Assembly: GCA_000953735.1 (NCBI GenBank)
Contig: LN554852.1
Location: 1,747,846-1,811,845 of the forward strand
From: Moritella viscosa
GTDB lineage: Bacteria; Pseudomonadota; Gammaproteobacteria; Enterobacterales; Moritellaceae
DNA length: 64,000 bases
Direction: 5' to 3'
In this document: positions 1 to 64,000 of the stretch, in pieces
Position numbering within the stretch: the stretch's first letter is position 1
How the letters are laid out: each line of letters opens with the position of its first letter
Notes under the pieces: model-generated
What the model was told of the DNA's origin: nothing
Database searches by the model: none
The model's input: the letters and a program-made list of their open reading frames with translations, nothing else
Made by a program: the position numbers and the translations under genes

Positions 1-11
1 AAAAACCTAAT

Positions 12-860
12 ATGGGATTCATGACTGATACTGGCTGGCATCAACTCACGAACAGATCTGCCGCAGATTATCGTATCGGTCACCTGTTTGTTGGCAAAGA
101 TGCTATCGCGTTGCACCGAACATTATCAGCAGCAGTCAAAAATATTAAAGAGATGCCGTGTAAATACATCACCTTGCCTAACAGTGAAATAACGGTATTT
201 GAAGTCGAGAGCAAAACAGTACAAGCCAAAGACAGCCTGTTTTTAGATATGGCGTCTTTATCTCAATGGGGTGAACTGTCATTACCTGAAACTGTGTGGC
301 AGGCATTCAATCGTTTCTCTTGTTGGATTGAACCCGTACTTGTCAGTGAGTGGATGAAAACTATGAAGGGTTATCAGGGTAACAAAAGCCCTGAACAGCA
401 ATTCGCAATCGTTAATTCATTAGATTGGTTAGAGGCTAAGCGTTCAACAGTCGAGAGTCGTGAACGTTTTAAGCTGTTACAGCAGGTACAAAGTCAACAA
501 TGTGTGTGGTCTGGTAAGGTTTTAAAACAAAAATTTGCAATAGATCACTGCATGCCATTTTCACGTTGGCCGAATAACGATTTGTGGAATCTATTACCGA
601 GTGATAGTGACGTGAATAGCAAAAAAAGCGATAGTTTACCCACAGCTAGAAAGCTCAAAGACGCTAAACCACGTATTATAGATTGGTGGCAACAAGCTTG
701 GATAGATGATGACATACAATCAACACGATTTTTTGCCGAAGCTAATATTGCTTTGCCGGGGCTAACTATTAACAACACGTCTATTGATGATCTTTTTGAA
801 GCGCTGGAATTACAACGCGGGCGATTAAAAGAAATGCAGCAGTTGAGGGAGTGGGGGTAG
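12..860 (+). CDS. HNH endonuclease family protein, possibly 5'-truncated by window edge
   Basis: A 282-residue protein with an HNH-type nuclease region near residues 164-210. The visible motif is Cys164-Val-Trp-Ser-Gly, then Asp178-His179, an Asn-Asn/Asn-Leu segment around 188-193, and a closing Asn202-x-Lys-Lys-Ser-Asp. This order fits the beta-beta-alpha metal nuclease fold, in which the histidine activates water and the later Asn and Lys/His residues hold the metal and phosphate. The N-terminal 150 residues match no family I recognise. The frame stays open to base 3, so the true start may lie before the window. HNH proteins of this kind are common in defence islands, and the viperin cassette 2 kb downstream agrees with that. 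The substrate, and whether this is a restriction, homing or stand-alone nuclease, cannot be read from the sequence. Confidence 0.72.
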   Translation: MGFMTDTGWHQLTNRSAADYRIGHLFVGKDAIALHRTLSAAVKNIKEMPCKYITLPNSEITVFEVESKTVQAKDSLFLDMASLSQWGELSLPETVWQAFNRFSCWIEPVLVSEWMKTMKGYQGNKSPEQQFAIVNSLDWLEAKRSTVESRERFKLLQQVQSQQCVWSGKVLKQKFAIDHCMPFSRWPNNDLWNLLPSDSDVNSKKSDSLPTARKLKDAKPRIIDWWQQAWIDDDIQSTRFFAEANIALPGLTINNTSIDDLFEALELQRGRLKEMQQLREWG

Positions 861-992
861 TAGTAATTATCGGGTTAAAGTGTGCGATATGCCTTATAGG
901 GTATAAAAACTGTTATAAAAATAGTGGTTGAATATAAAGTGTTTTTCTAATGTGATATTATTCAATGACTTATTATTTACACTGGAACAATA

Positions 993-1682
993 ATGGAAAC
1001 CTTACAACCTGTCAATGACGATGGAAATAGTTTAAAAACATCAACTACAACCTCTGAAAGTAAAGACAAAATAGAACCAGAAATTACATCAGAGCCCCAA
1101 AATATTACCAAACCTGAATTTATCCCTAGGGAAATTGAATTCCTTAATTGGCATCGTGGCAAGCTTAGACTATGTGATCCTAAAGGTGTATATAAATTCA
1201 GGCATATCAAACCAACGTTATTTCAATCATTTCTTCAGCTCATAACGATGCTGATATCATCAGCCAGTTTGTTCTACTGTTACTATTTAACTTACACGGA
1301 ACCGAAATTTTTAATTGCCGGTGTGGGTGAGGTGTCAAGTCTGACCTGGGTTGATGTCCTTGCGTTTATCGCTATTGCCGTGATCATTGTCACCGCATTG
1401 AAAAATCTTGGTATACAGTTAAAACAACATTACTTGAAATCGTATTTACTGGCGATGTTTTCTAACTCTTTAAATCGAGTTATATTGAATAATGTACGTA
1501 TTTTTATTCTTATAGGGGTGGGTATTGTTGTGGGCATTCAAGATCCAACATATGAAACGATAGATTTAGAGTTTCTTAATGAAGGCGTTATTGCTGATAT
1601 TTTTTCCGCATTATATTCATTACTTACAGTCATTATAACTTTCCGTGCATTTCGGTTTTGTCGCAAGGAACTAGCAGAATGA
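993..1682 (+). CDS. Multi-pass inner-membrane protein of unknown function
   Basis: I do not recognise this 229-residue protein. The first 55 residues are hydrophilic and rich in Ser, Thr, Glu and Lys, followed by a basic stretch. Four hydrophobic segments then appear near residues 75-97, 112-136, 160-177 and 195-215, so it is probably a polytopic membrane protein with a cytoplasmic N-terminus. GGAACA a few bases before the ATG could serve as ribosome-binding site. Its stop overlaps the next start (ATGA), so it is translationally coupled to the small exported protein that follows. It sits between an HNH nuclease and a viperin cassette, and a role in the island is possible but unsupported by any motif. 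Confidence 0.6.
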   Translation: METLQPVNDDGNSLKTSTTTSESKDKIEPEITSEPQNITKPEFIPREIEFLNWHRGKLRLCDPKGVYKFRHIKPTLFQSFLQLITMLISSASLFYCYYLTYTEPKFLIAGVGEVSSLTWVDVLAFIAIAVIIVTALKNLGIQLKQHYLKSYLLAMFSNSLNRVILNNVRIFILIGVGIVVGIQDPTYETIDLEFLNEGVIADIFSALYSLLTVIITFRAFRFCRKELAE

Positions 1683-1984
1683 GACTGCTATTTATCATAT
1701 TATCCTTAGTATTGTCGCTGAACTGTATGGCTAGTGCATCAGTGCCCTCAAAATATAAGGATATTGCCAGTCAAGTAAATCGTATTGATCTAATTATGTT
1801 TGATAAAGCGGAACTTATGGAACTAGGTACATGCGTTGGTGTTGAGTTAGCAAAACATAACAAGCTTGAAAATTTGTCAGAAGCCTGTGATGAGGTGGTT
1901 GAAGATAGAATAAATCCTTTGGGTATGCTTAGTTTAAGCAAAAAAGAGGCTGTTCAAATGGGGCAAGAGCTGTTAATACATTGA
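1679..1984 (+). CDS. Small exported protein, unknown function
   Basis: The start at 1679 overlaps the upstream stop codon by an ATGA junction. Starting there puts a clean signal peptide first: basic Met-Arg, a leucine/isoleucine-rich core, and an Ala-Ser-Ala type cleavage region around residues 18-21. The mature part is about 80 residues, acidic and helical in character, with two cysteines (Thr-Cys-Val and Ala-Cys-Asp) that could form one disulphide. No known domain is recognised. Coupling with the preceding membrane protein suggests the two act together at the inner membrane and periplasm. Confidence 0.6.
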   Translation: MRLLFIILSLVLSLNCMASASVPSKYKDIASQVNRIDLIMFDKAELMELGTCVGVELAKHNKLENLSEACDEVVEDRINPLGMLSLSKKEAVQMGQELLIH

Positions 1985-2048
1985 GAGAGAGTGGGAAAAT
2001 ACTCTCTTCTCGCGAAGCTATTCGTGACGTATTGTGTAAGGTATCACG

Positions 2049-2804
2049 ATGATAACGCCAACAAATTCATCAACCGAAACTCGTTCAATTAATGAGTGTG
2101 CCAAACATTTTCTAAAGCTTGTGAACAAACCATTGCCGACAAAACTACACAGTGCTTTAAATACTGTTTTTACCAAGCCAAGGGATGATGACAAACCTGA
2201 AATAAAGGCTTTCAGAAAGCGAGTTATTGTTACGGTAAAAGGCTATGGTAATGATCATTATCAAATTATGAGCGGGAAGGCTAATGCGATCTATAATGCT
2301 CTGTGTTTGATCGCGATTGTCGGTGTAGGGCCAACGAAAAAAATTTTTCAGTATGCAGTACAAACACCGAAGAAAACCAATGTGTTGACCCGGCTTGAAC
2401 AGAATCCGGAGCAAGCGTTGATCTTTTTTTGTCTTGGAGTTCAATCATCCAATCTTGCCAGTATAGAAGCACTGTTATTGTCTGATAATTTTGATCTGTT
2501 TAGTCAAAAATTACCGTCTCCTTTTAGCGTAGATGATAATGATCAGTATAACTTAACGCCGATGCTCGCTTTTTTTGATAAAAAGATTCCCTGGCCGGAT
2601 TATGTTGCTGATTACCAATGTGCAGCGGCAAGCTATGAAAAGAAAGCATTTGATCTCGCCAAGTTGCAACTTGCGGCTCTGAAAGAGAAGGCTGTAATCC
2701 CCTTACCCGTCGTTACGGCGTTAAGTCGTAGGATTGCTGCTAATGAAAAAGAGGCTGATGAGGCGTTTACCTATATACAGTCATTATTAAACTCTTCATT
2801 ATAA
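2049..2804 (+). CDS. Hypothetical cytoplasmic protein, 251 residues
   Basis: I do not recognise this protein. It has no signal peptide. A hydrophobic segment around residues 80-95 (Ala-Leu-Cys-Leu-Ile-Ala-Ile-Val-Gly-Val-Gly) is too short for a confident membrane helix. The second half is alpha-helical, rich in Ala, Leu and Lys, and could be a repeat-type scaffold. A short inverted repeat (AGAGAGT...ACTCTCT, 1986-2007) precedes it. The gene ends 65 bp before the viperin gene, and the gap holds two inverted repeats, so it may or may not share that transcript. It is a candidate accessory member of the cassette. Confidence 0.55.
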   Translation: MITPTNSSTETRSINECAKHFLKLVNKPLPTKLHSALNTVFTKPRDDDKPEIKAFRKRVIVTVKGYGNDHYQIMSGKANAIYNALCLIAIVGVGPTKKIFQYAVQTPKKTNVLTRLEQNPEQALIFFCLGVQSSNLASIEALLLSDNFDLFSQKLPSPFSVDDNDQYNLTPMLAFFDKKIPWPDYVADYQCAAASYEKKAFDLAKLQLAALKEKAVIPLPVVTALSRRIAANEKEADEAFTYIQSLLNSSL

Positions 2805-2815
2805 AATAATGCTTT

Positions 2816-2832
2816 ATTGTTCCCGGAACAAT
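2816..2832. promoter_or_regulatory. 17-bp perfect palindrome upstream of viperin
   Basis: ATTGTTCC and GGAACAAT arms flank one central C. The arms are perfect and almost touch, which suits a dimeric repressor site better than an RNA stem. It lies between the stop of the upstream gene and the viperin start and could control the cassette. No cognate regulator was identified in the window. Confidence 0.4.
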
Positions 2833-2838
2833 ATCATG

Positions 2839-2867
2839 ATAACTCCTGTTAACTAAACAGGAGTTAT
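2839..2867 (+). promoter_or_regulatory. 12-bp hairpin sequestering the viperin ribosome-binding site
   Basis: ATAACTCCTGTT (2839-2850) and AACAGGAGTTAT (2856-2867) are perfect reverse complements with a 5-nt loop. The only good Shine-Dalgarno, AGGAG at 2859-2863, lies wholly in the 3' arm, seven bases before the ATG at 2870. Folded RNA would hide it, so translation of the viperin is probably gated. With few uridines after it, it is a poor intrinsic terminator. A DNA operator is the alternative reading. Confidence 0.6.
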
Positions 2868-2869
2868 TT

Positions 2870-4027
2870 ATGAAAACATTTACCCCGTTAAATGAATTAG
2901 TCATCAACTACCATATCACTGAGGCCTGCAATTACGCTTGCAAGTTCTGTTATGCAAAATGGAATAAGCCTAATGAGTTACACAGTCAAAACGATCAGGC
3001 TGAGCAATTATTACAGCAGCTAGCTGATTTTTTTATCAAAAATAGGGATAACCTAGTCCAGCAACAAATGCCTTACCGTAACGTTCGGCTTAATTTAGCT
3101 GGTGGCGAACCGCTTATCTTAAAGCAGCGCTTTGCTGAAATAGCTAATAAAGCGGTTGAGTTGGGTTTTAATTTGTCCTTGATCACCAACGGGCACTACC
3201 TCACCAATGAATTTATCGATAACTATGCCAGCTTGTTTTCGATGATTGGGATCAGTTTCGACAGTCAGTTCAGTTTGGGCCGTATTCAAATAGACCGTGT
3301 TGATCGTAAAGGATATTCGCTGACCAACAGAGAGCTGCTCAGTAAAGTTGCGCGATTACGTGCCGTTAATCCTGCGATTAAAATTAAAATTAATACAGTC
3401 GTTAATTCGGTAAATCAAGATGAAAATTTTAACCAACTTATTACCCAAATAGCACCATATAAATGGAAAGTATTGAGAGTACTTCCAGTACTTAATTATA
3501 ATTTAACCATAAGCAAAGCCCAGTTTGGTGCTTTCGTTACACGCCACAGCAAACTACAACAACTAATGTCAGTAGAAGATAACCAGAGCATGATTAATTC
3601 ATATTTAATGCTCGATCCTAAGGGGCGTTTTTACAAAAATAAAATGGTAGATGGTGATTATCAATACAGCGATTGTCTTCTTGAAGGCGGCGTCAAAGCT
3701 GCACTCATACAAGTGAACACGAATTGGCAGCGTTTTGCACAGCGTTATCAAACAGAGAGCAAATCATTTTTTCGAAAAGCTAACAAAATAAAGTTATTAC
3801 CTGATTTTCTACAGATAAAAAGTGCGGGAGTTGCAACAAAGTTAGCTGAAGGTATTCATCCCCAATCGCTAGGAGCAAAGAAGATCCGCTGCTTGCCTAA
3901 ACTGTACCGTATCCGCATTAGCTATAGCTACCGCGTGCTTATTGGTTTGGAAGATAACCACTGGACGTCATTGGGTCTTTATTCCCGTCAAAGCTTTACC
4001 ACCTTATTAAATCGTCGAAGGCGCTAG
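2870..4027 (+). CDS. Prokaryotic viperin (radical SAM ddhNTP synthase) with C-terminal RelE/ParE-like domain
   Basis: Residues 8-293 match the viperin family throughout. They include Asn-Tyr-His-Ile-Thr before the radical SAM cysteines C20-x3-C24-x2-C27, Ala-Gly-Gly-Glu-Pro at 77-81, Thr-Asn-Gly at 106-108, Ile-Ser-Phe-Asp-Ser at 128-132, Lys-Ile-Asn-Thr-Val-Val-Asn at 173-179, Trp-Lys-Val-Leu at 199-202 and Ser-Tyr-Leu-Met-Leu-Asp at 244-249. The last two blocks are typical of viperins rather than other radical SAM enzymes. Known viperins turn CTP, and in bacteria also UTP or GTP, into 3'-deoxy-3',4'-didehydro nucleotides that stop viral RNA synthesis. Residues 299-385 form an extra domain resembling RelE/ParE toxins, with Leu-Tyr-Arg-Ile-Arg-Ile-Ser and Tyr-Arg-Val-Leu-Ile in its centre. 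The protein is about 80 residues longer than usual. The viperin call is strong; the toxin-fold call is inference from pattern. Confidence 0.88.
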   Translation: MKTFTPLNELVINYHITEACNYACKFCYAKWNKPNELHSQNDQAEQLLQQLADFFIKNRDNLVQQQMPYRNVRLNLAGGEPLILKQRFAEIANKAVELGFNLSLITNGHYLTNEFIDNYASLFSMIGISFDSQFSLGRIQIDRVDRKGYSLTNRELLSKVARLRAVNPAIKIKINTVVNSVNQDENFNQLITQIAPYKWKVLRVLPVLNYNLTISKAQFGAFVTRHSKLQQLMSVEDNQSMINSYLMLDPKGRFYKNKMVDGDYQYSDCLLEGGVKAALIQVNTNWQRFAQRYQTESKSFFRKANKIKLLPDFLQIKSAGVATKLAEGIHPQSLGAKKIRCLPKLYRIRISYSYRVLIGLEDNHWTSLGLYSRQSFTTLLNRRRR

Positions 4028-4076
4028 TCATAAGGACTGCGCACTTTTAATTTAACAAACAATAAGGAAATACAAA

Positions 4077-4214
4077 ATGACTAAAAAAATCAAACCTCAA
4101 GACAATGCTGCGAATCAACCAAATGCAAACAAGGGTTCTTCTGGTACGAACCGCCAATACGATCAAGCCCAAGGTAACCGTGGTAAGCAAATACAGCAAA
4201 AAAATAAAAAGTAG
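4077..4214 (+). CDS. 45-residue basic, Gln/Asn-rich small protein
   Basis: ATG at 4077 follows an AAGGAAA ribosome-binding site. The product starts Met-Thr-Lys-Lys-Ile-Lys and is rich in Gln, Asn, Lys and Gly, with no hydrophobic core and so probably disordered. It lies 49 bp after the viperin stop and is followed by a strong hairpin. Small Asn/Gln/Lys-rich proteins of this look occur in marine gammaproteobacteria, but I know no function. It may be part of the cassette or an independent gene caught between cassette members. Confidence 0.6.
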   Translation: MTKKIKPQDNAANQPNANKGSSGTNRQYDQAQGNRGKQIQQKNKK

Positions 4215-4237
4215 TGTTAATTAACAATAAATAGGAA

Positions 4238-4264
4238 AAGTGCTCATAGCAAATATGAGCACTT
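4238..4264 (+). terminator. Strong hairpin between the small ORF and the second radical SAM gene
   Basis: AAGTGCTCATA and TATGAGCACTT form a perfect 11-bp stem with a 5-nt loop, followed by AATTTATT. The short uridine content makes it a weak terminator or an attenuator or processing site that could lower expression of the downstream genes relative to viperin. Confidence 0.5.
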
Positions 4265-4289
4265 AATTTATTACGATGGAATTCAAGAC

Positions 4290-5537
4290 ATGAACAAAAT
4301 TAAACTCGCTTTATTAGTGACCTTTGATTTCACTCAAAGAGGAAAAAGCGGAACCGGATTTGCGGCCGGCAGCTTATTATCAGCCTGCTGTAGTCACGAG
4401 CAGTATGGGAAACAGTTTACTATTGAGCATTTAGCCATACCTATGTCGACTGTTGCTAAAGAACGATTATCAGTAGCAAAGATTGTCGATGAGATCCGTC
4501 AATCTATACCTCTTGCTAACTTAGATAGTCTGGCATTGGCTTGTTATGTTTGGAGTTCATCACTTATTGAACCCATTATTAAATTATGCCGAGAGTATGG
4601 GTTTAAAGGAAAAGTGATACTTGGTGGTTACCAAATTAACAGTAAAAGTTGTCGAGAGCTTTATCCTAACGGTGACTTCTATATTCCCGGATACGCTGAA
4701 GCATCATTACCGGAAGCTATCCTTGACGAATATTCGATTTCGAGTCGAATTGTCGATGTCCCTGTTAACTTTGAAAAATTGGCATCCCCTTATTTAGATG
4801 GCAGCTTAATGCTAGATCAAGGACAAGATATGATCCATTGGGAAACACGTCGAGGTTGTGTCTTCAAATGTAACTTCTGTGCTCACCGAGACCTTAAAAA
4901 TAAAAAGGTACATCTACTTGGTATGGATAAAATAAAGCAAGAGCTAGACCTGTTTAAACGAAAAGACATTAAGAAAATTAATGTACTTGATCCGATTTTC
5001 AATAATGAAACAAATCATAAAGAGATCCTTAAATACGCGATTGAAATCGACCTAACTGCATTGTTGTCATTACAGGTGCGTTTCGAGCGGATCAATGAAG
5101 AATTTCTCGAACTTTGTTCACAGCTGAATGTTCATTTGGAGTTTGGCTTACAAACTGCTGTGAAAAGTGAATCCCAAATTATTGAAAGGGCAAATAACAT
5201 GAATAAAGTAGATAAGAGCATTGCCTTAATACAGCAATGGCAGCAGCCTTTTGAAGTCAGCCTGATTTACGGATTACCGGGTCAGACGGTCGACAGCTTT
5301 CAATACAGCATTGAATATTTACAGCAAAGAGGTGTAACTATTATTAAAGCTTTTCCGTTGATGTTACTCGAAGGCACTCAGTTATTTGAAGATAAGAACA
5401 AGTTTAATGTAACCGAAGATCTTATTGATGATAGTGGTATTCCACATGTAGTAGCTTGCGATAGTTTCACCCGTGGTGAATGGAAACTGATGCATCAATA
5501 TGCCCAAGATTTATCTATATCAGAGGACGCTGCATAA
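4290..5537 (+). CDS. Radical SAM protein with B12-binding-like N-terminal domain
   Basis: Residues 190-197 carry the [4Fe-4S] motif C190-x3-C194-x2-C197 in the context Arg-Arg-Gly-Cys-Val-Phe-Lys-Cys-Asn-Phe-Cys-Ala-His. The barrel continues with Glu-Phe-Gly-Leu-Gln (strand 4) and Tyr-Gly-Leu-Pro-Gly-Gln-Thr near 310, as in B12-radical SAM and MiaB/Elp3-like enzymes. Residues 75-145 look like the Rossmann part of a cobalamin-binding domain (Gly-Lys-Val-Ile-Leu-Gly-Gly-Tyr), but the classical Asp-x-His-x-x-Gly cobalamin motif is not evident. The substrate is unknown. It ends one base into the nucleotide kinase gene (TAATG), so the two are translationally coupled. A maturation step on the viperin product or modification of an RNA or nucleotide is a reasonable hypothesis, not shown. 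Confidence 0.8.
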   Translation: MNKIKLALLVTFDFTQRGKSGTGFAAGSLLSACCSHEQYGKQFTIEHLAIPMSTVAKERLSVAKIVDEIRQSIPLANLDSLALACYVWSSSLIEPIIKLCREYGFKGKVILGGYQINSKSCRELYPNGDFYIPGYAEASLPEAILDEYSISSRIVDVPVNFEKLASPYLDGSLMLDQGQDMIHWETRRGCVFKCNFCAHRDLKNKKVHLLGMDKIKQELDLFKRKDIKKINVLDPIFNNETNHKEILKYAIEIDLTALLSLQVRFERINEEFLELCSQLNVHLEFGLQTAVKSESQIIERANNMNKVDKSIALIQQWQQPFEVSLIYGLPGQTVDSFQYSIEYLQQRGVTIIKAFPLMLLEGTQLFEDKNKFNVTEDLIDDSGIPHVVACDSFTRGEWKLMHQYAQDLSISEDAA

Positions 5538-6121
5538 TGTTTATCGTAATAGAAGGACTTGATGGCGTAGGTAAATCAACGATCACGAAGGCGTTAGCTA
5601 CAGCGATTGATGCCGTGGTGCTAACAACACCTGGAGATAATTTTAAAGGCATACGTGATCAGTTAGAGGTTATTTATCAGGACAACCATCAGGCAAGACA
5701 ACTATTTTATATGTCGACTGTAGTTAGCATATCTGAGCAAGTACGTGATCTCATTAGTAAAGGAAAGAATGTTATTGTTGACCGTTATTGGCTATCAACG
5801 CAGGTTTACCATCACTGGAAAAGTGATAATAGTCATTTCGAACTATTGGATGTGGAAAAAACTTTATTGGTACCTGATATTACGTTATACCTTGAATTAT
5901 CCCTAGAGCAACGGAAGAAACGTTTATCTGGCCGTACAGTAAATACTGTGGAAGATAACCTTACTCTGACTGAAACCGTAGATACTGAACTAAACAATCT
6001 ATATGACCAGTATAGCAATGCAAGTATTACTGGACGTTGGCTTCATGTTGATGCTAACGCGACAATTGCTGACATAGTCAAAACAATATGCAATAAACTG
6101 CAAGAATTTGAACAAGGATAG
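5537..6121 (+). CDS. Thymidylate kinase-like nucleoside monophosphate kinase
   Basis: The 194-residue protein begins with a P-loop, Gly-Leu-Asp-Gly-Val-Gly-Lys-Ser-Thr at residues 7-15. It then has the Asp-Arg-Tyr motif of dTMP kinases near residue 87 and a LID-like Leu-Glu-Gln-Arg-Lys-Lys-Arg-Leu segment near 125. Length and order fit the TMPK family. The ATG at 5537 overlaps the upstream stop by one base and has AGAGG before it, so the longer reading from 5480 is unlikely. Vertebrate viperin sits beside CMPK2, also a TMPK-like kinase, and bacterial viperins are known to lie near nucleotide kinases. Here it probably supplies the nucleoside triphosphate used by viperin or phosphorylates its product. 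It is unlikely to be the housekeeping tmk because of this context. Confidence 0.87.
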   Translation: MFIVIEGLDGVGKSTITKALATAIDAVVLTTPGDNFKGIRDQLEVIYQDNHQARQLFYMSTVVSISEQVRDLISKGKNVIVDRYWLSTQVYHHWKSDNSHFELLDVEKTLLVPDITLYLELSLEQRKKRLSGRTVNTVEDNLTLTETVDTELNNLYDQYSNASITGRWLHVDANATIADIVKTICNKLQEFEQG

Positions 6122-6126
6122 TCAAA

Positions 6127-7041
6127 ATGAAAACAGAATTAACGTTTGCGGTACTCGTGGATGCTGAAAATGCCTCACATAATGATTATATGGCGATGTT
6201 AGAGGAAGTTGAAAATTACGGCACTGTCGCGATTAAGTGGGTGTACGCAGATTGGACCGATCCACATCAAAAAGCATGGAAAAACATTTTACACGAAACG
6301 GCATCAAGCCCTAAGCAGCAGTTTCACTATGGTAAGGATGCTGCTGATCATGCACTGATGATGGATGCAATTGAAGTCACTAATAATAACTCGCGTGTTA
6401 ATGCTGTTTGTATCGTATCAAGCGATGGCGGGTTTTATAGTGTCGCACAGCGTATTAGAGAATACGGCATACACGTCATGGCCATTGGTAAGAAAAATAC
6501 TCCAGAACGTTTTAGAAGAGCATGTCACAACTTTGTATTCATCGATAATTTATTTGAAGTTACTCAAAGTAATTATAATGATTTAGATACGCTATTGTTG
6601 AATGCTTACGATCGCTGCGTAGAACGAAATGATCCTGTTTATCTGGGTGATATGGGAAGTATGATTAAGCAAATTAATTCTTCTTTTGATCCTCGAACTG
6701 AGGGTTTTCAGAGTTTGAAGAAACTGATTAAAAGTAGAGACTCGCTCTTTGATATTGTGCAAGAAACCAGTGATCGCTGTTTTATCGCATTGAAATCTAA
6801 AAATACCACAGATAAGACAAATGCATTGAGCGGAAAAGTGCGTAAATGGGAACCAAAGAAAAGATTTGGTTTTATTAAATCGAAGGGTGGGGATTATTAT
6901 TTCAATGCCCGTGAATTACAAAGCAGTGAACGAATGATCAGAGAAGGAATTACGGTCACTTTTAATGTTGCAAACGTTTCTGATGCTAAAGCTAAAAAAG
7001 ACAGCGAAAGTCCATCTGCGTTCAATGTTGTTATTGCTTAG
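6127..7041 (+). CDS. NYN-domain ribonuclease with LOTUS and cold-shock domains
   Basis: Three domains follow in order. Residues 5-145 are a LabA/DUF88-type NYN (PIN-like) domain with the expected acidic residues: Asp12 in Val-Asp-Ala-Glu-Asn, Asp80 in Met-Met-Asp-Ala, and Asp100 in Ser-Ser-Asp-Gly. Residues 150-224 resemble an OST-HTH/LOTUS domain (Asp-Met-Gly-Ser-Met-Ile-Lys-Gln, then Leu-Lys-Lys-Leu). Residues 234-304 form a cold-shock-like OB fold with an RNP1-like Lys-Arg-Phe-Gly-Phe-Ile-Lys-Ser. NYN domains cleave RNA; LOTUS and cold-shock domains bind RNA. The gene starts 5 bp after the kinase stop and is the last gene of the run. An RNA-cleaving effector or RNA-quality partner of the viperin system is inferred. 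Confidence 0.83.
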   Translation: MKTELTFAVLVDAENASHNDYMAMLEEVENYGTVAIKWVYADWTDPHQKAWKNILHETASSPKQQFHYGKDAADHALMMDAIEVTNNNSRVNAVCIVSSDGGFYSVAQRIREYGIHVMAIGKKNTPERFRRACHNFVFIDNLFEVTQSNYNDLDTLLLNAYDRCVERNDPVYLGDMGSMIKQINSSFDPRTEGFQSLKKLIKSRDSLFDIVQETSDRCFIALKSKNTTDKTNALSGKVRKWEPKKRFGFIKSKGGDYYFNARELQSSERMIREGITVTFNVANVSDAKAKKDSESPSAFNVVIA

Positions 7042-7150
7042 GGGGGCATTTTTACTGGGTATCGCTCAATTTAACCCTGTATTCGATATATGATTATGGA
7101 ACTTATATCAGCATTCAGTAATATCATATATAGATTATAAATTATCAGCG

Positions 7151-7501
7151 TCATTCAATCTTTTTGTGGCAACACTCACTAAGCGGACAATGCTGACATT
7201 GAGGAATCTTGGTGCAGTAGCGTTTGGCGTGTTCAACCAGCAAAGCATGGTATTGCTGATAGGTGGTGATGTTTTGTGGAATGTTATGCTCTAGCATTAA
7301 TCTGAGTTTATCATAACCTGTTGGCAGTTCGAGCCCTACGCGATGTAGGATGCGGCGGGTATAATTGTCGATGATGAAAAAAGGCTTATCTAGGGCATAA
7401 ACAAGCATGCAGTCAGCCGTTTCTGGGCAGATTCCATTAACGGCGAGTAGCTCATTACGCAAGGTTGTCCCTTCGATGTTGGGTGTTGTTGTTTTAAGCA
7501 T
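7151..7501 (-). pseudogene. Truncated endonuclease III-family (HhH-GPD) glycosylase remnant
   Basis: The 116-residue product matches only the C-terminal half of an Nth/MagIII-type glycosylase. It keeps a helix-hairpin-helix (Leu-Leu-Ala-Val-Asn-Gly-Ile-Cys-Pro-Glu-Thr-Ala), the catalytic-Asp segment Ile-Ile-Asp-Asn-Tyr-Thr-Arg-Arg-Ile-Leu, and a cysteine cluster at the end (Cys-x5-Cys-x2-Cys then Cys-Cys) for a [4Fe-4S]. About 100 N-terminal residues are missing. The same frame reads on upstream to about 7580, then meets a stop with no glycosylase N-terminus. It therefore looks like a deletion remnant at the edge of the viperin island, although expression from the internal Met cannot be excluded. 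Confidence 0.65.
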
Positions 7502-7689
7502 AGCGTTTGAGGTCGTTTTGTTGAAATTAGGAATGCTGCATACATCGAAGATATGTGGATAAAGATATAAATTCCCCTATAATCTTGTTAACTTGGTGAT
7601 TGATATGGATATTGTCGTGGTACATGCAGACAAATCGCTTAGTTTAACCATTCATTAATGCGTTTATAATTCTGATTAGGATATTTTTA

Positions 7690-8604
7690 GTGACTAGTTT
7701 ATTTGAAAACACACTTAATATAGCGAAAGACATAGAACCAAATGACGTATTAGTGAGCCAAGTACTCGATCAAATAAAAGGGCTTTTACCTGCACATAGT
7801 TATACCGAGTTTATTGTCAGAGAGTCATCTTCAATAACATTAGCAACAGTGCGAGAAGGCGAGTCCCCTTGTATTCTAGTTATTAATGGGTATCTCTCGA
7901 AAGAGGGTAGAGACATGTCAGACTGGCTAAGTGTTGTTGATGAACTGTATCCTAAAAACAAGATTATTCATGTGCGCTGGAACGCGGGTAATGTTACCGA
8001 CATCGCGCTTGATGACAGTAACATTACTGGTGATGTGAAAGATACAGATGCAGATAAATGGTTGGCGGCCGCAACGCTTGCAAGAGATATGAGTCCAGCA
8101 GATTTTGCAGCTTTGGTTGGTGAGATTGTCACAGATAAATTCGTCGGGCACTGGAAAAAATCGTTTAACGAAACATTGCATGCAGGGCATGATTTAGCGA
8201 AAGCAATACAAGATGACGAGCAATTACAGGATGCGATCTTAATGGGTTATTCATTAGGTGCGGTCGTTGTTTGTCAGGCATTGAACAGCCTTGATGCGAA
8301 TAAAGTCACCGCTTGCTATCTTTTGGCGGGGGCTGTGTCTGCTGAAGCGGAACAATGGACACCTATCTTAGAAAAACACACGGATCTGCGTCTGATCAAC
8401 TGTTACAGCGATAATGATGATGTATTAAAGAGTGCATACGGCGCAGGGACGATACTTGATCATAAACCTGCAGGGCTGACTGAAATAGAAAACAGTAATA
8501 CGAAGCAAGTGGTGAATTTAAATGTAACAGAATATTCACCAGGGCATATGAACTTTAAAAACGAAAAAGTCGGTAAAGCATTGGCGAGCATTCTTAAGCC
8601 TTAA
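7690..8604 (+). CDS. DUF726 (TMCO4-like) alpha/beta hydrolase
   Basis: GTG start at 7690 with AGGA about 8 bases upstream. The 304-residue protein has the DUF726 pattern: Val-Ile-Asn-Gly-Tyr-Leu-Ser-Lys-Glu near residue 64, a strand then Val-Arg-Trp-Asn, the nucleophile elbow Gly-Tyr-Ser-Leu-Gly-Ala near residue 187, Leu-Ala-Gly-Ala-Val, then Asn-Cys-Tyr-Ser-Asp-Asn-Asp and a closing Gly-His. The Ser, Asp and His form a plausible triad. There is no signal peptide or membrane anchor. The substrate is unknown; lipids or esters are the usual guess for this family. It appears to be a single-gene unit. Confidence 0.75.
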   Translation: MTSLFENTLNIAKDIEPNDVLVSQVLDQIKGLLPAHSYTEFIVRESSSITLATVREGESPCILVINGYLSKEGRDMSDWLSVVDELYPKNKIIHVRWNAGNVTDIALDDSNITGDVKDTDADKWLAAATLARDMSPADFAALVGEIVTDKFVGHWKKSFNETLHAGHDLAKAIQDDEQLQDAILMGYSLGAVVVCQALNSLDANKVTACYLLAGAVSAEAEQWTPILEKHTDLRLINCYSDNDDVLKSAYGAGTILDHKPAGLTEIENSNTKQVVNLNVTEYSPGHMNFKNEKVGKALASILKP

Positions 8605-8703
8605 ACCCTAATATGTGAATGATTTTACGCTCTATGGCTTATATAGAGCGTGAACTGAAAATTGGTTTGAGATTAGCTTATTTGATCAACATGTCGAGTA
8701 GGG

Positions 8704-9468
8704 TTAGTAAGATCTATTGAAACCGCCATCCAATAGTATATTCTGACCAGTCATATGATTAGATAAGGGACCCATCAAAGCTAGGATTGCGCTAGTCACC
8801 TCGTCAACAGATGCATACTTTTGTAGCGGAATATTCGATACTTCGTCTTCCATCAATTTTTCAAAACTGAGATTATTGGCTTTTGCCTTTGCATGCATTT
8901 TATTTGTGTAACTTTCAGTCATTACACCTCCCAATGAAATAGTATTCACTGATACTTTGTTAGAGGCAAGCGAAAGTGCCATCGTTTTAGCTTGTCCCAG
9001 CCAAGCACTTCTTAGGCAGTTATTTAGTGAGTAATTTGTAAGTGCTGTTTTAGAGCTAAGACCGGAAATGAATACTATTTTACAACCTGAGTTTATAGCT
9101 GATTTTTCGACTAATTTTCTTATTAATCTTAACGGTAAAATAAAGTATTTTTCATATAACTCCCGCCAGACTTCATCATCGGGAAATACTTCAGAAGATG
9201 CTGGAATTCGTGGAATTATAAAGACGACACCATCAAAACCATCTCCGTTTGTTGCAAGTTCAGCACATTTGTCTATTGAATCAGAACTGAAAAAATCTAG
9301 TTTTGCTGTTGTAACACAACCTTGCCTATTTACGAGCAAGGATTTGTGTAGTTCTGATAATTTTTTTTCATCACGACCAGTTATGAATAAATTGGTTTTT
9401 GGACTTATTGCTTTAGAAATTTCTGAACCCATATTACTGGTTGCACATGTAATTAAGACATTTTTCAT
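8704..9468 (-). CDS. Short-chain dehydrogenase/reductase family protein with altered active site
   Basis: A 254-residue Rossmann SDR. The N-terminus (Leu-Ile-Thr-Cys-Ala-Thr-Ser-Asn-Met-Gly-Ser-Glu) is a modified nucleotide-binding loop. The fold then runs through the Ile-Ser-Gly-Leu-Ser-Ser strand and ends with Gly-Gln-Asn-Ile-Leu-Leu-Asp-Gly-Gly, a very typical SDR terminus. The catalytic Tyr-x3-Lys reads Tyr-Ser-Leu-Asn-Asn, so the lysine is replaced by Asn, and the usual central Asn-Asn-Ala-Gly is also not evident. It may be weakly active or a non-catalytic binding protein. It lies 6 bp after a LytTR gene on the same strand and is AT-rich, so the pair looks acquired together. Confidence 0.75.
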   Translation of the reverse strand: MKNVLITCATSNMGSEISKAISPKTNLFITGRDEKKLSELHKSLLVNRQGCVTTAKLDFFSSDSIDKCAELATNGDGFDGVVFIIPRIPASSEVFPDDEVWRELYEKYFILPLRLIRKLVEKSAINSGCKIVFISGLSSKTALTNYSLNNCLRSAWLGQAKTMALSLASNKVSVNTISLGGVMTESYTNKMHAKAKANNLSFEKLMEDEVSNIPLQKYASVDEVTSAILALMGPLSNHMTGQNILLDGGFNRSY

Positions 9469-9474
9469 GATTTA

Positions 9475-9831
9475 TTATTTTCCAGAGTAAAGTCTTTCTA
9501 ATAGAGACTTTTCAAATTTTTTCCCTACTTCAAGTAAAGAGTTGTTATTTTTTAAGTTTAAAGAAAGGTTATATCTATCTGCCTTAGTATCTGTTGTTAA
9601 AGTACTATAGTTTTTAATTATTTCAGCATAAACTATTGTTGACCGATTAAGACGAATAAAATCTAATGGAAAAGATTTTTCTAGTTCAGTAAGTGTACAC
9701 CTTAAACGCTCAAATTTTCCATTTGTATATAATATATTGGTGTATGGGTGATCATATGAAGCATACAAAACATTTTTGTTGATAGCGAAGACACGCTTAT
9801 TTCTTTTAACAATTTTGTTAATGTTGATCAT
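9475..9831 (-). CDS. Stand-alone LytTR DNA-binding regulator
   Basis: The 118-residue protein is almost entirely a LytTR domain: Val-Leu-Tyr-Ala-Ser at the first strand, Tyr-Thr-Asn-Ile-Leu-Tyr-Thr-Asn-Gly-Lys, Leu-Thr-Glu-Leu-Glu, then the signature Phe-Ile-Arg-Leu-Asn-Arg-Ser near residue 60. No receiver or membrane domain is present. LytTR proteins bind pairs of 9-10 bp direct repeats. It is the first gene of a two-gene unit with the SDR protein. The gene is very AT-rich compared with the surroundings, which hints at horizontal transfer. Confidence 0.78.
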   Translation of the reverse strand: MININKIVKRNKRVFAINKNVLYASYDHPYTNILYTNGKFERLRCTLTELEKSFPLDFIRLNRSTIVYAEIIKNYSTLTTDTKADRYNLSLNLKNNNSLLEVGKKFEKSLLERLYSGK

Positions 9832-10165
9832 TTTTAATTGATAACAGCAGACTTCTTCTTCAAGTTTTTTTAATATTGCTCGATCCGAAATGTAGAAACA
9901 AAGTTGGTGGAGTAAGCCTGACTATATTCCCTGATACTATCTTTCCTGTTCTAATCTTAGAGCGTGACGATAATTGCAAAGTAAGACCGTTATCCAATTT
10001 GGGCTGTGTTGATAAATTATCGAAACCAAGTGGTAATTATATTATGAGTGATGATAGCCACGGTGATATCAGTAAAAGCAAGACATCAAAATTACCGTCA
10101 AGAATTGACTGTTTACATTCTAAAACACAATTAATACTAATATAAACTCAAATTGGACGTATGAA
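9832..10165. other. Intergenic stretch with no convincing gene
   Basis: The region carries the promoter side of the LytTR gene. An open frame of 89 codons on the + strand from 9876 starts with TTG, has no ribosome-binding site and matches nothing I recognise, so I do not call it a gene. It may be decayed coding sequence. Confidence 0.4.
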
Positions 10166-10336
10166 ATGGAAAATTTATTGAATACAATAAAAACGGAACT
10201 GCGCCGTTTAGATGCGGCTAAGTTAAAGGATCTTTTGGCGCGGTTAAACGTTAAATATTCTGCGGATGGTAGTACCGAGGTGATGATTGACAACGAGATT
10301 GTTGCCGTTTGTGGTCGTAGCCGCACTGGCTATTAA
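10166..10336 (+). CDS. 56-residue hypothetical protein
   Basis: ATG at 10166 is followed by 56 codons with gene-like codon use. The product begins Met-Glu-Asn-Leu-Leu-Asn-Thr-Ile and has a helical, charged first half (Leu-Arg-Arg-Leu-Asp-Ala-Ala-Lys-Leu-Lys-Asp-Leu) and a short beta-like end with one Cys. The ribosome-binding site is weak (TTGGACG about ten bases upstream). No function is recognised. Confidence 0.45.
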   Translation: MENLLNTIKTELRRLDAAKLKDLLARLNVKYSADGSTEVMIDNEIVAVCGRSRTGY

Positions 10337-10410
10337 TTAATTTAATAGGGAGATTTGGGGCCTTAGGATATGAGTTATGACAAGCACATTAACCATGTGC
10401 TTGCTTTAAA

Positions 10411-11229
10411 TTATGCGGTGTGTACGCTTTCCATAAAGCTTAACAATTTTTCTGTAATGACAGCTGGTTGTTCAAGGTTAGAAATATGTCCAGCATCTTT
10501 AACCACAAGCAGTTCACTACCCGAGATCACATCTTGCATTAGGTAAGATTCTAATGGCGGGCGAGCTGTATCTTGCTCACCAACAATAATCAATGTTGGT
10601 AATGCGAATTTTTCGATATCTTCAAATGCATCACGACGTGTAATAAACATGCGACCCATTTTTGTGATTTGTTTAGCGCGTTCACCTTCCAAGCTAACAA
10701 GGTAGTCACGTAATCTTGCTACTAACTCTGGGTTTACTTCTGCTGCATTTTGCGCAAAGAACATTGGCGTAATGATATCTACCAATGGTGCTGGAACCTG
10801 TTGTGCGTCATCAATTGCACTAAGCATGCCCAAGTATTTTGTACGCATAACTTCAGACTCAACCCCTACGAAGCTATCCATTAATACTAATGATTTAACA
10901 CGTTTTGGAGCAATAATCGTTAATTCAGCGCCCCACATACCGCCAATAGACAGACCGATAATCGAAAAATCATTAATAGCTAAGTGATCCATCAACGCCA
11001 GAATATCGCGTGCGTAATCTTGTAGGCGGATTGTTTTTTCTGGTGCGTCGTCCGATTTACCATGACCCCATAGGTCAGGAACAATACAGCGATAATGTTG
11101 GCTTAGAGCATCAAGCTGCGGCGTCCACATTTCACTATCCCATAAATAACTGTGACCCAAAATAAGCACAGGGCCCTGACCCTTGTCGATATAGTGCATT
11201 GTTTTATCGTCAATCGTAAACGTATTCAT
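10411..11229 (-). CDS. Alpha/beta-fold hydrolase (esterase or enol-lactonase type)
   Basis: A 272-residue hydrolase with the oxyanion-hole motif His-Ser-Tyr near residue 26, Gly-His-Gly-Lys-Ser near residue 55, nucleophile Gly-Leu-Ser-Ile-Gly-Gly near residue 93, an acidic residue in Val-Gly-Glu-Gln-Asp, and the catalytic His in Ala-Gly-His-Ile-Ser-Asn. The order and length fit 3-oxoadipate enol-lactonase or arylesterase relatives. A cytoplasmic location is likely because no signal peptide is present. No aromatic catabolic genes lie nearby, so the substrate is left open. Confidence 0.8.
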   Translation of the reverse strand: MNTFTIDDKTMHYIDKGQGPVLILGHSYLWDSEMWTPQLDALSQHYRCIVPDLWGHGKSDDAPEKTIRLQDYARDILALMDHLAINDFSIIGLSIGGMWGAELTIIAPKRVKSLVLMDSFVGVESEVMRTKYLGMLSAIDDAQQVPAPLVDIITPMFFAQNAAEVNPELVARLRDYLVSLEGERAKQITKMGRMFITRRDAFEDIEKFALPTLIIVGEQDTARPPLESYLMQDVISGSELLVVKDAGHISNLEQPAVITEKLLSFMESVHTA

Positions 11230-11474
11230 TTTGTTTCCCTTTAAATATGTCTTTTTGTTTTATATCTAAACTATTTTAAGGTACTCGTTTTGCGAGTACA
11301 ATTCGCGAAAAAGGAGTGGCAGAAAGACCATCCTTTACCAACTTATTGGAGAAAGAAACGGACTCATGATTCACTTCCAAAGGGCGAGTTTTTGTATATG
11401 TAGATAGTTGTTATTACAGCGCAATAGTAGCAGTATAATATATTGATGCATATCAGATTAGTGTAAATATTGAG

Positions 11475-11930
11475 TTACTCAATAAACACACCTTCTTGTA
11501 CCAGTTTTTTGCATATTGACAGTAACTGATCGCATTCATTGCTGCTTAGTGGTGAATAGAACTCAGCAATTGATGCCTGTAGCAAGATGTCGGCATTTAT
11601 TTTGGTGGTGAGGCCATCGGCAGTAAGGGCGAGATAGCGGGCTTTTTTATTTATATCACTTTTATGTACTTCAATTAGTCCGCGTTTAATGCAGTTGTCA
11701 ACCAGACGCTTGGTTACCGAGCGTTCTCGGTGCAGTGCTGTTGATAGGGTTTGCTGTGGTACTTTGCCCAAATAATCTAATACTCGCAATGCACCTAACA
11801 TCTCTAGTGTTATATCAAATTCGGCCGCGAGTTTTTGATTCGAAATTGTGCGGAACTGCTTATAAGCGAGTCCCATCATAAAGGCTACATTCTCATTCAG
11901 TTCTGGGATTAGGGTGATTTTCTTGCTCAT
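11475..11930 (-). CDS. MarR-family transcriptional regulator
   Basis: The 151-residue protein has a winged helix with recognition region Thr-Ala-Leu-His-Arg-Glu-Arg-Ser-Val-Thr-Lys-Arg-Leu-Val and the wing Lys-Lys-Ala-Arg-Tyr-Leu-Ala-Leu-Thr-Ala-Asp-Gly, standard for MarR. It overlaps the end of the DUF2955 transporter gene by 38 bp in a different frame and is the last gene of a three-gene operon with the HlyD and DUF2955 proteins. It probably represses that operon and senses a small phenolic or lipophilic ligand. Confidence 0.85.
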   Translation of the reverse strand: MSKKITLIPELNENVAFMMGLAYKQFRTISNQKLAAEFDITLEMLGALRVLDYLGKVPQQTLSTALHRERSVTKRLVDNCIKRGLIEVHKSDINKKARYLALTADGLTTKINADILLQASIAEFYSPLSSNECDQLLSICKKLVQEGVFIE

Positions 11931-12921
11931 GTTTGTCTCGTGAAATGGTTAACCGATAACCAATAAATAAGATAGTCAACGTGATAAAGAGTTGCCACGC
12001 ACGTAAAAACGTATTGTCTAAACCAAAGCTATTGTTGCCCATATAAAGTTGAATTGGCAGTATCGTCGCTAATAATGTGTCTGCATGAACACCACTGGTA
12101 AACCCGGTTGTTGATAGCATACTACTAGTCAGTATAAAGATAACGCTACCAAGTGATAATGCATAAAATCCGAGCGTACTTTGATGGCCCGACATCAGAA
12201 AGATAAATACACCAGCAATAGCACAACCTGCAATTTGAGTGATAAAACGCTGCTCTACAAGCTCAATGAACGTGCCGCGATTAAACTGAATTGCTGCGGA
12301 TATTACAGGTACCATGCAAAACGTAGCCGGTAGCATATCAACAACCAACAAAAAACCTAAACCAGAACCGATTAAGGCTAAAGACACCAATCGGTGACCG
12401 TATGTTACTGATTGCGGTTTAAACTGAGGTAGTTTACCCAATTTAGGTACAGGAAACAAAGTAATCATCAATTTTGTCACTGTAGCTGCAATCACCATTG
12501 CTGCAAAACATTCACGGATCATACCTGGCATATCGAAATGACCGCTTTGCGAAAATATCACCATCAATACCCAGTGAAAACAAGGTAGTATCATTTTAGC
12601 TAATTTAATCGGTGTATCTGCTCGACGTCGTAGCTGATCAAAAAAGAGTAAACTTATAGTCCAAATGATAAAAGGATGACCGTAAAATAACTCACTGACA
12701 AAGACTGCCAGTGCTGCTGATATAAGCGAGGGGGCGAGAGTCCGTGACATCGCCAGCCAAGAAAAATCTCTACCTTTAGTGATTAACATGGTTGGATACA
12801 AAGCCAGATAAACCGGGTTATCAAAGTTAAGGATTTTACCCAACATCATACACAAGGTAATTGTGAATGAGATCCGCAGCGCCTCTTGCAGATTATTTTT
12901 CGGCTTGAGTGACTGAGGCAT
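11893..12921 (-). CDS. DUF2955/FUSC-like inner-membrane efflux protein
   Basis: The 342-residue protein has about ten hydrophobic segments and a central hydrophilic link near residues 155-175. The pattern fits DUF2955 proteins, related to the aromatic acid exporter/FUSC group, which work with a HlyD-type periplasmic adaptor. The first gene of the operon encodes that adaptor, and the start overlaps its stop by one base (TAATG). It probably exports an organic acid or drug-like compound. The C-terminal tail is charged and its codons overlap the start of the MarR gene. Confidence 0.8.
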   Translation of the reverse strand: MPQSLKPKNNLQEALRISFTITLCMMLGKILNFDNPVYLALYPTMLITKGRDFSWLAMSRTLAPSLISAALAVFVSELFYGHPFIIWTISLLFFDQLRRRADTPIKLAKMILPCFHWVLMVIFSQSGHFDMPGMIRECFAAMVIAATVTKLMITLFPVPKLGKLPQFKPQSVTYGHRLVSLALIGSGLGFLLVVDMLPATFCMVPVISAAIQFNRGTFIELVEQRFITQIAGCAIAGVFIFLMSGHQSTLGFYALSLGSVIFILTSSMLSTTGFTSGVHADTLLATILPIQLYMGNNSFGLDNTFLRAWQLFITLTILFIGYRLTISRDKHEQENHPNPRTE

Positions 12922-13970
12922 TAATAAATATATCTAAAATAAGAAACAAAGGTGATCCAACTGTAACCGATAGTAGACAGCAGGCTATTACTATTTTGTA
13001 CGATAACACTGGCTTTAGCGCCTGACATTAATGCGCTGTCAATGCCCTCAACTTGTATACGAGTACGTATTTTTTGTTGCTCACGGATCCAACGATTATC
13101 ATTCTTCACCGTTGATAGTTGGTTCGTTAAATTAGAGGCGTCATAAATGGCGCTATCTTGATTTAATAATGTGCCATTAAATACCTGCCCCGGGATAGCA
13201 TCAAATACGACGGCGACTTTAGTACCAATGCCTAACAAGCTCATTCCTTTTTCGTTAAAATCAGCACCAAGCCAACTGCTGGACTCATTAACTAAAAATA
13301 ATGCCACCGAGCCCTTAGCCACATAGCTACCCACCTGCAGTTGCAGATTACTTACTGTACCTTGGCTTTTGGCTTTAATGTCAGTATTAGCAAGCGCAAG
13401 TTTAGCTTGATCTAGCTTGGCAATGGCAAGCTCAATTTCTGCAGTATCATTGTGATCTGAAAGTGTCGATTTAATACGTTGGATCTCTGCCTTAGCAATC
13501 GCCACTGCACTTTTAGACAGATTAAAACTGAGTTGTACATCTTCAACATCTTGCTGAGTAATGAGGCCTTTATTAAACAGTGATTGATAACGTCGTAACT
13601 TGGTATGTGCATTGGTAGATTCGGCATGACGTTGATTTAAGGTTTGCATCGCTGATGTTAATGTTTGTAACTTCGACGAGTTAGCCTCTTGGGCCAAATG
13701 TAGTTCTGCTTCAGCTTGGCGTACCGCTACCTTATACGCTGCCTTGTCTAAAGAAAATAAACGCTCGCCAGTATGCACTTGTTGGCCATTCTCGACATAG
13801 ACCTGAGTGATGACACCTGTTACTTCAGGCGCAATATTTGCCACATTCTTATGTAAACTCGCTTGAGTCGTAAAGGGAAGAACATTGTCAGAGGTGACTA
13901 AAAATGCAGAAAAGCCAACTGTAGTAGCCAAAACGGCATAGATAATAGATTTATAAACGACATGCTTCAT
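12921..13970 (-). CDS. HlyD/EmrA-family membrane fusion protein
   Basis: One N-terminal membrane anchor (residues 8-26) is followed by a biotinyl-lipoyl-like half (Pro-Glu-Val-Thr-Gly-Val-Ile-Thr-Gln-Val). A helical hairpin at about 85-165 is rich in Gln, Ala and Leu. The second lipoyl half includes Ile-Lys-Ala-Lys-Ser-Gln-Gly-Thr-Val-Ser, then the barrel domain. The 349-residue length is typical of EmrA/AaeA adaptors. It opens an operon with the DUF2955 transporter and a MarR regulator. A palindromic GTTGC/GCAAC site lies upstream. Confidence 0.87.
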   Translation of the reverse strand: MKHVVYKSIIYAVLATTVGFSAFLVTSDNVLPFTTQASLHKNVANIAPEVTGVITQVYVENGQQVHTGERLFSLDKAAYKVAVRQAEAELHLAQEANSSKLQTLTSAMQTLNQRHAESTNAHTKLRRYQSLFNKGLITQQDVEDVQLSFNLSKSAVAIAKAEIQRIKSTLSDHNDTAEIELAIAKLDQAKLALANTDIKAKSQGTVSNLQLQVGSYVAKGSVALFLVNESSSWLGADFNEKGMSLLGIGTKVAVVFDAIPGQVFNGTLLNQDSAIYDASNLTNQLSTVKNDNRWIREQQKIRTRIQVEGIDSALMSGAKASVIVQNSNSLLSTIGYSWITFVSYFRYIY

Positions 13971-14017
13971 TTTTGTTGCTCATACAACTAAATAGGTTGC
14001 TTGATTATACATTCTTA

Positions 14018-14033
14018 TGTTGCATGCGCAACA
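14018..14033. promoter_or_regulatory. Candidate MarR operator upstream of the HlyD operon
   Basis: TGTTGC and GCAACA arms flank a 4-bp centre, 48 bp before the adaptor start. A looser copy, GTTG-CTCATA-CAAC, lies at the start codon edge near 13975-13988. Size and position suit a MarR dimer, with the operon's own third gene as the likely binder. Confidence 0.45.
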
Positions 14034-14143
14034 AAAAGTGAAGGTGGTATAGAAAAAAAGCGAATGAATGAAATAAGATATCGGAAGGGGGAGACGTACC
14101 GCTGATCGCGCGATACGAAGTCATGATTAAGTATTATTGTCGA

Positions 14144-14755
14144 TTAGTTTTGTTCTAATCCGGGAAAATGGCTTAGGGCGAGAGCGGCGATGTTCTGTAA
14201 TTCAGCTGCGCTGATGCAGTTGGTTGCCTGAATCGTCATGCCTTGAATAATTGTCGCCAAGTATTGAGCAAGCGACTCAGCACTGTACTCCGTGGTTAAA
14301 TCCCCTTGCTGTTGAGCTTCTTCCAAGCGTATTTTTAGTTCGTTTTGATGATTCCGGCGGCGATTTATTAATGCTTGTTTTACCGATTCACAGGCATCGC
14401 TCCCGGTTAAGGCGCTTTGAATAAGCATGCAACCTTGTGGGTTATTATGATCTGCTAAACTTTGAGCCGCGCCATTGAGCATGGCTGCAATAACCGCTTT
14501 TGCAGTCGTTTCTTCTAATGCGGGGCGGAAATAACCACAAGGTCTTTGCTCATATAAATCAACGGATTTAAGAAATAATCCTTCTTTATTGCCAAATGTT
14601 GAATACAGGCTTGGCTTGTTGATCCCCATTGCTTGTGTGAGATCACTGAGTGATGCACCTTCATACCCTTTAGCCCAAAATACTGCTAATGCCTTTTCTA
14701 AGACGTCATCAACATCGAAGCCTTTAGGGCGACCAACGCAACTTGTTTTAGACAT
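14144..14755 (-). CDS. TetR-family repressor of the adjacent RND efflux operon
   Basis: The N-terminal helix-turn-helix reads Ala-Ser-Leu-Ser-Asp-Leu-Thr-Gln-Ala-Met-Gly-Ile-Asn-Lys-Pro-Ser-Leu-Tyr, typical of TetR proteins. The C-terminal ligand domain is of the TetR_C type seen with Gly-Cys-Met-Leu-Ile near residue 108. It is transcribed away from the membrane-fusion and RND genes, and three regularly spaced operators lie in the shared intergenic region. It is therefore very likely the local repressor, relieved by an efflux substrate. Confidence 0.87.
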   Translation of the reverse strand: MSKTSCVGRPKGFDVDDVLEKALAVFWAKGYEGASLSDLTQAMGINKPSLYSTFGNKEGLFLKSVDLYEQRPCGYFRPALEETTAKAVIAAMLNGAAQSLADHNNPQGCMLIQSALTGSDACESVKQALINRRRNHQNELKIRLEEAQQQGDLTTEYSAESLAQYLATIIQGMTIQATNCISAAELQNIAALALSHFPGLEQN

Positions 14756-14843
14756 ATTTTTTAGACCTTTTATTACCTCTATTTATGCGCATAGGATAGA
14801 CAGAGTGTTGCCTTCTGTCCAGTGTCTTTACAGATGAAAACTA

Positions 14844-14871
14844 TTGACTCTATTTGAAAAATATATACTAT
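14844..14871 (+). promoter_or_regulatory. Sigma-70-like promoter for the RND operon
   Basis: TTGACT at 14844-14849 and TACTAT at 14866-14871 are separated by 16 bp. The first TetR operator begins at the last base of the -10 element, so repressor binding would block the polymerase. Confidence 0.5.
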
Positions 14872-14930
14872 ACCGATCGGTACATAACATTTTGTACTGA
14901 TTGGTATGTAATATTTCTTACCAGTTGGTA
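14871..14930. promoter_or_regulatory. Three TetR operators at exact 24-bp spacing
   Basis: TACCGATCGGTA (14871-14882), TACTGATTGGTA (14895-14906) and TACCAGTTGGTA (14919-14930) share TACY...GGTA arms and start exactly 24 bp apart. The first is a perfect palindrome. They lie between the divergent TetR and efflux genes. Confidence 0.8.
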
Positions 14931-15031
14931 TGAAATGATAGACCAATGCTGTGCAATAAGCGCCGTATCGACTGACACTAATTATCTTGATTTGCTGATT
15001 GCAAAATAGCGTAACGAAGGGACACCATCAC

Positions 15032-16261
15032 ATGAGAACAAGCAATATATTCCGCACATTCATGCTCACCAGTTTAACTGCACTGGTATTAACCGCATGT
15101 GGTAGTGAAGAATCGCCACAATCCCAAGCACAGAGTCGACCTGCACCAAAAGTGAGTGTTGCCAAGGTGCTGAATGAACCTGTCACGGAATGGGACGAAT
15201 TTACTGGCCGCTTAGAAGCGCCAGAACAGGTCACCTTGGTCCCTCGGGTATCAGGTTATATCAATTCGGTGAATTTTGACGAAGGTGCTTTAGTTAAAAA
15301 AGGCGCTATTTTATTTCAAATCGATCCCAGTGTATTTATGGCAGAAGTACAGCGTTTAAAAGCGAAATTAAGCAGCGTGACAGTCGCAGAAAAATTGGCG
15401 AAAAATGATTATCAGCGCGCCTTTAAATTATATAAAAAAAATGCCGTGTCAGAAGAGTTAATCGATACCCGCCAAGCTAATATGCATCAAACTACAGCTG
15501 AAGTTGCCTCGGTTAAAGCCGCGCTCATGAGTGCCGAACTCGATCTTGCTTATACTCGTGTTAAAGCGCCTATTTCTGGACGTGTTTCTTATGCGAGCGT
15601 CACTATGGGTAACTATGTGACAGCCGGACAAACAGAGTTAACCAGTCTGGTATCTACCGCACATATGTACGCCTATTTTGATGTTGATGAACAGACTTAC
15701 CTTAAATATGCGCAGTTAACGGCGCAACATAAACGTAATGACCAGCGTTCTGATGGCAATCCTGTATTTATGGCACTCGCGAATGAAAGTGATTTCCCTC
15801 ATACAGGTGTGATTGATTTTGTTGATAATGCGATTAACCATAACACTGGTACGATCCGAGTCAGAGCGCGCTTTGCTAATAACAGCAATGATTTATTACC
15901 GAGGTTATTTACCCGTTTACGTATTGCGGGCAGTGCAACTTACACTGGTATTTTGATTGACGATAAAGCCATTGGCACGGACTTAAATAATAAATTTGTG
16001 TTAGTTGTCGATGCTGATAATAAACTGCAATACCGTGGGGTTTCACTGGGTGAAAAAGTACAAGGCCTACGGATCATTAAACAAGGCTTATCTGCTGAAG
16101 ATAAGATTGTGGTGAATGGATTGCAAAAGGTACGTCCAAATATGGTCGTTGAACCGAATATGGTTGAGATGGCAACACCTGATAATTTATCGGCATTGCG
16201 CCATGAGCAAGCGGTATTAGAGCAAGCGCGCGAATTAGTATTAACACGAGTAGCGGGATAA
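15032..16261 (+). CDS. RND efflux periplasmic adaptor lipoprotein
   Basis: ATG at 15032 follows AAGGGA and begins a lipoprotein signal with lipobox Leu-Thr-Ala-Cys; a TTG start at 14999 would spoil the signal, so I reject it. The mature protein has the split lipoyl domain (Val-Pro-Arg-Val-Ser-Gly-Tyr-Ile and Val-Lys-Ala-Pro-Ile-Ser-Gly-Arg-Val), a coiled hairpin and beta-barrel, as in MexE/OqxA/AcrA. It bridges the RND pump to an outer-membrane channel. The pump gene follows after 2 bp. No outer-membrane channel gene is adjacent, so a TolC-type protein elsewhere is implied. Confidence 0.92.
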   Translation: MRTSNIFRTFMLTSLTALVLTACGSEESPQSQAQSRPAPKVSVAKVLNEPVTEWDEFTGRLEAPEQVTLVPRVSGYINSVNFDEGALVKKGAILFQIDPSVFMAEVQRLKAKLSSVTVAEKLAKNDYQRAFKLYKKNAVSEELIDTRQANMHQTTAEVASVKAALMSAELDLAYTRVKAPISGRVSYASVTMGNYVTAGQTELTSLVSTAHMYAYFDVDEQTYLKYAQLTAQHKRNDQRSDGNPVFMALANESDFPHTGVIDFVDNAINHNTGTIRVRARFANNSNDLLPRLFTRLRIAGSATYTGILIDDKAIGTDLNNKFVLVVDADNKLQYRGVSLGEKVQGLRIIKQGLSAEDKIVVNGLQKVRPNMVVEPNMVEMATPDNLSALRHEQAVLEQARELVLTRVAG

Positions 16262-16263
16262 AT

Positions 16264-19200
16264 ATGTTTTCTCAATTTTTTATTAAAAGACCCATCTTTG
16301 CAGCGGTGATCTCATTGCTGTTTTTTATCTCGGGTGCGATATCCGTCGGTTTAATGCCGATCACTGAATATCCCGAGGTGGTGCCGCCAACTGTGGTTGT
16401 ATCGACAAGTTATCCGGGTGCGAATCCTAAAGTGATTGCCGAAACTGTCGCGTCACCCTTAGAGCAAGCAATTAACGGGGTGGAAAACATGTTGTACATG
16501 TCTTCACAAGCTACCTCGGATGGTTTGTTAAAATTAACTGTCACGTTTGAGATCGGCACCGATGTTGATAAAGCCCAAAGCCAGGTTCAAAGTCGTGTTG
16601 ACCGTGCTGTACCAAGGTTACCTGAAGAGGTTCAGCGTTTAGGGGTTGTAACTGAAAAATCATCGCCAGATCTAACCATGGTTGTGCACTTAATCGCGCC
16701 TGATAACCGTTATGACATGTTGTATTTATCCAACTATGCCGCATTAAATGTAAAAGATGAATTAGCCCGTATTGACGGTGTCGGCGCAGTAAATCTATTT
16801 GGCGCGGGTGAGTATAGTTTACGCATCTGGCTTGATCCAAATAAAGTGGCGTCTTTGGGACTGGCACCTGCTGATATTATAAATGCGATACGTGAGCAGA
16901 ATAAACAAGCAGCAGCGGGTAGTTTAGGTGCGCAGCCAAGTGGCGCAGATTTTCAATTACTGATTAATGTGAAAGGGCGTTTATCGACTCAAGAAGAATT
17001 TGAAGACATTATTATTCGTGTTGGTGGGCAAGGTGAGATCATTCGCTTAAAAGATGTAGCGCGCGTTGAACTAGGTGCGCAAACTTATGCACTGCGTTCA
17101 TTACTTGATAATAAAGAAGCGGTTGCTATGGGGGTGTTTCAAGCATCTGGTTCTAATGCGATCCAGATTTCTGATGATGTACGTGCCACTATGGACCGCT
17201 TATCACTGAATTTCCCGGACGGTTTGGAGTATTCAATAGTTTATGACCCAACGGTATTTGTACGTGGTTCGATTGAAGCGGTAGTGAAAACCTTGTTTGA
17301 AGCGGTATTACTCGTAGTGTTAGTAGTGGTGTTATTCTTACAAACATGGCGCGCTTCGATCATTCCATTAGTTGCTGTACCTGTGTCGTTAGTTGGTACG
17401 TTTGCATTCATGTATATCATGGGCTTTTCATTAAACGCCTTATCCTTATTTGGACTGGTGTTAGCTATCGGTATCGTCGTGGACGACGCTATTGTCGTGG
17501 TGGAAAATGTCGAGCGTAATATTGATGAAGGTCTTGACCCTGTTGCTGCAACGCAAAAAGCGATGAAAGAAGTAACCGGGCCGATTGTGGCAACGACCTT
17601 AGTTCTTGCGGCTGTATTTATTCCCACTGCGTTTATGAGTGGTTTGACTGGGCAATTCTATAAGCAATTTGCGTTAACAATCACTATCTCGACCTTTATT
17701 TCGGCGATTAATTCACTGACATTAAGTCCTGCGCTGTCGGCGTTATTGTTAAAGGGCAGAGATGAGCCAAAAGACAGGTTGACCCGTGCTATGGACAAGT
17801 TATTAGGCGGTTGGTTATTTGCCCCCTTCAACCGCTTGTTTAATCGTGCATCGGAACGCTATACCTGGATGGTACGCAAAGTTATTCGCTTTGGTGGCAT
17901 TATTGGTATCTTGTATTTTGGTTTAGTGGTGTTAACGGGTGTGCAATTTTCGCAAACTCCGACTGGTTATGTACCAGGACAAGATAAACAATACTTGGTG
18001 GCGTTTGCCCAATTACCTGACGCAGCATCGTTAGAACGTTCTGATGCCGTGATCCGTAGAATGTCCGATATTGCCCTTGATCACCCTGGGGTATTACATT
18101 CGGTGGCGTTTCCTGGATTAAGTATTAACGGTTTCACTAACAGTCCTAACTCAGGTATTGTTTTTGTTACTTTGGATAAATTTGAAAATCGAACAACGGC
18201 TGATTTGAGTGCGAATGCCATTGCGCAGCAACTGAATCAAAAATTTGCCGGTATTGAAGATGCCTTTATTGCGATCTTCCCTCCGCCGCCAGTACAAGGA
18301 CTAGGAACGATTGGTGGTTTCCGTTTACAAATACAAGATAAAGCTAATTTAGGTTATGAAGCCTTGTATAAAGCAACGCAAGCGGTGCAATATAAAGCAT
18401 GGGCAACGCCTGAATTAGCGGGGATATTCTCGAGTTATCAGGTTAATGTGCCACAACTTGATTTAGATATTGATCGTACCAAAGCCAAGCAAGAAGGGGT
18501 ATCTTTGGACCAGATATTTAAAACCTTGCAAACCTACATGGGTTCGAGTTACGTGAATGATTTTAACTTGTTTGGTCGAACCTACCAGGTGAAGATGCAA
18601 GCCGATGAATCTTTCCGACAAACACCAGAGCAAGTTAGTCAGCTTAAAGTACCTAATCTGCAGGGGGATATGGTGCCCTTGGGGTCATTTATTACTATTA
18701 CGCAGTCTGCAGGTCCAGATCGTGTGATGCGCTATAACGGTTATACTACCGCTGAAATTAATGGGGGGCCAGCACCTGGTGTCAGTAGTGGTCAGGCACA
18801 AGCGGCGATTGAAAAGATCCTCGATGAAACCTTACCGATTGGTATGAGCTATGAGTGGACTGAAATTACGTACCAGCAGATTATCGCCGGTGATACTGGT
18901 ATGTTCGTGTTTCCATTGATTATTTTGTTAGTATTCCTGGTATTAGCAGCGCAATATGAAAGCTTGAGTTTACCACTGGCGATTATCTTGATTATTCCGA
19001 TGACGATATTATCAGCAATCAGCGGCGTACTTATGTACGGGGGTGATAACAACATCTTCACTCAAATTGGCTTAATTGTGTTAGTTGGTCTAGCCACTAA
19101 AAATGCTATTTTGATTGTCGAATTTGCTAAAGAAAAACAGGATTTGGGGATGAATACGATGGATGCAATTTTAGAATCTGCAAAATTGCGTTTACGTCCT

Positions 19201-19422
19201 ATTCTAATGACGTCGTTCGCATTTATCATGGGGGTTGTGCCTATGGTGTTGTCAACGGGGGCTGGCTCAGAAATGCGTCAGGCAATGGGCGTTGCGGTGT
19301 TCTCTGGTATGATAGGGGTGACCGTATTTGGTTTAATTCTGACTCCGTTATTCTATTATGCGTTAGCAAAACGCGATAAGCGGAGTTGCGTCGAAAATAA
19401 TACAGCGTTAAGGTCGGATTAA
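16264..19422 (+). CDS. RND multidrug efflux permease (MexF/OqxB type)
   Basis: The 1052-residue protein has the full HAE1 RND layout: a first membrane helix, large periplasmic loop, helices 2-6, second loop, helices 8-12. The proton-relay aspartates are in Gly-Ile-Val-Val-Asp-Asp-Ala-Ile-Val-Val-Val-Glu-Asn (helix 4), and the partner lysine region is Ala-Thr-Lys-Asn-Ala-Ile-Leu-Ile-Val-Glu-Phe (helix 10). The style is closest to MexF/OqxB pumps, which export chloramphenicol, quinolones and similar drugs. It trimerises and works with the preceding adaptor. A perfect terminator follows. Confidence 0.94.
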   Translation: MFSQFFIKRPIFAAVISLLFFISGAISVGLMPITEYPEVVPPTVVVSTSYPGANPKVIAETVASPLEQAINGVENMLYMSSQATSDGLLKLTVTFEIGTDVDKAQSQVQSRVDRAVPRLPEEVQRLGVVTEKSSPDLTMVVHLIAPDNRYDMLYLSNYAALNVKDELARIDGVGAVNLFGAGEYSLRIWLDPNKVASLGLAPADIINAIREQNKQAAAGSLGAQPSGADFQLLINVKGRLSTQEEFEDIIIRVGGQGEIIRLKDVARVELGAQTYALRSLLDNKEAVAMGVFQASGSNAIQISDDVRATMDRLSLNFPDGLEYSIVYDPTVFVRGSIEAVVKTLFEAVLLVVLVVVLFLQTWRASIIPLVAVPVSLVGTFAFMYIMGFSLNALSLFGLVLAIGIVVDDAIVVVENVERNIDEGLDPVAATQKAMKEVTGPIVATTLVLAAVFIPTAFMSGLTGQFYKQFALTITISTFISAINSLTLSPALSALLLKGRDEPKDRLTRAMDKLLGGWLFAPFNRLFNRASERYTWMVRKVIRFGGIIGILYFGLVVLTGVQFSQTPTGYVPGQDKQYLVAFAQLPDAASLERSDAVIRRMSDIALDHPGVLHSVAFPGLSINGFTNSPNSGIVFVTLDKFENRTTADLSANAIAQQLNQKFAGIEDAFIAIFPPPPVQGLGTIGGFRLQIQDKANLGYEALYKATQAVQYKAWATPELAGIFSSYQVNVPQLDLDIDRTKAKQEGVSLDQIFKTLQTYMGSSYVNDFNLFGRTYQVKMQADESFRQTPEQVSQLKVPNLQGDMVPLGSFITITQSAGPDRVMRYNGYTTAEINGGPAPGVSSGQAQAAIEKILDETLPIGMSYEWTEITYQQIIAGDTGMFVFPLIILLVFLVLAAQYESLSLPLAIILIIPMTILSAISGVLMYGGDNNIFTQIGLIVLVGLATKNAILIVEFAKEKQDLGMNTMDAILESAKLRLRPILMTSFAFIMGVVPMVLSTGAGSEMRQAMGVAVFSGMIGVTVFGLILTPLFYYALAKRDKRSCVENNTALRSD

Positions 19423-19442
19423 GACTTAAACTGAGTAAAATA

Positions 19443-19471
19443 AAAGGCGATATGATGTTCATATCGCCTTT
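19443..19471 (+). terminator. Terminator of the RND operon
   Basis: AAAGGCGATATGA and TCATATCGCCTTT form a 13-bp perfect stem with a 3-nt loop, followed by a T run. It works for the + strand operon ending at 19422. Confidence 0.9.
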
Positions 19472-19744
19472 TTTGTACCAACTATTGAGCCGCGGTACTT
19501 TCGCTATTTTAACACCTGCACCGTCATTTTAGTCGCTTATATTGCACGTGGTTAATTGGACTGGTTGTGAGTGGCTAAATGGAATCTTAAACTGGTATAT
19601 CAAGTTAAACTTGGTGTAAACGTCTTTAAATTCATTAATTCATAGTAATAATTCGTTTGTTTCAAAGTGTTGCGTGACGTGTTGACATGTTAATTCTGTG
19701 TAGATAAGATCTCCCTCTAAAGTAATATATCTAAAGTGGTGTGT
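19472..19744. other. Intergenic region before the phospholipase-like gene
   Basis: AT-rich, with no open frame of note. The promoter of the downstream gene is expected here, but no strong consensus stood out. Confidence 0.4.
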
Positions 19745-21313
19745 ATGAAGCGGAATAAAATGGATATGAAAAAAATATCACATAAAGTTAGCTGTATTTT
19801 GGCTTGTGTAATGGCTAGTACTTTTACCTCGGGCGCACAAGCATTCAATTCAGAAGAACATAAAAACATAGTCGATAATGCTATCGCGCAACTCAAAATT
19901 CCAGAGACAATCAAATTACCGACGACGGTGTCACTAAAGAGCAGAACTGATAGTTACACGAAAGAGCTCCGTGCAGCGAAACAACTGGCTGCAGGCTTTG
20001 ATGGTAACGATGAAAATGACTATGATTCATATAAATATAATGTACAGGACAACTGTTATTATAGTGGCTTTGGTCAAAGTCATTATAATAACACAATCTA
20101 TATTCCCACTGGCAGTCAGCTTCCAACCAAACTGCTTACGCTGAACACGAATATGGGCAGTCAGTCTGATGAGTTCACATTAGGAGAACTGGCGGCAATC
20201 TATGGTGATTACCGTCGGACAACTTCGTGTGATGCTGATGGTCAGTGCTTTTTAAGCAATGATATTAAAGAGAATATTGTTTTTAAACACGGTTCACATC
20301 CGGCGTATTGCCCTCAACCGGTAAAAAATACGACCTATCTGCATCATGTCGGTTCTGGTGTTGTGCCGCCGTTTGGCGCACTCGGTAACCTGAGTTCTAA
20401 CACTGCAGGAGATGGAGAGTTAGAAGAGGCTGCGTGGTGGGGAGATGAAATGATGCGGATTGCTAACGTGAATGATTGGCATTTCTCTGACGCTGCAGTT
20501 GCTTGGTACATAGGCTTACACCGTCAAGCACTTTATTATGCAGACAAAGCCCGCACCGAGCCAAAATACTGGAACGTTGCTTTACATCATGAAGCTAACG
20601 CCTTGCACAGTCTAACTGATTTGTTTTCATTTGGGCATGTTGTGACGTCTCGTGAGGAATCATCATTTAACATGATAAAAAGTGCAGGTTTAAAAGAGAA
20701 AGGTACTTATCTGTGGATGGAAGCGATCATGAAACAAGCTGGTGCGACACGTGATAGAGATGGCATTCTTTCGTTTGCTTTGGCCGATTTTCCGCCCATC
20801 ATGCGAATAGCAACCGCTCCTCGTAATGACTTCATGCCTTCATACCGTGGTATCTGGATGATGTGGGCAAAAGATGAGCAAGGGTTCCATGATAGGTTTA
20901 ATGAGAGTGGTGCACTTGTGCGTAATTTAAATGGTGATCGTTTTCAAATATACGGTGATAGCCACCTTAAAGAGTTGACTGACCAAAGCAAAGAAATCAT
21001 CATTATGGCCACTAAAACGTCTATTCAATCTTTGCTTGATGCTTACCAAGTGCTTGAACATGGCAGTGATATTACCGAAGTGGGTGCTGTTGGCAGCCAA
21101 TTTTTTAATGCATTAAACTATTTACCTGCGTTTGTAGAAAAAGACGGTGATAGTTACTTTACCGGTACTTGGACCAGTTATGCAGATGTGATTAACACCA
21201 TGGTAGGTAGTGGTAAGGTGCTGAATGACAAAGCTAATTGCACATTGTCGACGGTGAGCGGTAAAATACGCGGCCGGCTGAAAACACGTAGCAAAGCTTG
21301 TACGGTGTTTTGA
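19745..21313 (+). CDS. Secreted zinc-dependent phospholipase C-like protein
   Basis: A signal peptide runs to Ala-Gln-Ala-Phe near residue 35. The mature N-terminus Phe-Asn-Ser-Glu-Glu-His resembles the metal-binding start of the PLC/P1 nuclease fold. Further zinc-ligand candidates are Trp-His-Phe-Ser-Asp, His-Arg-Gln-Ala-Leu, and the cluster His-His-Glu-Ala-Asn-Ala-Leu-His-Ser-Leu-Thr-Asp with Phe-Gly-His, matching the His-x3-Asp/Glu pattern of alpha-toxin-type enzymes. Several cysteines suggest disulphides. It is probably exported, acting on phospholipids or nucleic acids. ATG at 19745 is chosen over the GTG at 19736; the in-frame ATG at 19766 is also possible. Confidence 0.68.
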   Translation: MKRNKMDMKKISHKVSCILACVMASTFTSGAQAFNSEEHKNIVDNAIAQLKIPETIKLPTTVSLKSRTDSYTKELRAAKQLAAGFDGNDENDYDSYKYNVQDNCYYSGFGQSHYNNTIYIPTGSQLPTKLLTLNTNMGSQSDEFTLGELAAIYGDYRRTTSCDADGQCFLSNDIKENIVFKHGSHPAYCPQPVKNTTYLHHVGSGVVPPFGALGNLSSNTAGDGELEEAAWWGDEMMRIANVNDWHFSDAAVAWYIGLHRQALYYADKARTEPKYWNVALHHEANALHSLTDLFSFGHVVTSREESSFNMIKSAGLKEKGTYLWMEAIMKQAGATRDRDGILSFALADFPPIMRIATAPRNDFMPSYRGIWMMWAKDEQGFHDRFNESGALVRNLNGDRFQIYGDSHLKELTDQSKEIIIMATKTSIQSLLDAYQVLEHGSDITEVGAVGSQFFNALNYLPAFVEKDGDSYFTGTWTSYADVINTMVGSGKVLNDKANCTLSTVSGKIRGRLKTRSKACTVF

Positions 21314-21366
21314 TCGATTATGCCACCTTAAAGTGATTAAAATTTAGGGGGGCATATATTCACAAG

Positions 21367-21393
21367 AAATGAGTACATAGGGTGTACTCATTT
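21367..21393. terminator. Bidirectional terminator between convergent genes
   Basis: AAATGAGTACA and TGTACTCATTT form an 11-bp stem with T runs on the + side. It lies between the phospholipase-like gene and the convergent Nramp-like gene and can serve both. Confidence 0.8.
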
Positions 21394-21401
21394 TTCTTTT
21401 A

Positions 21402-22670
21402 TTACATTATCCATTTCCACCAAATGAATACCGCTAAGAAGCTAAACAGATAAATCAAACCCGCCCATGAAAGTAGTTTCATGCCGGTGGTGAGTTTTAA
21501 CGCTCTTGGTAGTTCGGCTTGTGTTACTAAACGATAATTAATTAATGCAAAGATCGGTGTGGTCATAAACGCTAACACCATCGCAAAGTTCAGCATATCC
21601 ATTAAAGATGACGTAAAGAAGAGTAAGATTGCCAATGCGCAAGCACTGATTGTTACCATCCATACTTGGTGATATTTACGTTGATCAAGTGGTTGCTTGG
21701 TGATTAACAAGTGAGACTCTGCTAATGCACGGGAGTAGCCATCAATGACAGTGATCGTACTGCCAAATATACAAAAGAAGGCCACTAGTGCGATTAAATT
21801 ACCAGACCACTCACCAATCGTTTGTGCATACATGCTTACTAATTGATGTGAAAAGCCAATACCTGAGCTTTTTAATTCAACCCCATTACCATGGAGTACT
21901 AACGCGCCAAGCATCACAAAAGCAACAGCAAGTAATGCAGTACCTATATAGCCGACATTAAAGTCAAATAATGCCGAATCTGGCGTTACTCGTTGTTCTT
22001 TCTGCTGGTTCTTCAGCCACAGCGAGGTAATGCTTGAAATTTCAATCGGTGCTGGCATCCAGCCCATCATGATCACGATAAAACCAATCGCTGATACTTG
22101 CCAAGGAGATGGGCTAACATAGTCTGCAGGAGCAACTGCACCTTGATTCAGCGCTATCACTACTGCGGCTACGGTCGCAACAACCAGTACAGCCATAATC
22201 AGTTTAGAAAGCTTATCAAGGGCTTTAAAATGACCTGCAAGTAAGATAGCGAGGCATACAGCCAGCACAATTGCTGAAAGTGTCGTTAACGGCAGTGACC
22301 AAGGTAGAAAGTAACCAAGTAGACTGGCACTAAAGAGTAGCAGTGCTGAGGTATTCACAATCCCTGAAATGACATTGAGCCCAGTATAAAGCCATAAATA
22401 GCCCTTACCTAATTCACTATAGCCTTGAATCAAGCTTTTATTGGTGCCTAATGTGTATTGTATTCCTGCACGAAAAAAGGGGTACTTGAACAAGTTTACC
22501 AGTAAAATCAGTCCAATTAGTTGCCAGCCATAGGTTGCCCCAGCCTTCGTTGATGCGACTAAATGAGAGCCGCCGACGGCCGCGGTTGCCATCATAATTC
22601 CTGGACCTAAAGATTTGATTCTTTGTTGCCATATACTTGTTGTCGCTGTTAGCGTTGTTTGCATTATCAC
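21402..22670 (-). CDS. Nramp-family transporter lacking the DPGN and MPH metal motifs
   Basis: The 422-residue, 11-helix protein begins with the Nramp helix-1 pattern Gly-Pro-Gly-Ile-Met-Met-Ala-Thr-Ala-Ala-Val-Gly-Gly-Ser-His. Where manganese and iron transporters have Asp-Pro-Gly-Asn it has Val-Gly-Gly-Ser. In helix 6 the Met-Pro-His motif reads Met-Pro-Ala-Pro-Ile-Glu. It thus belongs to the divergent Nramp-related branch, some of which move Mg2+ or Al3+, or non-metal substrates. A Fur-like box about 75 bp upstream suggests metal control. The fold call is good; the substrate is open. Confidence 0.75.
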   Translation of the reverse strand: MIMQTTLTATTSIWQQRIKSLGPGIMMATAAVGGSHLVASTKAGATYGWQLIGLILLVNLFKYPFFRAGIQYTLGTNKSLIQGYSELGKGYLWLYTGLNVISGIVNTSALLLFSASLLGYFLPWSLPLTTLSAIVLAVCLAILLAGHFKALDKLSKLIMAVLVVATVAAVVIALNQGAVAPADYVSPSPWQVSAIGFIVIMMGWMPAPIEISSITSLWLKNQQKEQRVTPDSALFDFNVGYIGTALLAVAFVMLGALVLHGNGVELKSSGIGFSHQLVSMYAQTIGEWSGNLIALVAFFCIFGSTITVIDGYSRALAESHLLITKQPLDQRKYHQVWMVTISACALAILLFFTSSLMDMLNFAMVLAFMTTPIFALINYRLVTQAELPRALKLTTGMKLLSWAGLIYLFSFLAVFIWWKWIM

Positions 22671-23338
22671 ATCCTGTTGATTTAATGTCGTTGTTATTAA
22701 TGTAATGGATTTAAAGTGTTACTGTTGTCGTTATTATTGGAATAACAAGATAGTTATCATTATTTAAAATTATTTAGCGGGCTGTGTAAATGTTCTGAAA
22801 TAATATATTTGGGTGTATTGCAAGAGCAATAGCTAAAAATCGTTACCTATATCATACATACTGTTGACTGTGTCATTATTCCTGTAACTATCCCTAATGT
22901 ATAGGTTAGAATCAGCAAGTTATGCTGGTGGAAATATAAATATCTTAAGTTGCTCAATGCCATGCTCCTACTGTAGGGTCGTGGATAAATTTTGTGATGA
23001 GAGCTAATCGTAGATACCTGTTATTTGGATAGCTATATTTACCGAATTGTTATATAAGCTGTTGTTTTTTCATATTTCAAAGATATTTATCAGTATGTCG
23101 TATTTTAAACAGCTGTAATAATCGGCATGTTGTGATTGTTATTTGAGCATCTGTAAGCGAAAGTATATGGACGTAGAGTTATAGTTTTATACATGTTAAT
23201 TTATTTTCATAATTATTCTATAAACTGGCAATGTCTTTAATGAATGGAAATTCAGTGGTTATTCTTCTCACTGAAAAGTTACACAGAAGTAGCTAAGTGG
23301 AAGTATTATTTTATTTATTATTGAGGTGTTATACACAA
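22671..23338. other. 668-bp intergenic region
   Basis: It holds the promoter region of the Nramp-like gene with a Fur-like box at 22746-22764, then about 570 AT-rich bases without a credible ORF. A short regulatory RNA could be hidden here, but I see no clear terminator hairpin. Confidence 0.4.
22746..22764. promoter_or_regulatory. Candidate Fur-type box upstream of the Nramp-like gene
   Basis: CAAGATAGTTATCATTATT agrees with the 19-bp Fur consensus at 12 positions by eye, most of them in the second half. It lies about 75 bp before the start codon. Confidence 0.35.
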
Positions 23339-24796
23339 ATGAGCGATATCATGGGAGCTGGTCCAAATACCAGTAAAGTTAGGGATAATGAAGGCGATGA
23401 ATTGAGCAAACATAGCCGATTTTTACGCAAAATCGCTTGGATGGTCGAAATCATTGTTGTATTTATCGGTCTTTGTATTTCAATATCATTAATGACAAGT
23501 GACAATAATTTGACCAGTGCATTCACATTAGCTGCGCCTTTTGTAATGATTTCGTTGGTAGAATTAACCAAGATCCCTTTTGTAATCGGACTTTGGCATT
23601 CACGTAAATCATTCCCTATGTACCTGTTGATCATTAGTTTCTTGTGTCTTATCACATTTGAAACCTTACTTAATGGTTTTGAACGCGCTTTTTCATCGAT
23701 TAATAGTCAAATTAACATCAGTGAAATTGAGATCAGTAAAATTGAAAACCAGATCAAAATTAATGAAGAAAACATTGAAATTGCATTGCAAGACTACAAT
23801 CTAAAAACCCAGCAAATTGACAACGATACCACTACGGTCAATGCGAACTATAAATCGAAATACGCCAGTGAAGTAAGACGTAATAAGCGTTTATCAAAGA
23901 ATATTCCACAGTTAAGTCGCGCTCTTGCAGCAAAAAAAGAGGAATTAATTCAGCTTAAAGTTGAAAAGTCAGAGCTGCTACAAGAGCTATCACAGAAGAA
24001 AGAGCAGCGCTTTAAGTCATCGATGGAACGCACTCAAGGTAACGCTGATTTAGTACAAGCTGAACGTAACCGTTTATTAGCTCAGCTTAATAAACTGAAT
24101 GCCGACAAAATTGTTGCGTTAGATGATTCGAATTTCTTTACTTCTGCAGCGGTAAAAAAAGACTACGATGAAAAGATCCGCCATGTTGAAACTCAGCTTA
24201 ACAAGATTAATAACAACACTATTATTGTTAAAGATAACAGCCCTGATTTAGAGTCGGTTCAATTCCTTGACGATTATTATGCTGATTTACTTGGATTGAA
24301 AGATGACATGATCCAGCAGAAAAACGAAGAGGTGAAACAACTTAATCGTAGCTATAAAAATGCGGTGAGCGCGAGTAATAGTAATTTAGCGGTTAAACAA
24401 AGAAAACTGGCTAAGGATAAAATCACAGCGTTACGTAACTTAGAGATTAAGCGTGATCAAGCAGATGTTCAGTTCTTAAATGAGAAAGACTACATCAAAG
24501 AGATCAAGCAAACGAATATGAAGTTACGTTATGATATTCGCGTGATTGAAATAGAAGCGAACACAATGGCGTTATCTAATCAGGTTTATCGTATGGCTTC
24601 TTATATTGATAATGTTGATCATTATAAAGAAGTGAAAACGGAAACCTTAACGCTTGTTGGTTTAGTTTGGTTTGGTTCATTAGCCTTAATCGGTTCGATC
24701 ACGGGTATTGCGTTGACTTTATCTGGATTACATCTGAATAGCCTTGCAAGAAAACGAGACAAAAAAACAAAGGTATATTTTGATAACGAAGCATAA
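23339..24796 (+). CDS. Coiled-coil inner-membrane protein, unknown function
   Basis: The chosen ATG at 23339 has GAGGTG about 10 bases upstream; a GTG at 23297 would add 14 hydrophobic residues and is less likely. The 485-residue protein has three membrane helices at about 32-52, 58-80 and 87-105. A coiled coil of more than 300 residues follows (about 115-430, rich in Glu, Lys, Asn and Gln), then one more helix near 445-470. The coiled coil probably lies on one side of the membrane as a long stalk or mesh. I do not recognise the family. A GH108 lysozyme gene follows after a terminator, and a phage-derived or cell-envelope role is possible. Confidence 0.7.
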   Translation: MSDIMGAGPNTSKVRDNEGDELSKHSRFLRKIAWMVEIIVVFIGLCISISLMTSDNNLTSAFTLAAPFVMISLVELTKIPFVIGLWHSRKSFPMYLLIISFLCLITFETLLNGFERAFSSINSQINISEIEISKIENQIKINEENIEIALQDYNLKTQQIDNDTTTVNANYKSKYASEVRRNKRLSKNIPQLSRALAAKKEELIQLKVEKSELLQELSQKKEQRFKSSMERTQGNADLVQAERNRLLAQLNKLNADKIVALDDSNFFTSAAVKKDYDEKIRHVETQLNKINNNTIIVKDNSPDLESVQFLDDYYADLLGLKDDMIQQKNEEVKQLNRSYKNAVSASNSNLAVKQRKLAKDKITALRNLEIKRDQADVQFLNEKDYIKEIKQTNMKLRYDIRVIEIEANTMALSNQVYRMASYIDNVDHYKEVKTETLTLVGLVWFGSLALIGSITGIALTLSGLHLNSLARKRDKKTKVYFDNEA

Positions 24797-24828
24797 GTAA
24801 TACGACTAAACGTTATTGATATAAACGG

Positions 24829-24865
24829 AGCCTGCATAATTAATATTAATTGTGCAGGCTTTTTT
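24829..24865 (+). terminator. Terminator after the coiled-coil gene
   Basis: AGCCTGCA and TGCAGGCT enclose a further AATTAAT/ATTAATT stem, followed by TTTTT. A clear rho-independent terminator; the next gene therefore needs its own promoter. Confidence 0.88.
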
Positions 24866-24980
24866 AATTTTAATTTTTCATACTAAAAACCGACTTTTCC
24901 CCGATAGCCGTCCTCATGTATCAATGCCAAACTATATGTCCTTTGATTTACAAGCTGTTAAGAGTAAGGGCAGATCGTAT

Positions 24981-25505
24981 ATGGCAAATTTTAGACTTGG
25001 ATTTGAAAAGGTATTACACAACGAAGGTGGTTATAAACTACATCATGTAGCAGGTGATCGTGGGGGATTAACCTTTGCGGGTATTTCGGCAAATGCCCAT
25101 CCGCAATGGCTTGGTTGGCGACTATTAAAGAATCATGGGAGTGAGGGACAACAAGACACGCAGCTCATTGAATTAGTTTTTAACTTTTATCGTTATAATT
25201 TTTGGAAAAAAATTAATGGTGACATGATAACAAGTCAGAAAGTCGCTGAGAGCTTGTTTGATTTTGCCGTGAATACTGGTCTTAGCACTGCCGTTAAGCT
25301 TGCACAAGTTGTTGTTGATGCCACGCCAGACGGTATTGTTGGACCAATTACGTTATCCAAACTTAATGAATATAATGAATCTTTGTTTGTTTCCCATTAT
25401 GCATTAGCCAAAATAACCCGTTACGCGAAGATAGTGGCAAACAATGAAAATCAAAACAAATTTTTATTGGGGTGGATTAATCGGACATTACAGGGATTAG
25501 CATAA
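24981..25505 (+). CDS. GH108-family lysozyme (zliS/secretion-activator-type endolysin)
   Basis: The 174-residue protein contains the Glu-Gly-Gly-Tyr catalytic motif of GH108 muramidases near residue 12 (His-Asn-Glu-Gly-Gly-Tyr), then Asp-Arg-Gly-Gly-Leu-Thr-Phe-Ala-Gly-Ile. The C-terminal peptidoglycan-binding half has Asp-Phe-Ala-Val-Asn-Thr-Gly and Asp-Gly-Ile-Val-Gly-Pro-Ile-Thr. Such enzymes cut peptidoglycan and occur as phage endolysins or secretion activators. Upstream in-frame codons run back into the preceding terminator, so ATG 24981 with TAAGGG upstream is preferred. No signal peptide is visible and no other phage genes are near, so it looks domesticated or orphan. Confidence 0.85.
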   Translation: MANFRLGFEKVLHNEGGYKLHHVAGDRGGLTFAGISANAHPQWLGWRLLKNHGSEGQQDTQLIELVFNFYRYNFWKKINGDMITSQKVAESLFDFAVNTGLSTAVKLAQVVVDATPDGIVGPITLSKLNEYNESLFVSHYALAKITRYAKIVANNENQNKFLLGWINRTLQGLA

Positions 25506-25792
25506 GTATTGGATTACTAACGGTATTTAATGCCAAACGCTTATTGAACAGTATATTGAATTTGGCTATCGGTAGTATGCATTATTATCATAAGTACAAG
25601 AATCTATAAAACATACATGGCAAGCTTACTTGTTGAACAATTCAGTCAATTAAACATCACTTTTGTTTTGTCTATTATGAACATGATGTCTATAAAGAGA
25701 TTATTATCTACTTTAAAGAGTAATTTTGAACAAACCGTGCATTTTTATCCCATAATATTCTTATGAGTTGAGGGTATGAAAGGGGAACAATC

Positions 25793-26440
25793 ATGATCCA
25801 ACCGACGCACGGCAATGATGATATTTCAAACATCACGGTATTATCATTTATTGAGCCACATCCATTATTAGTTGATATTGCTAATAATGACGATATCAAT
25901 ATGCAATTCATTACGGCGCAAGATGCAATCGCGCATGATGTCAATTTACTGCAATCAGATTTGATTGTGGTCATTTATCAGCAAAAACATGTTAATCAGC
26001 TTAGTTATCTTTCTCGCCGTAAAATTATTGAGGATAATTATATTGCAACGATTTGGTTGAATATCGATGAGATTGATAAACGGAATAGTTTAACCGCATT
26101 ACGGTTTGTTAATCATATGGCGACAATGCTGAATAAAAATCAACTGCTTAAATTTGATATCAGTGATATTTCTTCATTAGTGTCACATTCTAAATCCCTC
26201 CGTTTTTTTGAAACATCTTGTGAAGAGAGTTCATTGAACCTCGCTGCCAACGATACGATAGCGGATTCTGCAGCGATGATTATTGTAACGAAAGAGCCCA
26301 TTTCAATACGAAAAATAAACGCAGGTTTTGAGGCTATTAACGAGATTTGTGAGCACAAAGTACCTTGTTTTTACGGTGTTCATATGTCACCTAAATACAG
26401 TGCTAAGCACACTTATTTGTATCTCGTTGGTGAACGCTAA
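25793..26440 (+). CDS. Unknown protein resembling an FtsZ C-terminal-like domain
   Basis: No established family is recognised for this 215-residue protein. The last 80 residues (Ala-Asn-Asp-Thr-Ile-Ala-Asp-Ser-Ala-Ala-Met-Ile-Ile-Val, then Ile-Ser-Ile-Arg-Lys-Ile-Asn-Ala-Gly-Phe-Glu-Ala-Ile, then Phe-Tyr-Gly-Val-His-Met-Ser, ending Tyr-Leu-Tyr-Leu-Val-Gly-Glu-Arg) follow the strand-helix-strand pattern of the FtsZ C-terminal domain. The tubulin GTP-binding signature Gly-Gly-Gly-Thr-Gly-x-Gly is absent; the first 130 residues are different. It has a GGGGA-type ribosome-binding site. This likeness is inference from pattern and needs structural comparison. Confidence 0.45.
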   Translation: MIQPTHGNDDISNITVLSFIEPHPLLVDIANNDDINMQFITAQDAIAHDVNLLQSDLIVVIYQQKHVNQLSYLSRRKIIEDNYIATIWLNIDEIDKRNSLTALRFVNHMATMLNKNQLLKFDISDISSLVSHSKSLRFFETSCEESSLNLAANDTIADSAAMIIVTKEPISIRKINAGFEAINEICEHKVPCFYGVHMSPKYSAKHTYLYLVGER

Positions 26441-26465
26441 AGTTATCGCTATCAATAGGAAAAAT

Positions 26466-26494
26466 TAGTAGGTGCCTATAATAAACACCTACTA
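26466..26494. terminator. Hairpin between convergent genes
   Basis: TAGTAGGTG and CACCTACTA form a 9-bp stem between the FtsZ-like gene and the convergent peroxidase gene. The T tract is weak in both directions. Confidence 0.6.
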
Positions 26495-26521
26495 ATCATT
26501 TAAGCCGATAATATAGTAATG

Positions 26522-29125
26522 TTAATGGAGTCCTAACTCAAATCTAGTTGCTGGCTTTTGAGGCGTTGGAGCCGTGATTGTGGTTAAAAAGGCTTGTAAT
26601 GCTTCAGCTTCTGTAACCGTTAGATTTAATGGCCTAATTTTCTTTGATAATACCGGGTAATTGGGATCATACTTACCCCAACCAAAGGGAGCATTATCTG
26701 CCATACCTGCTGAGTACATTGAGATAATACCTTCCATCGTATCGAGTAAACCGTTATGGAACCATGGATGGTTGTTCATCACATCACGTAATGAAGGTGT
26801 TTTAAATTTACCGACACTACTTGATTTTTTATCAACATTATACAATCCCAGATCTTCATAAAAACCTTGATAATAAGTCAGTCCGACATTTTGCATTTTG
26901 TGATCAGTAAATTCAGCCCCCATGTGACAATTAACACAACGGCCATTGCGGCGGAAGATGTCTAATCCCCACAGTTCTTTATCAGAAAGTGCGCTAGTAT
27001 TGCCTGTACTATCAGCCTGAGCTACAAATGTATCAAAACGACTTTTGTTACTAATAATCGTTCGCTGGAATGTGGCAAGTGCCATTCCTAATTGTTGCTC
27101 TGTGATATCAGCACTCATCGCATCTTCTGGAAATGCTTGTTTAAACAAGGCTGGATATTGTGTATGTGCATTGAGTCGTGAAAGTAAACGCGGTAAATTT
27201 TCAGCCATTTCTACTGGGTCTTGAATTGGCATTAGTGCTTGCTGTTCTAATGTTGCCGCACGACTATCCCAAAATAATACAGGTAAGAATGCACTGTTTA
27301 CAATTGTAGGAGCGTTACGTTTGCCACGTTGACGATCATGGCCAATAGAAACCTCTTGTCCATCTCCCCAACCTAATTTAGGGTCATGACAACTCGAACA
27401 CGCCACATCACCGGCTCGAGATAAGAAGGGGTCGAAGAAGAGCTTTTCTCCTAATGCGACTTTTAGCTCACTATAAGGGTTTTCGTTAGGAAAGCTTGGT
27501 TTAGGCATAGTGCCCAGTTCTTGATAGCTCGACATATCATCGACAAATGGTGTTGGCCAATAATCACTATTATTGGCATAGGCTTGTCTTAGGCTATTGA
27601 AGTTAGGTTGAGCGTGGTTGTTCACTGAACGCGGATCTTCTGTCGCTCTGCTTTCAAACTCTGTTGCTATTAATAAAATACGCCCAATGTCTGCGTCAGT
27701 CGTTGATTTTGGTTGTAAGTTTACTGTTGTTGGTAAACTGAACAAGCCATAACCAGAGGCCGTTTTAACCCAATAATCACCAGCTTCAGGTTTGTTGAGT
27801 GATGTTTCATATAATAAGCTGTACTCACTCTCTTGTTCACCTTTATGCAGTAACATTGCTAACTCATCAGCTGTGGGTAGCCGCCAGTCATCACGGCCAC
27901 AAAATGTCGCTTGATTAATATCTGAGACAGCCTTTGGTACACTCGTCTGTATTGATAACTGCTGGTTAGTGTTAGTGATGTCTTGTGGATCAGGGGTTAA
28001 CCAATATACGTAAGAGAACTGCTTGTCGCGTAAATAGAAGTTATCACGTACTAATCCGCGCGTATCATCTAAACAACGCCAAGGTGCATCAGCATAGTCA
28101 GCAGCTTGCAGTGCTTTTGGTAGTGGTTGACCGCTATTGTCTAACCGTATAAAGCTGTCCTTTTCTGCTTGTGGCTTCTTTTGTTCTGATGGTAGTGTTG
28201 CATCACGTTTTACACCACTAACAAGCATCACTGATTTAGGCTTACGTTTGTTTTGCATAACGGTAGTATGGCGACCTGTCGCAAAATCTAACGTTGGTGC
28301 AATATTGTCAGAATTTAACAGAGGGTTATCATTCGCTAACCAGTAAGTCTCAAAACCTGTTGCAGAAAAAAAGTAAGGGTCAATGGCAGCTTGATTATTA
28401 TCTAATGCGTAATCTTGCTCACTGATTAATCCTTTCATTTCATAGTCTGACGGTAAACGCCAATCATCGCGGCCACACCAGTTTTGTTGATTCGCGTATT
28501 CAACAAGCGTATCTGTTGTACATGCTTGACTGCTGCCATCACCATCTGTGAATTGGCATTGAGCTTGAAAATCAGGCAAGGTTGGTTGCCAGTCACCCCA
28601 AGCATAAGTTTGCATTGATGGCTGTAGTGGACTGGCCCAAACGACACTTTGATGAATATTATTATCTGTTAGGCACTGCCATTTCTTCTTCTGACTACTG
28701 TCACCGAGCGTTAATGTTGCAAAGCGAGGTGTTGGTTTATTCACTCTAATCAGCCAATTGATGGTCTCAATTTTGTCACTTGATATTATGGCCAATTTTA
28801 CATGGTCGGAACCCTGTGCGTCGGCGTTTGCCTGATAGGTAAACGTATTGCCTTGAACGCTGGCATTACCATACAGGCCTGGCTGAATCAGCCGTAGCTC
28901 TTGCGTGGGCGTTAAGACGTACTGCTGGGTTGTCGTACGCCCTTGCGTTAGCTGTATACTCGGGTTCAATACTAGCGGTTTAGCAGTGTTAGAACCAGTG
29001 CTAGTACCAGTACCAGTACCAGTACCAGAACTAGTACCGGAGTCGCCACCACATGCAGCCAATAACGCACAGCCAGTGATGATCACTGACAGGCGTTGCA
29101 TACTTTTAAACGTATCTTTGATCAT
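26522..29125 (-). CDS. DUF1566 lipoprotein fused to a di-haem cytochrome c peroxidase
   Basis: A lipoprotein signal (Leu-Ala-Ala-Cys near residue 25) is followed by a Gly/Thr/Ser linker encoded by a hexamer repeat. Two DUF1566 (Lcl-type) domains follow with the Trp-Arg-Leu-Pro-x-x-x-Glu signature, near residues 215 and 415. From about residue 535 to the end lies a MauG/CcpA-type peroxidase with two haem sites, Cys-Ser-Ser-Cys-His and Cys-Val-Asn-Cys-His, and axial-ligand candidate Met residues. Ordinary bacterial cytochrome c peroxidases are about 330 residues. The fusion places the enzyme on the outer membrane or periplasmic face with two surface-type domains. Its start overlaps the upstream DUF1566 gene by one base. 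Confidence 0.87.
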   Translation of the reverse strand: MIKDTFKSMQRLSVIITGCALLAACGGDSGTSSGTGTGTGTSTGSNTAKPLVLNPSIQLTQGRTTTQQYVLTPTQELRLIQPGLYGNASVQGNTFTYQANADAQGSDHVKLAIISSDKIETINWLIRVNKPTPRFATLTLGDSSQKKKWQCLTDNNIHQSVVWASPLQPSMQTYAWGDWQPTLPDFQAQCQFTDGDGSSQACTTDTLVEYANQQNWCGRDDWRLPSDYEMKGLISEQDYALDNNQAAIDPYFFSATGFETYWLANDNPLLNSDNIAPTLDFATGRHTTVMQNKRKPKSVMLVSGVKRDATLPSEQKKPQAEKDSFIRLDNSGQPLPKALQAADYADAPWRCLDDTRGLVRDNFYLRDKQFSYVYWLTPDPQDITNTNQQLSIQTSVPKAVSDINQATFCGRDDWRLPTADELAMLLHKGEQESEYSLLYETSLNKPEAGDYWVKTASGYGLFSLPTTVNLQPKSTTDADIGRILLIATEFESRATEDPRSVNNHAQPNFNSLRQAYANNSDYWPTPFVDDMSSYQELGTMPKPSFPNENPYSELKVALGEKLFFDPFLSRAGDVACSSCHDPKLGWGDGQEVSIGHDRQRGKRNAPTIVNSAFLPVLFWDSRAATLEQQALMPIQDPVEMAENLPRLLSRLNAHTQYPALFKQAFPEDAMSADITEQQLGMALATFQRTIISNKSRFDTFVAQADSTGNTSALSDKELWGLDIFRRNGRCVNCHMGAEFTDHKMQNVGLTYYQGFYEDLGLYNVDKKSSSVGKFKTPSLRDVMNNHPWFHNGLLDTMEGIISMYSAGMADNAPFGWGKYDPNYPVLSKKIRPLNLTVTEAEALQAFLTTITAPTPQKPATRFELGLH
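28994..29039. repeat. AGTACC hexamer tandem repeat in the lipoprotein linker
   Basis: Four perfect AGTACC units (29003-29026) with degenerate copies on both sides encode an alternating Gly-Thr linker just after the lipobox. Being a multiple of three, unit changes would alter linker length without frameshift. Confidence 0.8.
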
Positions 29126-30786
29126 TATTTTTGTAATCTCGTTGTTGAGATTAGGCGTACTCGGTATTCACGGGTATTTGATTCGTCGCTACTGTCCGCA
29201 TATTCCTCCTGAAATGCGACAGCACTGTATTCTGTGTCTGTATATCGGCCGATAGTCGAAGTCCAGTAATAGCTGTCATCCTCTACGACCGTGTCATTAA
29301 ATATGGTATTGCTATAGCTGGCCCTTGACATTGGGATCACAAAGTCTGGAGTGATTGATTTTGTTGACTCTACCAATAGGCTTTTTAACTCATTCTCTGT
29401 TGGTAAGCGCCAGTTAGTTTGTCCGCACAATGCTGCTTTGTTGATTTCTTCGGCGTACTCTACAGCCTGAACGTGGTTTTTAAGTGGTTCATTTTTACTG
29501 ATGCGTTGCCACAAGATCTGTGTATTCGGTAACACAGATTTGTATTCCTGGTCTGATGTACAAGTCCAGTTAGAACTGTCTTGTTGTGTAAGCGTTTGGC
29601 CGAGGGGACCATACTTAACAAAGCGTGATTGCCAGTTAATATTTTCGTCAACACCTTCGGCTATATTTTGCTGTGTTAATTCTGCTGATATTTCTGGTAC
29701 TTCATTGTTTTTTATATCTGGAATGACGGTACCGTTAACTAACATCGTAAAGTGAGGTTCGTTTGTTGAACGCGGCGGCATGTTGGCAAAATCAAAATCG
29801 TTGTCCATCCACATCACATGAGCATCACCAACGAGGGTATTTGAACCCTGCCAATCATTAGCTACTGGCTTGGAATCATGGCCATTTGGATAAATAGTAA
29901 ATGAATCAGTCCAATAAGCTTCACCGTAATTAGAGTCGACATAAGGGAAGTAGAAGCTGTTAATTGGCGAGTGTTTTGAGTCTTTATCGAAAAGTTTTTT
30001 ATCTAATAGCGTTTTCCACTCAGTGCGAGTTGCTAAACGCCAGTCTGAGCGTCCACAAAGTTGTTTTTTGTTTGCTTCTGCAACCAAGTTTTTGGTATTG
30101 CAGTTACCACTAAGTGTGCAGATTGCTTTGCTGGAATCACGATGATTGATAGTGCGATCACCCCAGTAGTAGGTTGAATCAAATGCGTATGTGCCATGTG
30201 CTTGAGGTACTTGCCACATGAGGTCACTGTTGTTATCTGTTACACAGCTCCAATCACTAGCATTTGCTGGTCGCGCTTGGTCTTCTGATGATAAAGGTGT
30301 GCCATCTTTACTCACTTTGCTGAAGCGTAGCGCTGGCTTATTTGATTTATCGTTATACAGCGGTAATGCTAAACCATCAAGTTGATAAATTGTATTCTCA
30401 ACTTGATAGCTAATTGCAAATTGGTAATCGTTCTGGGCTGCAATAATTTCAGCGCTTAAAGGATTAGTCGTAGAAGGAGTATAAGGTTGGAAAGTAATAG
30501 TCCCTGTCGTTTGCTCAACACTCGCTTCACCGAAGTTAGTCTTGATGTCTGTTACTTTACTTGCATTGGTGGCGGTAACACCGGGGGCGGTAAAACGAAG
30601 CATTGTTGGTGATACAAGTGCTATGTCGGTGGCTTTTATATGCGCAGTTACCGTAGGAATAGTAGGTTCTGTGGGTTTCGAAGGTACAGTTGGCTTCGCA
30701 GGTTTTTGTGCGGCTGTTGAATTTGAATCATCGCACGCACTTAGGAATATGCTTATGAAAGCTATATATAATGCTGTTTTTTTCAT
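29125..30786 (-). CDS. DUF1566-domain lipoprotein
   Basis: The 553-residue protein starts with a lipoprotein signal ending Leu-Ser-Ala-Cys. A Pro/Thr/Lys-rich linker (Pro-Thr-Val-Pro-Ser-Lys-Pro-Thr) follows, then a small beta domain and two DUF1566 domains marked by Trp-Arg-Leu-Ala-Thr-Arg and Trp-Arg-Leu-Pro-Thr-Glu-Asn-Glu. DUF1566 is a surface/adhesion-type module found in fibronectin-like repeats of marine and sulphur bacteria, with no assigned reaction. It is co-transcribed with the peroxidase fusion, whose DUF1566 halves are paralogous, so the two may form one surface complex. The promoter region contains a Fur-like box and a G8 tract. Confidence 0.82.
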   Translation of the reverse strand: MKKTALYIAFISIFLSACDDSNSTAAQKPAKPTVPSKPTEPTIPTVTAHIKATDIALVSPTMLRFTAPGVTATNASKVTDIKTNFGEASVEQTTGTITFQPYTPSTTNPLSAEIIAAQNDYQFAISYQVENTIYQLDGLALPLYNDKSNKPALRFSKVSKDGTPLSSEDQARPANASDWSCVTDNNSDLMWQVPQAHGTYAFDSTYYWGDRTINHRDSSKAICTLSGNCNTKNLVAEANKKQLCGRSDWRLATRTEWKTLLDKKLFDKDSKHSPINSFYFPYVDSNYGEAYWTDSFTIYPNGHDSKPVANDWQGSNTLVGDAHVMWMDNDFDFANMPPRSTNEPHFTMLVNGTVIPDIKNNEVPEISAELTQQNIAEGVDENINWQSRFVKYGPLGQTLTQQDSSNWTCTSDQEYKSVLPNTQILWQRISKNEPLKNHVQAVEYAEEINKAALCGQTNWRLPTENELKSLLVESTKSITPDFVIPMSRASYSNTIFNDTVVEDDSYYWTSTIGRYTDTEYSAVAFQEEYADSSDESNTREYRVRLISTTRLQK

Positions 30787-30813
30787 TTTTTTAGTTTATC
30801 CGATTTGCAAGTT

Positions 30814-30821
30814 GGGGGGGG
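30814..30821. repeat. Homopolymeric G8 tract in the DUF1566 operon leader
   Basis: Eight consecutive G bases lie about 30 bp before the start codon (C8 on the coding strand). Its position between the Fur-like box and the gene could alter leader or promoter spacing by slippage. Confidence 0.5.
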
Positions 30822-30855
30822 ATAATACAGAATCGGGAATGAGTTCGCAAGTGCA

Positions 30856-30874
30856 AATAATAGTAATTATCATT
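30856..30874. promoter_or_regulatory. Candidate Fur box for the DUF1566/peroxidase operon
   Basis: AATAATAGTAATTATCATT matches 13 of 19 Fur-consensus positions by eye. It lies about 80 bp before the first gene of the operon. Confidence 0.5.
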
Positions 30875-30913
30875 TACATTGTTGTGTGTGGTTATCTGGT
30901 TAAGGTGGGGAGG

Positions 30914-31768
30914 TTATTTACTTAAATGCAGCTGTAGTTCAGTGCCAGGAATGGAACTCGCCGTTGAGACTGCAATCGCAGCCCATTCGGATCCGGTTAT
31001 CATGGCTTGTTTTATATCATGGTCGGTGAGTAATCCGTGGATTAATCCTGATGCAAATGCATCGCCAGCTCCTGTTGTATCAACAACGTTAGCTGAGATT
31101 GCTGCAATTGAAATATGCTGCTGGTGGTGATAAGCGACGGCGCCTTTTTCACCATCAGTTAGAATAAAATAACGTAAGGTTTGACCTGCGATAGACTGAC
31201 CATAGCACCATAATTCTTCGCTGTTATTCACATCAATACCATGATTACGGAGGTCTGAACGAGAGGAGATTAAGACGTGGCAAGGGCGTGAACGGTTGTC
31301 TTTAGCTAATTGGGCTATCACCAAAGTGTGTTCAAGTGCAGCTTGTGCCCAATGTTCGGTACCGACTGCTGAAGAGTTAATATACAGCGCTTGCCAATGC
31401 TTAAAATTGGGTTCTGGGCCTAACGTGAAAATAGGGCGTTGTGGACGAATAATCGTGCGTTCACCATCGGGTGTCATGACTAATAATAATTCGGGTGTAT
31501 CGAGTTCATTACGTTGTAATAAGCTACAATCTAATCCTTGCAGACAGGCTTCTGCTAATAACCAGTCTGCGGTTTTATCATTACCGACTTGGCTGACTAG
31601 GGCTACTTTATGCCCGGCATAAACCAAACCTAATCCAGTATTGGCACCACCTCCGCCTAACCGACGGCCATTCTCAGCATAATAGTGGCGGCCTCCTGTC
31701 ATCAATTGCCTATCCAATTGTAATACTCGATCACAGTTCAAATTGGCAAGTAATAGGATGTTTGACAT
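30914..31768 (-). CDS. PfkB-family sugar kinase
   Basis: The 284-residue protein shows the ribokinase fold: Asn-Cys-Asp near the start, Gly-Gly-Gly-Gly-Ala-Asn-Thr-Gly near residue 40 for sugar binding, and the PfkB signature 2 Asp-Thr-Thr-Gly-Ala-Gly-Asp-Ala-Phe-Ala-Ser-Gly with the catalytic Asp near residue 236. It transfers phosphate from ATP to a sugar or nucleoside alcohol. No sugar transport or catabolic genes are adjacent, so the substrate cannot be named. It seems to be a single-gene unit, convergent to nothing and 127 bp from the DUF1566 operon start. Confidence 0.85.
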   Translation of the reverse strand: MSNILLLANLNCDRVLQLDRQLMTGGRHYYAENGRRLGGGGANTGLGLVYAGHKVALVSQVGNDKTADWLLAEACLQGLDCSLLQRNELDTPELLLVMTPDGERTIIRPQRPIFTLGPEPNFKHWQALYINSSAVGTEHWAQAALEHTLVIAQLAKDNRSRPCHVLISSRSDLRNHGIDVNNSEELWCYGQSIAGQTLRYFILTDGEKGAVAYHHQQHISIAAISANVVDTTGAGDAFASGLIHGLLTDHDIKQAMITGSEWAAIAVSTASSIPGTELQLHLSK

Positions 31769-32074
31769 AGGTAATAGCCTTGGATTATGTGTTGATGATA
31801 ATTGTCTCTTATTTCAGCGAGAAAAGAAAATATCAGCCAGTGTTGTGCTACAAAACTGAGCTATATGAGGCGCAATGTACGTTAATTTTAATCAAAATGT
31901 GATCTTGTTATTACCAAGTCGGGTCACGAGAAAGTACGTAGTGAATAACATGGAGGGGTGTTACACTATTTTTCATGTTTTAGTGCTAGGTTTATAGTGT
32001 TGGGGTGGCGTTGTCGCTTGGTATACGACATTTAACACCTATAAAGTGATAAAAAAGAATTTTAAAGGATTTTT
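31769..32074. other. Intergenic region between divergent kinase genes
   Basis: It must hold promoters for the PfkB gene and the hybrid histidine kinase. No repeat, RNA structure or conserved box stood out. Confidence 0.4.
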
Positions 32075-34324
32075 ATGTTTATATCTATACGCGCTAAATT
32101 AAATTTGTTGATAGGAATTTTTATATTTTGTTTACTTTTCTCTATTTATGAAGGCTCCCGTCTTATTGATTATGGAAAAACAGCCGTAGATCAACAAGCG
32201 AATGTTTACCGTCATGCGAGTACGCTTATTCTCAACGCTGATCGTGATGCTTATCAAGCATATTCTGCCTTTCAACAATTCATTATTGACGGTGATGATG
32301 AAGCCTTCACTGTTATTAATAAAAATCTTGATCAAATTAAAACGCGTTATGAAAAATACATTGCTTTGGGTGATAAACAAGACAGTTACAATATTTTATC
32401 GCTAATGCCTCAATGGCGTCAATTAACACAAGATTACATGAACGAAACTGATGCTGAAGCAAAAATGATCATTTCGTGGGCAATTAGGCAAGAATTTCAA
32501 GTTTTAAGGCAACGCTTAAATCAAGAATATGATCAAATTAATACGAGGTCTGAACAGGCGGTTAATGATTTTCATAGTCATTTATTTAAAGAGTTCATTT
32601 GGTTATTAATTGTCTTTACGATCTTATTGGTCGCCATTGCGTGTATTTATGGATTGATTAAACACAGTATTATTGCGCGATTACATGATTTGAACCGCAA
32701 TATAGGCTATATCGCAGCGGGCGATCACGATAAGCGCATTCAGAATAGCATAGATGATGAAATGAGTGATTCTTTTGCGCATCTGGCAGCGTTGCAAACT
32801 CAGTTAAAGCAAAATATTGCGACTATCACACAAGAAAAAGATAATGCGAATAAAGCTAATTGCGCTAAAAGTACATTTTTGGCTAATATGTCCCACGAGA
32901 TACGAACGCCATTAAACGGTATTATTGGTATGTCTGAGATCTTGAAAGACTCTCAGTTATCACCCATTCAAAAAGACTACCTGATGACGATTGATTCGTC
33001 GTCACAAACATTACTTATGTTGATTAACGATGTACTCGATTTATCGAAAATTGAATCAGGTAACTTAGTTATTTCACCACACACGTCTAATGTGAAAGAG
33101 GTACTGTTTGATACGGCTTCTTTAATCGCCGCAAAAGCACAAGAGAAAGAGATTAAACTTGATATTCAAATTAGTCCTGATCTCCCTGAGTTATTAAAGC
33201 TTGATGAGTATAAACTTAGGCAGGTATTAATGAACCTCGCTTCTAATGCGATTAAGTTTACTGCTAGCGGTAAAATCGTATTTTCGTTACAAACTAATCC
33301 TATTGATGCGGAAAATATTGAGTTGTTATTCTCGGTGAAAGACACGGGTATTGGGATTAATAAAGATAAGCATGAAAAAATATTCGAAGCGTTCCAGCAA
33401 GAAAATAACGATACGACGCGTCACTTTGGTGGTACGGGTTTAGGCTTGTCTATTAGTGCTAAGATCATAAATCTCATGGGCGGCAATATTGCGGTTACGT
33501 CAGCTCAAACGGAAGGAAGTGATTTTCACTTTAATATTGTCGCCGGAATAGAAAAAATACAGCCTAAACAGGCTGTATCACCACACCAAGCAATCATTGT
33601 TCATCCTGAAAATACCGGACTTTTACAACGCGAATTAAAACACCTCGGCATTGCATCAACAGAATGTGCTGATATCAACCGTGTTTCGGCAAGCCTGAAA
33701 CCCAATTCGGTTATTATTTATAATCAACAAGAAGTTGAATTGGCTAAAATAGAGTTACAAATATTACGCCAAAAAGTAGGTGGAACACCTATTTTTCTGT
33801 CTCGCAGTAATCACAGCGAACAATTTAACTATGCGCAATTAGTGGATGCTTATATTACGAAACCGTTATTGGGCTTAAGATTAATGAATATGATTAATGA
33901 TCTTAATCTTGCTGTAAATACCGAAAAAGACTTGGAATTTCCTAAAATTAATCGTGCTATTTTGTTAGTTGAAGATAATTTAATTAACCAAAAAGTAGCG
34001 TCGATTAATATTAATCAGTTAGGGCTTGATGTACTGATTGCTCAAAATGGCCAAGAAGCGATAGATATCTATGCTGAAAATCATCAAAACATTAACCTCG
34101 TATTTATGGATTGCATGATGCCAGTGATGGATGGCTTTGATGCAACGATCGGTATTCGTGAATATGAAGAAACGTATTCGTTGTCTCGTATTCCTATTAT
34201 TGCGTTAACAGCCAGTATTTTAGAAGACGATATTCAACGCTGTTTTGATTCAGGTATGGATGACTATTTACCCAAGCCATTTAAAAAAGAGATATTTAGG
34301 GATAAAATTAACAAATACAGTTAA
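32075..34324 (+). CDS. Hybrid sensor histidine kinase
   Basis: The domains, in order, are a membrane helix near residues 8-28, a helical periplasmic sensor to about 170, a second membrane helix near 175-197, HAMP, and a coiled link. HisKA follows with [14 protein letters not shown] (His near 273). The HATPase has Asn-Ala-Ile-Lys-Phe, Asp-Thr-Gly-Ile-Gly-Ile and Gly-Thr-Gly-Leu-Gly-Leu. A degenerate receiver-like segment lies near 505-605, and a full receiver near 630-745 with phospho-Asp in Phe-Met-Asp-Cys-Met-Met-Pro. No Hpt domain is present, so an external Hpt partner is implied. The sensor signal is unknown; the four-helix-type periplasmic region fits a small ligand or redox state. Confidence 0.92.
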
Positions 34325-35213
34325 GCGTAGCTTTTTCAAGCTTATCTATTTTAATCTTGTTTGATGCATGAAAACCACGTCTATATAATGCACTTAATTG
34401 CGTTACTTCAGTTGCTGTATAATGTGGGTGAGGCTTTGATGCTAGCGCTAGAACAATATCAACAGCGGCAAGTGGCGGTAAACTTGGATCAGTTATAATG
34501 GTGAAATCGTCTGGTACGGTGGATGCAACCATTGTACCAATCCCGGTACCATTTTTAATGATGGCTTTGATAGCGGTGGCACTGGGTGAAATACAAACGA
34601 TGCTGTATTTACGGTTAATTTTATCAAGACCATCGACAGCTGCAGAATGTACTTTGCAATTTTCTTCGAAGAGAATGAGTGGTAATGTTGGCCGAGTCAG
34701 TAATTCCTTATGCCCGTAATATACCCATACCGCTTTATCATGTTGTAATAAGTAACCTTCTTGGCTTTCTGGTGCTCGCGTAATAATCGCTAAGTCGACC
34801 TCGCCATTATCTAGCATAATGCGTAACTTCACCGTGTTGTCGCAATGTATACGAAATTTTTGATTCGGCGTTTTTTCTTGTATTAATTGCATGATTTCCG
34901 GTAAAACACTTACGACGTAATCATCTGGACAACCTATTATAATCGGACGATTATTCTTAACTGTCGCGAATTCGGTAAGCACATCATCGTGTAATGCTAA
35001 AATTCTCCGAGCGTAACTTACCAGTACTTGACCTTCGGTTGTGAGAGATAAGTTCCGACCTTTTTTGATAAATAAACGCTGATTTGCTTCTTGCTCTAGC
35101 TTTTTCATTTGCATGCTGATCGCACTTTGAGTTCGACAAACTTGCTTTGCTGCCCGTGTAAAGCTGCCAGTATCAACAAATGCTATAAAGCTACGTAGTG
35201 CATCAATGTCCAT
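34308..35213 (-). CDS. LysR-family transcriptional regulator
   Basis: The 301-residue protein has the LysR N-terminal helix-turn-helix ([10 protein letters not shown], then [12 protein letters not shown]) and a periplasmic-binding-like effector domain. Its 3' end overlaps the convergent histidine kinase gene by 17 bp. The small exported-peptide gene lies divergently 119 bp away and, following the usual LysR arrangement, could be its target. The effector ligand is unknown. Confidence 0.88.
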
Positions 35214-35331
35214 TGACTAAATCCTTTTTATACATCAATAAATCAAATATGTGCTATCAAATCTATGCGTTTGTTTTAACTTAATCAAGTGATTACAGTA
35301 ATAAATATCAAATTAAATAAGGGAATATAAA

Positions 35332-35493
35332 ATGAAAAAACTATTAGTATTGTTGATGTTTTCTTTTTCAAGTATCGGTGGGTTGATGTTTTTACAGCAA
35401 GGTGAGGCTGGTCAAAAAGAATTAGGGAATAGAGAAATAAGCACTATGTCGATTGAAGATGCTAATAATATATGCGATTGCCGCCAGCTATAA
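35332..35493 (+). CDS. 53-residue exported peptide with Cys-x-Cys end
   Basis: ATG at 35332 follows AAGGGA at good spacing. The product has a signal-like Met-Lys-Lys, a hydrophobic core of about 18 residues and Gly-Glu-Ala-Gly-Gln near a possible cleavage site. The short polar tail ends Cys-Asp-Cys-Arg-Gln-Leu. It is too short for common family calls. Divergent from a LysR gene, it may be a regulated secreted peptide; cysteine spacing suggests metal binding or a disulphide. Confidence 0.55.
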   Translation: MKKLLVLLMFSFSSIGGLMFLQQGEAGQKELGNREISTMSIEDANNICDCRQL

Positions 35494-35552
35494 AAATACC
35501 GCAGACTGGCTGCGGCATTACACGTTTAGGTTTAGTTAAATTGAATTAAACG

Positions 35553-37520
35553 TTATTTTTTATTTTGTAAATCTAGGCTGTATACGGCAAAACCAAGTTT
35601 ATCATCTTTAATGTATTGCATTGGGTATTGGCCTTTGTCCTTGATGAACTGTGCAGCTTTGTTACCTGGTGCTGTTTCAAAAGTAATGGTTAGCTTCTTG
35701 TTGCTTTGTAATGGTGTGAAGTGCCAGTTGTTATCTGCACTTGGTGTTACTTGGCCTTGTTCTTTACTAACGCGGCTAATGTAATCTGCAAGTACAGTAC
35801 GGTTTTCATCAGGTGATGCAAATGCAACAAATGCTTCGCCTGTACCCGCGAATTTACCACTGTAAGCGCGGTAGTTATTGGTTGCTACGATGAAAGGTTG
35901 GAGAGGGTTAACGGGCTTTCCTTCGAACGTTAAGTCGGTAATACGATTTGAGTTAGGGTTGATGATCTTACATTCACCGTTATAACGTGCTGGCTGCGAT
36001 AAGTCGATGCTGTATTTCACACCGTCAATCACATCATAGTTATAAGTTCGGAAACCTTCCCAGTTAATTAACCCTTGTGGAGCCGTACTGTTTAGATTGA
36101 TTTGATTGAATTGACCTGCTGAGCATTCCAACCATTCTTTCACTTCTTTACCTGTTACTTTCATGGCAACGAGGGTATTCGGGTAAAGATAAAGATCCGC
36201 TGCGTTACGGAATGTTAACTGACCAGATTCAACTTCAGTAAAGTTCGCTGGGTCGTTACCACGGCCACCGGCTTTAAACGGTGCAGCTGCAGAAAGTACA
36301 GGGATGCCTTCTAAATCAGGGTCACCTTGAATAAAGCGTTTTACGTAATCTTGTTGTGCAAGGTTAACGATTTGGATTGTTGGATCGTCTTGTACTAGTG
36401 CGAGGAAGCTGTACATCACGTCATTTGCTTTACCAATAGGTTGGTTAACAAAATTACGTGTTGCTTTGTGATCAGCTTGTACTGCTGCAACCATTTTTTC
36501 ATCGGCGGCTACTAATGATTTTTTCGTTAATTTATCAAAGATAGGACGAGCTTCTGTTTGTGCACTCGTTACTTTCCAAGTATCACCTTGTTTGTCTAAT
36601 ACCAAATCCATGATACCTACGTGATCGCCCCAACGACCAGGCATAACAGCAGGTATACCGTTGATAGTCCCTTTTTTGATATCGACACCTGGTATTTTAG
36701 CAAAGGTTTTACTTGGGAATACTGCGTGTGAATGACCAAATGCAATCGCATCAATACCCGGTACTTGTGTTAGATAGTAGACTGAGTTTTCAGCCATTAC
36801 TTTATATGGGTCAGCTGATACGCCTGAATGCGGGATCGCCAGAATAATGTCTGCGCCTTCCGCTTTCATTTGTGGTATAAATCTTTCGGCGGTTTGTTTA
36901 ATGTCTAACGCTTCAACTTTACCTTCTAGGTTTTTCTTGTCCCAGATTAAGATTTGTGGTGGTACAAAACCGATATAACCAATCTTAACTTGGTGTTCTA
37001 CGCCATCTGTATCTTTAAACGTGTTTGTTTTGATAATGTAGGGGGTGAACATGTTTTTACCGGTTTTAAGGTCGATAACGTTCGCATTAATATAGGGGAA
37101 ATTCGCGTCATTCGTCGCTTCTTTTAAGAACTCTAACCCGTAGTTAAATTCATGATTACCTAAATTACCTACTTCATAATCGAGTTGGTTCATTGCTTTA
37201 TAAACAGGGTGTATATCGCCGGGTTTAAGACCTTTAGCTGCCATGTAGTCGCCCATTGGACTACCTTGCAATAAATCACCATTATCAACCAGTACACTAT
37301 TGGTTACTTCAGCGCGGGCTTCTTTTACTAATGTGGCTGTACGTACAAGGCCTGTTTTCTTTGTCGGCTTGTTCTTGTAATAGTCATAGTCCATGACATT
37401 AGTGTGAATATCCGTCGTTTCTAGAATACGTAATTTGATGGTGTCAGCATAAGTAGGACCGGCCATGGTAAGCAGACCTCCGAGTACTGCAATAGCCACA
37501 GGTTTGATAGATAATGACAT
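35553..37520 (-). CDS. cpdB: 2',3'-cyclic-nucleotide 2'-phosphodiesterase/3'-nucleotidase
   Basis: The 655-residue secreted protein has a signal peptide ending Thr-Tyr-Ala. A metallophosphatase domain (Glu-Thr-Thr-Asp-Ile-His, Asp-Asn-Gly-Asp-Leu-Leu-Gln-Gly, Gly-Asn-His-Glu-Phe, and Gly-His-Ser-His) is followed by a 5'-nucleotidase C-terminal domain. This order and length match CpdB, which degrades 2',3'-cyclic nucleotides and 3'-nucleotides in the periplasm for nucleoside and phosphate scavenging. The ATG at 37520 has GGAGA correctly spaced; the longer in-frame TTG at 37532 lies inside that site and is rejected. Confidence 0.93.
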
Positions 37521-37695
37521 TGTTTTCTCCAAATTAATAAGAAGTAGGTAGGAATAGATACAGAAAACGCCAAGGTAGCATAAATATACTGAGCTTGGCG
37601 TTTTAATGTTGTTAATCGCTTATTTTATCCATTTTTTTATTTATTACGTTTAATTTTTTATCAACGAGTAGGGGATGAAACTGATTCGGTTGTCT

Positions 37696-38085
37696 TTATT
37701 TTTGCTTGAATTCACGATCCATTTTGAATGAAAAAGAAATAATATAATTTTCCATTTTCTGTAGACCTTGATCAATATCATCGAGTTCTGCGGTAATATT
37801 CTCCAGCAATTTTTCTGCAGTATGACCTTGTTGCCATGGTTTTGTTTTCATTGAATGGTTGGCATAAATGCTTCGTTGTTGTTGCTTTTCAATCGGCATT
37901 TTGTCGAGCAGTAAACAGGCAATGATATAAATAAGAATGGCAAGAAAGAAACCCGTGAATAAAAATAAGGATACGAACAGTAATCGCACAAGCCAAACTT
38001 CAGCCCCGAAGGACGCTGCTAAGCCTGCGCACACACCACCTAGCTTGCCATTTTCGGTGTCTCGATATAGGGGTTTAGCGTTCAT
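37696..38085 (-). CDS. pspC: Phage-shock protein C-like membrane protein
   Basis: Residues 6-60 form a PspC domain (Gly-Lys-Leu-Gly-Gly-Val-Cys-Ala-Gly-Leu-Ala then a membrane helix with Val-Arg-Leu-Leu-Phe). A C-terminal coiled coil follows. The start at 38085 overlaps the pspB stop (ATGA), with GGAGAG upstream, so I choose it over the in-frame start at 38097. PspC senses inner-membrane stress and with PspB frees PspF from PspA. pspA is not adjacent here. Confidence 0.9.
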   Translation of the reverse strand: MNAKPLYRDTENGKLGGVCAGLAASFGAEVWLVRLLFVSLFLFTGFFLAILIYIIACLLLDKMPIEKQQQRSIYANHSMKTKPWQQGHTAEKLLENITAELDDIDQGLQKMENYIISFSFKMDREFKQK

Positions 38086-38303
38086 CGGTCTCTCCATTTA
38101 GGTGATTCTTCATCTAAAATTTGTTCTAACGAGATAACACGATCTTGTAATTGTTCGGTACGGCTAATCAATGTCTGTAACTTGTCTTTGTCTTTCTTTG
38201 ATAACCCTTGATTGCTTTGGCGTTTACTACGATAGGCTAAAATTAGCCACAGAGGTGCGACGAAAACTAAAAATACGGTGAGTGGTACTTGAATAAAATC
38301 CAT
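38082..38303 (-). CDS. pspB: Phage-shock protein B-like membrane protein
   Basis: The 73-residue protein has one N-terminal membrane helix (about residues 5-23) and a basic, then coiled-coil tail ending Leu-Glu-Gln-Ile-Leu-Asp, with Ser-Pro-Lys-Trp-Arg just before the end, as in PspB. It is translationally coupled to pspC. It partners PspC in signalling of inner-membrane damage to the Psp response. Confidence 0.88.
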   Translation of the reverse strand: MDFIQVPLTVFLVFVAPLWLILAYRSKRQSNQGLSKKDKDKLQTLISRTEQLQDRVISLEQILDEESPKWRDR

Positions 38304-38446
38304 GGAGATTCCTTATTGATATAATCGCACAACTTATTATGGTTTATTACTGTATTTTATACACATATAGCTTGTTTGTATTGTTAAAACCCGCAGAAAT
38401 TACATTTTCTTACTCGACGGACTCTGTCTTCATTATGCTTAAAACT

Positions 38447-38475
38447 AAAACGCACCTTAATGAAGGTGCGTTTTT
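38447..38475 (-). terminator. Terminator of the first DUF413 gene
   Basis: AAAACGCACCTT and AAGGTGCGTTTT form a 12-bp perfect stem with T runs on both strands, 23 bp after the DUF413 stop. Confidence 0.85.
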
Positions 38476-38497
38476 AAATATGCGATTTGAAGGCTGA

Positions 38498-38875
38498 TTA
38501 TGAATCCAAATCTAACTCGTCATAAGTGCTATCAATGTCTTCTATTGTCGATATTTCATCAACAAAGTAATCACGACTGGGTTGTTTTGAACTGCGTTTA
38601 TGTGTCGTATTACGTAATGAATGAGGATGAGTAATTTTATGATTATACTTTCGCCAGCATCTCGCAAAGTCAGAGGTTAACTCAAATTCACCATCAAGCT
38701 CTGCAAGGAAAAAGTGTTCGTCAGCAGTGGCTGGCAAAAGATCACCTTCTTGTAGCCGCAGCATTGTTAAACCGTAATTTTCTAAAAGTTTTGATTCATC
38801 TAAATTAAACGCATTTTGTTGTTGAAAACCAAGTGGAAAATGCACTTCATCTAAAAATATACCCATGCTTCTCAT
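38498..38875 (-). CDS. DUF413 (MaoP/YifE-like) protein, copy 1
   Basis: The 125-residue protein has the DUF413 pattern: Phe-Leu-Asp-Glu-Val-His-Phe-Pro-Leu-Gly-Phe at the start, Leu-Leu-Glu-Asn-Tyr-Gly, Asp-Gly-Glu-Phe-Glu-Leu-Thr-Ser, and Cys-Trp-Arg-Lys-Tyr. MaoP of E. coli, in this family, helps organise the Ori macrodomain of the chromosome. The tail is acidic and variable. It has a close paralogue at 42078-42455. Each copy lies divergent from a small Lys/Arg-rich gene, so the arrangement is duplicated. AAAGG about 8 bases before the ATG supports the start. Confidence 0.8.
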   Translation of the reverse strand: MRSMGIFLDEVHFPLGFQQQNAFNLDESKLLENYGLTMLRLQEGDLLPATADEHFFLAELDGEFELTSDFARCWRKYNHKITHPHSLRNTTHKRSSKQPSRDYFVDEISTIEDIDSTYDELDLDS

Positions 38876-39119
38876 ATCGATTACCTTTCGTTAAATTAAC
38901 CGTGTAACAACAATCATTGGCAGTATTTATGGCTGCATTACAATCTTAGTGTTGTCACAGCAATGTCATATTCAATCTTTATAATTTTAATTACAGACTT
39001 AGTTGGTCTCTAAACTAACGGCAGATGTTGACAGTTTAATGACAATAATAATTTTTTTGTAATCAAACGTCACAATTTTACTTTTACATTATTAATGAAA
39101 GAAATAAGCAGGAATGAAC

Positions 39120-39311
39120 ATGGCTAAATTAGACCAGAAGTTTAAAAAGAAATCAGCGCAGCATTTTGATGATGACGATATTATGCTATCAGATCGTAAG
39201 GCGCATAAACGTACACGACGTGATAATCGTCAAAAAGAGGATTTGTATGCGCTGATGGACAACACTTATGTGTATGAGAGTTCGTCATACGAAAACAGTA
39301 TGCAATTTTAA
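39120..39311 (+). CDS. Small basic protein paired with DUF413, copy 1
   Basis: ATG at 39120 is preferred over 39114 because AGGA at 39110-39113 then has proper spacing and because the start matches the paralogue. The 63-residue protein opens Met-Ala-Lys-Leu-Asp-Gln-Lys-Phe-Lys-Lys-Lys, has an Asp run, then an Arg/Lys-rich region (Lys-Arg-Thr-Arg-Arg-Asp-Asn-Arg). It resembles the 51-residue protein at 42641-42796 in its first 11 residues and in the basic block. The function is unknown; nucleic-acid binding is plausible from charge. Confidence 0.7.
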   Translation: MAKLDQKFKKKSAQHFDDDDIMLSDRKAHKRTRRDNRQKEDLYALMDNTYVYESSSYENSMQF

Positions 39312-39413
39312 TCAAGGCAATATTAGAAAGGAAAATTAAAGTAATAAATTAAATTTTTACTTCTTATATTTCAACCTATTACCGTTTCACGTTTAATTGT
39401 TTTAAGTTTTTCA

Positions 39414-39442
39414 CTTGAAAACAAATACTGTCATCCACATCT
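39414..39442 (+). promoter_or_regulatory. Sigma-32 (RpoH)-like promoter for ibpA
   Basis: CTTGAAA at 39414-39420 and CCACATCT at 39435-39442 are 14 bp apart, near the heat-shock consensus CTTGAA and CCCCATNT. Transcription from about 39450 would give a roughly 155-nt leader with a thermometer hairpin. Confidence 0.6.
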
Positions 39443-39580
39443 ATTAATTAGGCGCTTACGAGGCCTAACGTAAAGTAAACAGCAACTGCCTAACGGAGTA
39501 TGTTGTTACTTATTACATATAAATCTGAATAAAATATATCATGACTAGGCGCAAACTAATTTGGCTTGGTGGCTATGATA

Positions 39581-39601
39581 ATATTGCTCAATGGAGAATA
39601 T
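39581..39601 (+). promoter_or_regulatory. ROSE-like RNA thermometer before ibpA
   Basis: ATATT-G-CTC pairs with GAG-AATAT around an AATG loop, with the G at 39586 bulged. This fits the ROSE UUGCU-type anti-Shine-Dalgarno element. The GGAGAA ribosome-binding site is buried in the stem; heat would open it. A further inverted repeat TTAGGC/GCCTAA at 39448-39468 sits earlier in the leader. Confidence 0.65.
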
Positions 39602-39605
39602 AATT

Positions 39606-40058
39606 ATGCGTACTTTTGACTTTACTCCTCTATACCGCAGTGCAATTGGTTTTGAACGTTTAGCAGCACTTGCTGAAACGGCTGCATCAAATCGCCAATC
39701 TGGTAATAACTTTCCTCCGTATAATATCGAACAAATTGATGATAACAACTACCGAATTACGATGGCTGTTGCAGGTTTTGACGAAGCGGAAATTGATATC
39801 TCAACCCAAAATAATGAATTATTAGTAAAAGGGACGAAAGAATCGGTGGTGAAAGAAGACGAACAACGAACTTTCTTACACCGCGGTATTGCAGAGCGTA
39901 ACTTTGAACGTAAGTTCGAGCTTGCTGATCATGTTTTTGTCAACGGGGCAGACATGAAAAATGGCTTGTTGTATATCGATTTAGAACGCCAGCTACCAGA
40001 TGCAATGAAACCACGTAAAATTGCCATTAACGGGGCTAAAACCTTATCTGCAGAATAA
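39606..40058 (+). CDS. ibpA: Small heat-shock protein IbpA
   Basis: The 150-residue protein has the IbpA opening Phe-Asp-Phe-Thr-Pro-Leu-Tyr-Arg-Ser-Ala-Ile-Gly-Phe-Glu-Arg, and an alpha-crystallin domain with Tyr-Asn-Ile-Glu-Gln-Ile, Val-Ala-Gly-Phe and Phe-Leu-His-Arg-Gly-Ile-Ala. It also has the C-terminal Lys-Pro-Arg-Lys-Ile-Ala-Ile. It binds unfolding proteins as oligomers in the cytoplasm. The ATG at 39606 follows GGAG with 9-nt spacing. A heat-shock promoter and ROSE-like hairpin precede it, so control is at both transcription and translation. Confidence 0.94.
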   Translation: MRTFDFTPLYRSAIGFERLAALAETAASNRQSGNNFPPYNIEQIDDNNYRITMAVAGFDEAEIDISTQNNELLVKGTKESVVKEDEQRTFLHRGIAERNFERKFELADHVFVNGADMKNGLLYIDLERQLPDAMKPRKIAINGAKTLSAE

Positions 40059-40148
40059 CATTGTAAACACTGTTTATAGATTAACAGTGCCATTAACCCT
40101 ATAAATTATATTCGGCTTAGTGGGAATAATTTCACTAAGCTCGTTCCC

Positions 40149-40199
40149 CCCAAGTACCTGAAGGCCTTGGGTATATAAGTGCTGCTCAGCAGGCTTATA
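40149..40199 (+). promoter_or_regulatory. Two stacked hairpins in the leader of the second small heat-shock gene
   Basis: CCCAAG/CTTGGG (40149-40171) and TATAAG/CTTATA (40174-40199, with an inner CTGCT/AGCAG) precede the thermometer stem. ROSE leaders typically have such supporting hairpins. Confidence 0.5.
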
Positions 40200-40203
40200 G
40201 CTA

Positions 40204-40225
40204 TCTATTGTTTGAGGAAAATAGA
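40204..40225 (+). promoter_or_regulatory. ROSE-like RNA thermometer before the second small heat-shock gene
   Basis: TCTATT pairs with AATAGA, G40210 is bulged, then TTT pairs with AAG (last pair a G-U wobble), hiding the GAGGAAA ribosome-binding site. It repeats the layout of the ibpA hairpin with different bases. Confidence 0.55.
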
Positions 40226-40226
40226 G

Positions 40227-40760
40227 ATGACTACAACGACTACATTTGATTTCGCCCCCCTATATCGCCATGCTGTTGGTTTTGATCGTTTTGCTAATAT
40301 GGCGCAAAAATTAGTTGAACAGCAATTAGCATCGCAGCGTATGTTGGATACGTGCAAGGCTAAAAAATCGATGGATAAAAACAAAAAAGTTAACAGTGGG
40401 CAAGCAAAAAACCAAGCGGTTAAAACACTGGTTGATACGAACTATCCACGTTATAACATTACTCACATTGGTGAGTTAGATTATCAAATCACACTGGCGC
40501 TAGCTGGTTTCTCACTCGAAGAGATCGATATTACTGTGACGGCTGATGAGTTGGTTGTTACCGGTAAAAAGCAGCCAGTAGAAGCCACATCGACATTGTT
40601 ACACCAAGGTATTAATCAAGCAGATTTTAGCCGTAAATTTGCACTCGCCGACCATGTGCATGTATTGGGTGCTGAGATGGCGCAAGGATTACTGACGATT
40701 AATCTACAACGTCAGGTGCCAGAAGCATTGCAACCCCGTAAAGTCGCTATCGGTAGTTAA
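40227..40760 (+). CDS. Second IbpA/B-like small heat-shock protein with extended linker
   Basis: ATG at 40227 begins Thr-Thr-Thr-Thr-Thr-Phe-Asp-Phe-Ala-Pro-Leu-Tyr-Arg-His-Ala-Val-Gly, like the preceding gene. A Lys/Gln-rich insert of about 25 residues (positions 45-70) separates the N-terminus from the alpha-crystallin domain, absent in ibpA. The domain has Tyr-Asn-Ile-Thr-His-Ile, Leu-Ala-Gly-Phe, and Gln-Pro-Arg-Lys-Val-Ala-Ile at the end. The 177-residue length is long for the family. Tandem with ibpA, it probably arose by duplication. The gene has its own thermometer leader. Confidence 0.9.
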   Translation: MTTTTTFDFAPLYRHAVGFDRFANMAQKLVEQQLASQRMLDTCKAKKSMDKNKKVNSGQAKNQAVKTLVDTNYPRYNITHIGELDYQITLALAGFSLEEIDITVTADELVVTGKKQPVEATSTLLHQGINQADFSRKFALADHVHVLGAEMAQGLLTINLQRQVPEALQPRKVAIGS

Positions 40761-40789
40761 AATATCATAATAAGTGTTTTTTATTGTCC

Positions 40790-40817
40790 AAAGCGCATCA
40801 ATATTGATGCGCTTTTT
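40790..40817 (+). terminator. Terminator of the small heat-shock genes
   Basis: AAAGCGCATCAAT and ATTGATGCGCTTT form a perfect palindromic stem followed by TTTTT. Clear rho-independent terminator. Confidence 0.9.
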
Positions 40818-40934
40818 TGTTATTTTATTTTACACATAGAGTAATTTTATTTATCTTCACGATAAAAATAACTCATTTGCTAAACCTTGACCCAAAGCGT
40901 TTAATCGCATTATTTCGCAACTAAAAGGGGATAG

Positions 40935-41966
40935 GTGGAAGTGACATCTTATCAGCGATTACGTCATAATTTAAATCTTTGGTTTTGTTCAATTAAAGTA
41001 TTGCGGCCATATCGGCCGCAATCAACTCCCGGTGCTGTTTTGCTTGGTATTGCGGCTGATGGGCGATTCCCGAGTAATGTGGTTGTTTCGGATAAAAATG
41101 GTATCAATGTGTTATCAAAACCTGGTGGGTTAGAAAGTATTGCTAGAAGTGTCATGTATGCAGCATTCACCAAAACCAATATTCGGGTTTATAACGCAGG
41201 AATGCTTGATGATATAGATGGGTTTGATGATTTAGATATTGAGGATATTCAATTAGAGCAATATCTAAAGGTGCTGCTGTATTTAATGGCTGGTCATTTT
41301 CCTATTACGGTTGGTAGTAGCGATTTTATTTCAATTGCGAGCTACCAAGCACTCTCAGCACACTTATACCAGCAGCAATACCATCAACATAATAAATGGT
41401 ACGGCTGTGAGTACGATGCTGGCAATAATAAAATTGGCATCATTAATTTTGATCCAAATTTTGAATTAAGATTAACGCCGTCACCCAAGTTAGACTCTGG
41501 ATTTAATGCTGTTAATCAGTATTGTTTAGAAACATTTAAAATTTTTAATTATTTAGGATTAGGCATTTGTAAAAGAACAAACTCACTCGATACATTTGAA
41601 TATGCAAAGCAGCTTGGCTGTGATTGGCTGATTGATAAGCATATGAGTGCGCAACATTATGACTTAATTGCTGAAGTATTAGCGTGCTTTATTGAGCAAG
41701 TTGATCATATCCACTTAAGCATTGATTTAGCTGTTATTTATCATCAAGCGTTGCTGACAGAAAATGACAGTAGGCATGCAAGTCAAATACAGGGGATCAC
41801 GATAGAGGTACTTAGGTTTGCACTATCGATTATTGCGCGTAGTGGAAAATTGAAGATACTTGATATAGTGACATTGAACCCTGATTTGGAACACAATGAT
41901 AAAACAACGAGTTATGTATCGTCAATTATATGTACAGTATTAGAAAACCTAAAAGTATCCAGTTAA
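40935..41966 (+). CDS. HutG/arginase-family protein with degenerate metal site
   Basis: The 343-residue protein aligns by pattern with formimidoylglutamase HutG. Gly-Gly-Gly-His becomes Val-Gly-Ser-Ser-Asp (126-130) and Asp-Ala-His-Phe-Asp becomes Asp-Pro-Asn-Phe-Glu (173-177). Pro-Ser-x-x-x-x-Ser-Gly at 182-189 is kept, and Ser-Ile-Asp-Leu-Asp becomes Ser-Ile-Asp-Leu-Ala (262-266). At least three of six manganese ligands are changed, so normal ureohydrolase chemistry is unlikely. No hut genes are near. The start is GTG 40935 or GTG 40941; AAAGGGG is nearer ideal spacing for the second. It follows the heat-shock genes after a terminator. Confidence 0.72.
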   Translation: MEVTSYQRLRHNLNLWFCSIKVLRPYRPQSTPGAVLLGIAADGRFPSNVVVSDKNGINVLSKPGGLESIARSVMYAAFTKTNIRVYNAGMLDDIDGFDDLDIEDIQLEQYLKVLLYLMAGHFPITVGSSDFISIASYQALSAHLYQQQYHQHNKWYGCEYDAGNNKIGIINFDPNFELRLTPSPKLDSGFNAVNQYCLETFKIFNYLGLGICKRTNSLDTFEYAKQLGCDWLIDKHMSAQHYDLIAEVLACFIEQVDHIHLSIDLAVIYHQALLTENDSRHASQIQGITIEVLRFALSIIARSGKLKILDIVTLNPDLEHNDKTTSYVSSIICTVLENLKVSS

Positions 41967-42077
41967 TTAGGCGTTTTTTAAGAGCTTGACCATAAACCTG
42001 TTGTTATCGACGCTAGTTTACGGTTGAGCTCGTGAGGCTGAAATTACCAAGGAGGAAAGTCAAATCTTTCCGTATTC

Positions 42078-42455
42078 TTATAATTCGAATTCTAACTCTG
42101 TGTATCCGTCATCGTCATCGTCATCTGCTATCTTGATTAATTCCGGTTCGTCGTCACAAGAAGCTTTTCGTTTTAACTTTTGGCGGACACGGGCATTATT
42201 ATCAAGACGTGTGACTTTGCTGTTGTACTTACGCCAGCAGCGTGAAAATTCGGATGTTATTGGAAATTCACCATCTAACTCAGCCAAGAAATAATGCTCT
42301 GCAGCGGTGAGTGGCAGTAAACTACCTTCCTGTAACTTACTCATCGTTAATCCAAAATTTTCTAGTATTGTCACTTCTTTGGTGTCGAACATATCATCAG
42401 CAGTAAAACCAAAGGGAAAATGTAATTCATCCAAGAATACACCGATATTTCTCAT
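42078..42455 (-). CDS. DUF413 (MaoP/YifE-like) protein, copy 2
   Basis: Paralogue of the protein at 38498-38875, also 125 residues, with Phe-Leu-Asp-Glu-Leu-His-Phe-Pro-Phe-Gly-Phe, Leu-Glu-Asn-Phe-Gly-Leu-Thr-Met, and Phe-Ser-Arg-Cys-Trp-Arg-Lys-Tyr. The tails differ; this one ends in a long Asp run (Asp-Asp-Asp-Asp-Asp-Gly). GAGG 8 bases upstream supports the start. It is divergent from a small basic gene at 42641, as copy 1 is. Copy 1 and copy 2 bracket the heat-shock and HutG-like genes. Confidence 0.8.
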   Translation of the reverse strand: MRNIGVFLDELHFPFGFTADDMFDTKEVTILENFGLTMSKLQEGSLLPLTAAEHYFLAELDGEFPITSEFSRCWRKYNSKVTRLDNNARVRQKLKRKASCDDEPELIKIADDDDDDGYTELEFEL

Positions 42456-42640
42456 TTCATAGACCTCATCAATTTTTGCCGATAATCGTTTAGTTTTTAA
42501 TATTTGTACAACAAAAAAAATTGTTACTGAGGATGAATAAATTGATTTATATTTTTTACGATGACGGTGTAATATTTATATTAGGTGCTAGTCACCGATA
42601 CATTGATTAATATAAATTTTAGGGTGTGAAGGAATAGAAA

Positions 42641-42796
42641 GTGACTAAATTAGATCTTAAATTTAAAAAGAAGCCAGTATTTAGATTTGATGATGAAAAT
42701 GAATTAGGGATTCCCGTCCGTAAAGAGGCTCAGAGATCGCGTCGTGATATGCGTAGAAACAAGAAAGCGATTGACGATGAAAGTTATACTCATTAA
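42641..42796 (+). CDS. Small basic protein paired with DUF413, copy 2
   Basis: GTG at 42641 follows AAGGA. The 51-residue protein opens Val/Met-Thr-Lys-Leu-Asp-Leu-Lys-Phe-Lys-Lys-Lys. It then has Phe-Asp-Asp-Glu-Asn and an Arg-rich block (Arg-Ser-Arg-Arg-Asp-Met-Arg-Arg-Asn-Lys-Lys). It is clearly related to the 63-residue protein at 39120-39311 and keeps the same divergent position next to a DUF413 gene. Function unknown. Confidence 0.68.
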   Translation: MTKLDLKFKKKPVFRFDDENELGIPVRKEAQRSRRDMRRNKKAIDDESYTH

Positions 42797-42806
42797 TTGA
42801 GTCGGT

Positions 42807-42837
42807 AAATAGGCTTGTTTAACTAACAAGCCTATTT
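42807..42837 (+). terminator. Terminator after the second small basic gene
   Basis: AAATAGGCTTGTT and AACAAGCCTATTT form a 13-bp stem with a 5-nt loop; the T tract is short. Confidence 0.8.
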
Positions 42838-42888
42838 AAATATATCATGCCTTAAGTGGCCTTACTGAGGTGTGATGTTGGCGCTTTA

Positions 42889-43734
42889 TTAGACTAAGCT
42901 GTCAAATGCTGCCATGGTTGAATCACATTGGATCACACGGCCATGACCTTGTCCTTTTGTGGGGATTAAGTTGATATTAATCGCTTCACCGGCAGCCGAT
43001 TCAGAAGTGTTAAAATTAGCAAATCTATCACGTTTATCATGCACTATAACGGTTTTATGTTGGCGAGATATCAGTTTTTCGTAAGGCTTGATGGTTTCTA
43101 AACTGTATTGATATTTATCTTCAATATTTTTAACTAGAGCGCCAAATAATTTCATCGAATACCCTGATTTACCCACCATCTCATACAAGTTATCAACGTA
43201 GTTGAGTACCGGTGCGATTAATAAGAATGGTAACGCTTGTACCTTAGGGTGGCGGCTTTCTAATACCGAGGCTGAGCCCATGCTATGTGCAATGATACCG
43301 ACTACGTCATCGACATTATCGACGAGCTCATCGAATGCTTGTACAAATGCAGGTAAGTGAGCATGGCGACCTTCACTTTGACCATGTGCGGGGTGATCAT
43401 AAGCGAGTGCAGTAAAACCTTGTTCGGCAATATGTTCCATCAACGGAAAAAATTGACTGGCACTACCAGACCAACCGTGGCTTAGGATCCAAACTGGACC
43501 GTTACCCATTTGATAAGTATTTAGTCGGCCTTCAGATGTCATGTGTGTGGATCTTAATAATCCAACTGGATCTTCATGTTTGGATGTACTACGTACAGGG
43601 GTTAACAATAAATTTTTCGCTGTTTTTAACGCATGAGCGGGTGCAATGCTGTGATGTAATCGAGAACCAATATTGATCATGCTGCGACGCATCGTAAATT
43701 TTTTTCGAGTATTAAAATAAATGTTACTGCTCAT
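42889..43734 (-). CDS. Alpha/beta hydrolase, TetR-controlled
   Basis: ATG at 43734 has AAGGAG six bases upstream, so the longer reading from 43755 is rejected. The 281-residue protein shows His-Gly-Trp-Ser-Gly (oxyanion region), Tyr-Asp-His-Pro-Ala-His-Gly-Gln-Ser, nucleophile Ala-His-Ser-Met-Gly-Ser, an acid in His-Asp-Lys-Arg-Asp, and Gly-His-Gly. It is a lysophospholipase/esterase-type enzyme, probably cytoplasmic. A TetR gene lies upstream on the same strand, and the same 13-bp box stands before both, so they are probably co-controlled. Confidence 0.82.
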   Translation of the reverse strand: MSSNIYFNTRKKFTMRRSMINIGSRLHHSIAPAHALKTAKNLLLTPVRSTSKHEDPVGLLRSTHMTSEGRLNTYQMGNGPVWILSHGWSGSASQFFPLMEHIAEQGFTALAYDHPAHGQSEGRHAHLPAFVQAFDELVDNVDDVVGIIAHSMGSASVLESRHPKVQALPFLLIAPVLNYVDNLYEMVGKSGYSMKLFGALVKNIEDKYQYSLETIKPYEKLISRQHKTVIVHDKRDRFANFNTSESAAGEAININLIPTKGQGHGRVIQCDSTMAAFDSLV

Positions 43735-43764
43735 CGTAAACTCCTTAAATAACACCCTTTAAGT

Positions 43765-43777
43765 GAACGGTCGTGCT
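43765..43777. promoter_or_regulatory. TetR box before the hydrolase gene
   Basis: GAACGGTCGTGCT is the exact reverse complement of the box before the TetR gene (44469-44481). It lies about 30 bp before the hydrolase start. Confidence 0.6.
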
Positions 43778-43842
43778 ATTTTCATTGTATTTGAAGGCGT
43801 CAACACGCCCGTGTTAATTAGTTTATGTTATTCGTATTTATG

Positions 43843-44430
43843 TTATTGCCATTGCTTATACAATTGTTTGACACCTTGCCAAAATAGCGCTCGTTCATTG
43901 TTTTCAAGTTCAATCGAATGAAACAAATGGCTGCTCAAATACAGGCCGTAAAATTGAAATACTGCCTGCCTTGGTACTAAGTCTTCGCGAAATAGACCAT
44001 GTTGTTGACCTTTGCTAATCTGAATTTCTAAATAACTGATCCAAGTATGCAGTTGTTTACGTAATGTTCGTTGTAATACATCTTGGCTATGATTGCTTTC
44101 TTTCCAAGCATCCATAAACATGCAGCTACCTTGAAATGAGTGATTCCAGTCTAACCAGTGGTGTAACAATGACTGTAAGCGCGCACTAATATCGGTATGT
44201 TGCTCGCGTCTAACGGCGATGATCACGCGTTCGTTAAAGCACTCTCCCGCATATTCAATCACTGCTACTTGCAGGTTTTCTTTGGAATTGAAATGCGAAA
44301 ACAAGCCACTTTTAGACATGCCACAGGATTTTGCAAGTACGCCAATTGTTAAGCTATCTAATCCTGTTTCACTGGCGATGGTGAAGGCTATGTTTAGAAT
44401 ATGTTCTCGGGTAATACGGCCTTTACTCAT
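43843..44430 (-). CDS. TetR-family transcriptional regulator
   Basis: The helix-turn-helix reads Leu-Thr-Ile-Gly-Val-Leu-Ala-Lys-Ser-Cys-Gly-Met-Ser-Lys-Ser-Gly-Leu-Phe-Ser-His-Phe. The ligand domain has Gly-Ser-Cys-Met-Phe near residue 100. ATG 44430 is chosen; an in-frame GTG at 44439 is possible. A 13-bp box upstream is repeated before the downstream hydrolase, pointing to autoregulation and control of that gene, likely responding to a fatty or hydrophobic ligand. Confidence 0.86.
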   Translation of the reverse strand: MSKGRITREHILNIAFTIASETGLDSLTIGVLAKSCGMSKSGLFSHFNSKENLQVAVIEYAGECFNERVIIAVRREQHTDISARLQSLLHHWLDWNHSFQGSCMFMDAWKESNHSQDVLQRTLRKQLHTWISYLEIQISKGQQHGLFREDLVPRQAVFQFYGLYLSSHLFHSIELENNERALFWQGVKQLYKQWQ

Positions 44431-44468
44431 CGGATTCACTTTATGTATTTAGGACATATCGTATTTTT

Positions 44469-44481
44469 AGCACGACCGTTC
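44469..44481. promoter_or_regulatory. TetR box before the TetR gene
   Basis: AGCACGACCGTTC matches the box at 43765-43777 on the other strand over 13 bases. It resembles ACGACCGTTC-type operators seen for related TetR proteins. Confidence 0.6.
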
Positions 44482-44749
44482 TTTTAGTGCTAGTGCCGAA
44501 TTCACTAAGTCGTAAATTTATAACTAAATAGGTATTCAATATGAGGGGGAGTAAGACGTTAAATTATTCGGGTATTGGCTAAGCAGTTTATGGCTTATCA
44601 ATTCCTGTATCTACGGATTTATACTGGTTTTTGTTCTTGATTGGAAATTAAATAAGGTATTTGGCGTTATTAGTAAACATCTTCTCTACTCAGTTACAAC
44701 TGGATCGTTTATGCTTAAGTTAATTTCAAAAATGAATTAAGGAAGTCGT

Positions 44750-45877
44750 ATGCGGATCACCGCTAATTTTGATGCTGGTAATATTGAAGTCATTAATTTA
44801 GATGACAAAAATGATGTACAACTTGCAATTCGCCCTGATGTAGGTGAAGAGTTTTTCCAATGGTTTAACTTCCGTGTTGAAGGTGTCGTCGGTGAACAAT
44901 ACACACTGAATATCCTTAATGCTGGCGAAGCGGCTTACCTAGAAGGCTGGGAAAACTATCAAGCTGTTGCCTCATACGATCGTCAGCACTGGTTCCGTCT
45001 TCCGACTTTCTATAAAAATGGTAAATTAACGATTATTGCTGATATGGATTGTGAGTCAATGCAAATTGCTTACTTTGCACCGTACAGCTACGAGCGCCAT
45101 CAAGATTTACTTGCTGCAGTGCAAATGCACCCATTAGTAAGCCTAGAGCACCTTGGTGAAACGATTGATAAGCGTGATTTAACCTTAGTTAAGATCGGTG
45201 ATGGCGCTGAAGGCAAACGTAATATTTGGATCACTGCACGTCAGCATCCAGGCGAAACGATGGCTGAATGGTTAGTTGACGGTTTAATGCATAGCTTACT
45301 TGATAGTGATAACCCAACGGGTAAAGCATTATTAGATAAAGCTAACTTCTACATTGTGCCAAACATGAATCCAGACGGTAGCGCACGTGGTCATCTACGT
45401 ACCAATGCATTAGGCGTGAATCTTAACCGAGAATGGTTAAACCCAAGTTTAGAAAAAAGTCCTGAAGTGTTCCATGTGATTAATAAAATGCATGAAACTG
45501 GCGTGGATTTATTCTATGACGTGCACGGTGATGAAGCACTACCTTATGTATTCCTTGCGGGTTCGCAAGGTACACCAAGCTATAACGATAGATTAGCAAA
45601 ATTGCGAGATCGTTTCTCTGATGTGTTTAAATTAGCAAGTGCAGATTTCCAATCTGAATTTGGTTATGACGTCGATGAACCAGGTACAGCGAACATGACA
45701 GTAGCCACACACAGGGTTGCTGAAACGTTTGATTGTTTAGCTAATACGATGGAAATGCCATTTAAAGACAATGATAACTTACCTGACCCTATGATGGGTT
45801 GGTCACCGGAGCGATCTATTAAGCTTGGTGAAGCATCATTAGTGGCTATGTTAGCCGTGGTTGACGATTTACGTTAA
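44750..45877 (+). CDS. M14-family zinc carboxypeptidase (cytosolic type)
   Basis: The 375-residue protein has an N-terminal beta domain (1-120) as in cytosolic carboxypeptidase-like M14 enzymes. The catalytic domain follows with His-Pro-Gly-Glu near residue 167 (zinc His and Glu), Asn-Pro-Asp-Gly, Asn-Leu-Asn-Arg-Glu-Trp, the third zinc His in Asp-Val-His-Gly-Asp-Glu, and the catalytic Glu in Thr-Met-Glu-Met-Pro-Phe. There is no signal peptide. It trims C-terminal residues of peptides; the exact substrate in bacteria is not known. A broad imperfect hairpin with T run follows at about 45908-45957. Confidence 0.9.
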   Translation: MRITANFDAGNIEVINLDDKNDVQLAIRPDVGEEFFQWFNFRVEGVVGEQYTLNILNAGEAAYLEGWENYQAVASYDRQHWFRLPTFYKNGKLTIIADMDCESMQIAYFAPYSYERHQDLLAAVQMHPLVSLEHLGETIDKRDLTLVKIGDGAEGKRNIWITARQHPGETMAEWLVDGLMHSLLDSDNPTGKALLDKANFYIVPNMNPDGSARGHLRTNALGVNLNREWLNPSLEKSPEVFHVINKMHETGVDLFYDVHGDEALPYVFLAGSQGTPSYNDRLAKLRDRFSDVFKLASADFQSEFGYDVDEPGTANMTVATHRVAETFDCLANTMEMPFKDNDNLPDPMMGWSPERSIKLGEASLVAMLAVVDDLR

Positions 45878-46087
45878 TCGACTTTAGTTATTAAAGGCTA
45901 AGGCATAAAGCCCGTGCATACTTGTTGTTTTAAAAACAGTATTTGCGGGTTTTTTTGTATCTAAAATTCGTAACCACAAAGGTTTTGTGAGCTATATCAG
46001 TTTGTTGGATAAATTAACGTGGTCTAAATGGCGAATCTAGACATATACTCAATAAATATTGACCAAATTTGCTAGAGGTATAGGGTT

Positions 46088-46360
46088 ATGTCACAAGAAG
46101 GTAACCAGATCATAGTGCATGGTAGAGTACAAATGGTCGGCTTTCGTTATGCAACTGTGGAACAAGCGGAGCAACTCGGCTTAACTGGGCACGCTATTAA
46201 CCTGAAAAACGGTGATGTTGAAGTACAGGTCTTTGGAGATAAAACTGAACGAGATAAGCTTATTTTATGGTTGCGAGAGGGACCCGATGCGGCACAGGTC
46301 GATGCATTAGAAATTACTGCAATTGATTATAAAAAACTGCCAAATTTTACTCAGGGCTAA
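46088..46360 (+). CDS. acyP: Acylphosphatase
   Basis: A 90-residue protein with the acylphosphatase signature Gly-Arg-Val-Gln-Met-Val-Gly-Phe-Arg-Tyr (catalytic Arg) and Asn-Leu-Lys-Asn-Gly-Asp-Val-Glu (catalytic Asn). It hydrolyses carboxyl-phosphate bonds such as in acetyl phosphate or 1,3-bisphosphoglycerate in the cytoplasm. AGAGG precedes the ATG. Confidence 0.93.
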   Translation: MSQEGNQIIVHGRVQMVGFRYATVEQAEQLGLTGHAINLKNGDVEVQVFGDKTERDKLILWLREGPDAAQVDALEITAIDYKKLPNFTQG

Positions 46361-46364
46361 TTGA

Positions 46365-46661
46365 TTACATTCTGTATATTTTTAGTGAAATAGTACCGTG
46401 TGCAGAGAGTTGAATACCTTCAGCGGCAAGTTGTTGTCTTTGATAATCACCACGGCTACCTTGCAGTGATATTTTTCCTTGGCTATTCACAATGCGATAC
46501 CAAGGCAGCTTGCTGTCGGCTGGTAAGCGACTAAGCACTTTACCAACCTGACGCGCATGACTTGGCATTCCCGCTAACTTTGCGATATCGCCATAGGTGG
46601 CAACCTTACCTTCGGGTACTTGATACACCAATGCAAATACTTGCAAATCAAAATTATTCAT
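46365..46661 (-). CDS. Alkyltransferase-like DNA repair protein (Atl/YbaZ)
   Basis: The 98-residue protein is the MGMT C-terminal fold with Tyr-Gly-Asp-Ile-Ala and Arg-Gln-Val-Gly-Lys-Val-Leu. The active-site Cys of the Pro-Cys-His-Arg motif is replaced: the sequence is Pro-Trp-Tyr-Arg-Ile-Val-Asn. That change defines Atl proteins, which bind O6-alkylguanine and hand it to nucleotide excision repair instead of removing the alkyl group. Confidence 0.9.
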   Translation of the reverse strand: MNNFDLQVFALVYQVPEGKVATYGDIAKLAGMPSHARQVGKVLSRLPADSKLPWYRIVNSQGKISLQGSRGDYQRQQLAAEGIQLSAHGTISLKIYRM

Positions 46662-46670
46662 ATTGATGAA

Positions 46671-47567
46671 TTAAAAACGCAGTTTCGTCACCAGTTCTTC
46701 ACCTAGATTAACATTACTTGATGAGCCGCTAAGTGCATCTCGAGTATCACTAATTAATGCTTCCATACCGGTTTTAATACTGCTTGAATGGCTTAGCTGT
46801 TGCTGTACTTGACTAATGGTTTGTTCTACTAAGCTCGAGCTTGAATTAGCTTGAGATACGAGTTCTTGTAGACTTTGCATTGTCACTGTCGCAATATCAA
46901 CACTGTCATCAATAATATTTGTTACTTGTTTTTGTTTATCAATGATCGCTGCTGAAATATCCATGATTTTTTTCATTTCACCTTGGATCTGGTCTGCTGA
47001 TTGGTTTGCTGTATTCGCAAGTGCGCGTACTTCATCGGCCACCACGGCAAATCCACGACCATGTTCACCTGCTCGTGCCGCTTCAATTGCCGCATTTAGA
47101 GCAAGTAGGTTGGTTTGGTCGGCAATGCCTTTAATAGAGTCAACTAATTGACCAATGTTTTTATTGTTCTCGTCTAGGTTAGCTAATAGTACGGTAAATT
47201 CAGCTATGTATTGTGCAGAGTTGGTAATGTTGCCCGTTAATTCTTCAAGCTGTTGAATACCTGTTTGAGAGATATTTGCGGTACTTTGTGCAGAATTAAA
47301 TGAATCATTTGAAAGGTTTTCTATCCCTTTGGACTGTTCCATAAAGCCCTGAATTAAATCGAAATTCTGTTCTATATTATTAAGTCTATTTGCCGAGGAT
47401 TGATTGACTTTATGTGCATTTTTAGTGATTTCTTGGGCTATAGATAATACGCCACTATTTTGTAGTTGATCTAAAAGTTGTGATTTACTTTGCAGTGCTG
47501 CTAAGTCTGTTTCTGAGATAAGAACTTGTCCAAGAGGGACTTTATTAGTGTTAAAAAAATTAAACAT
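46671..47567 (-). CDS. Soluble methyl-accepting chemotaxis-type protein
   Basis: No membrane helix is present. The 298-residue protein has a helical N-terminus and the MCP signalling hairpin [22 protein letters not shown], which contacts CheA and CheW. The first 60 residues hold no known sensor domain. A cytoplasmic signal or attachment to another protein is implied. It lies 10 bp after atl but on the same strand and likely has a separate promoter. Confidence 0.87.
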
Positions 47568-47879
47568 AGCTTAGATCTGCCTTTTTTAGTCGTTTATAAT
47601 TTATAGCGGCAAGAGTGGATCCCGCTGAATACTCTTAAGCAATAACTAGACCGTAAATTGTAATAAGAGATAATTTATTTTTCTTATTAATTAAATTAGT
47701 TATTCTTTATGTTTGAGACAACTATTTGGCTATAGTTAAGCCATCATATTTATCGTCTTTTGTATTATCGGCATCAGTTGTTATTTACTTAATCATTCTT
47801 GCTATATTTTTGAAAATCTATCGACATTTATAAAAAGTTAAGTATATTGTGCGCAAGGCAGTTAAGAGAGGTAACCCTG
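47568..47879. other. Intergenic region between divergent genes
   Basis: Promoters for the chemoreceptor and the OhrR-like gene are expected here. The stretch is AT-rich with no repeat that I would call a site with confidence. Confidence 0.4.
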
Positions 47880-48323
47880 ATGTCAGAAACGAATGAAGAG
47901 ACGATGTTACGCTTAGATAATCAGGTTTGTTTTGCATTATACAGTGCGACGAATGCGATGGTTCGCGCATATAGACCAATGTTGAAAGCACTCGACCTTA
48001 CTTACCCACAATATTTAGCTATGTTGGTTTTTTGGCAGCAAGATGAAATTAGTGTGAAGGTATTAGGTGAACAATTACACCTTGATTCTGGTACGTTAAC
48101 ACCCTTGTTAAAGCGCTTGGAATTGAAAGGACTTATTCGTCGAGATCGAAGTAAAGAAGATGAACGTGCTCGTATACTGTGCCTAACAGATGTTGGCTTA
48201 GCTTTAAAAGATCAAGCAAAAGATATTCCTATCAATATGTTTTGTCAGGCTGGGTTACCAAAAGAAGAGTTGTTGATGATGAAGGCAAGTTGCGAAGCAT
48301 TGTTAGATAATTTAAAAAATTAA
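47880..48323 (+). CDS. OhrR-like MarR-family peroxide-sensing regulator
   Basis: ATG at 47880 follows AGAGG. The 147-residue protein has Asn-Gln-Val-Cys-Phe-Ala-Leu-Tyr at its start, the conserved reactive Cys position of OhrR. A winged helix follows with Thr-Leu-Thr-Pro-Leu-Leu-Lys-Arg-Leu-Glu and the wing Asp-Glu-Arg-Ala-Arg. OhrR represses ohr and is released when organic hydroperoxide oxidises that Cys. No ohr gene lies beside it here. A strong terminator follows. Confidence 0.85.
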   Translation: MSETNEETMLRLDNQVCFALYSATNAMVRAYRPMLKALDLTYPQYLAMLVFWQQDEISVKVLGEQLHLDSGTLTPLLKRLELKGLIRRDRSKEDERARILCLTDVGLALKDQAKDIPINMFCQAGLPKEELLMMKASCEALLDNLKN

Positions 48324-48345
48324 TCATTACTGCCATTAAATTATG

Positions 48346-48375
48346 AATGGGGCTGTTGAATAACAGCCCCATTTT
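48346..48375 (+). terminator. Terminator of the OhrR-like gene
   Basis: GGGGCTGTT and AACAGCCCC form a 9-bp GC-rich stem with a 4-nt loop, followed by ATTTTT. Confidence 0.92.
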
Positions 48376-48633
48376 TGTATTTAGTATTCAGAGAAATACT
48401 GATTGAGAGCTTGTTGCCATTCTTGATTGTTATGTATGTTGAGTAACGCCCGACGTTAATGACTGAACTACTATGGCTATACGATGCCATACTGTATAAA
48501 TAGCAAAAACACACAGTCTTATGAACAGGTGAGAGAATGGATGCATAACAATCCTCAGAGCTTGGTCAACGAGTTGAAACTAGTGGTTATTTACATATCA
48601 AGTTTAGTGGAAAACGGAAAAAGGTTTATCAAT
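48376..48633. other. Intergenic region before the META lipoprotein
   Basis: Frame remains open here upstream of the lipoprotein start, but the translated part is not signal-like and lacks a ribosome-binding site, so I treat it as promoter and leader sequence. Confidence 0.4.
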
Positions 48634-49386
48634 ATGAGATTTAAATTACCAGCATCGTTATTATTAACGGGAATATTAAGCGGATTACTTATTGGTTGTT
48701 CAAGTGATAGTGGACCTGTTGAGGGGAGTGAAGTAACGACGCATGAAACATACTGGATTGCCCCTGAACGTGTTGGCTGTCAGGGGATTGTACCTATGCA
48801 GTGCTTGGTGGTTAATCAAGTGATTGATGGTAAGGCCACTGAGTGGCAATTATTTTATAACGATATTGCTGGTTTTGAATTTGTACCAGGCTTTTTTTAT
48901 AAGTTGTCGGTACTGACGTCTGAAGCGGCAAATCCGCCTGCTGACGCGTCAAGTTTATCGTATACATTGATATCAGAGGTAGATAAAACACCACGTCATT
49001 ATGCCTCTAATACCATGTTAACAGAAAACCGAAAGTGGAATCTTAAACAACTTGTTGGTTTGAATAACGCCAATCCATTAATGCTTGAGCAACCCGCTAA
49101 TATAACTATTTCTGGTGATCGCTTGTCTGGATTCTCTGGCTGTAATAATATGTTTGGTCAGGTTCAGTATTTATTTGAAGATGAAAAATTGCAAAATACA
49201 TTATTAAAACTAGGACCTGTTGGTTCAACACTAATGGCTTGTGCAGATCCAAATGCGAATACTGTTGAGCAAAAATTACAGCAAGCACTTGGTGTTGTGA
49301 ATGCCATTCAAGTGCAATGGCCATTTTTAAATATGTATCAAAATGATGAATTGATGATCCAGTTTGTTGCCGAAGATTGGGATTAA
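48634..49386 (+). CDS. DUF4377/META-domain lipoprotein
   Basis: ATG 48634 with AAAGG upstream gives a lipoprotein signal ending Leu-Ile-Gly-Cys. Residues 30-110 fit DUF4377 (Arg-Val-Gly-Cys-Gln-Gly, Gln-Cys-Leu-Val-Val, Trp-Gln-Leu-Phe-Tyr). Residues 130-250 fit the HslJ-like META domain (Ser-Gly-Phe-Ser-Gly-Cys-Asn-Asn-Met-Phe-Gly, Leu-Gly-Pro-Val-Gly-Ser-Thr-Leu-Met-Ala-Cys). HslJ-type domains are linked to heat-shock and novobiocin resistance; the cellular role here is unknown. It overlaps the convergent PilZ gene by 4 bp. Confidence 0.82.
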   Translation: MRFKLPASLLLTGILSGLLIGCSSDSGPVEGSEVTTHETYWIAPERVGCQGIVPMQCLVVNQVIDGKATEWQLFYNDIAGFEFVPGFFYKLSVLTSEAANPPADASSLSYTLISEVDKTPRHYASNTMLTENRKWNLKQLVGLNNANPLMLEQPANITISGDRLSGFSGCNNMFGQVQYLFEDEKLQNTLLKLGPVGSTLMACADPNANTVEQKLQQALGVVNAIQVQWPFLNMYQNDELMIQFVAEDWD

Positions 49387-49733
49387 TCGAAATTACACCT
49401 TAGTGCGATGCGTTCTATTAATTTTATTTCCCTGCTGAATTTAATAGCAAGTAAATCTTGATCCGGATCCCATCTCACTATGGTTGTTTTGATTACGTCA
49501 GTAAAATAGTTATTAAACCCCATCATTAAGTTTTCATCTACAGTGAATTTTCTTTTTGTTTTTACTTTTGCCAGTAATCCCGATTGAGATATGTTTTGTA
49601 CTTCAATTGGTATTTTAAAAAAATCAAAGAGTCCTAATTTATTCACGTATAATATGGGGAATTGTCCCCCATAATTAAAGCGTGAGTGTTCACGGTTAAT
49701 TTTTAACGATAGGTCTTTTTTTACACTAAACAT
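49383..49733 (-). CDS. PilZ-domain c-di-GMP-binding protein
   Basis: The 116-residue protein contains Arg-Glu-His-Ser-Arg (Arg-x3-Arg) near residue 15 and Asn-Ile-Ser-Gln-Ser-Gly near residue 48, the two c-di-GMP ligand motifs of PilZ. A beta-barrel follows (Arg-Trp-Asp-Pro-Asp...Leu-Ala-Ile-Lys-Phe). Stand-alone PilZ proteins relay c-di-GMP levels to motility, polysaccharide or other targets. Its target is not shown by context. Confidence 0.78.
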   Translation of the reverse strand: MFSVKKDLSLKINREHSRFNYGGQFPILYVNKLGLFDFFKIPIEVQNISQSGLLAKVKTKRKFTVDENLMMGFNNYFTDVIKTTIVRWDPDQDLLAIKFSREIKLIERIALRCNFD

Positions 49734-49962
49734 TGCATATCCATATTTTTATGTATAGTTACAAACTAGCAGGTTTCTGTAGTTGCCCACTTCAAATCTA
49801 GTTTAAAATTAATGAAATAGCCTGATAAATGATAGATAAATAGTAACAAACTAGTCTTTATGGTGTTGATTTGAATAAAACGTAGTTGAATGTGTGTTGT
49901 GCTTCAGCCTTTACTTCATTAAAATACTAATACGAATTGTTATTATTAAGGTGTTTTTAACC

Positions 49963-50634
49963 GTGTCGCAAATTCTCATCGTGGATGATGATATACAACT
50001 GTGTGAATTACTCACTGAAGTTTTAATTGAAGATGGTTATCAGGTGCACAGTGTGCACTGTGGTGAAACCGCGCTCGATTACATACAGACTCACCCTGTT
50101 GACCTCGTATTACTCGATGTCATGCTTCCCAATATTAATGGCTTACAAGTGGCAAAACGTATTTGTCAGCGCTTTGCAACGCCTATTTTAATGTTGACTG
50201 CATTAGCGGATGAAACAGCAATGCTTGATTGTTTACAAGCTGGTGCGGATCAATATATAGCAAAACCTTATAATGTACCTGAATTATTAACGCGTATTCA
50301 AGTGATGTTACGTCGTGTTGGTTTAGAAAAGCAAAGGCAAAATCTGGGTGGTGAAAGTTCAATCCTCACACAACTATCACGTCTATCACTGACTGGTACA
50401 GAAGCTGAGTTACTTGAGTATCTCGTGTCACGCCATGAAATTGTGGTATCGAAAGGTGAATTGCAAAAACAAGTATTAAAGAAAGATTTATGCCCATTTG
50501 ATCGTAATTTGGATATGCACATTAGTAATATCCGCCGCAAGATGGTGCAATCTGGTCTATCTAAATTACATATTAAAACGGTACGTGGTAAAGGTTATAG
50601 TTTTTTTGAGCATGTAGGTAATCAAGCAGTATGA
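49963..50634 (+). CDS. CpxR-like OmpR-family response regulator
   Basis: GTG at 49963 with AAGGTG 9 bases upstream is chosen because the Ile-Leu-Ile-Val-Asp-Asp-Asp strand then starts directly. The receiver has phospho-Asp in Leu-Leu-Asp-Val-Met-Leu-Pro. The winged helix includes Pro-Phe-Asp-Arg-Asn-Leu-Asp-Met-His-Ile-Ser-Asn-Ile-Arg-Arg-Lys-Met, which closely follows the CpxR DNA-binding pattern. The partner kinase gene overlaps by ATGA. A siderophore receptor and TonB2 genes follow, suggesting envelope or iron-uptake control. It may be a paralogue of a canonical CpxR. Confidence 0.9.
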   Translation: MSQILIVDDDIQLCELLTEVLIEDGYQVHSVHCGETALDYIQTHPVDLVLLDVMLPNINGLQVAKRICQRFATPILMLTALADETAMLDCLQAGADQYIAKPYNVPELLTRIQVMLRRVGLEKQRQNLGGESSILTQLSRLSLTGTEAELLEYLVSRHEIVVSKGELQKQVLKKDLCPFDRNLDMHISNIRRKMVQSGLSKLHIKTVRGKGYSFFEHVGNQAV

Positions 50635-52028
50635 AGCTCAGATGTTTGAATGCATGTAAAAAATTATTTTTTTTAGGTGATCGCCAAGGGCTGGCATTCC
50701 GTTTATTTAGTTATTTTGCGATTACCCTTGTTTTGATTCTTAGTCTACAGAGTATCGCTGAAATGGCGTTGGTACGTGTATTATTGCATCTGCCTGCGAC
50801 GGTTAAAGTTGAAATGTTAGATCTTGCTAAACAAGCTGATGCATTACTTGATAGTAAAGACAGTGAAGGGAATATAGATAGAACTAAATTAGCAGAGTGG
50901 GAAGAGGCACAATCAAGTTATCTATTTGTACTTAACGATAACCTTGATGAGGTGAGTACGCGAGTCATGCACCCACACTTTAAGTTCAAATTACGCTATA
51001 TTAGACCACTCGATACAATTTTAGAGAACAAAGTTAATAAACCTGTTATTTCATTGCCCTTGCGAGCTGGCTATCAGTTAATCGTTCAGTTTTCCGATAA
51101 GCAGCATCCCGCACATAATTTCCCTTATTATTTTGCCGCTATCCAATTTGTTATCACTAGTATATTACTTGCTATCTTTTCGTTACTACTCGCGCGGCAT
51201 TTACAACAACCTTTGCATCGGTTACAAGCAGCTAGTCGCGCCCTAGCGGAAGGAAATTTTAGTATTCGTGCATCTCATAAAGTGGGTAATAGCGTGACGG
51301 AGTTTAATCAGCTTGCGCAAGACCTGGATGATATGGCTAAACATATTAATAATTTAATTGGTAAACAGAAAAAGCTCATTACCGACGTTTCTCACGAATT
51401 AAGAACACCACTTGCAAGGCATAGTTTGATCCTGCATTTATTACGTAAACGTTGCCCTGATGAAGTAGGTGATTTATTAGATAAACTTGATAATGAATCT
51501 GCTGAAATGAATAATCTAGTGAGTGAAATACTGGAATTTAGCCGCTTAGAGCATGAAAACGTATCCGTTAATTTGGTGTTAATACAGCTTGAGTCATTGT
51601 GTCAGGTCCAAGTCATGCAAAGTGAAATGGATTTAAAACCACAGCAATCATTAAAAGTTGAATTGGATAATACGACAGCGATGGTACTTGCGGACAGTCG
51701 ACTTTGTTTGAGGGCGATTAAAAATGTGCTTGAGAATTCGATTAAGTATGCAGGCGACAAGGCCAACATAGTACTAACTGTTGTTGAACAAGACCAATAT
51801 GTTGAGGTAATTATTGCTGATGATGGTATTGGAATACCTACACCGCAGTTAGAGCGTGTTTTTGATCCATTTGTGCGCATTGAGAAAGCAAGGAACAAAC
51901 AATCTGGAGGGTATGGTCTCGGCCTTGCCATTGTAAAGGAAGCAATGTTAATCATGCGCGGTGAAGCCGTTGCGGAACTAAATGTAAATAAGGGCGTCAC
52001 GGTAAAATTACGATTTCCTATCCAATAA
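50631..52028 (+). CDS. CpxA-like sensor histidine kinase
   Basis: The 465-residue protein has two membrane helices (about 28-50 and 172-192) around a periplasmic domain, and HAMP (His-Leu-Gln-Gln-Pro-Leu). HisKA has Asp-Val-Ser-His-Glu-Leu-Arg-Thr-Pro-Leu-Ala-Arg; HATPase has Glu-Asn-Ser-Ile-Lys-Tyr, Asp-Asp-Gly-Ile-Gly-Ile and Gly-Tyr-Gly-Leu-Gly-Leu. It autophosphorylates on the HisKA histidine and passes phosphate to the adjoining regulator. No cpxP-like gene is near. It is translationally coupled to the regulator gene. Confidence 0.91.
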   Translation: MKLRCLNACKKLFFLGDRQGLAFRLFSYFAITLVLILSLQSIAEMALVRVLLHLPATVKVEMLDLAKQADALLDSKDSEGNIDRTKLAEWEEAQSSYLFVLNDNLDEVSTRVMHPHFKFKLRYIRPLDTILENKVNKPVISLPLRAGYQLIVQFSDKQHPAHNFPYYFAAIQFVITSILLAIFSLLLARHLQQPLHRLQAASRALAEGNFSIRASHKVGNSVTEFNQLAQDLDDMAKHINNLIGKQKKLITDVSHELRTPLARHSLILHLLRKRCPDEVGDLLDKLDNESAEMNNLVSEILEFSRLEHENVSVNLVLIQLESLCQVQVMQSEMDLKPQQSLKVELDNTTAMVLADSRLCLRAIKNVLENSIKYAGDKANIVLTVVEQDQYVEVIIADDGIGIPTPQLERVFDPFVRIEKARNKQSGGYGLGLAIVKEAMLIMRGEAVAELNVNKGVTVKLRFPIQ

Positions 52029-52178
52029 TAGCTATTAATCACTCATGTTTTATAAAAATGCCTTATTTTATATTGAAATCAGGTGTTTTTACATTCAAAC
52101 CTAGTTAATAAAGAACCTATTAACTTCCTTTATTCAGTTTAAATCCGATTCGAATGCAAAGAATGTAAATTTGATGCA

Positions 52179-52197
52179 AATAGTAATGATTATTAAT
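52179..52197. promoter_or_regulatory. Candidate Fur box for the siderophore receptor
   Basis: AATAGTAATGATTATTAAT matches about 12 of 19 Fur-consensus positions by eye, 80 bp before the receptor start. Confidence 0.5.
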
Positions 52198-52277
52198 TAG
52201 ACTCCTGTTCATTAAGTCGACCTACGTGGTAGGCGTGACATTTAAATTAATGAAAAATGAACCGGAGATAACTTAAT

Positions 52278-54365
52278 ATGTTTTGTAAAACTCGATTAGC
52301 TGTCGTAGTTGCGGCTGTACTTGCAGCGCCAAGCGCTTACTCTACTGAAACGGTAGATACAGATGAGCACATGGAAGTTGTCGGTCGTGACTATGGCTAT
52401 AAAGTTGATACTAATAGCACTGCAATGCGTGTTGAAGCAACACAGCTTGAAACACCGGGACAAGTAACTGTTATTGATGAGCAGCTAATTGATGAGCAAA
52501 GAGCAAGCACGTTAGGTAACGTACTTAAAAATGATTCAAGTATCTCTGCTGGTGGTGTAAGCCGTAACCGTGAATCGTTTAAGCTACGTGGTTTTGATTT
52601 ACAAAGTAGCAGTGGTTTCTTACGTGATGGTAAACAGCATTGGTCTCATTACCGTCAGCCGATTGAGCTACTTGAACGTGTTGAAATACTAAAAGGTCCT
52701 GCTGGTCTACTTTACGGTAAATCAGCACCGGGCGGCTTAGTGAATATGGTTGCTAAAAAGCCAACTTACGAAACCCAAATTAATATTAGCCAAGATTTAG
52801 GCTCTAACAATGATTCTCGTACGACTGCGGATGTAAGTGGTTCATTAAATGATGCGCAAACATTACGTGCACGTGCTGTTGTATCAAAACAGAGCTACGA
52901 TTCATGGCGCTCATATAGCGATGGTAGTACACCATCAACAGAACGTTTTGTGGGTGGTCTGTTTGTTGATTACGACTTAAATGACAAAGTAACCTTATCT
53001 GTGCATTACGATCGTACTAACGATAACGGTAGTGTTGATTCAGGTGCTTATATTGACATTAACACTGGCAAACCAATTCTTGGTGAAGAGCACATCTGGG
53101 ATGCACAGTGGTCTACGATTGAAAATGACGTTGAAAATGTTGGTTTTGATATTGCAGCACAGCTATCTGACAACTGGAATATGAAATTAGGTTATAACAA
53201 TCAAGATTTCAGACGCCATGATACAGAAAGTTTCACCGAGCATAAAAGTTTCGACCCTACAAAAGGCACAGTAGATTACCGAGTATATGACCGTATGGAT
53301 CACTGGGTATTCAATACTGCATTTGTTGATTTTGTCGGTGAATTTGAAGCGTTAGATATGCAACACCAAACATTAATTGGTGCAAACTGGTTAGGTTATT
53401 ACTACTCAAAATTAAGTGATAGTACAAAAGGGTATGAAGGCACTATTGGCCAACCTTTTGATAAGCCAGATGGCACACATTACAGTAATGGTACTAAGAG
53501 TCTTACTGAGCGTGATTCTTACGGTATCTATGTACAAGATATGGTAACGGTTAATGACCAATGGCAAGTGCTTGCTGGGTTACGCTTCGATCGTGAAGTA
53601 AATTCTAAAGATACTTACAATAATTTATTACCAAAACTAGGTCTAATTTACCATCCGAAAGCGAATGGTTCCATTTATGTTACTTACTCTGAAAGTTTTG
53701 AGCCAAAAGATGCAATTGATGATACTAAGGATATCAACAATAAAGTGGAACTTGATCCGGTAAAAGGTAAGTTATATGAAATTGGTTCGAAATGGGAATT
53801 AATGGATAACCAGTTGTTTATATCAGGTGCGATCTTTGATATCACCCAAGAAAACATGATCATTACCGAAGATCTTAAAACTGACCCTATTTTTGATACT
53901 AAAACAACACAAGCCGGTAAACAAGTTCACCGAGGTGCTGAATTTAGTGCAATGGGTTATGTCACTGAAGCTATTTCACTTAGCGGTTCAATGACTTATT
54001 TAGATGCGACGATTCATGACGCAGGTAATGCTGGTATTGATGGTAAACGCCCTGCTGATGTACCTGAATTTTCTGCAAGTGTTTGGAGTCGTTACTCGTT
54101 TGCGAACAACACAGATGTAAACTTAGGTGCTATCTATGTTGGTGAACGTTTTGGTGATGAGAAGAATGAGTATAAGAAAGACGCTTACACGCGTTTTGAT
54201 ACCGGTATCGCTCACACCATTAATTACGATAAAGACATGGACCTAGTATTACGTTTCAACATCGAAAACTTGTTTGATACGGATTATTTAGCGGGTGGTA
54301 GTCAAAAGAAAACTATCATTGGTGAAGGTCGTAACTACATGGCTTCAATCCAATTACGTTATTAA
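52278..54365 (+). CDS. TonB-dependent siderophore receptor
   Basis: A signal peptide ends Ala-Tyr-Ser, then a TonB-box-like Met-Glu-Val-Val. The plug domain has Leu-Glu-Thr-Pro-Gly-Gln-Val-Thr-Val-Ile, Arg-Gly-Phe-Asp-Leu, Leu-Glu-Arg-Val-Glu-Ile-Leu-Lys-Gly-Pro-Ala and Gly-Gly-Leu-Val-Asn-Met-Val. A 22-strand barrel ends Gln-Leu-Arg-Tyr. This layout and length (695) suit hydroxamate or catecholate siderophore receptors. It is energised by a TonB complex; the tonB2 operon lies just downstream. A Fur-like box precedes the gene. The siderophore cannot be named. Confidence 0.93.
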   Translation: MFCKTRLAVVVAAVLAAPSAYSTETVDTDEHMEVVGRDYGYKVDTNSTAMRVEATQLETPGQVTVIDEQLIDEQRASTLGNVLKNDSSISAGGVSRNRESFKLRGFDLQSSSGFLRDGKQHWSHYRQPIELLERVEILKGPAGLLYGKSAPGGLVNMVAKKPTYETQINISQDLGSNNDSRTTADVSGSLNDAQTLRARAVVSKQSYDSWRSYSDGSTPSTERFVGGLFVDYDLNDKVTLSVHYDRTNDNGSVDSGAYIDINTGKPILGEEHIWDAQWSTIENDVENVGFDIAAQLSDNWNMKLGYNNQDFRRHDTESFTEHKSFDPTKGTVDYRVYDRMDHWVFNTAFVDFVGEFEALDMQHQTLIGANWLGYYYSKLSDSTKGYEGTIGQPFDKPDGTHYSNGTKSLTERDSYGIYVQDMVTVNDQWQVLAGLRFDREVNSKDTYNNLLPKLGLIYHPKANGSIYVTYSESFEPKDAIDDTKDINNKVELDPVKGKLYEIGSKWELMDNQLFISGAIFDITQENMIITEDLKTDPIFDTKTTQAGKQVHRGAEFSAMGYVTEAISLSGSMTYLDATIHDAGNAGIDGKRPADVPEFSASVWSRYSFANNTDVNLGAIYVGERFGDEKNEYKKDAYTRFDTGIAHTINYDKDMDLVLRFNIENLFDTDYLAGGSQKKTIIGEGRNYMASIQLRY

Positions 54366-54390
54366 TAACATAATCTAAGCCTTCATAAAC

Positions 54391-54436
54391 AGCAATAATC
54401 GACTCTTGATTCCATAGATGTCGGTTATTGCTTTTT
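54391..54436 (+). terminator. Terminator of the receptor gene
   Basis: AGCAATAATCGAC and GTCGGTTATTGCT form a 13-bp stem with one wobble and a long loop, followed by TTTT. Confidence 0.75.
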
Positions 54437-54480
54437 GTGGTTTTATTCCTTTTAAATTTTAATTCGAATGTTGATTAATT

Positions 54481-55287
54481 ATGCTTTTAAATAAATCTTA
54501 CTCTCTGGTTCTCGTGGCTGCACTGAGCAGTGCTACGTTTAGTCCTTTCGTGTTTGCACAAGCTAATGATAGTGCGCAAGCGATTGATCATGCACAAGCT
54601 CTGACTCAAAAAATGAATAATACGGCGGCTAGTAGCCAGTATAAAATTGATAATAGCGCAGATCGTACTTTAAGCATGCAAGCAGAAATAGAGCGTCTGC
54701 AAGAAGAAGTCGACAACTTAGCTGTATATCGCGACCATCTTGCTAAATTAGTGAACAATCAAAACCAAGAGTTAGATAGCTTAGACGAACAACTACAAGG
54801 TATTAAAACGACTCGCCAAGGCATAGTACCTTTGATGTACAAAATGTTGGCTGGTTTAGGTGACATTATCAATACCGGTAAACCAATTAAAAAAGAACAA
54901 CGTCTAGCGCGATTAGCAAAATTAAACACCATGATGGGTCAGGCGAATGTCAGCGATGCTGAAAAATACCGCCGTATTTTAGAAGCATATCAAATTGAAA
55001 TCGACTATGGGACTAAGTTGGGTGTATACCAAAGCGAAATCACGCTTGTTCCATCAAATAACAGGATCATTGTGGATTTATTGCACCTTGGCCGTATCGC
55101 ATTTGTTGCGCGCAGTTTAGACAGCCAAAATTATTGGCAGTGGCACGACCAGCGTCAGGCATGGGTCGCTATTTCTGAACAAACAAATTATATCGATAAA
55201 GCCTTTAAAATGGCGAATAAACAAATAGCACCCAGCTTAATTTCTCTTCCAGTGACCACTGCGCAACGTGTAGGTAATGCCCAATGA
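54481..55287 (+). CDS. DUF3450 TonB2-system accessory protein
   Basis: The 268-residue protein has a signal peptide ending Phe-Ala-Gln, a coiled coil (about 60-110, Glu-Glu-Val-Asp-Asn-Leu) and the DUF3450 C-terminal domain (Leu-Tyr-Lys-like and Trp-Gln-Trp). In vibrios and relatives this protein is always the first gene of the tonB2 cluster and acts in the periplasm with TtpC. Its stop overlaps the TtpC gene start (ATGA). Start choice is supported by the signal peptide. Confidence 0.86.
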   Translation: MLLNKSYSLVLVAALSSATFSPFVFAQANDSAQAIDHAQALTQKMNNTAASSQYKIDNSADRTLSMQAEIERLQEEVDNLAVYRDHLAKLVNNQNQELDSLDEQLQGIKTTRQGIVPLMYKMLAGLGDIINTGKPIKKEQRLARLAKLNTMMGQANVSDAEKYRRILEAYQIEIDYGTKLGVYQSEITLVPSNNRIIVDLLHLGRIAFVARSLDSQNYWQWHDQRQAWVAISEQTNYIDKAFKMANKQIAPSLISLPVTTAQRVGNAQ

Positions 55288-56753
55288 ACTCTCGATTTTC
55301 AGTGAATAAAGCCAAACTATTTTTAACAAAGACATTGCTATTAAGCGCGCTTACCGTTAGTGCATATACTTTGACTATTAATCCTGTTGTAGCTGCGGAT
55401 ACGCTGAATAATGACGCGCAAGTCGTAAGTGAAAAATTACTCAAGGATACAAAACAAGATAATAAACAGCTTACAAAAGCGTTAAAGCAACGAGAAGCTG
55501 GCTTTAAATTAACAGAACAAGAAATTAAACAGCAACGTCAGGCGTTATTAGCGCAACAACGTCAATTGCAAAATGAAACTGAAACGCTAAGCCAAGAGTT
55601 TACGCGTAACGAAGAAAAATTAGCGAAGCTAGAAACTAATTTACGGTTAGAAACCGGTAGTTTAGGTGAATTGTTTGGTGTTGTACGTCAATCAGCAAAA
55701 CAGTTAAATAGCGAAATTAGCACCGCAGTAACCGCGATTGATAGTGCAACGTTTGCGCCGATTGTAGTGGATGTGGTTGCAGCAAAAACCTTACCTTCAA
55801 TGTTGCAGCTAGCAGGACTGTGGTCAGCGTTATCAGAACAAATTAAAGCAAGTGGCGAAATCAAAACGGTGAATGTTGCTGTGATTGATGGCGCAGGGCA
55901 ATTAGCAGATAAACAAGCCGTGCGAATCGGTAGTATTGGACTAGTGGGTGAGAAAGGTTATCTCACTTGGAATGGTGAAAAACAAACTGCGACAGCTTAC
56001 CTAAAGCAGCCAGAAAAAGGTCCTGTTGCGGCAGATCTTATCAATGCTGATGTAATCGGTAATATCCTTGTATTGGACCCCTCGCGCGGTGTGATGCTAA
56101 CGCAATTAGAAAATACCCCTACCTTGAAAGACCGCTTAGAAAATGGTGGTACAGTGGGCTACGTGATCATTTCATTGTTGACGGTTGGTTTGTTGATTGC
56201 ACTGGTACAGGGCGTGAAGCTAATGCTTGCTCGACGTAAGATCCGACAACAACTAGCGAACCCTAGTCTGATAGGTGACAACCCATTAGGCCGTATTCTA
56301 CAAGTATACGTAGATAGCAATGTTAAATCGGCATTGCATAATAGCACTGAAGCGTTAGAACTGCGCTTGATGGAAGTCGTGGTCGATGAGCAACAAGGGT
56401 TAGAGAAAGGCTTGTCGATGCTGAAATTGCTGGCTGCACTTGCACCTATGCTTGGCTTATTGGGTACAGTAACCGGCATGATTGAAACCTTCCAAGTGAT
56501 CACGCAGTTTGGTAATGGCGATCCAAAAGTAATGGCCGGTGGTATTTCAATGGCACTGATCACGACGGTATTAGGTTTAGTTGCAGCAATGCCGTTATTA
56601 CTTGCGCATAACATACTGAGTACGCAAGCCGATAATATTCGCGATATCTTAGAAAAGCAGGGCATTAGCTTAGTTGCAGAAGAAGCTGAAAAACTCACTG
56701 TTGCAGCCGTTAATGACACGAACGTGACTCCTTTTACACAGCAAATGGGCTAA
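55284..56753 (+). CDS. ttpC: TtpC-type ExbB-family protein of the TonB2 complex
   Basis: The 489-residue protein has a signal peptide, a periplasmic coiled coil (about 50-125), a middle domain, then a MotA/TolQ/ExbB domain (about 280-470). This has three membrane helices and Pro-Met-Leu-Gly-Leu-Leu-Gly-Thr-Val-Thr-Gly-Met. TtpC is an additional proton-channel-like partner that TonB2 systems need beside ExbB2. It lies in the conserved order DUF3450, ttpC, exbB2, exbD2, tonB2, ttpB. Confidence 0.92.
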   Translation: MNSRFSVNKAKLFLTKTLLLSALTVSAYTLTINPVVAADTLNNDAQVVSEKLLKDTKQDNKQLTKALKQREAGFKLTEQEIKQQRQALLAQQRQLQNETETLSQEFTRNEEKLAKLETNLRLETGSLGELFGVVRQSAKQLNSEISTAVTAIDSATFAPIVVDVVAAKTLPSMLQLAGLWSALSEQIKASGEIKTVNVAVIDGAGQLADKQAVRIGSIGLVGEKGYLTWNGEKQTATAYLKQPEKGPVAADLINADVIGNILVLDPSRGVMLTQLENTPTLKDRLENGGTVGYVIISLLTVGLLIALVQGVKLMLARRKIRQQLANPSLIGDNPLGRILQVYVDSNVKSALHNSTEALELRLMEVVVDEQQGLEKGLSMLKLLAALAPMLGLLGTVTGMIETFQVITQFGNGDPKVMAGGISMALITTVLGLVAAMPLLLAHNILSTQADNIRDILEKQGISLVAEEAEKLTVAAVNDTNVTPFTQQMG

Positions 56754-56756
56754 GTT

Positions 56757-57299
56757 ATGCATTTTGATATGACGTCAGTTGATTGGCTTGAAAGCGTCAA
56801 TCAATTTATGCAACAGGGGGGACCAATACTGTATTGGCTTGCCGCTATTGTTATGTTGTGTTGGTTCTGCGTGATGGAACGGTTGTTGTATTTGTATTGC
56901 TATTTCCCTGCGTTACAAAGTGACTTGTTGACACGTTGGCAAGTACGTTCAGAGCAAGGGTCATGGCATGCTCAAGCCATTCGGGCTGGTTGGTTGCTAC
57001 AGGCGCAGCAAGCATTGCAGCAAAACCTCAGTTTTTTGAAAGTGCTGGTGGCTATTTGCCCTATGTTAGGGTTGTTAGGTACTGTAACTGGGATGATCAG
57101 TGTGTTTGATGTTATGGCGACATTAGGTAGCAGTGAACCTAAGTTAATGGCTGCAGGGATTTCGTTAGCAACCTTACCAACAATGGCGGGTATGGTTGCA
57201 GCACTTACAGGTATGTTTGCTCACGCCCGCTTAACGAAGGCTTGTGACACACGCTATAGCAGATTAGAAAAATTATTAAGACAATCTATTAAGGAATGA
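56757..57299 (+). CDS. exbB: ExbB2 proton-channel subunit
   Basis: The 180-residue protein has three membrane helices and Pro-Met-Leu-Gly-Leu-Leu-Gly-Thr-Val-Thr-Gly-Met-Ile in the second. It forms the pentameric inner-membrane channel of the TonB motor. Its 3' end overlaps exbD2 (ATGA). Confidence 0.94.
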   Translation: MHFDMTSVDWLESVNQFMQQGGPILYWLAAIVMLCWFCVMERLLYLYCYFPALQSDLLTRWQVRSEQGSWHAQAIRAGWLLQAQQALQQNLSFLKVLVAICPMLGLLGTVTGMISVFDVMATLGSSEPKLMAAGISLATLPTMAGMVAALTGMFAHARLTKACDTRYSRLEKLLRQSIKE

Positions 57300-57706
57300 A
57301 TATGAGATTTAATCGTCGTTCAGCCGCGCGTGAAGATGCGCAAATTGATATGACATCTATGTTAGATATCGTGTTTATCATGCTGATATTTTTTATCGTA
57401 ACAAGTTCATTTGTACGTGAATCAGGTGTGGAAGTTAACCGTCCTCAGGCAAGTCATGTGGTTAGCCAAGCGGGTGCTGGTATCTTTATTGCCATTACCG
57501 CGAACAATGACATCTATATTGATAAACGTATGGTAGATGTTGAGCGTGTACAGGCAACATTAGAGCACTTGTTACTGTCTCAACCTGATGCCTCTTTAGT
57601 TATCCAAGCCGATGAACATGCCTTTAATGGCACTGTTGTTAAAGTGATGGATGCGGCGAATGGTGCGGGTGTGAGCGGTATCGCATTGGCGGTGGAGAAG
57701 TCTTAA
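57296..57706 (+). CDS. exbD: ExbD2 TonB-motor subunit
   Basis: The 136-residue protein has one membrane helix with the proton-carrying Asp region Asp-Met-Thr-Ser-Met-Leu-Asp-Ile-Val-Phe and a periplasmic domain. ATG at 57296 overlaps exbB; an in-frame ATG at 57302 is also possible. It couples proton flow to TonB. Confidence 0.94.
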   Translation: MNMRFNRRSAAREDAQIDMTSMLDIVFIMLIFFIVTSSFVRESGVEVNRPQASHVVSQAGAGIFIAITANNDIYIDKRMVDVERVQATLEHLLLSQPDASLVIQADEHAFNGTVVKVMDAANGAGVSGIALAVEKS

Positions 57707-58320
57707 TGTTACGTTTTTTACTGGCTGTACCGCTGGCTTTAGCGATGACATTAGTTTTGTTCACCGTAATGGTGTGGATGGTGGATAACGGCCATTCAGG
57801 TAAACCTGAAGCATCGACTGCACAAGCGTTCGACATTGTTATGGTCGATCAAGAGCGTGATGTTAACCGCCGTCAACGTGCGTTGCCCGAACAACCAAAA
57901 AATGCACCGCCACCCACAGACAGTATATCCGTTGCGAATGCAGAGGTTAAAGCGCTAGCATTACCTGATATGCCTGTACTTGGTATTGATATGGCCAGTC
58001 TTGGTGTCGAAGTTGGCTTGCCTGCAATTGGTGAGTTTAGTGCTAACCAGCAAGCAATGCCTTTGTATCGTGTTGAACCGCGTTACCCATCACGCGCCAT
58101 GAAACAAGGCGCACAGGGCTGGGTCAAACTGTCATTTACCATTGATACTTTGGGCCGTCCTATTGATATCAAAGTAATTGATGCGAAACCAAGACGTTTA
58201 TTTGAAAAGTCGGCAATGAAAGCATTACGAAAATGGAAGTACCAGCCAAAGTTGGAAGAGGGGAAAGCGATCATGCAAGTTAATCAGACGGTCACCTTGG
58301 AGTTTAAATTAGAACGATGA
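57706..58320 (+). CDS. tonB: TonB2 energy transducer
   Basis: The 204-residue protein has one N-terminal membrane helix, a short proline segment (Glu-Gln-Pro-Lys-Asn-Ala-Pro-Pro-Pro-Thr) and a TonB C-terminal domain with Tyr-Arg-Val-Glu-Pro-Arg-Tyr-Pro-Ser-Arg-Ala and Lys-Trp-Lys-Tyr-Gln-Pro. The short proline linker is normal for TonB2 and distinguishes it from long TonB1. It energises outer-membrane receptors such as the one at 52278. Confidence 0.94.
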   Translation: MLRFLLAVPLALAMTLVLFTVMVWMVDNGHSGKPEASTAQAFDIVMVDQERDVNRRQRALPEQPKNAPPPTDSISVANAEVKALALPDMPVLGIDMASLGVEVGLPAIGEFSANQQAMPLYRVEPRYPSRAMKQGAQGWVKLSFTIDTLGRPIDIKVIDAKPRRLFEKSAMKALRKWKYQPKLEEGKAIMQVNQTVTLEFKLER

Positions 58321-59609
58321 TTCATTATTTAAATAAGCTGAAAAGCAGTTGGTTGTTTGTCCTAATGTGCTTTGTTACCTCATCTGCCTATGCTAATCAG
58401 CCACAGTTAACACAATTTATTGCGGGTAAGATCCAGGCCGCGCAAGCGTTACAGCAGCAAGAACGCTATACAGATGCAATTGAGTTGTTAACTGAACTTA
58501 CCCCGAGACAAGCGTACGACCAAGCTTTTGTACAACGGGTATTGGGTATATTTCATTGGCAGCAAGAAAACACCGACCAAGCGGTTAAGTACTTATCATT
58601 GGCCGTTGAAAGTAAGTTATTACCAACGGAGCAGGCTTGGATTACGCAGCGAATGGTGGCGGATATTTTACTTAGTCAGCAAAAATATCAACAAGCGTTG
58701 CCGCATTACTATGTTCTTGTTAATACGGCTGCAGACAGTGACAAAGAGAGCCATAAAGCGGTAACGAAACGCAAGAAAAAAGCATCAGATATTAAGACCA
58801 AAGAATTCACGGAGTTGTGGTTACGTATTGCCCAAACCCATTATCACTTACATGAATGGGAGAAGGTACTCAGTGCGGTGGAATCATATGAAGAGTTAAA
58901 TACGCAAGGGGACCAAGTTCAGGTGCTAAATCTACAGTTGGCTGCACAATCACAATTGCAGCGATGGCCTGCTGCAATTGATACTTTAGATCGTATTATT
59001 GTTGTGGAACCAGATAAGTTATTGTGGTGGCAGCAGTTAGCAGGTTTGCAACTGCGTACTTCACAGCCACAAGCTGCATTAACCACATTAATTTTAGCGC
59101 AGCGCCAAGGGCTTGTACTAAGTGTGCAAGAGCGTCGTACTCTAGCGCAGTTATATGCACAGCAAGGCATTCCTGAACAGGCCGCGCGTGAATTAAATTT
59201 GTTAGTAAAAGATATCACTGAGAATGATAAACGACAAAAAATGTTAGCTGAGCAAGCGCAATATTGGCAGATGGCGAAAGAGTGGAACAAGGCCATTAGT
59301 ACATGGCGTGATCTGATTAACTTGTCTACAGATGACACAGCAGAATATCGCTGGCCATTAGCACAACTGTTATTACAGCAGGGGAATTTTGAGGCGGCAC
59401 TGGCAGAGCTAAACCACCACCAAATTAAACAAGATAAAAGTAAAAAGGAACAAGCGGAAATTGAGTTAGCCAAAGTTCGAGCTTACTACAAATTAGCGCA
59501 ATTTGATCGTGCGATTACCCATGCGAAGTTAGCTCTGCATATAGCCCCATCTGCAAGTGCAAAAGGCTGGGTTAAATACTTACAACAAGTACGTAAAATA
59601 AATAGTTAG
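58317..59609 (+). CDS. ttpB: TPR-repeat protein of the TonB2 cluster
   Basis: A signal peptide (ending Ala-Tyr-Ala-Asn) is followed by at least six TPR-like helix pairs over 400 residues. It sits last in the TonB2 operon, overlapping tonB (ATGA), as the TtpB protein does in vibrios. It is a periplasmic scaffold of the complex. The name rests on context and repeat type more than on sequence match. Confidence 0.8.
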   Translation: MIHYLNKLKSSWLFVLMCFVTSSAYANQPQLTQFIAGKIQAAQALQQQERYTDAIELLTELTPRQAYDQAFVQRVLGIFHWQQENTDQAVKYLSLAVESKLLPTEQAWITQRMVADILLSQQKYQQALPHYYVLVNTAADSDKESHKAVTKRKKKASDIKTKEFTELWLRIAQTHYHLHEWEKVLSAVESYEELNTQGDQVQVLNLQLAAQSQLQRWPAAIDTLDRIIVVEPDKLLWWQQLAGLQLRTSQPQAALTTLILAQRQGLVLSVQERRTLAQLYAQQGIPEQAARELNLLVKDITENDKRQKMLAEQAQYWQMAKEWNKAISTWRDLINLSTDDTAEYRWPLAQLLLQQGNFEAALAELNHHQIKQDKSKKEQAEIELAKVRAYYKLAQFDRAITHAKLALHIAPSASAKGWVKYLQQVRKINS

Positions 59610-59612
59610 TAC

Positions 59613-60020
59613 CTACTGTCTTAATAACGCTAATAATGCCAGTTCAATGATTTGGGTATCATTGAGCTGTTTATACTTCTCATGTTGTTTCAATGTCTCA
59701 AGCATATTTTTGTGCGTTTTACTGAGCTTGAGGTAGTGGCTATTGGGATCTAAAGCGGCTAAGTTTTGTGTTTGTAATGATTCGGTGATAATCCGTAAAT
59801 AAGCAGGGCGTAGATGAGCTGCTAATATTTCCAAGTACTGTACAGGCTCTTTGCCTTGGTATTCTGTCACGGCTATTTGAATATCAATAGATACGTTATT
59901 GTCGATAAAGATCTCATCGAGCTGTTTGGTTGCGACATCAGCAGTCACCTTACGACTGAGCTTACGTGCGTCATCGTTAGAAATAGTCGATGTTGTTGAA
60001 GTGTTTTTAGAATGAGTCAC
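59613..60020 (-). CDS. Hypothetical 135-residue protein
   Basis: I do not recognise this family. The Ser/Thr-rich N-terminus (first 20 residues) is likely disordered. The remainder is helical with Leu-Glu-Ile-Leu-Ala-Ala-His-Leu-Arg-Pro-Ala-Tyr-Leu-Arg near residue 65 and a C-terminal leucine-rich helix. No signal or membrane segment is present. It is convergent with the TonB2 operon. Confidence 0.55.
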   Translation of the reverse strand: MTHSKNTSTTSTISNDDARKLSRKVTADVATKQLDEIFIDNNVSIDIQIAVTEYQGKEPVQYLEILAAHLRPAYLRIITESLQTQNLAALDPNSHYLKLSKTHKNMLETLKQHEKYKQLNDTQIIELALLALLRQ

Positions 60021-60066
60021 GTAATTAGTACCTTTAAATGTTGCTATTACTATTATTTAATATCGT

Positions 60067-60894
60067 TTATTTATTTCTGAACGGCTGGGTTAGCATCCGC
60101 TGCACCTGGCATTCTTTCGATCCACGAAAATAAGGTAGACCTATTTGCATTTGCTGATGACCTAATTTGGGCTGAGCTTGATAACTGTCAAACAGGTGAT
60201 CCCACCATGGTAAACAAAAACAAAAACAAAAACCAAAATTATGATTGGTTTCGTGACCATTTACAGAATGATGAACGCGGTGCATATCAGGCGTGACTAA
60301 AATGTTGCGCATGTAGCGGTCAATCTTAGCTGGTAGCCTAATATTACTGTGATTAAACATAGCGGTCAGATTTAATAATAACTCAAATAAAACGACAGCG
60401 ATAACGGGTACACCAAGTGTTATGATCACTGCAATTTTAATTAGCATCGATAGGATTATCTCAATTGGATGAAAACGGATAGCGGTGGTGACATCAATAT
60501 CAAGATCACTATGGTGCATACGATGTAAACGCCATAGTGCGGGAACTCGATGAAATAATCTATGCTGGAAATAAATTGCGGCATCGAGCAATATTATCGC
60601 GAAAATTATAATTATAAATGTGCTTATTGAGCCGTTTAGGTTGGTAAAATATGTTAACCCCCACAGCTGTCGCTCGGCAAGCATGGCCGCATCGATAGCC
60701 AGAAATGGCATAAGTAACTTTAGTACTAGGTTATTAAGCATCACGATCGCGATGTTGTTTCCCCAACGCTGGATTTTTGAAACTGTTAGCGGTCGTCTGG
60801 GTTGATAATGTTCCCAAATAGATAATAGTATAAATAAGCCGATAAAAGCAGTTAGGCGAAGCGCATTGCCGTTAACAATAAACCAGTCGTTCAT
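60067..60894 (-). CDS. Sterol desaturase/fatty acid hydroxylase family membrane protein
   Basis: The 275-residue membrane protein has the di-iron histidine boxes His-Arg-Leu-Phe-His, His-Arg-Met-His-His-Ser, and Asp-Met-His-Arg-Val-His-His-Ser with a later His-x3-Asn-His, as in the fatty acid hydroxylase superfamily. Four membrane helices surround them. Such enzymes insert oxygen or double bonds in lipids. Bacterial substrates vary and none can be named here. Confidence 0.88.
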   Translation of the reverse strand: MNDWFIVNGNALRLTAFIGLFILLSIWEHYQPRRPLTVSKIQRWGNNIAIVMLNNLVLKLLMPFLAIDAAMLAERQLWGLTYFTNLNGSISTFIIIIFAIILLDAAIYFQHRLFHRVPALWRLHRMHHSDLDIDVTTAIRFHPIEIILSMLIKIAVIITLGVPVIAVVLFELLLNLTAMFNHSNIRLPAKIDRYMRNILVTPDMHRVHHSVNGHETNHNFGFCFCFCLPWWDHLFDSYQAQPKLGHQQMQIGLPYFRGSKECQVQRMLTQPFRNK

Positions 60895-61093
60895 CTTAAT
60901 TCCTGCTAAGTACCTCTGAAGTTGCCATTGTGCGTGATAAAAGTGGGCTTGCCAAGTCCGATGATAGTGACTTCTTTCTTAAAGTAAAATGAGTCCAGTC
61001 TTTTCCTTAAAATAGACATAAATCAATTACAGCTACACGCTCGATCAGTACTATGGTCGTTATATTGTTACTGTTTCTTATTTTGAGGCTTTT

Positions 61094-61528
61094 ATGCACA
61101 CGATTCCTGATTTCATGACCGCACAGCACCGCCATTGTGATGATTCTTTTATTGCTGCTGAATCGGCAGTATCGGCAACAAATTGGACGGAAGCGGCTAG
61201 CCAGTGGCTTATATTTACAACCGATTTTAAAACACATCTAGAACAAGAAGAAAATATTTTATTTCCAGCGTTTGAGCAAGCGACTGGCATGACGATGGGA
61301 CCAACACAAGTCATGCGTGCTGAGCATGCCCAAATGCGTCAATTGGTCGCTGAAATGAGTCAACAACTGTCTTCGAAAAATAGAAATGAATTCTTAGGAT
61401 TATCTGAAACCTTAATGATTCTAATGCAACAGCATAATATGAAAGAAGAGCAGATGTTATATCCAATGACACAGGCTCACCTTCCAGATGCAGATTCGGT
61501 GCTAAAGCAAGTTAAAGCATACTCATAA
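61094..61528 (+). CDS. Hemerythrin (HHE) domain protein
   Basis: The 144-residue four-helix protein has His-Arg-His-Cys-Asp near residue 12, His-Leu-Glu-Gln-Glu-Glu near 54, His-Ala-Gln-Met near 79 and His-Asn-Met-Lys-Glu-Glu near 117. Together these supply the di-iron ligands of hemerythrin-like proteins. TGAGG precedes the start. The stop overlaps the DUF2249 gene (TAATG). O2, NO or iron sensing is likely. Confidence 0.9.
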   Translation: MHTIPDFMTAQHRHCDDSFIAAESAVSATNWTEAASQWLIFTTDFKTHLEQEENILFPAFEQATGMTMGPTQVMRAEHAQMRQLVAEMSQQLSSKNRNEFLGLSETLMILMQQHNMKEEQMLYPMTQAHLPDADSVLKQVKAYS

Positions 61529-61839
61529 TGACGAGTCATTTACACCTTATTCACCTTGATGTCAGCGAGTTAGAAGCGCCAGAGCCAATGCGACAAGCAT
61601 TAGTTGCCTTGGCTGCATTATCTCATGGACAGTGTCTGGTTATTTACCACCGTAAAAATCCAGTCCCATTATACCCCAAATTAACAGCGCTAGGGTTTGT
61701 CTACCGAGTTGATATTGATAATAAAAACAGTACAAAGACCTGTGTAGATGACTATTGTGAAGATTTATCAGTTGTTATTAAGATCGCTTTTAAAGCAGAT
61801 GAATTGGAATTAGCTGCATTGACTAGGATGAAAAAATAA
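61528..61839 (+). CDS. DUF2249 protein
   Basis: The 103-residue protein starts His-Leu-Ile-His-Leu-Asp-Val-Ser-Glu-Leu-Glu-Ala-Pro-Glu-Pro, the DUF2249 opening, with the conserved Pro-x-Pro-Leu-Tyr near residue 46. DUF2249 proteins are regularly encoded beside hemerythrin or NO-stress genes and have a TusA-like fold. It overlaps both neighbours by one base, so the three genes form one operon. Confidence 0.85.
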   Translation: MTSHLHLIHLDVSELEAPEPMRQALVALAALSHGQCLVIYHRKNPVPLYPKLTALGFVYRVDIDNKNSTKTCVDDYCEDLSVVIKIAFKADELELAALTRMKK

Positions 61840-63215
61840 TGAACCTCGTGGGATTAGATTTTGATAAAATACCGGAATTCTCAGTACCCATGCGGTTCTT
61901 TTTTGTCGCACCTTTATTTGCAATAATCAGCGCATTGATTATTGGCTTTGCAGGGGAGTCTATGTGGTTTACACGATGGCACCCTGCAACGCTCGCTGTT
62001 ACTCATGCTATTGTGCTGGGGGTTATTTCTATGATTATGTGCGGGGCAATTTTACAGTTATTACCGGTATTGGCCGGCAAGTCTCTGCCTAAAGTAAAGC
62101 TTATATCAGTATTTACGTTAGTGATGATGTCTGTGGGAACCATCTCGTTAATTATTGCATTTTTAGCGAGTGTGTTTGGGTTTAACAATAGTCTATTCTT
62201 TGCTCTTGCTGGCGTGTTGTTTACACTTGGATTGGGTGGTTTTATCTGTGGGATATTATGGTTGATTAGGCAGCGTAGTCAGGTCCGTTTTTCAATAAAT
62301 ACGATACGACTAGGCTGTATTGCCATGCTAATTGTTGGCGTTATTGCAAGTTTACTTTTAGCGGATTATTTATTCGATAGCCAATTCAATATGGCTAAAC
62401 AACTTACCGATAATCATGCTAGTTGGGGTTTGATCGGCTGGATTAGTTTAGTGATTATTGGTGTTAGCTTTCAAGTCTTACCCATGTTTCATGTAGCACC
62501 TGCATTCCCATTGTGGTGTACTCGTTATTTACCCGGTTTTATGTTCATCGTATTACTGTTTTATACATTACTGACACTCGGTATGACACAACTTGATCTT
62601 GTCAATGTTGCTATGTGGCATCTAACACAAGCTATTTGCATTGGGTTATTAAAGTTAGTTCTAATGGTATATGCCGTGACAGCCATTAGCTGTTTATCCA
62701 GACGTAAGCGAAAGATTAGTGATATCAGTGTAACCTGTTGGTTAATCGCGTTAAGTTGTTTGTTACTTTGCTGTTCTATTAGTTTTATTATGAGCTTAAT
62801 GATGAATTTTATACCGGGTACTGAAGATTTTTTGCTGCGTTTCGGGTGGTCACCGTTGACGTTAGCGTCAGTATTTATCTATGGTTGGATATTAAGTGTA
62901 ATCATGGCCATGATTATAAAAATTGTGCCTTTTTTGGCATACCTGCACCTACAACGCCAATGTGGTTTTCATATGCAAGCATTTGCGTTATTGCCTAATA
63001 TGCACGAGCTATTAAGCAAGTCGCGTATGCAATATTTATTATATAGTCATGTGTTTAGCTTAATAACCTTGCTGGCCACATTATATAACCCTGCGTATTA
63101 CTGGTTATTATCATTAGCGATAATAGGGCAGTTTGGATATTTGTTTTTGTTGATGGCTAATGTTAGTTATCGCTATCATGGCATAGCTAAAGCTATTGAT
63201 AAGGTCTCATTTTAG
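61839..63215 (+). CDS. Multi-pass membrane protein, NnrS/haem-copper oxidase subunit I-like
   Basis: The 458-residue protein has about twelve hydrophobic helices with membrane-set His residues: Val-Thr-His-Ala-Ile-Val-Leu-Gly, His-Ala-Ser-Trp-Gly, Val-Leu-Pro-Met-Phe-His-Val-Ala and Met-Trp-His-Leu-Thr-Gln. The layout fits the NnrS-like group related to haem-copper oxidase subunits, often found beside hemerythrin and DUF2249 genes. It may bind haem and take part in NO or O2 defence. The exact family is uncertain. Confidence 0.68.
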   Translation: MNLVGLDFDKIPEFSVPMRFFFVAPLFAIISALIIGFAGESMWFTRWHPATLAVTHAIVLGVISMIMCGAILQLLPVLAGKSLPKVKLISVFTLVMMSVGTISLIIAFLASVFGFNNSLFFALAGVLFTLGLGGFICGILWLIRQRSQVRFSINTIRLGCIAMLIVGVIASLLLADYLFDSQFNMAKQLTDNHASWGLIGWISLVIIGVSFQVLPMFHVAPAFPLWCTRYLPGFMFIVLLFYTLLTLGMTQLDLVNVAMWHLTQAICIGLLKLVLMVYAVTAISCLSRRKRKISDISVTCWLIALSCLLLCCSISFIMSLMMNFIPGTEDFLLRFGWSPLTLASVFIYGWILSVIMAMIIKIVPFLAYLHLQRQCGFHMQAFALLPNMHELLSKSRMQYLLYSHVFSLITLLATLYNPAYYWLLSLAIIGQFGYLFLLMANVSYRYHGIAKAIDKVSF

Positions 63216-63244
63216 TTATAAATAATGTTGAACTGCAAACAGCC

Positions 63245-64000
63245 TTAAGCCGTAAACAGTACCCAAGTATAACCAATAAACATAATTAACAGTACAGCAC
63301 CTGAAAGGCGACCAAAACGGTAGTTTAGTTTACAGTCTGTTGCGATTGCCTTATCTGTTTGTTGTGCTGGTGTCAAAGCTGAGCGACGTTTAGTCACTGC
63401 CATGTAAGTCATGGTAAATGAGATAACCATAAATGCAGTCATGATTGAAAGCATTGGGACATCACGATTGAGTACTTCTGCTGGCAGTTGTAATCCGTCA
63501 CCAATTAGACCTGGGAATGCTAATACACCTAACAGGTTAAAAGTGTTTGAACCAATAACCGTCGCAAATGCAATTTCAGGCATGCCACGACGAACACCTG
63601 CAATAGCGGCTGCTAATTCAGGTAAACTTGTACCAAATGCGACAATAGTTAAGCCGATTAATAAGTCGCTAACACCCATTGCTTTCGCAAGTTGAATACT
63701 GCCCCAAACCATGATTTGTGAACTGATTACCAGCATAACAAGCATTGCAATCGTTTCGACCAACGCTCGTTTCTGGCTAACATCCAAAAACTCTAATTCA
63801 TTTTCAACATCTTCCTCTGATGACGATTTAGCGAGGTATACACAGTACAGCGCGAGTAATATGAGCAGTATAATACTGTCCCACATCGTAATTGAACCAT
63901 TTGACATTAACGCGATTACAGCAATAAGAGCGATAACTAGAATCGGTAATTCGCGTTTAATGAAGCGCACTTGAATAACAAGCGGCATAAATAAGGCACA
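63245..64000 (-). CDS. Ca2+/Na+ antiporter (YrbG-like), 5' end beyond window
   Basis: The visible 250 residues hold the second NCX repeat with Thr-Ile-Val-Ala-Phe-Gly-Thr-Ser-Leu-Pro-Glu-Leu-Ala and Gly-Ser-Asn-Thr-Phe-Asn-Leu-Leu, the ion-binding motif. The frame continues past base 64000 without a stop, so the first repeat and true start lie outside. A Met at 63988 is probably internal. It exchanges Na+ or H+ for Ca2+ across the inner membrane. The acidic loop Glu-Glu-Asp-Val-Glu-Asn-Glu fits the family. Confidence 0.88.
   Translation of the reverse strand, partial: CALFMPLVIQVRFIKRELPILVIALIAVIALMSNGSITMWDSIILLILLALYCVYLAKSSSEEDVENELEFLDVSQKRALVETIAMLVMLVISSQIMVWGSIQLAKAMGVSDLLIGLTIVAFGTSLPELAAAIAGVRRGMPEIAFATVIGSNTFNLLGVLAFPGLIGDGLQLPAEVLNRDVPMLSIMTAFMVISFTMTYMAVTKRRSALTPAQQTDKAIATDCKLNYRFGRLSGAVLLIMFIGYTWVLFTA

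Follow-up and report, generated by a model that had tools for sequence, protein, structure and literature searches.

A Moritella viperin locus with a RelE-fold fusion and the candidate pair PDC-M51: a predicted modular nucleotide-analogue defence

Viperin is a maker of virus-stopping RNA building blocks and is usually treated as a single-gene defence. In the window, by which we mean the whole 64,000-nucleotide stretch of DNA of the marine bacterium Moritella viscosa analysed here, a viperin gene is followed by genes for a second radical SAM enzyme, a nucleotide kinase and a predicted RNA-binding nuclease, and this raises the question of whether these genes form one defence or merely share a site. 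The preliminary description had placed all four genes on one strand with near-zero gaps from 4290 on; both the placement, on the plus strand, and the spacing were confirmed, the latter as a 1-nt overlap followed by 5 nt. Its reading as a viperin-type antiviral cassette with a nucleotide kinase is supported and remains the best prediction. It had overlooked the RelE-fold fusion, a 45-aa ORF, the three upstream genes at 993-2804, the hairpin at the viperin start and the identity of PDC-M51. The features are collected in Table 1.

Table 1. Features of the viperin locus and its flanks, in window coordinates.
Feature	Position	Strand	Remarks
HNH-domain protein, C-terminal half (full ~590 aa)	12..860	+	left flank, outside cassette; ORF runs on upstream of the window (L069)
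Membrane protein, upstream module gene 1	993..1682	+	hydrophobic stretches by eye; no Pfam match
Small secreted-type protein, upstream module gene 2	1658..1984	+	profile match to 170-aa protein of second module variant
251-aa protein, upstream module gene 3	2049..2804	+	homologues in L011, L066, L067
Palindrome TATTGTTCCCGGAACAATA	2815..2833	.	perfect 9-nt arms
Viperin-start hairpin	2839..2867	+	perfect 12-bp stem, 5-nt loop
Viperin fused to RelE-fold / ParE_like domain	2870..4027	+	viperin residues ~1-294 (2870-3751), domain residues ~295-385 (3752-4027)
45-aa ORF	4077..4214	+	L011 encodes the same protein; L013 one at 84% over 37 aa
Hairpin between 45-aa ORF and radical SAM gene	4238..4264	.	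11-bp stem
Radical SAM enzyme, B12-binding-type N-terminal region = PDC-M51A	4290..5537	+	Pfam, PADLOC
Thymidylate-kinase-like nucleotide kinase = PDC-M51B	5537..6121	+	Thymidylate_kin, PADLOC
NYN - OST-HTH/LOTUS - CSD-like protein, predicted RNA-binding nuclease	6127..7041	+	Pfam; homologues beside viperin in L096, L097
Endonuclease III/MutY-type glycosylase fragment	7151..7501	-	right flank, outside cassette; all matches far below cut-off

Gene content of the locus

By its profile matches, the viperin domain is a clear prokaryotic viperin (pVip). Residues 8/9-294 match the PADLOC pVip model PDLC02904 (E 1.1e-103) and NCBIfam NF038283 (322 bits against a cut-off of 180), and the radical SAM motif CxxxCxxC, here CNYACKFC, is kept in all 12 aligned viperins (that of the window and 11 relatives). 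The last ~91 residues of the same ORF form a separate ParE_like domain (PF24732, 27.3 bits against a cut-off of 24.4), the model of which (pLDDT 76.9) has RelE and YafQ as its nearest solved folds (TM 0.59-0.67); the Foldseek probability for RelE is 1.00, though E is 0.012. This C-terminal fusion is present in two of the 12 aligned viperins, that of the window and that of L011, which share 92% identity. It is predicted to be a second RNA-related part of the cassette besides the NYN protein.

The radical SAM protein matches Pfam Radical_SAM above cut-off and PADLOC PDC-M51A (E 3.5e-172), and the kinase matches Thymidylate_kin (E 4.1e-22) and PADLOC PDC-M51B (E 5e-77). Both PDC-M51 models are matched end to end by adjacent genes in the same order. 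The pair is thus already listed as the PADLOC candidate PDC-M51 and is not new as a candidate; a search of the open-licence literature found no paper naming it. The likely kinase start is 5537, the last base of the radical SAM stop codon, and not the ORF start 5480.

The nuclease had been described as a three-domain NYN-LOTUS-CSD protein. Its NYN (E 2.1e-28, 100.1 bits) and OST-HTH (29.0 bits) domains are above cut-off, but the CSD is not by Pfam (20.7 bits against 27), with a PADLOC CSD_V match of E 1.5e-7. Homologues with 61% identity adjoin viperin in L096 and L097. A similar protein is present in 357 plasmid records, with mixed neighbours in the three plasmid neighbourhoods inspected, and because it is so common and so variously placed, its role is the weakest part of the cassette reading.

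Low dN/dS values against a second Moritella (viperin 0.18, RelE-fold domain 0.29, radical SAM 0.12, kinase 0.17, NYN protein 0.09) indicate that the cassette genes are not chance ORFs. The 45-aa ORF again sits between a RelE-fold gene and a radical SAM gene in L013 and is missing from six of nine radical SAM loci; a Klebsiella plasmid carries a match to it next to resistance-gene cassettes. Longer homologues of the right-flank glycosylase fragment occur as ORFs of 197 and 230 aa in L011 and L067.

Distribution and exchange of the effectors

The four genes had been proposed as one composite system, predicted both to make chain terminators and to target or clear RNA, and viperin without these neighbours in related genomes had been named as an observation that would speak against it. 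The dual action is still a prediction. As a conserved four-gene unit the proposal did not hold: among 22 viperin loci, 20 lacked the radical SAM gene and 18 lacked the NYN protein within the fetched stretches. Viperin was found in 23 of 394 related genomes and a PDC-M51-type radical SAM in 7 of 394, and both occur together only in two Moritella. None of the cassette's neighbours accompanies viperin in eight of 20 fetched loci from other families (L105-L111, L089), and L101 and L103 have none of the upstream modules. A phylum search returned PDC-M51A matches in 46 of 398 genomes, of which only G000 and G005 are member-like (571 and 567 bits); the other 44, at 156 bits or less, were taken to be a different subfamily of B12-type radical SAM enzymes and were not counted anywhere. 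Carriage by phage was considered and rejected, as viral contigs held no radical SAM relative and phage records only distant partial matches; the same check gave one distant viperin stretch and no match for the RelE-fold domain. Escherichia coli gave no DNA match.

The part of the proposal that stands is the tie between the two radical SAM enzymes, and it is the upstream genes that carry it. Two upstream module variants (membrane/secreted/235-aa and CHAT/307/203-aa) are each found next to viperin at some loci and next to PDC-M51 at others. Members of the 235-aa family are present in five of 389 genomes, four times beside viperin and once beside PDC-M51, and the 307-aa family of the CHAT module in four of 389, once beside viperin and three times beside PDC-M51; the profiles were built from loci first found via viperin or radical SAM, so 5/5 and 4/4 mean only that the search of those 389 genomes gave no further copies. 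The 235-type gene order stands beside viperin in two Pseudoalteromonas plasmid loci, and the CHAT module beside PDC-M51 on two Vibrio contigs; among the plasmids searched, none gave a match to the 307-aa or RelE-fold proteins. Across the nine distinct radical SAM loci, the kinase, an upstream module and a RelE-fold gene immediately before the radical SAM gene are each present in eight, with viperin in two, where the RelE-fold domain is fused to it. The remaining locus (L014 of G079) is without kinase, RelE-fold gene and module. The window's own order of membrane, secreted-type and 251-aa genes recurs in L011, L066 and L067, where homologues of the 251-aa protein share 54-55% identity. The secreted-type protein matches the 170-aa protein of the second variant (probability 98.4, E 7.2e-15) and is shorter than in three relatives. 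The 251-aa protein resembles the 235-aa family of the other variant only weakly (probability 10.9, E 0.0028), and the membrane protein had no match at all in that variant.

As read from these gene orders, PDC-M51 takes the place of viperin behind shared modules, and the window stacks both. Since viperin and the second radical SAM are found behind the same upstream modules, a tie between them closer than adjacency alone is supported. Some of these modules may already stand in published viperin neighbour tables (Bernheim 2021, Shomar 2024). The effector block has a dS of 0.10-0.30, against 0.75 to saturation for the NYN, membrane and 251-aa genes of the same locus pair, and by this measure it moves as one unit inside a fixed frame.

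The main competing explanation is a defence hotspot beyond the HNH gene, in which viperin, PDC-M51 and the NYN gene would belong to independent systems and be neighbours by chance. That gene, found in 10 of 11 Moritella genomes, is a core gene adjoining a variable site, and the cargo downstream of it differs among the other Moritella genomes examined, as a hotspot would have it; the pairing of both effectors in only two of 394 genomes and the mixed neighbours of NYN proteins elsewhere point the same way. In other families, however, viperin or PDC-M51 stands behind the same modules at unrelated sites, viperin is fused to a domain that elsewhere precedes the radical SAM gene, and the effector block has one low dS in common. 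We therefore regard independent neighbours as unlikely, while noting that this explanation suits the NYN gene best.

Hairpins at the effector starts

The 3' arm of the viperin-start hairpin holds the AGGAG ribosome-binding site and ends 2 nt before the viperin ATG. Its z is -6.8 over an 86-nt stretch, with none of 200 shuffles as good, and -5.7 over the 48-nt start region. The stem is identical in L011 and recurs with one G-U pair in L066/L067. The palindrome just upstream has a 15-nt core that is single copy in the genome; it is found in L011 with one flank difference, and in L066/L067 one base of its left arm differs.

The hairpin at the effector start differs with the module type, and the two types other than that of the window show compensatory changes. 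For the CHAT type, 98.3% of cells are paired and three pairs show double changes, against 0 or 1 in slid controls, for a set of few sequences of which three are near copies; in the 235 type 97.6% are paired and two pairs show double changes, against 0. The 235-type covariance model recovers its own 10 copies and no further convincing copy in 41 sources. In all six viperin loci of the 235 type, a 37-codon ORF opened by the hairpin shares 8 nt with the start of viperin, a layout that suggests coupling. By energy the hairpins of L012 (z -1.7) and L013 (z -2.7) are weak, and no hairpin at z -4 was found at nine plain viperin starts. The viperin-start hairpin is probably an RNA structure that keeps the cassette switched off. 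It was rejected as a terminator, being absent from the terminator scan list, and in neither of the other two types is the stem followed by a T-run. The hairpin at 4238..4264 is terminator-like on both strands in a simple scan, with the same structure in L011 and a similar one in L013. No known RNA family was found in window positions 1-9000 (E up to 0.1) or, at gathering scores, in eight loci.

It is also conceivable that the RelE-fold domain is the real effector, acting by ribosome-dependent mRNA cleavage; the hairpin would then restrain a toxin, and the roles of viperin and of the radical SAM pair would be secondary. The strongest hairpins do lie at RelE-fold gene starts (z at or below -4 in seven of nine), the fold matches RelE and YafQ, and RelE genes beside viperins are reported (PMC10865869). 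Yet the 235-type hairpins precede VakA and a viperin leader ORF in six loci that have no RelE-fold gene, no antitoxin-like gene was recognised among the genes other than the 45-aa ORF, and most viperin loci are without the RelE-fold domain. Taken together, a toxin at the centre of the locus seems improbable.

Predicted chemistry and relation to known systems

The cluster motif of the second radical SAM protein is CVFKCNFC, and its three cysteines are invariant in 7/7 sequences. Pfam B12-binding (PF02310) reaches 16.0 bits, below its cut-off of 32.1. The closest solved relative by profile is the cystobactamid methylase CysS (E 1.5e-22, positions 68-409), followed by TokK. In profile and low-confidence fold the protein resembles CysS, TokK, TsrM, OxsB and the diol dehydratase AprD4; its structure model is poor (pLDDT 56.6), and fold matches of 14-19% identity lend weak support. 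OxsB converts a deoxyadenosine nucleotide into the antiviral oxetanocin, and AprD4 takes a hydroxyl group off a sugar. OxsB-like chemistry was rejected as the favourite, its profile match being only E 0.035. Both cobalamin use and a nucleotide substrate are putative. Natural-product pathways often include B12 radical SAM C-methylases, and with CysS and TokK as the best profile relatives and a KedN5 family match (NCBIfam, 8e-17) far below cut-off, the product of the pair could be a cofactor or small molecule that has nothing to do with nucleotides, but this is the least probable alternative, given that no other biosynthetic genes adjoin the radical SAM gene, that its partner is a nucleotide-kinase-type protein in eight of nine loci and that it takes viperin's place in the modules.

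The kinase scores 78.5 bits with the dTMP kinase model TIGR00041, below the cut-off of 83.25, against 204.9 bits for the genome's own Tmk. The kinases that accompany the two effector types are related: PDC-M51B and the viperin-associated VakA score 40-53 bits against each other, compared with 35 bits between the window's PDC-M51B and the Tmk of the genome; for Vibrio-type PDC-M51B the difference is less clear (44-57 against 45 bits). These pairwise scores favour placing PDC-M51B nearer to VakA than to Tmk, a kinship that was not retained, as the tree does not resolve it.

On balance, we lean towards the locus being one instance of a modular, inducible nucleotide-analogue defence. The upstream module of membrane, secreted-type and 251-aa proteins would be the presumed infection sensor, and the hairpin would sequester the ribosome-binding site of the first effector gene and hold translation low. 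Because hairpin type goes with module type, a module member, or something the module releases, probably opens the hairpin. The product of viperin would then be a 3'-deoxy-3',4'-didehydro nucleotide. A second modified nucleotide, raised to the triphosphate, would come from the B12-type radical SAM enzyme and the TMPK-like kinase, and phage polymerases should be stopped by both products. The RelE-fold domain and the NYN-OST-HTH-CSD protein would act as accessories directed at RNA. Relatives would use viperin or the PDC-M51 pair as alternative effectors behind the same modules; Moritella stacks both. Of this picture, the gene content, the exchange of modules, the fusion, the covarying hairpins and the exchange of the effector block as a unit are observed; sensing, gating, the chemistry and the antiphage effect are predicted. 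A bolder version, which we hold only tentatively and rate somewhat below even chances, is that PDC-M51 is a viperin-independent class making an undescribed antiviral nucleotide, that both effectors answer to the same sensor modules through sensor-opened, module-specific hairpins at the ribosome-binding site, and that Moritella on infection fires both at once, with a RelE-type mRNA cutter built into viperin.

Among known systems, pVip with VakA and Ankyrin (PADLOC) is alike in its clear pVip domain with CxxxCxxC and its TMPK-like kinase, and the kinase and ~890-aa protein of one relative match the VakA and Ankyrin models. The window differs in its RelE-fold fusion, a kinase that is PDC-M51B and not VakA, the stacked second radical SAM and the hairpin at the start. 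PADLOC's PDC-M51 comprises two genes only, whereas the loci described here add a RelE-fold domain upstream in 8/9, a module in 8/9 and viperin in two. Human RSAD2 (viperin) pairs with CMPK2, likewise a radical SAM enzyme with a nucleotide kinase, although the kinase family differs; we know of no upstream module or hairpin for that pair. RelE and HicA toxin genes are reported to adjoin pVip genes (PMC10865869); unlike these adjacent genes, the RelE-fold domain here is fused to viperin and is common to the second effector type.

Because PDC-M51 stands where viperin otherwise does behind these modules, it probably yields a new antiviral nucleotide, a prediction that turns an unnamed candidate into a testable one. 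Viperin, in turn, gains candidate sensors and a candidate switch, which bear on how a bacterium keeps chain-terminating nucleotides off until infection. Natural antiviral nucleotides, if new, would be of wide interest.

Gene content of the cassette

The preliminary description had proposed a composite system of viperin, a second radical SAM protein, a kinase and an NYN nuclease; conserved co-occurrence of the four is not supported by the genome searches. At E <= 1e-40, viperin occurs in 23 of 394 genomes of the order and PDC-M51A, the PADLOC model matched by the radical SAM protein of the window, in seven, while both radical SAM types are found jointly in only two, the 5.09-Mb Moritella genome holding the window and a second Moritella genome (G103). 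Twenty-two viperin loci were compared: those of the two Moritella genomes, plus one from each of the other 21 viperin genomes except G108 (in G111 and G354 the locus lies on a contig of 4.2 and 3.4 kb, respectively). The radical SAM gene is present in 2/22, an NYN homologue in 4/22 (L096 and L097 at 61% identity), and a RelE-fold domain in 3/22, fused in two and separate in L095. A species-genome scan supplied two further named Vibrio radical SAM loci (L016 and L017) and a third match (L015) that is the G049 locus again, giving nine distinct radical SAM loci with the order search. Eight of the nine carry the kinase (PDC-M51B in the window) and eight a RelE-fold gene, twice as a viperin fusion; the NYN gene and the 45-aa ORF each occur in three and viperin in two, and G079 (L014) has a solitary radical SAM gene with neither kinase nor RelE-fold gene.

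The viperin-ParE_like fusion is shared with G103 at 92% identity. Modelled alone with three relatives, the RelE-fold domain (pLDDT 76.9) best matches RelE of Methanococcus jannaschii among solved structures (TM 0.62/0.67, probability 1.00, yet E 0.012), with YafQ ranked lower. RelE and HicA genes adjoin viperins according to PMC10865869. Already known as PADLOC entries are pVip, VakA (viperin-associated kinase), Ankyrin and PDC-M51, the PDC candidates deriving from a 'guilt-by-embedding' screen, as stated in PMC12988326. The searchable literature yielded neither a viperin-RelE fusion, nor PDC-M51/viperin exchange behind common modules, nor hairpins at effector starts. Separately, a hypothetical protein encoded among integron-type resistance cassettes on Klebsiella plasmid LC621169.1 contains a stretch that matches the 45-aa ORF at 74% identity.

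Features of the cassette and its relatives (window positions unless a locus is named)
Feature	Position	Remark
Secreted-type gene	1658-1984	108 aa
Palindrome	2815-2833	upstream of hairpin
Hairpin, perfect 12-bp stem	2839-2867	AGGAG within 3' arm; viperin ATG 2 nt further
Prokaryotic viperin (residues 1-294) fused to ParE_like domain (295-385)	2870-4027	curated-model matches
45-aa ORF	4077-4214	first gene 3' of the fusion
Radical SAM, kinase, NYN-OST-HTH-CSD proteins		follow the 45-aa ORF in this order
NYN-OST-HTH-CSD copies, G103 (L011)	10546-11460; 15133-16047	
Window module and hairpin without viperin	L066 3530-4209; L067 14500-15180	
235-type module		membrane 278-307 aa, secreted-type 141-170 aa, 223-235 aa
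CHAT-type module		CHAT-domain protein ~900 aa, ~307 aa, ~200 aa, RelE-fold gene

Upstream modules and the site of exchange

Two types of upstream module recur, and effectors vary behind each. The 235-type module precedes viperin in L098, L099, L100 and L102 and, judged by gene order and size, on two Pseudoalteromonas plasmids; in L013 it is followed by a RelE-fold gene, a 50-aa ORF, the radical SAM gene and the kinase. In L009, L010, L012, L016 and L017 the CHAT-type module is followed by the radical SAM gene and the kinase, in L095 by viperin. In reverse searches, 5/389 genomes proved to carry the 235-aa family and 4/389 the 307-aa family, all nine being known module loci; because the seeds came from these loci, this only shows that the sample holds no further copies elsewhere.

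The window module has the same gene order as the 235 type. Its secreted-type protein matches the 235-type counterpart by profile (probability 98.4, E 7e-15), its 251-aa protein matches the 235-aa family weakly (E 0.003), and its membrane protein gave no match to the 235-type membrane protein in the profile comparison. The secreted-type gene ends about 55 residues sooner than in three Moritella relatives (165-167 aa), so that this strain may have an impaired module.

A third viperin partner is a divergently oriented protein of ~890 aa, of which the L093 copy matches PADLOC Ankyrin (1307 bits); a similar-sized protein occupies this position in L094, L096, L097 and L104, its likeness judged by eye only. 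Upstream of the viperin genes that point away from this protein in L093, L094 and L096, a G-run is followed by a CACTTTTCATTT-like stretch, a possible operator. A 116-122-aa protein, 64-76% identical to the L066 copy, lies after viperin in L094, L095, L096 and L097; in three loci, L066, L096 and L097, its gene is located ahead of that for the NYN protein.

An HNH-domain protein lies left of the cassette site in 10/11 Moritella genomes, and the content to its right varies among the ten loci. Next to nothing separates it from the right flank in L062; big unrelated genes occupy the site in L063-L065 and L068, a CHAT cassette in L012, and the window's cassette type in two loci. L066 and L067 carry a window-type module, then a 160-aa gene together with either a 122-aa gene or a 288-aa gene like Thg1 (tRNA-His guanylyltransferase), and the NYN gene. 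The NYN gene is present in 5/11 Moritella genomes, always at this site. Between the window and G103, dS is 0.10-0.30 for the effector block, compared with 0.75 for NYN, 1.55 for the membrane gene and saturation for the 251-aa gene; the whole block was transferred together, within surroundings that stayed in place. G103 has two NYN copies at the site, either side of a few genes, as though this gene marked where exchange ends.

Hairpins before effector genes

Both the 12-bp-stem hairpin and the palindrome are retained in G103. The same stem, with one G-U pair, directly follows the 251-aa gene in L066 and L067 despite the absence of viperin; the 28-codon ORF after it begins MKTYTAS...NELVLN, resembles a viperin start by eye and looks like a remnant of one.

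The CHAT type has a different stem upstream of the RelE-fold gene, containing the ribosome-binding site only in part. It is paired in 98.3% of 59 cells, with both-sided changes in 3/10 pairs (slid controls 0-1) and a covariation score equalled in 2/500 shuffles. The 235 type has a ~77-nt element, a small hairpin plus a two-part stem closing on AGGAG, which occurs before VakA and again before a 37-codon ORF that overlaps the viperin start by 8 nt in 6/6 loci; in L013, a 43-codon ORF overlaps the RelE-fold gene by 11 nt. This element is paired in 97.6% of 170 cells, with double changes at two pairs, both in L013 (slid controls 0), and covariation measures equalled in 16-48/500 shuffles. Run against 41 sources that total 639,767 bases and include the window, its covariance model recovers the 10 building copies; all else is shadows on the opposite strand or weak hits (E >= 0.049).

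Folding energy reaches z <= -4 at 7/9 RelE-fold gene starts, although those of L009, L010, L016 and L017 are near copies of one another; the remaining two are at -2.7 and -1.7. No plain viperin start (0/9) reaches this value, the lowest of 20 control genes is -1.9, and of 6/255 background genes that do, three belong to the viperin/PDC-M51 system.

Putative products and gating

In profile comparison, the radical SAM protein has its nearest solved relatives in CysS (E 1.5e-22) and TokK, both cobalamin-type C-methylases; a low-confidence model also matches AprD4, TsrM and OxsB. Its product could be a C-methylated, ring-contracted or deoxygenated nucleotide, each compatible with a chain terminator. 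The kinase is distinct from the housekeeping enzyme of the genome, retains the P-loop by eye and scores under the dTMP-kinase cut-off. That viperins turn CTP, UTP or GTP into their ddh forms is established for the family and also stated in PMC10865869. Translation of these effectors would be gated by the upstream module via the hairpin, a step suggested by the matching of hairpin type to module type.
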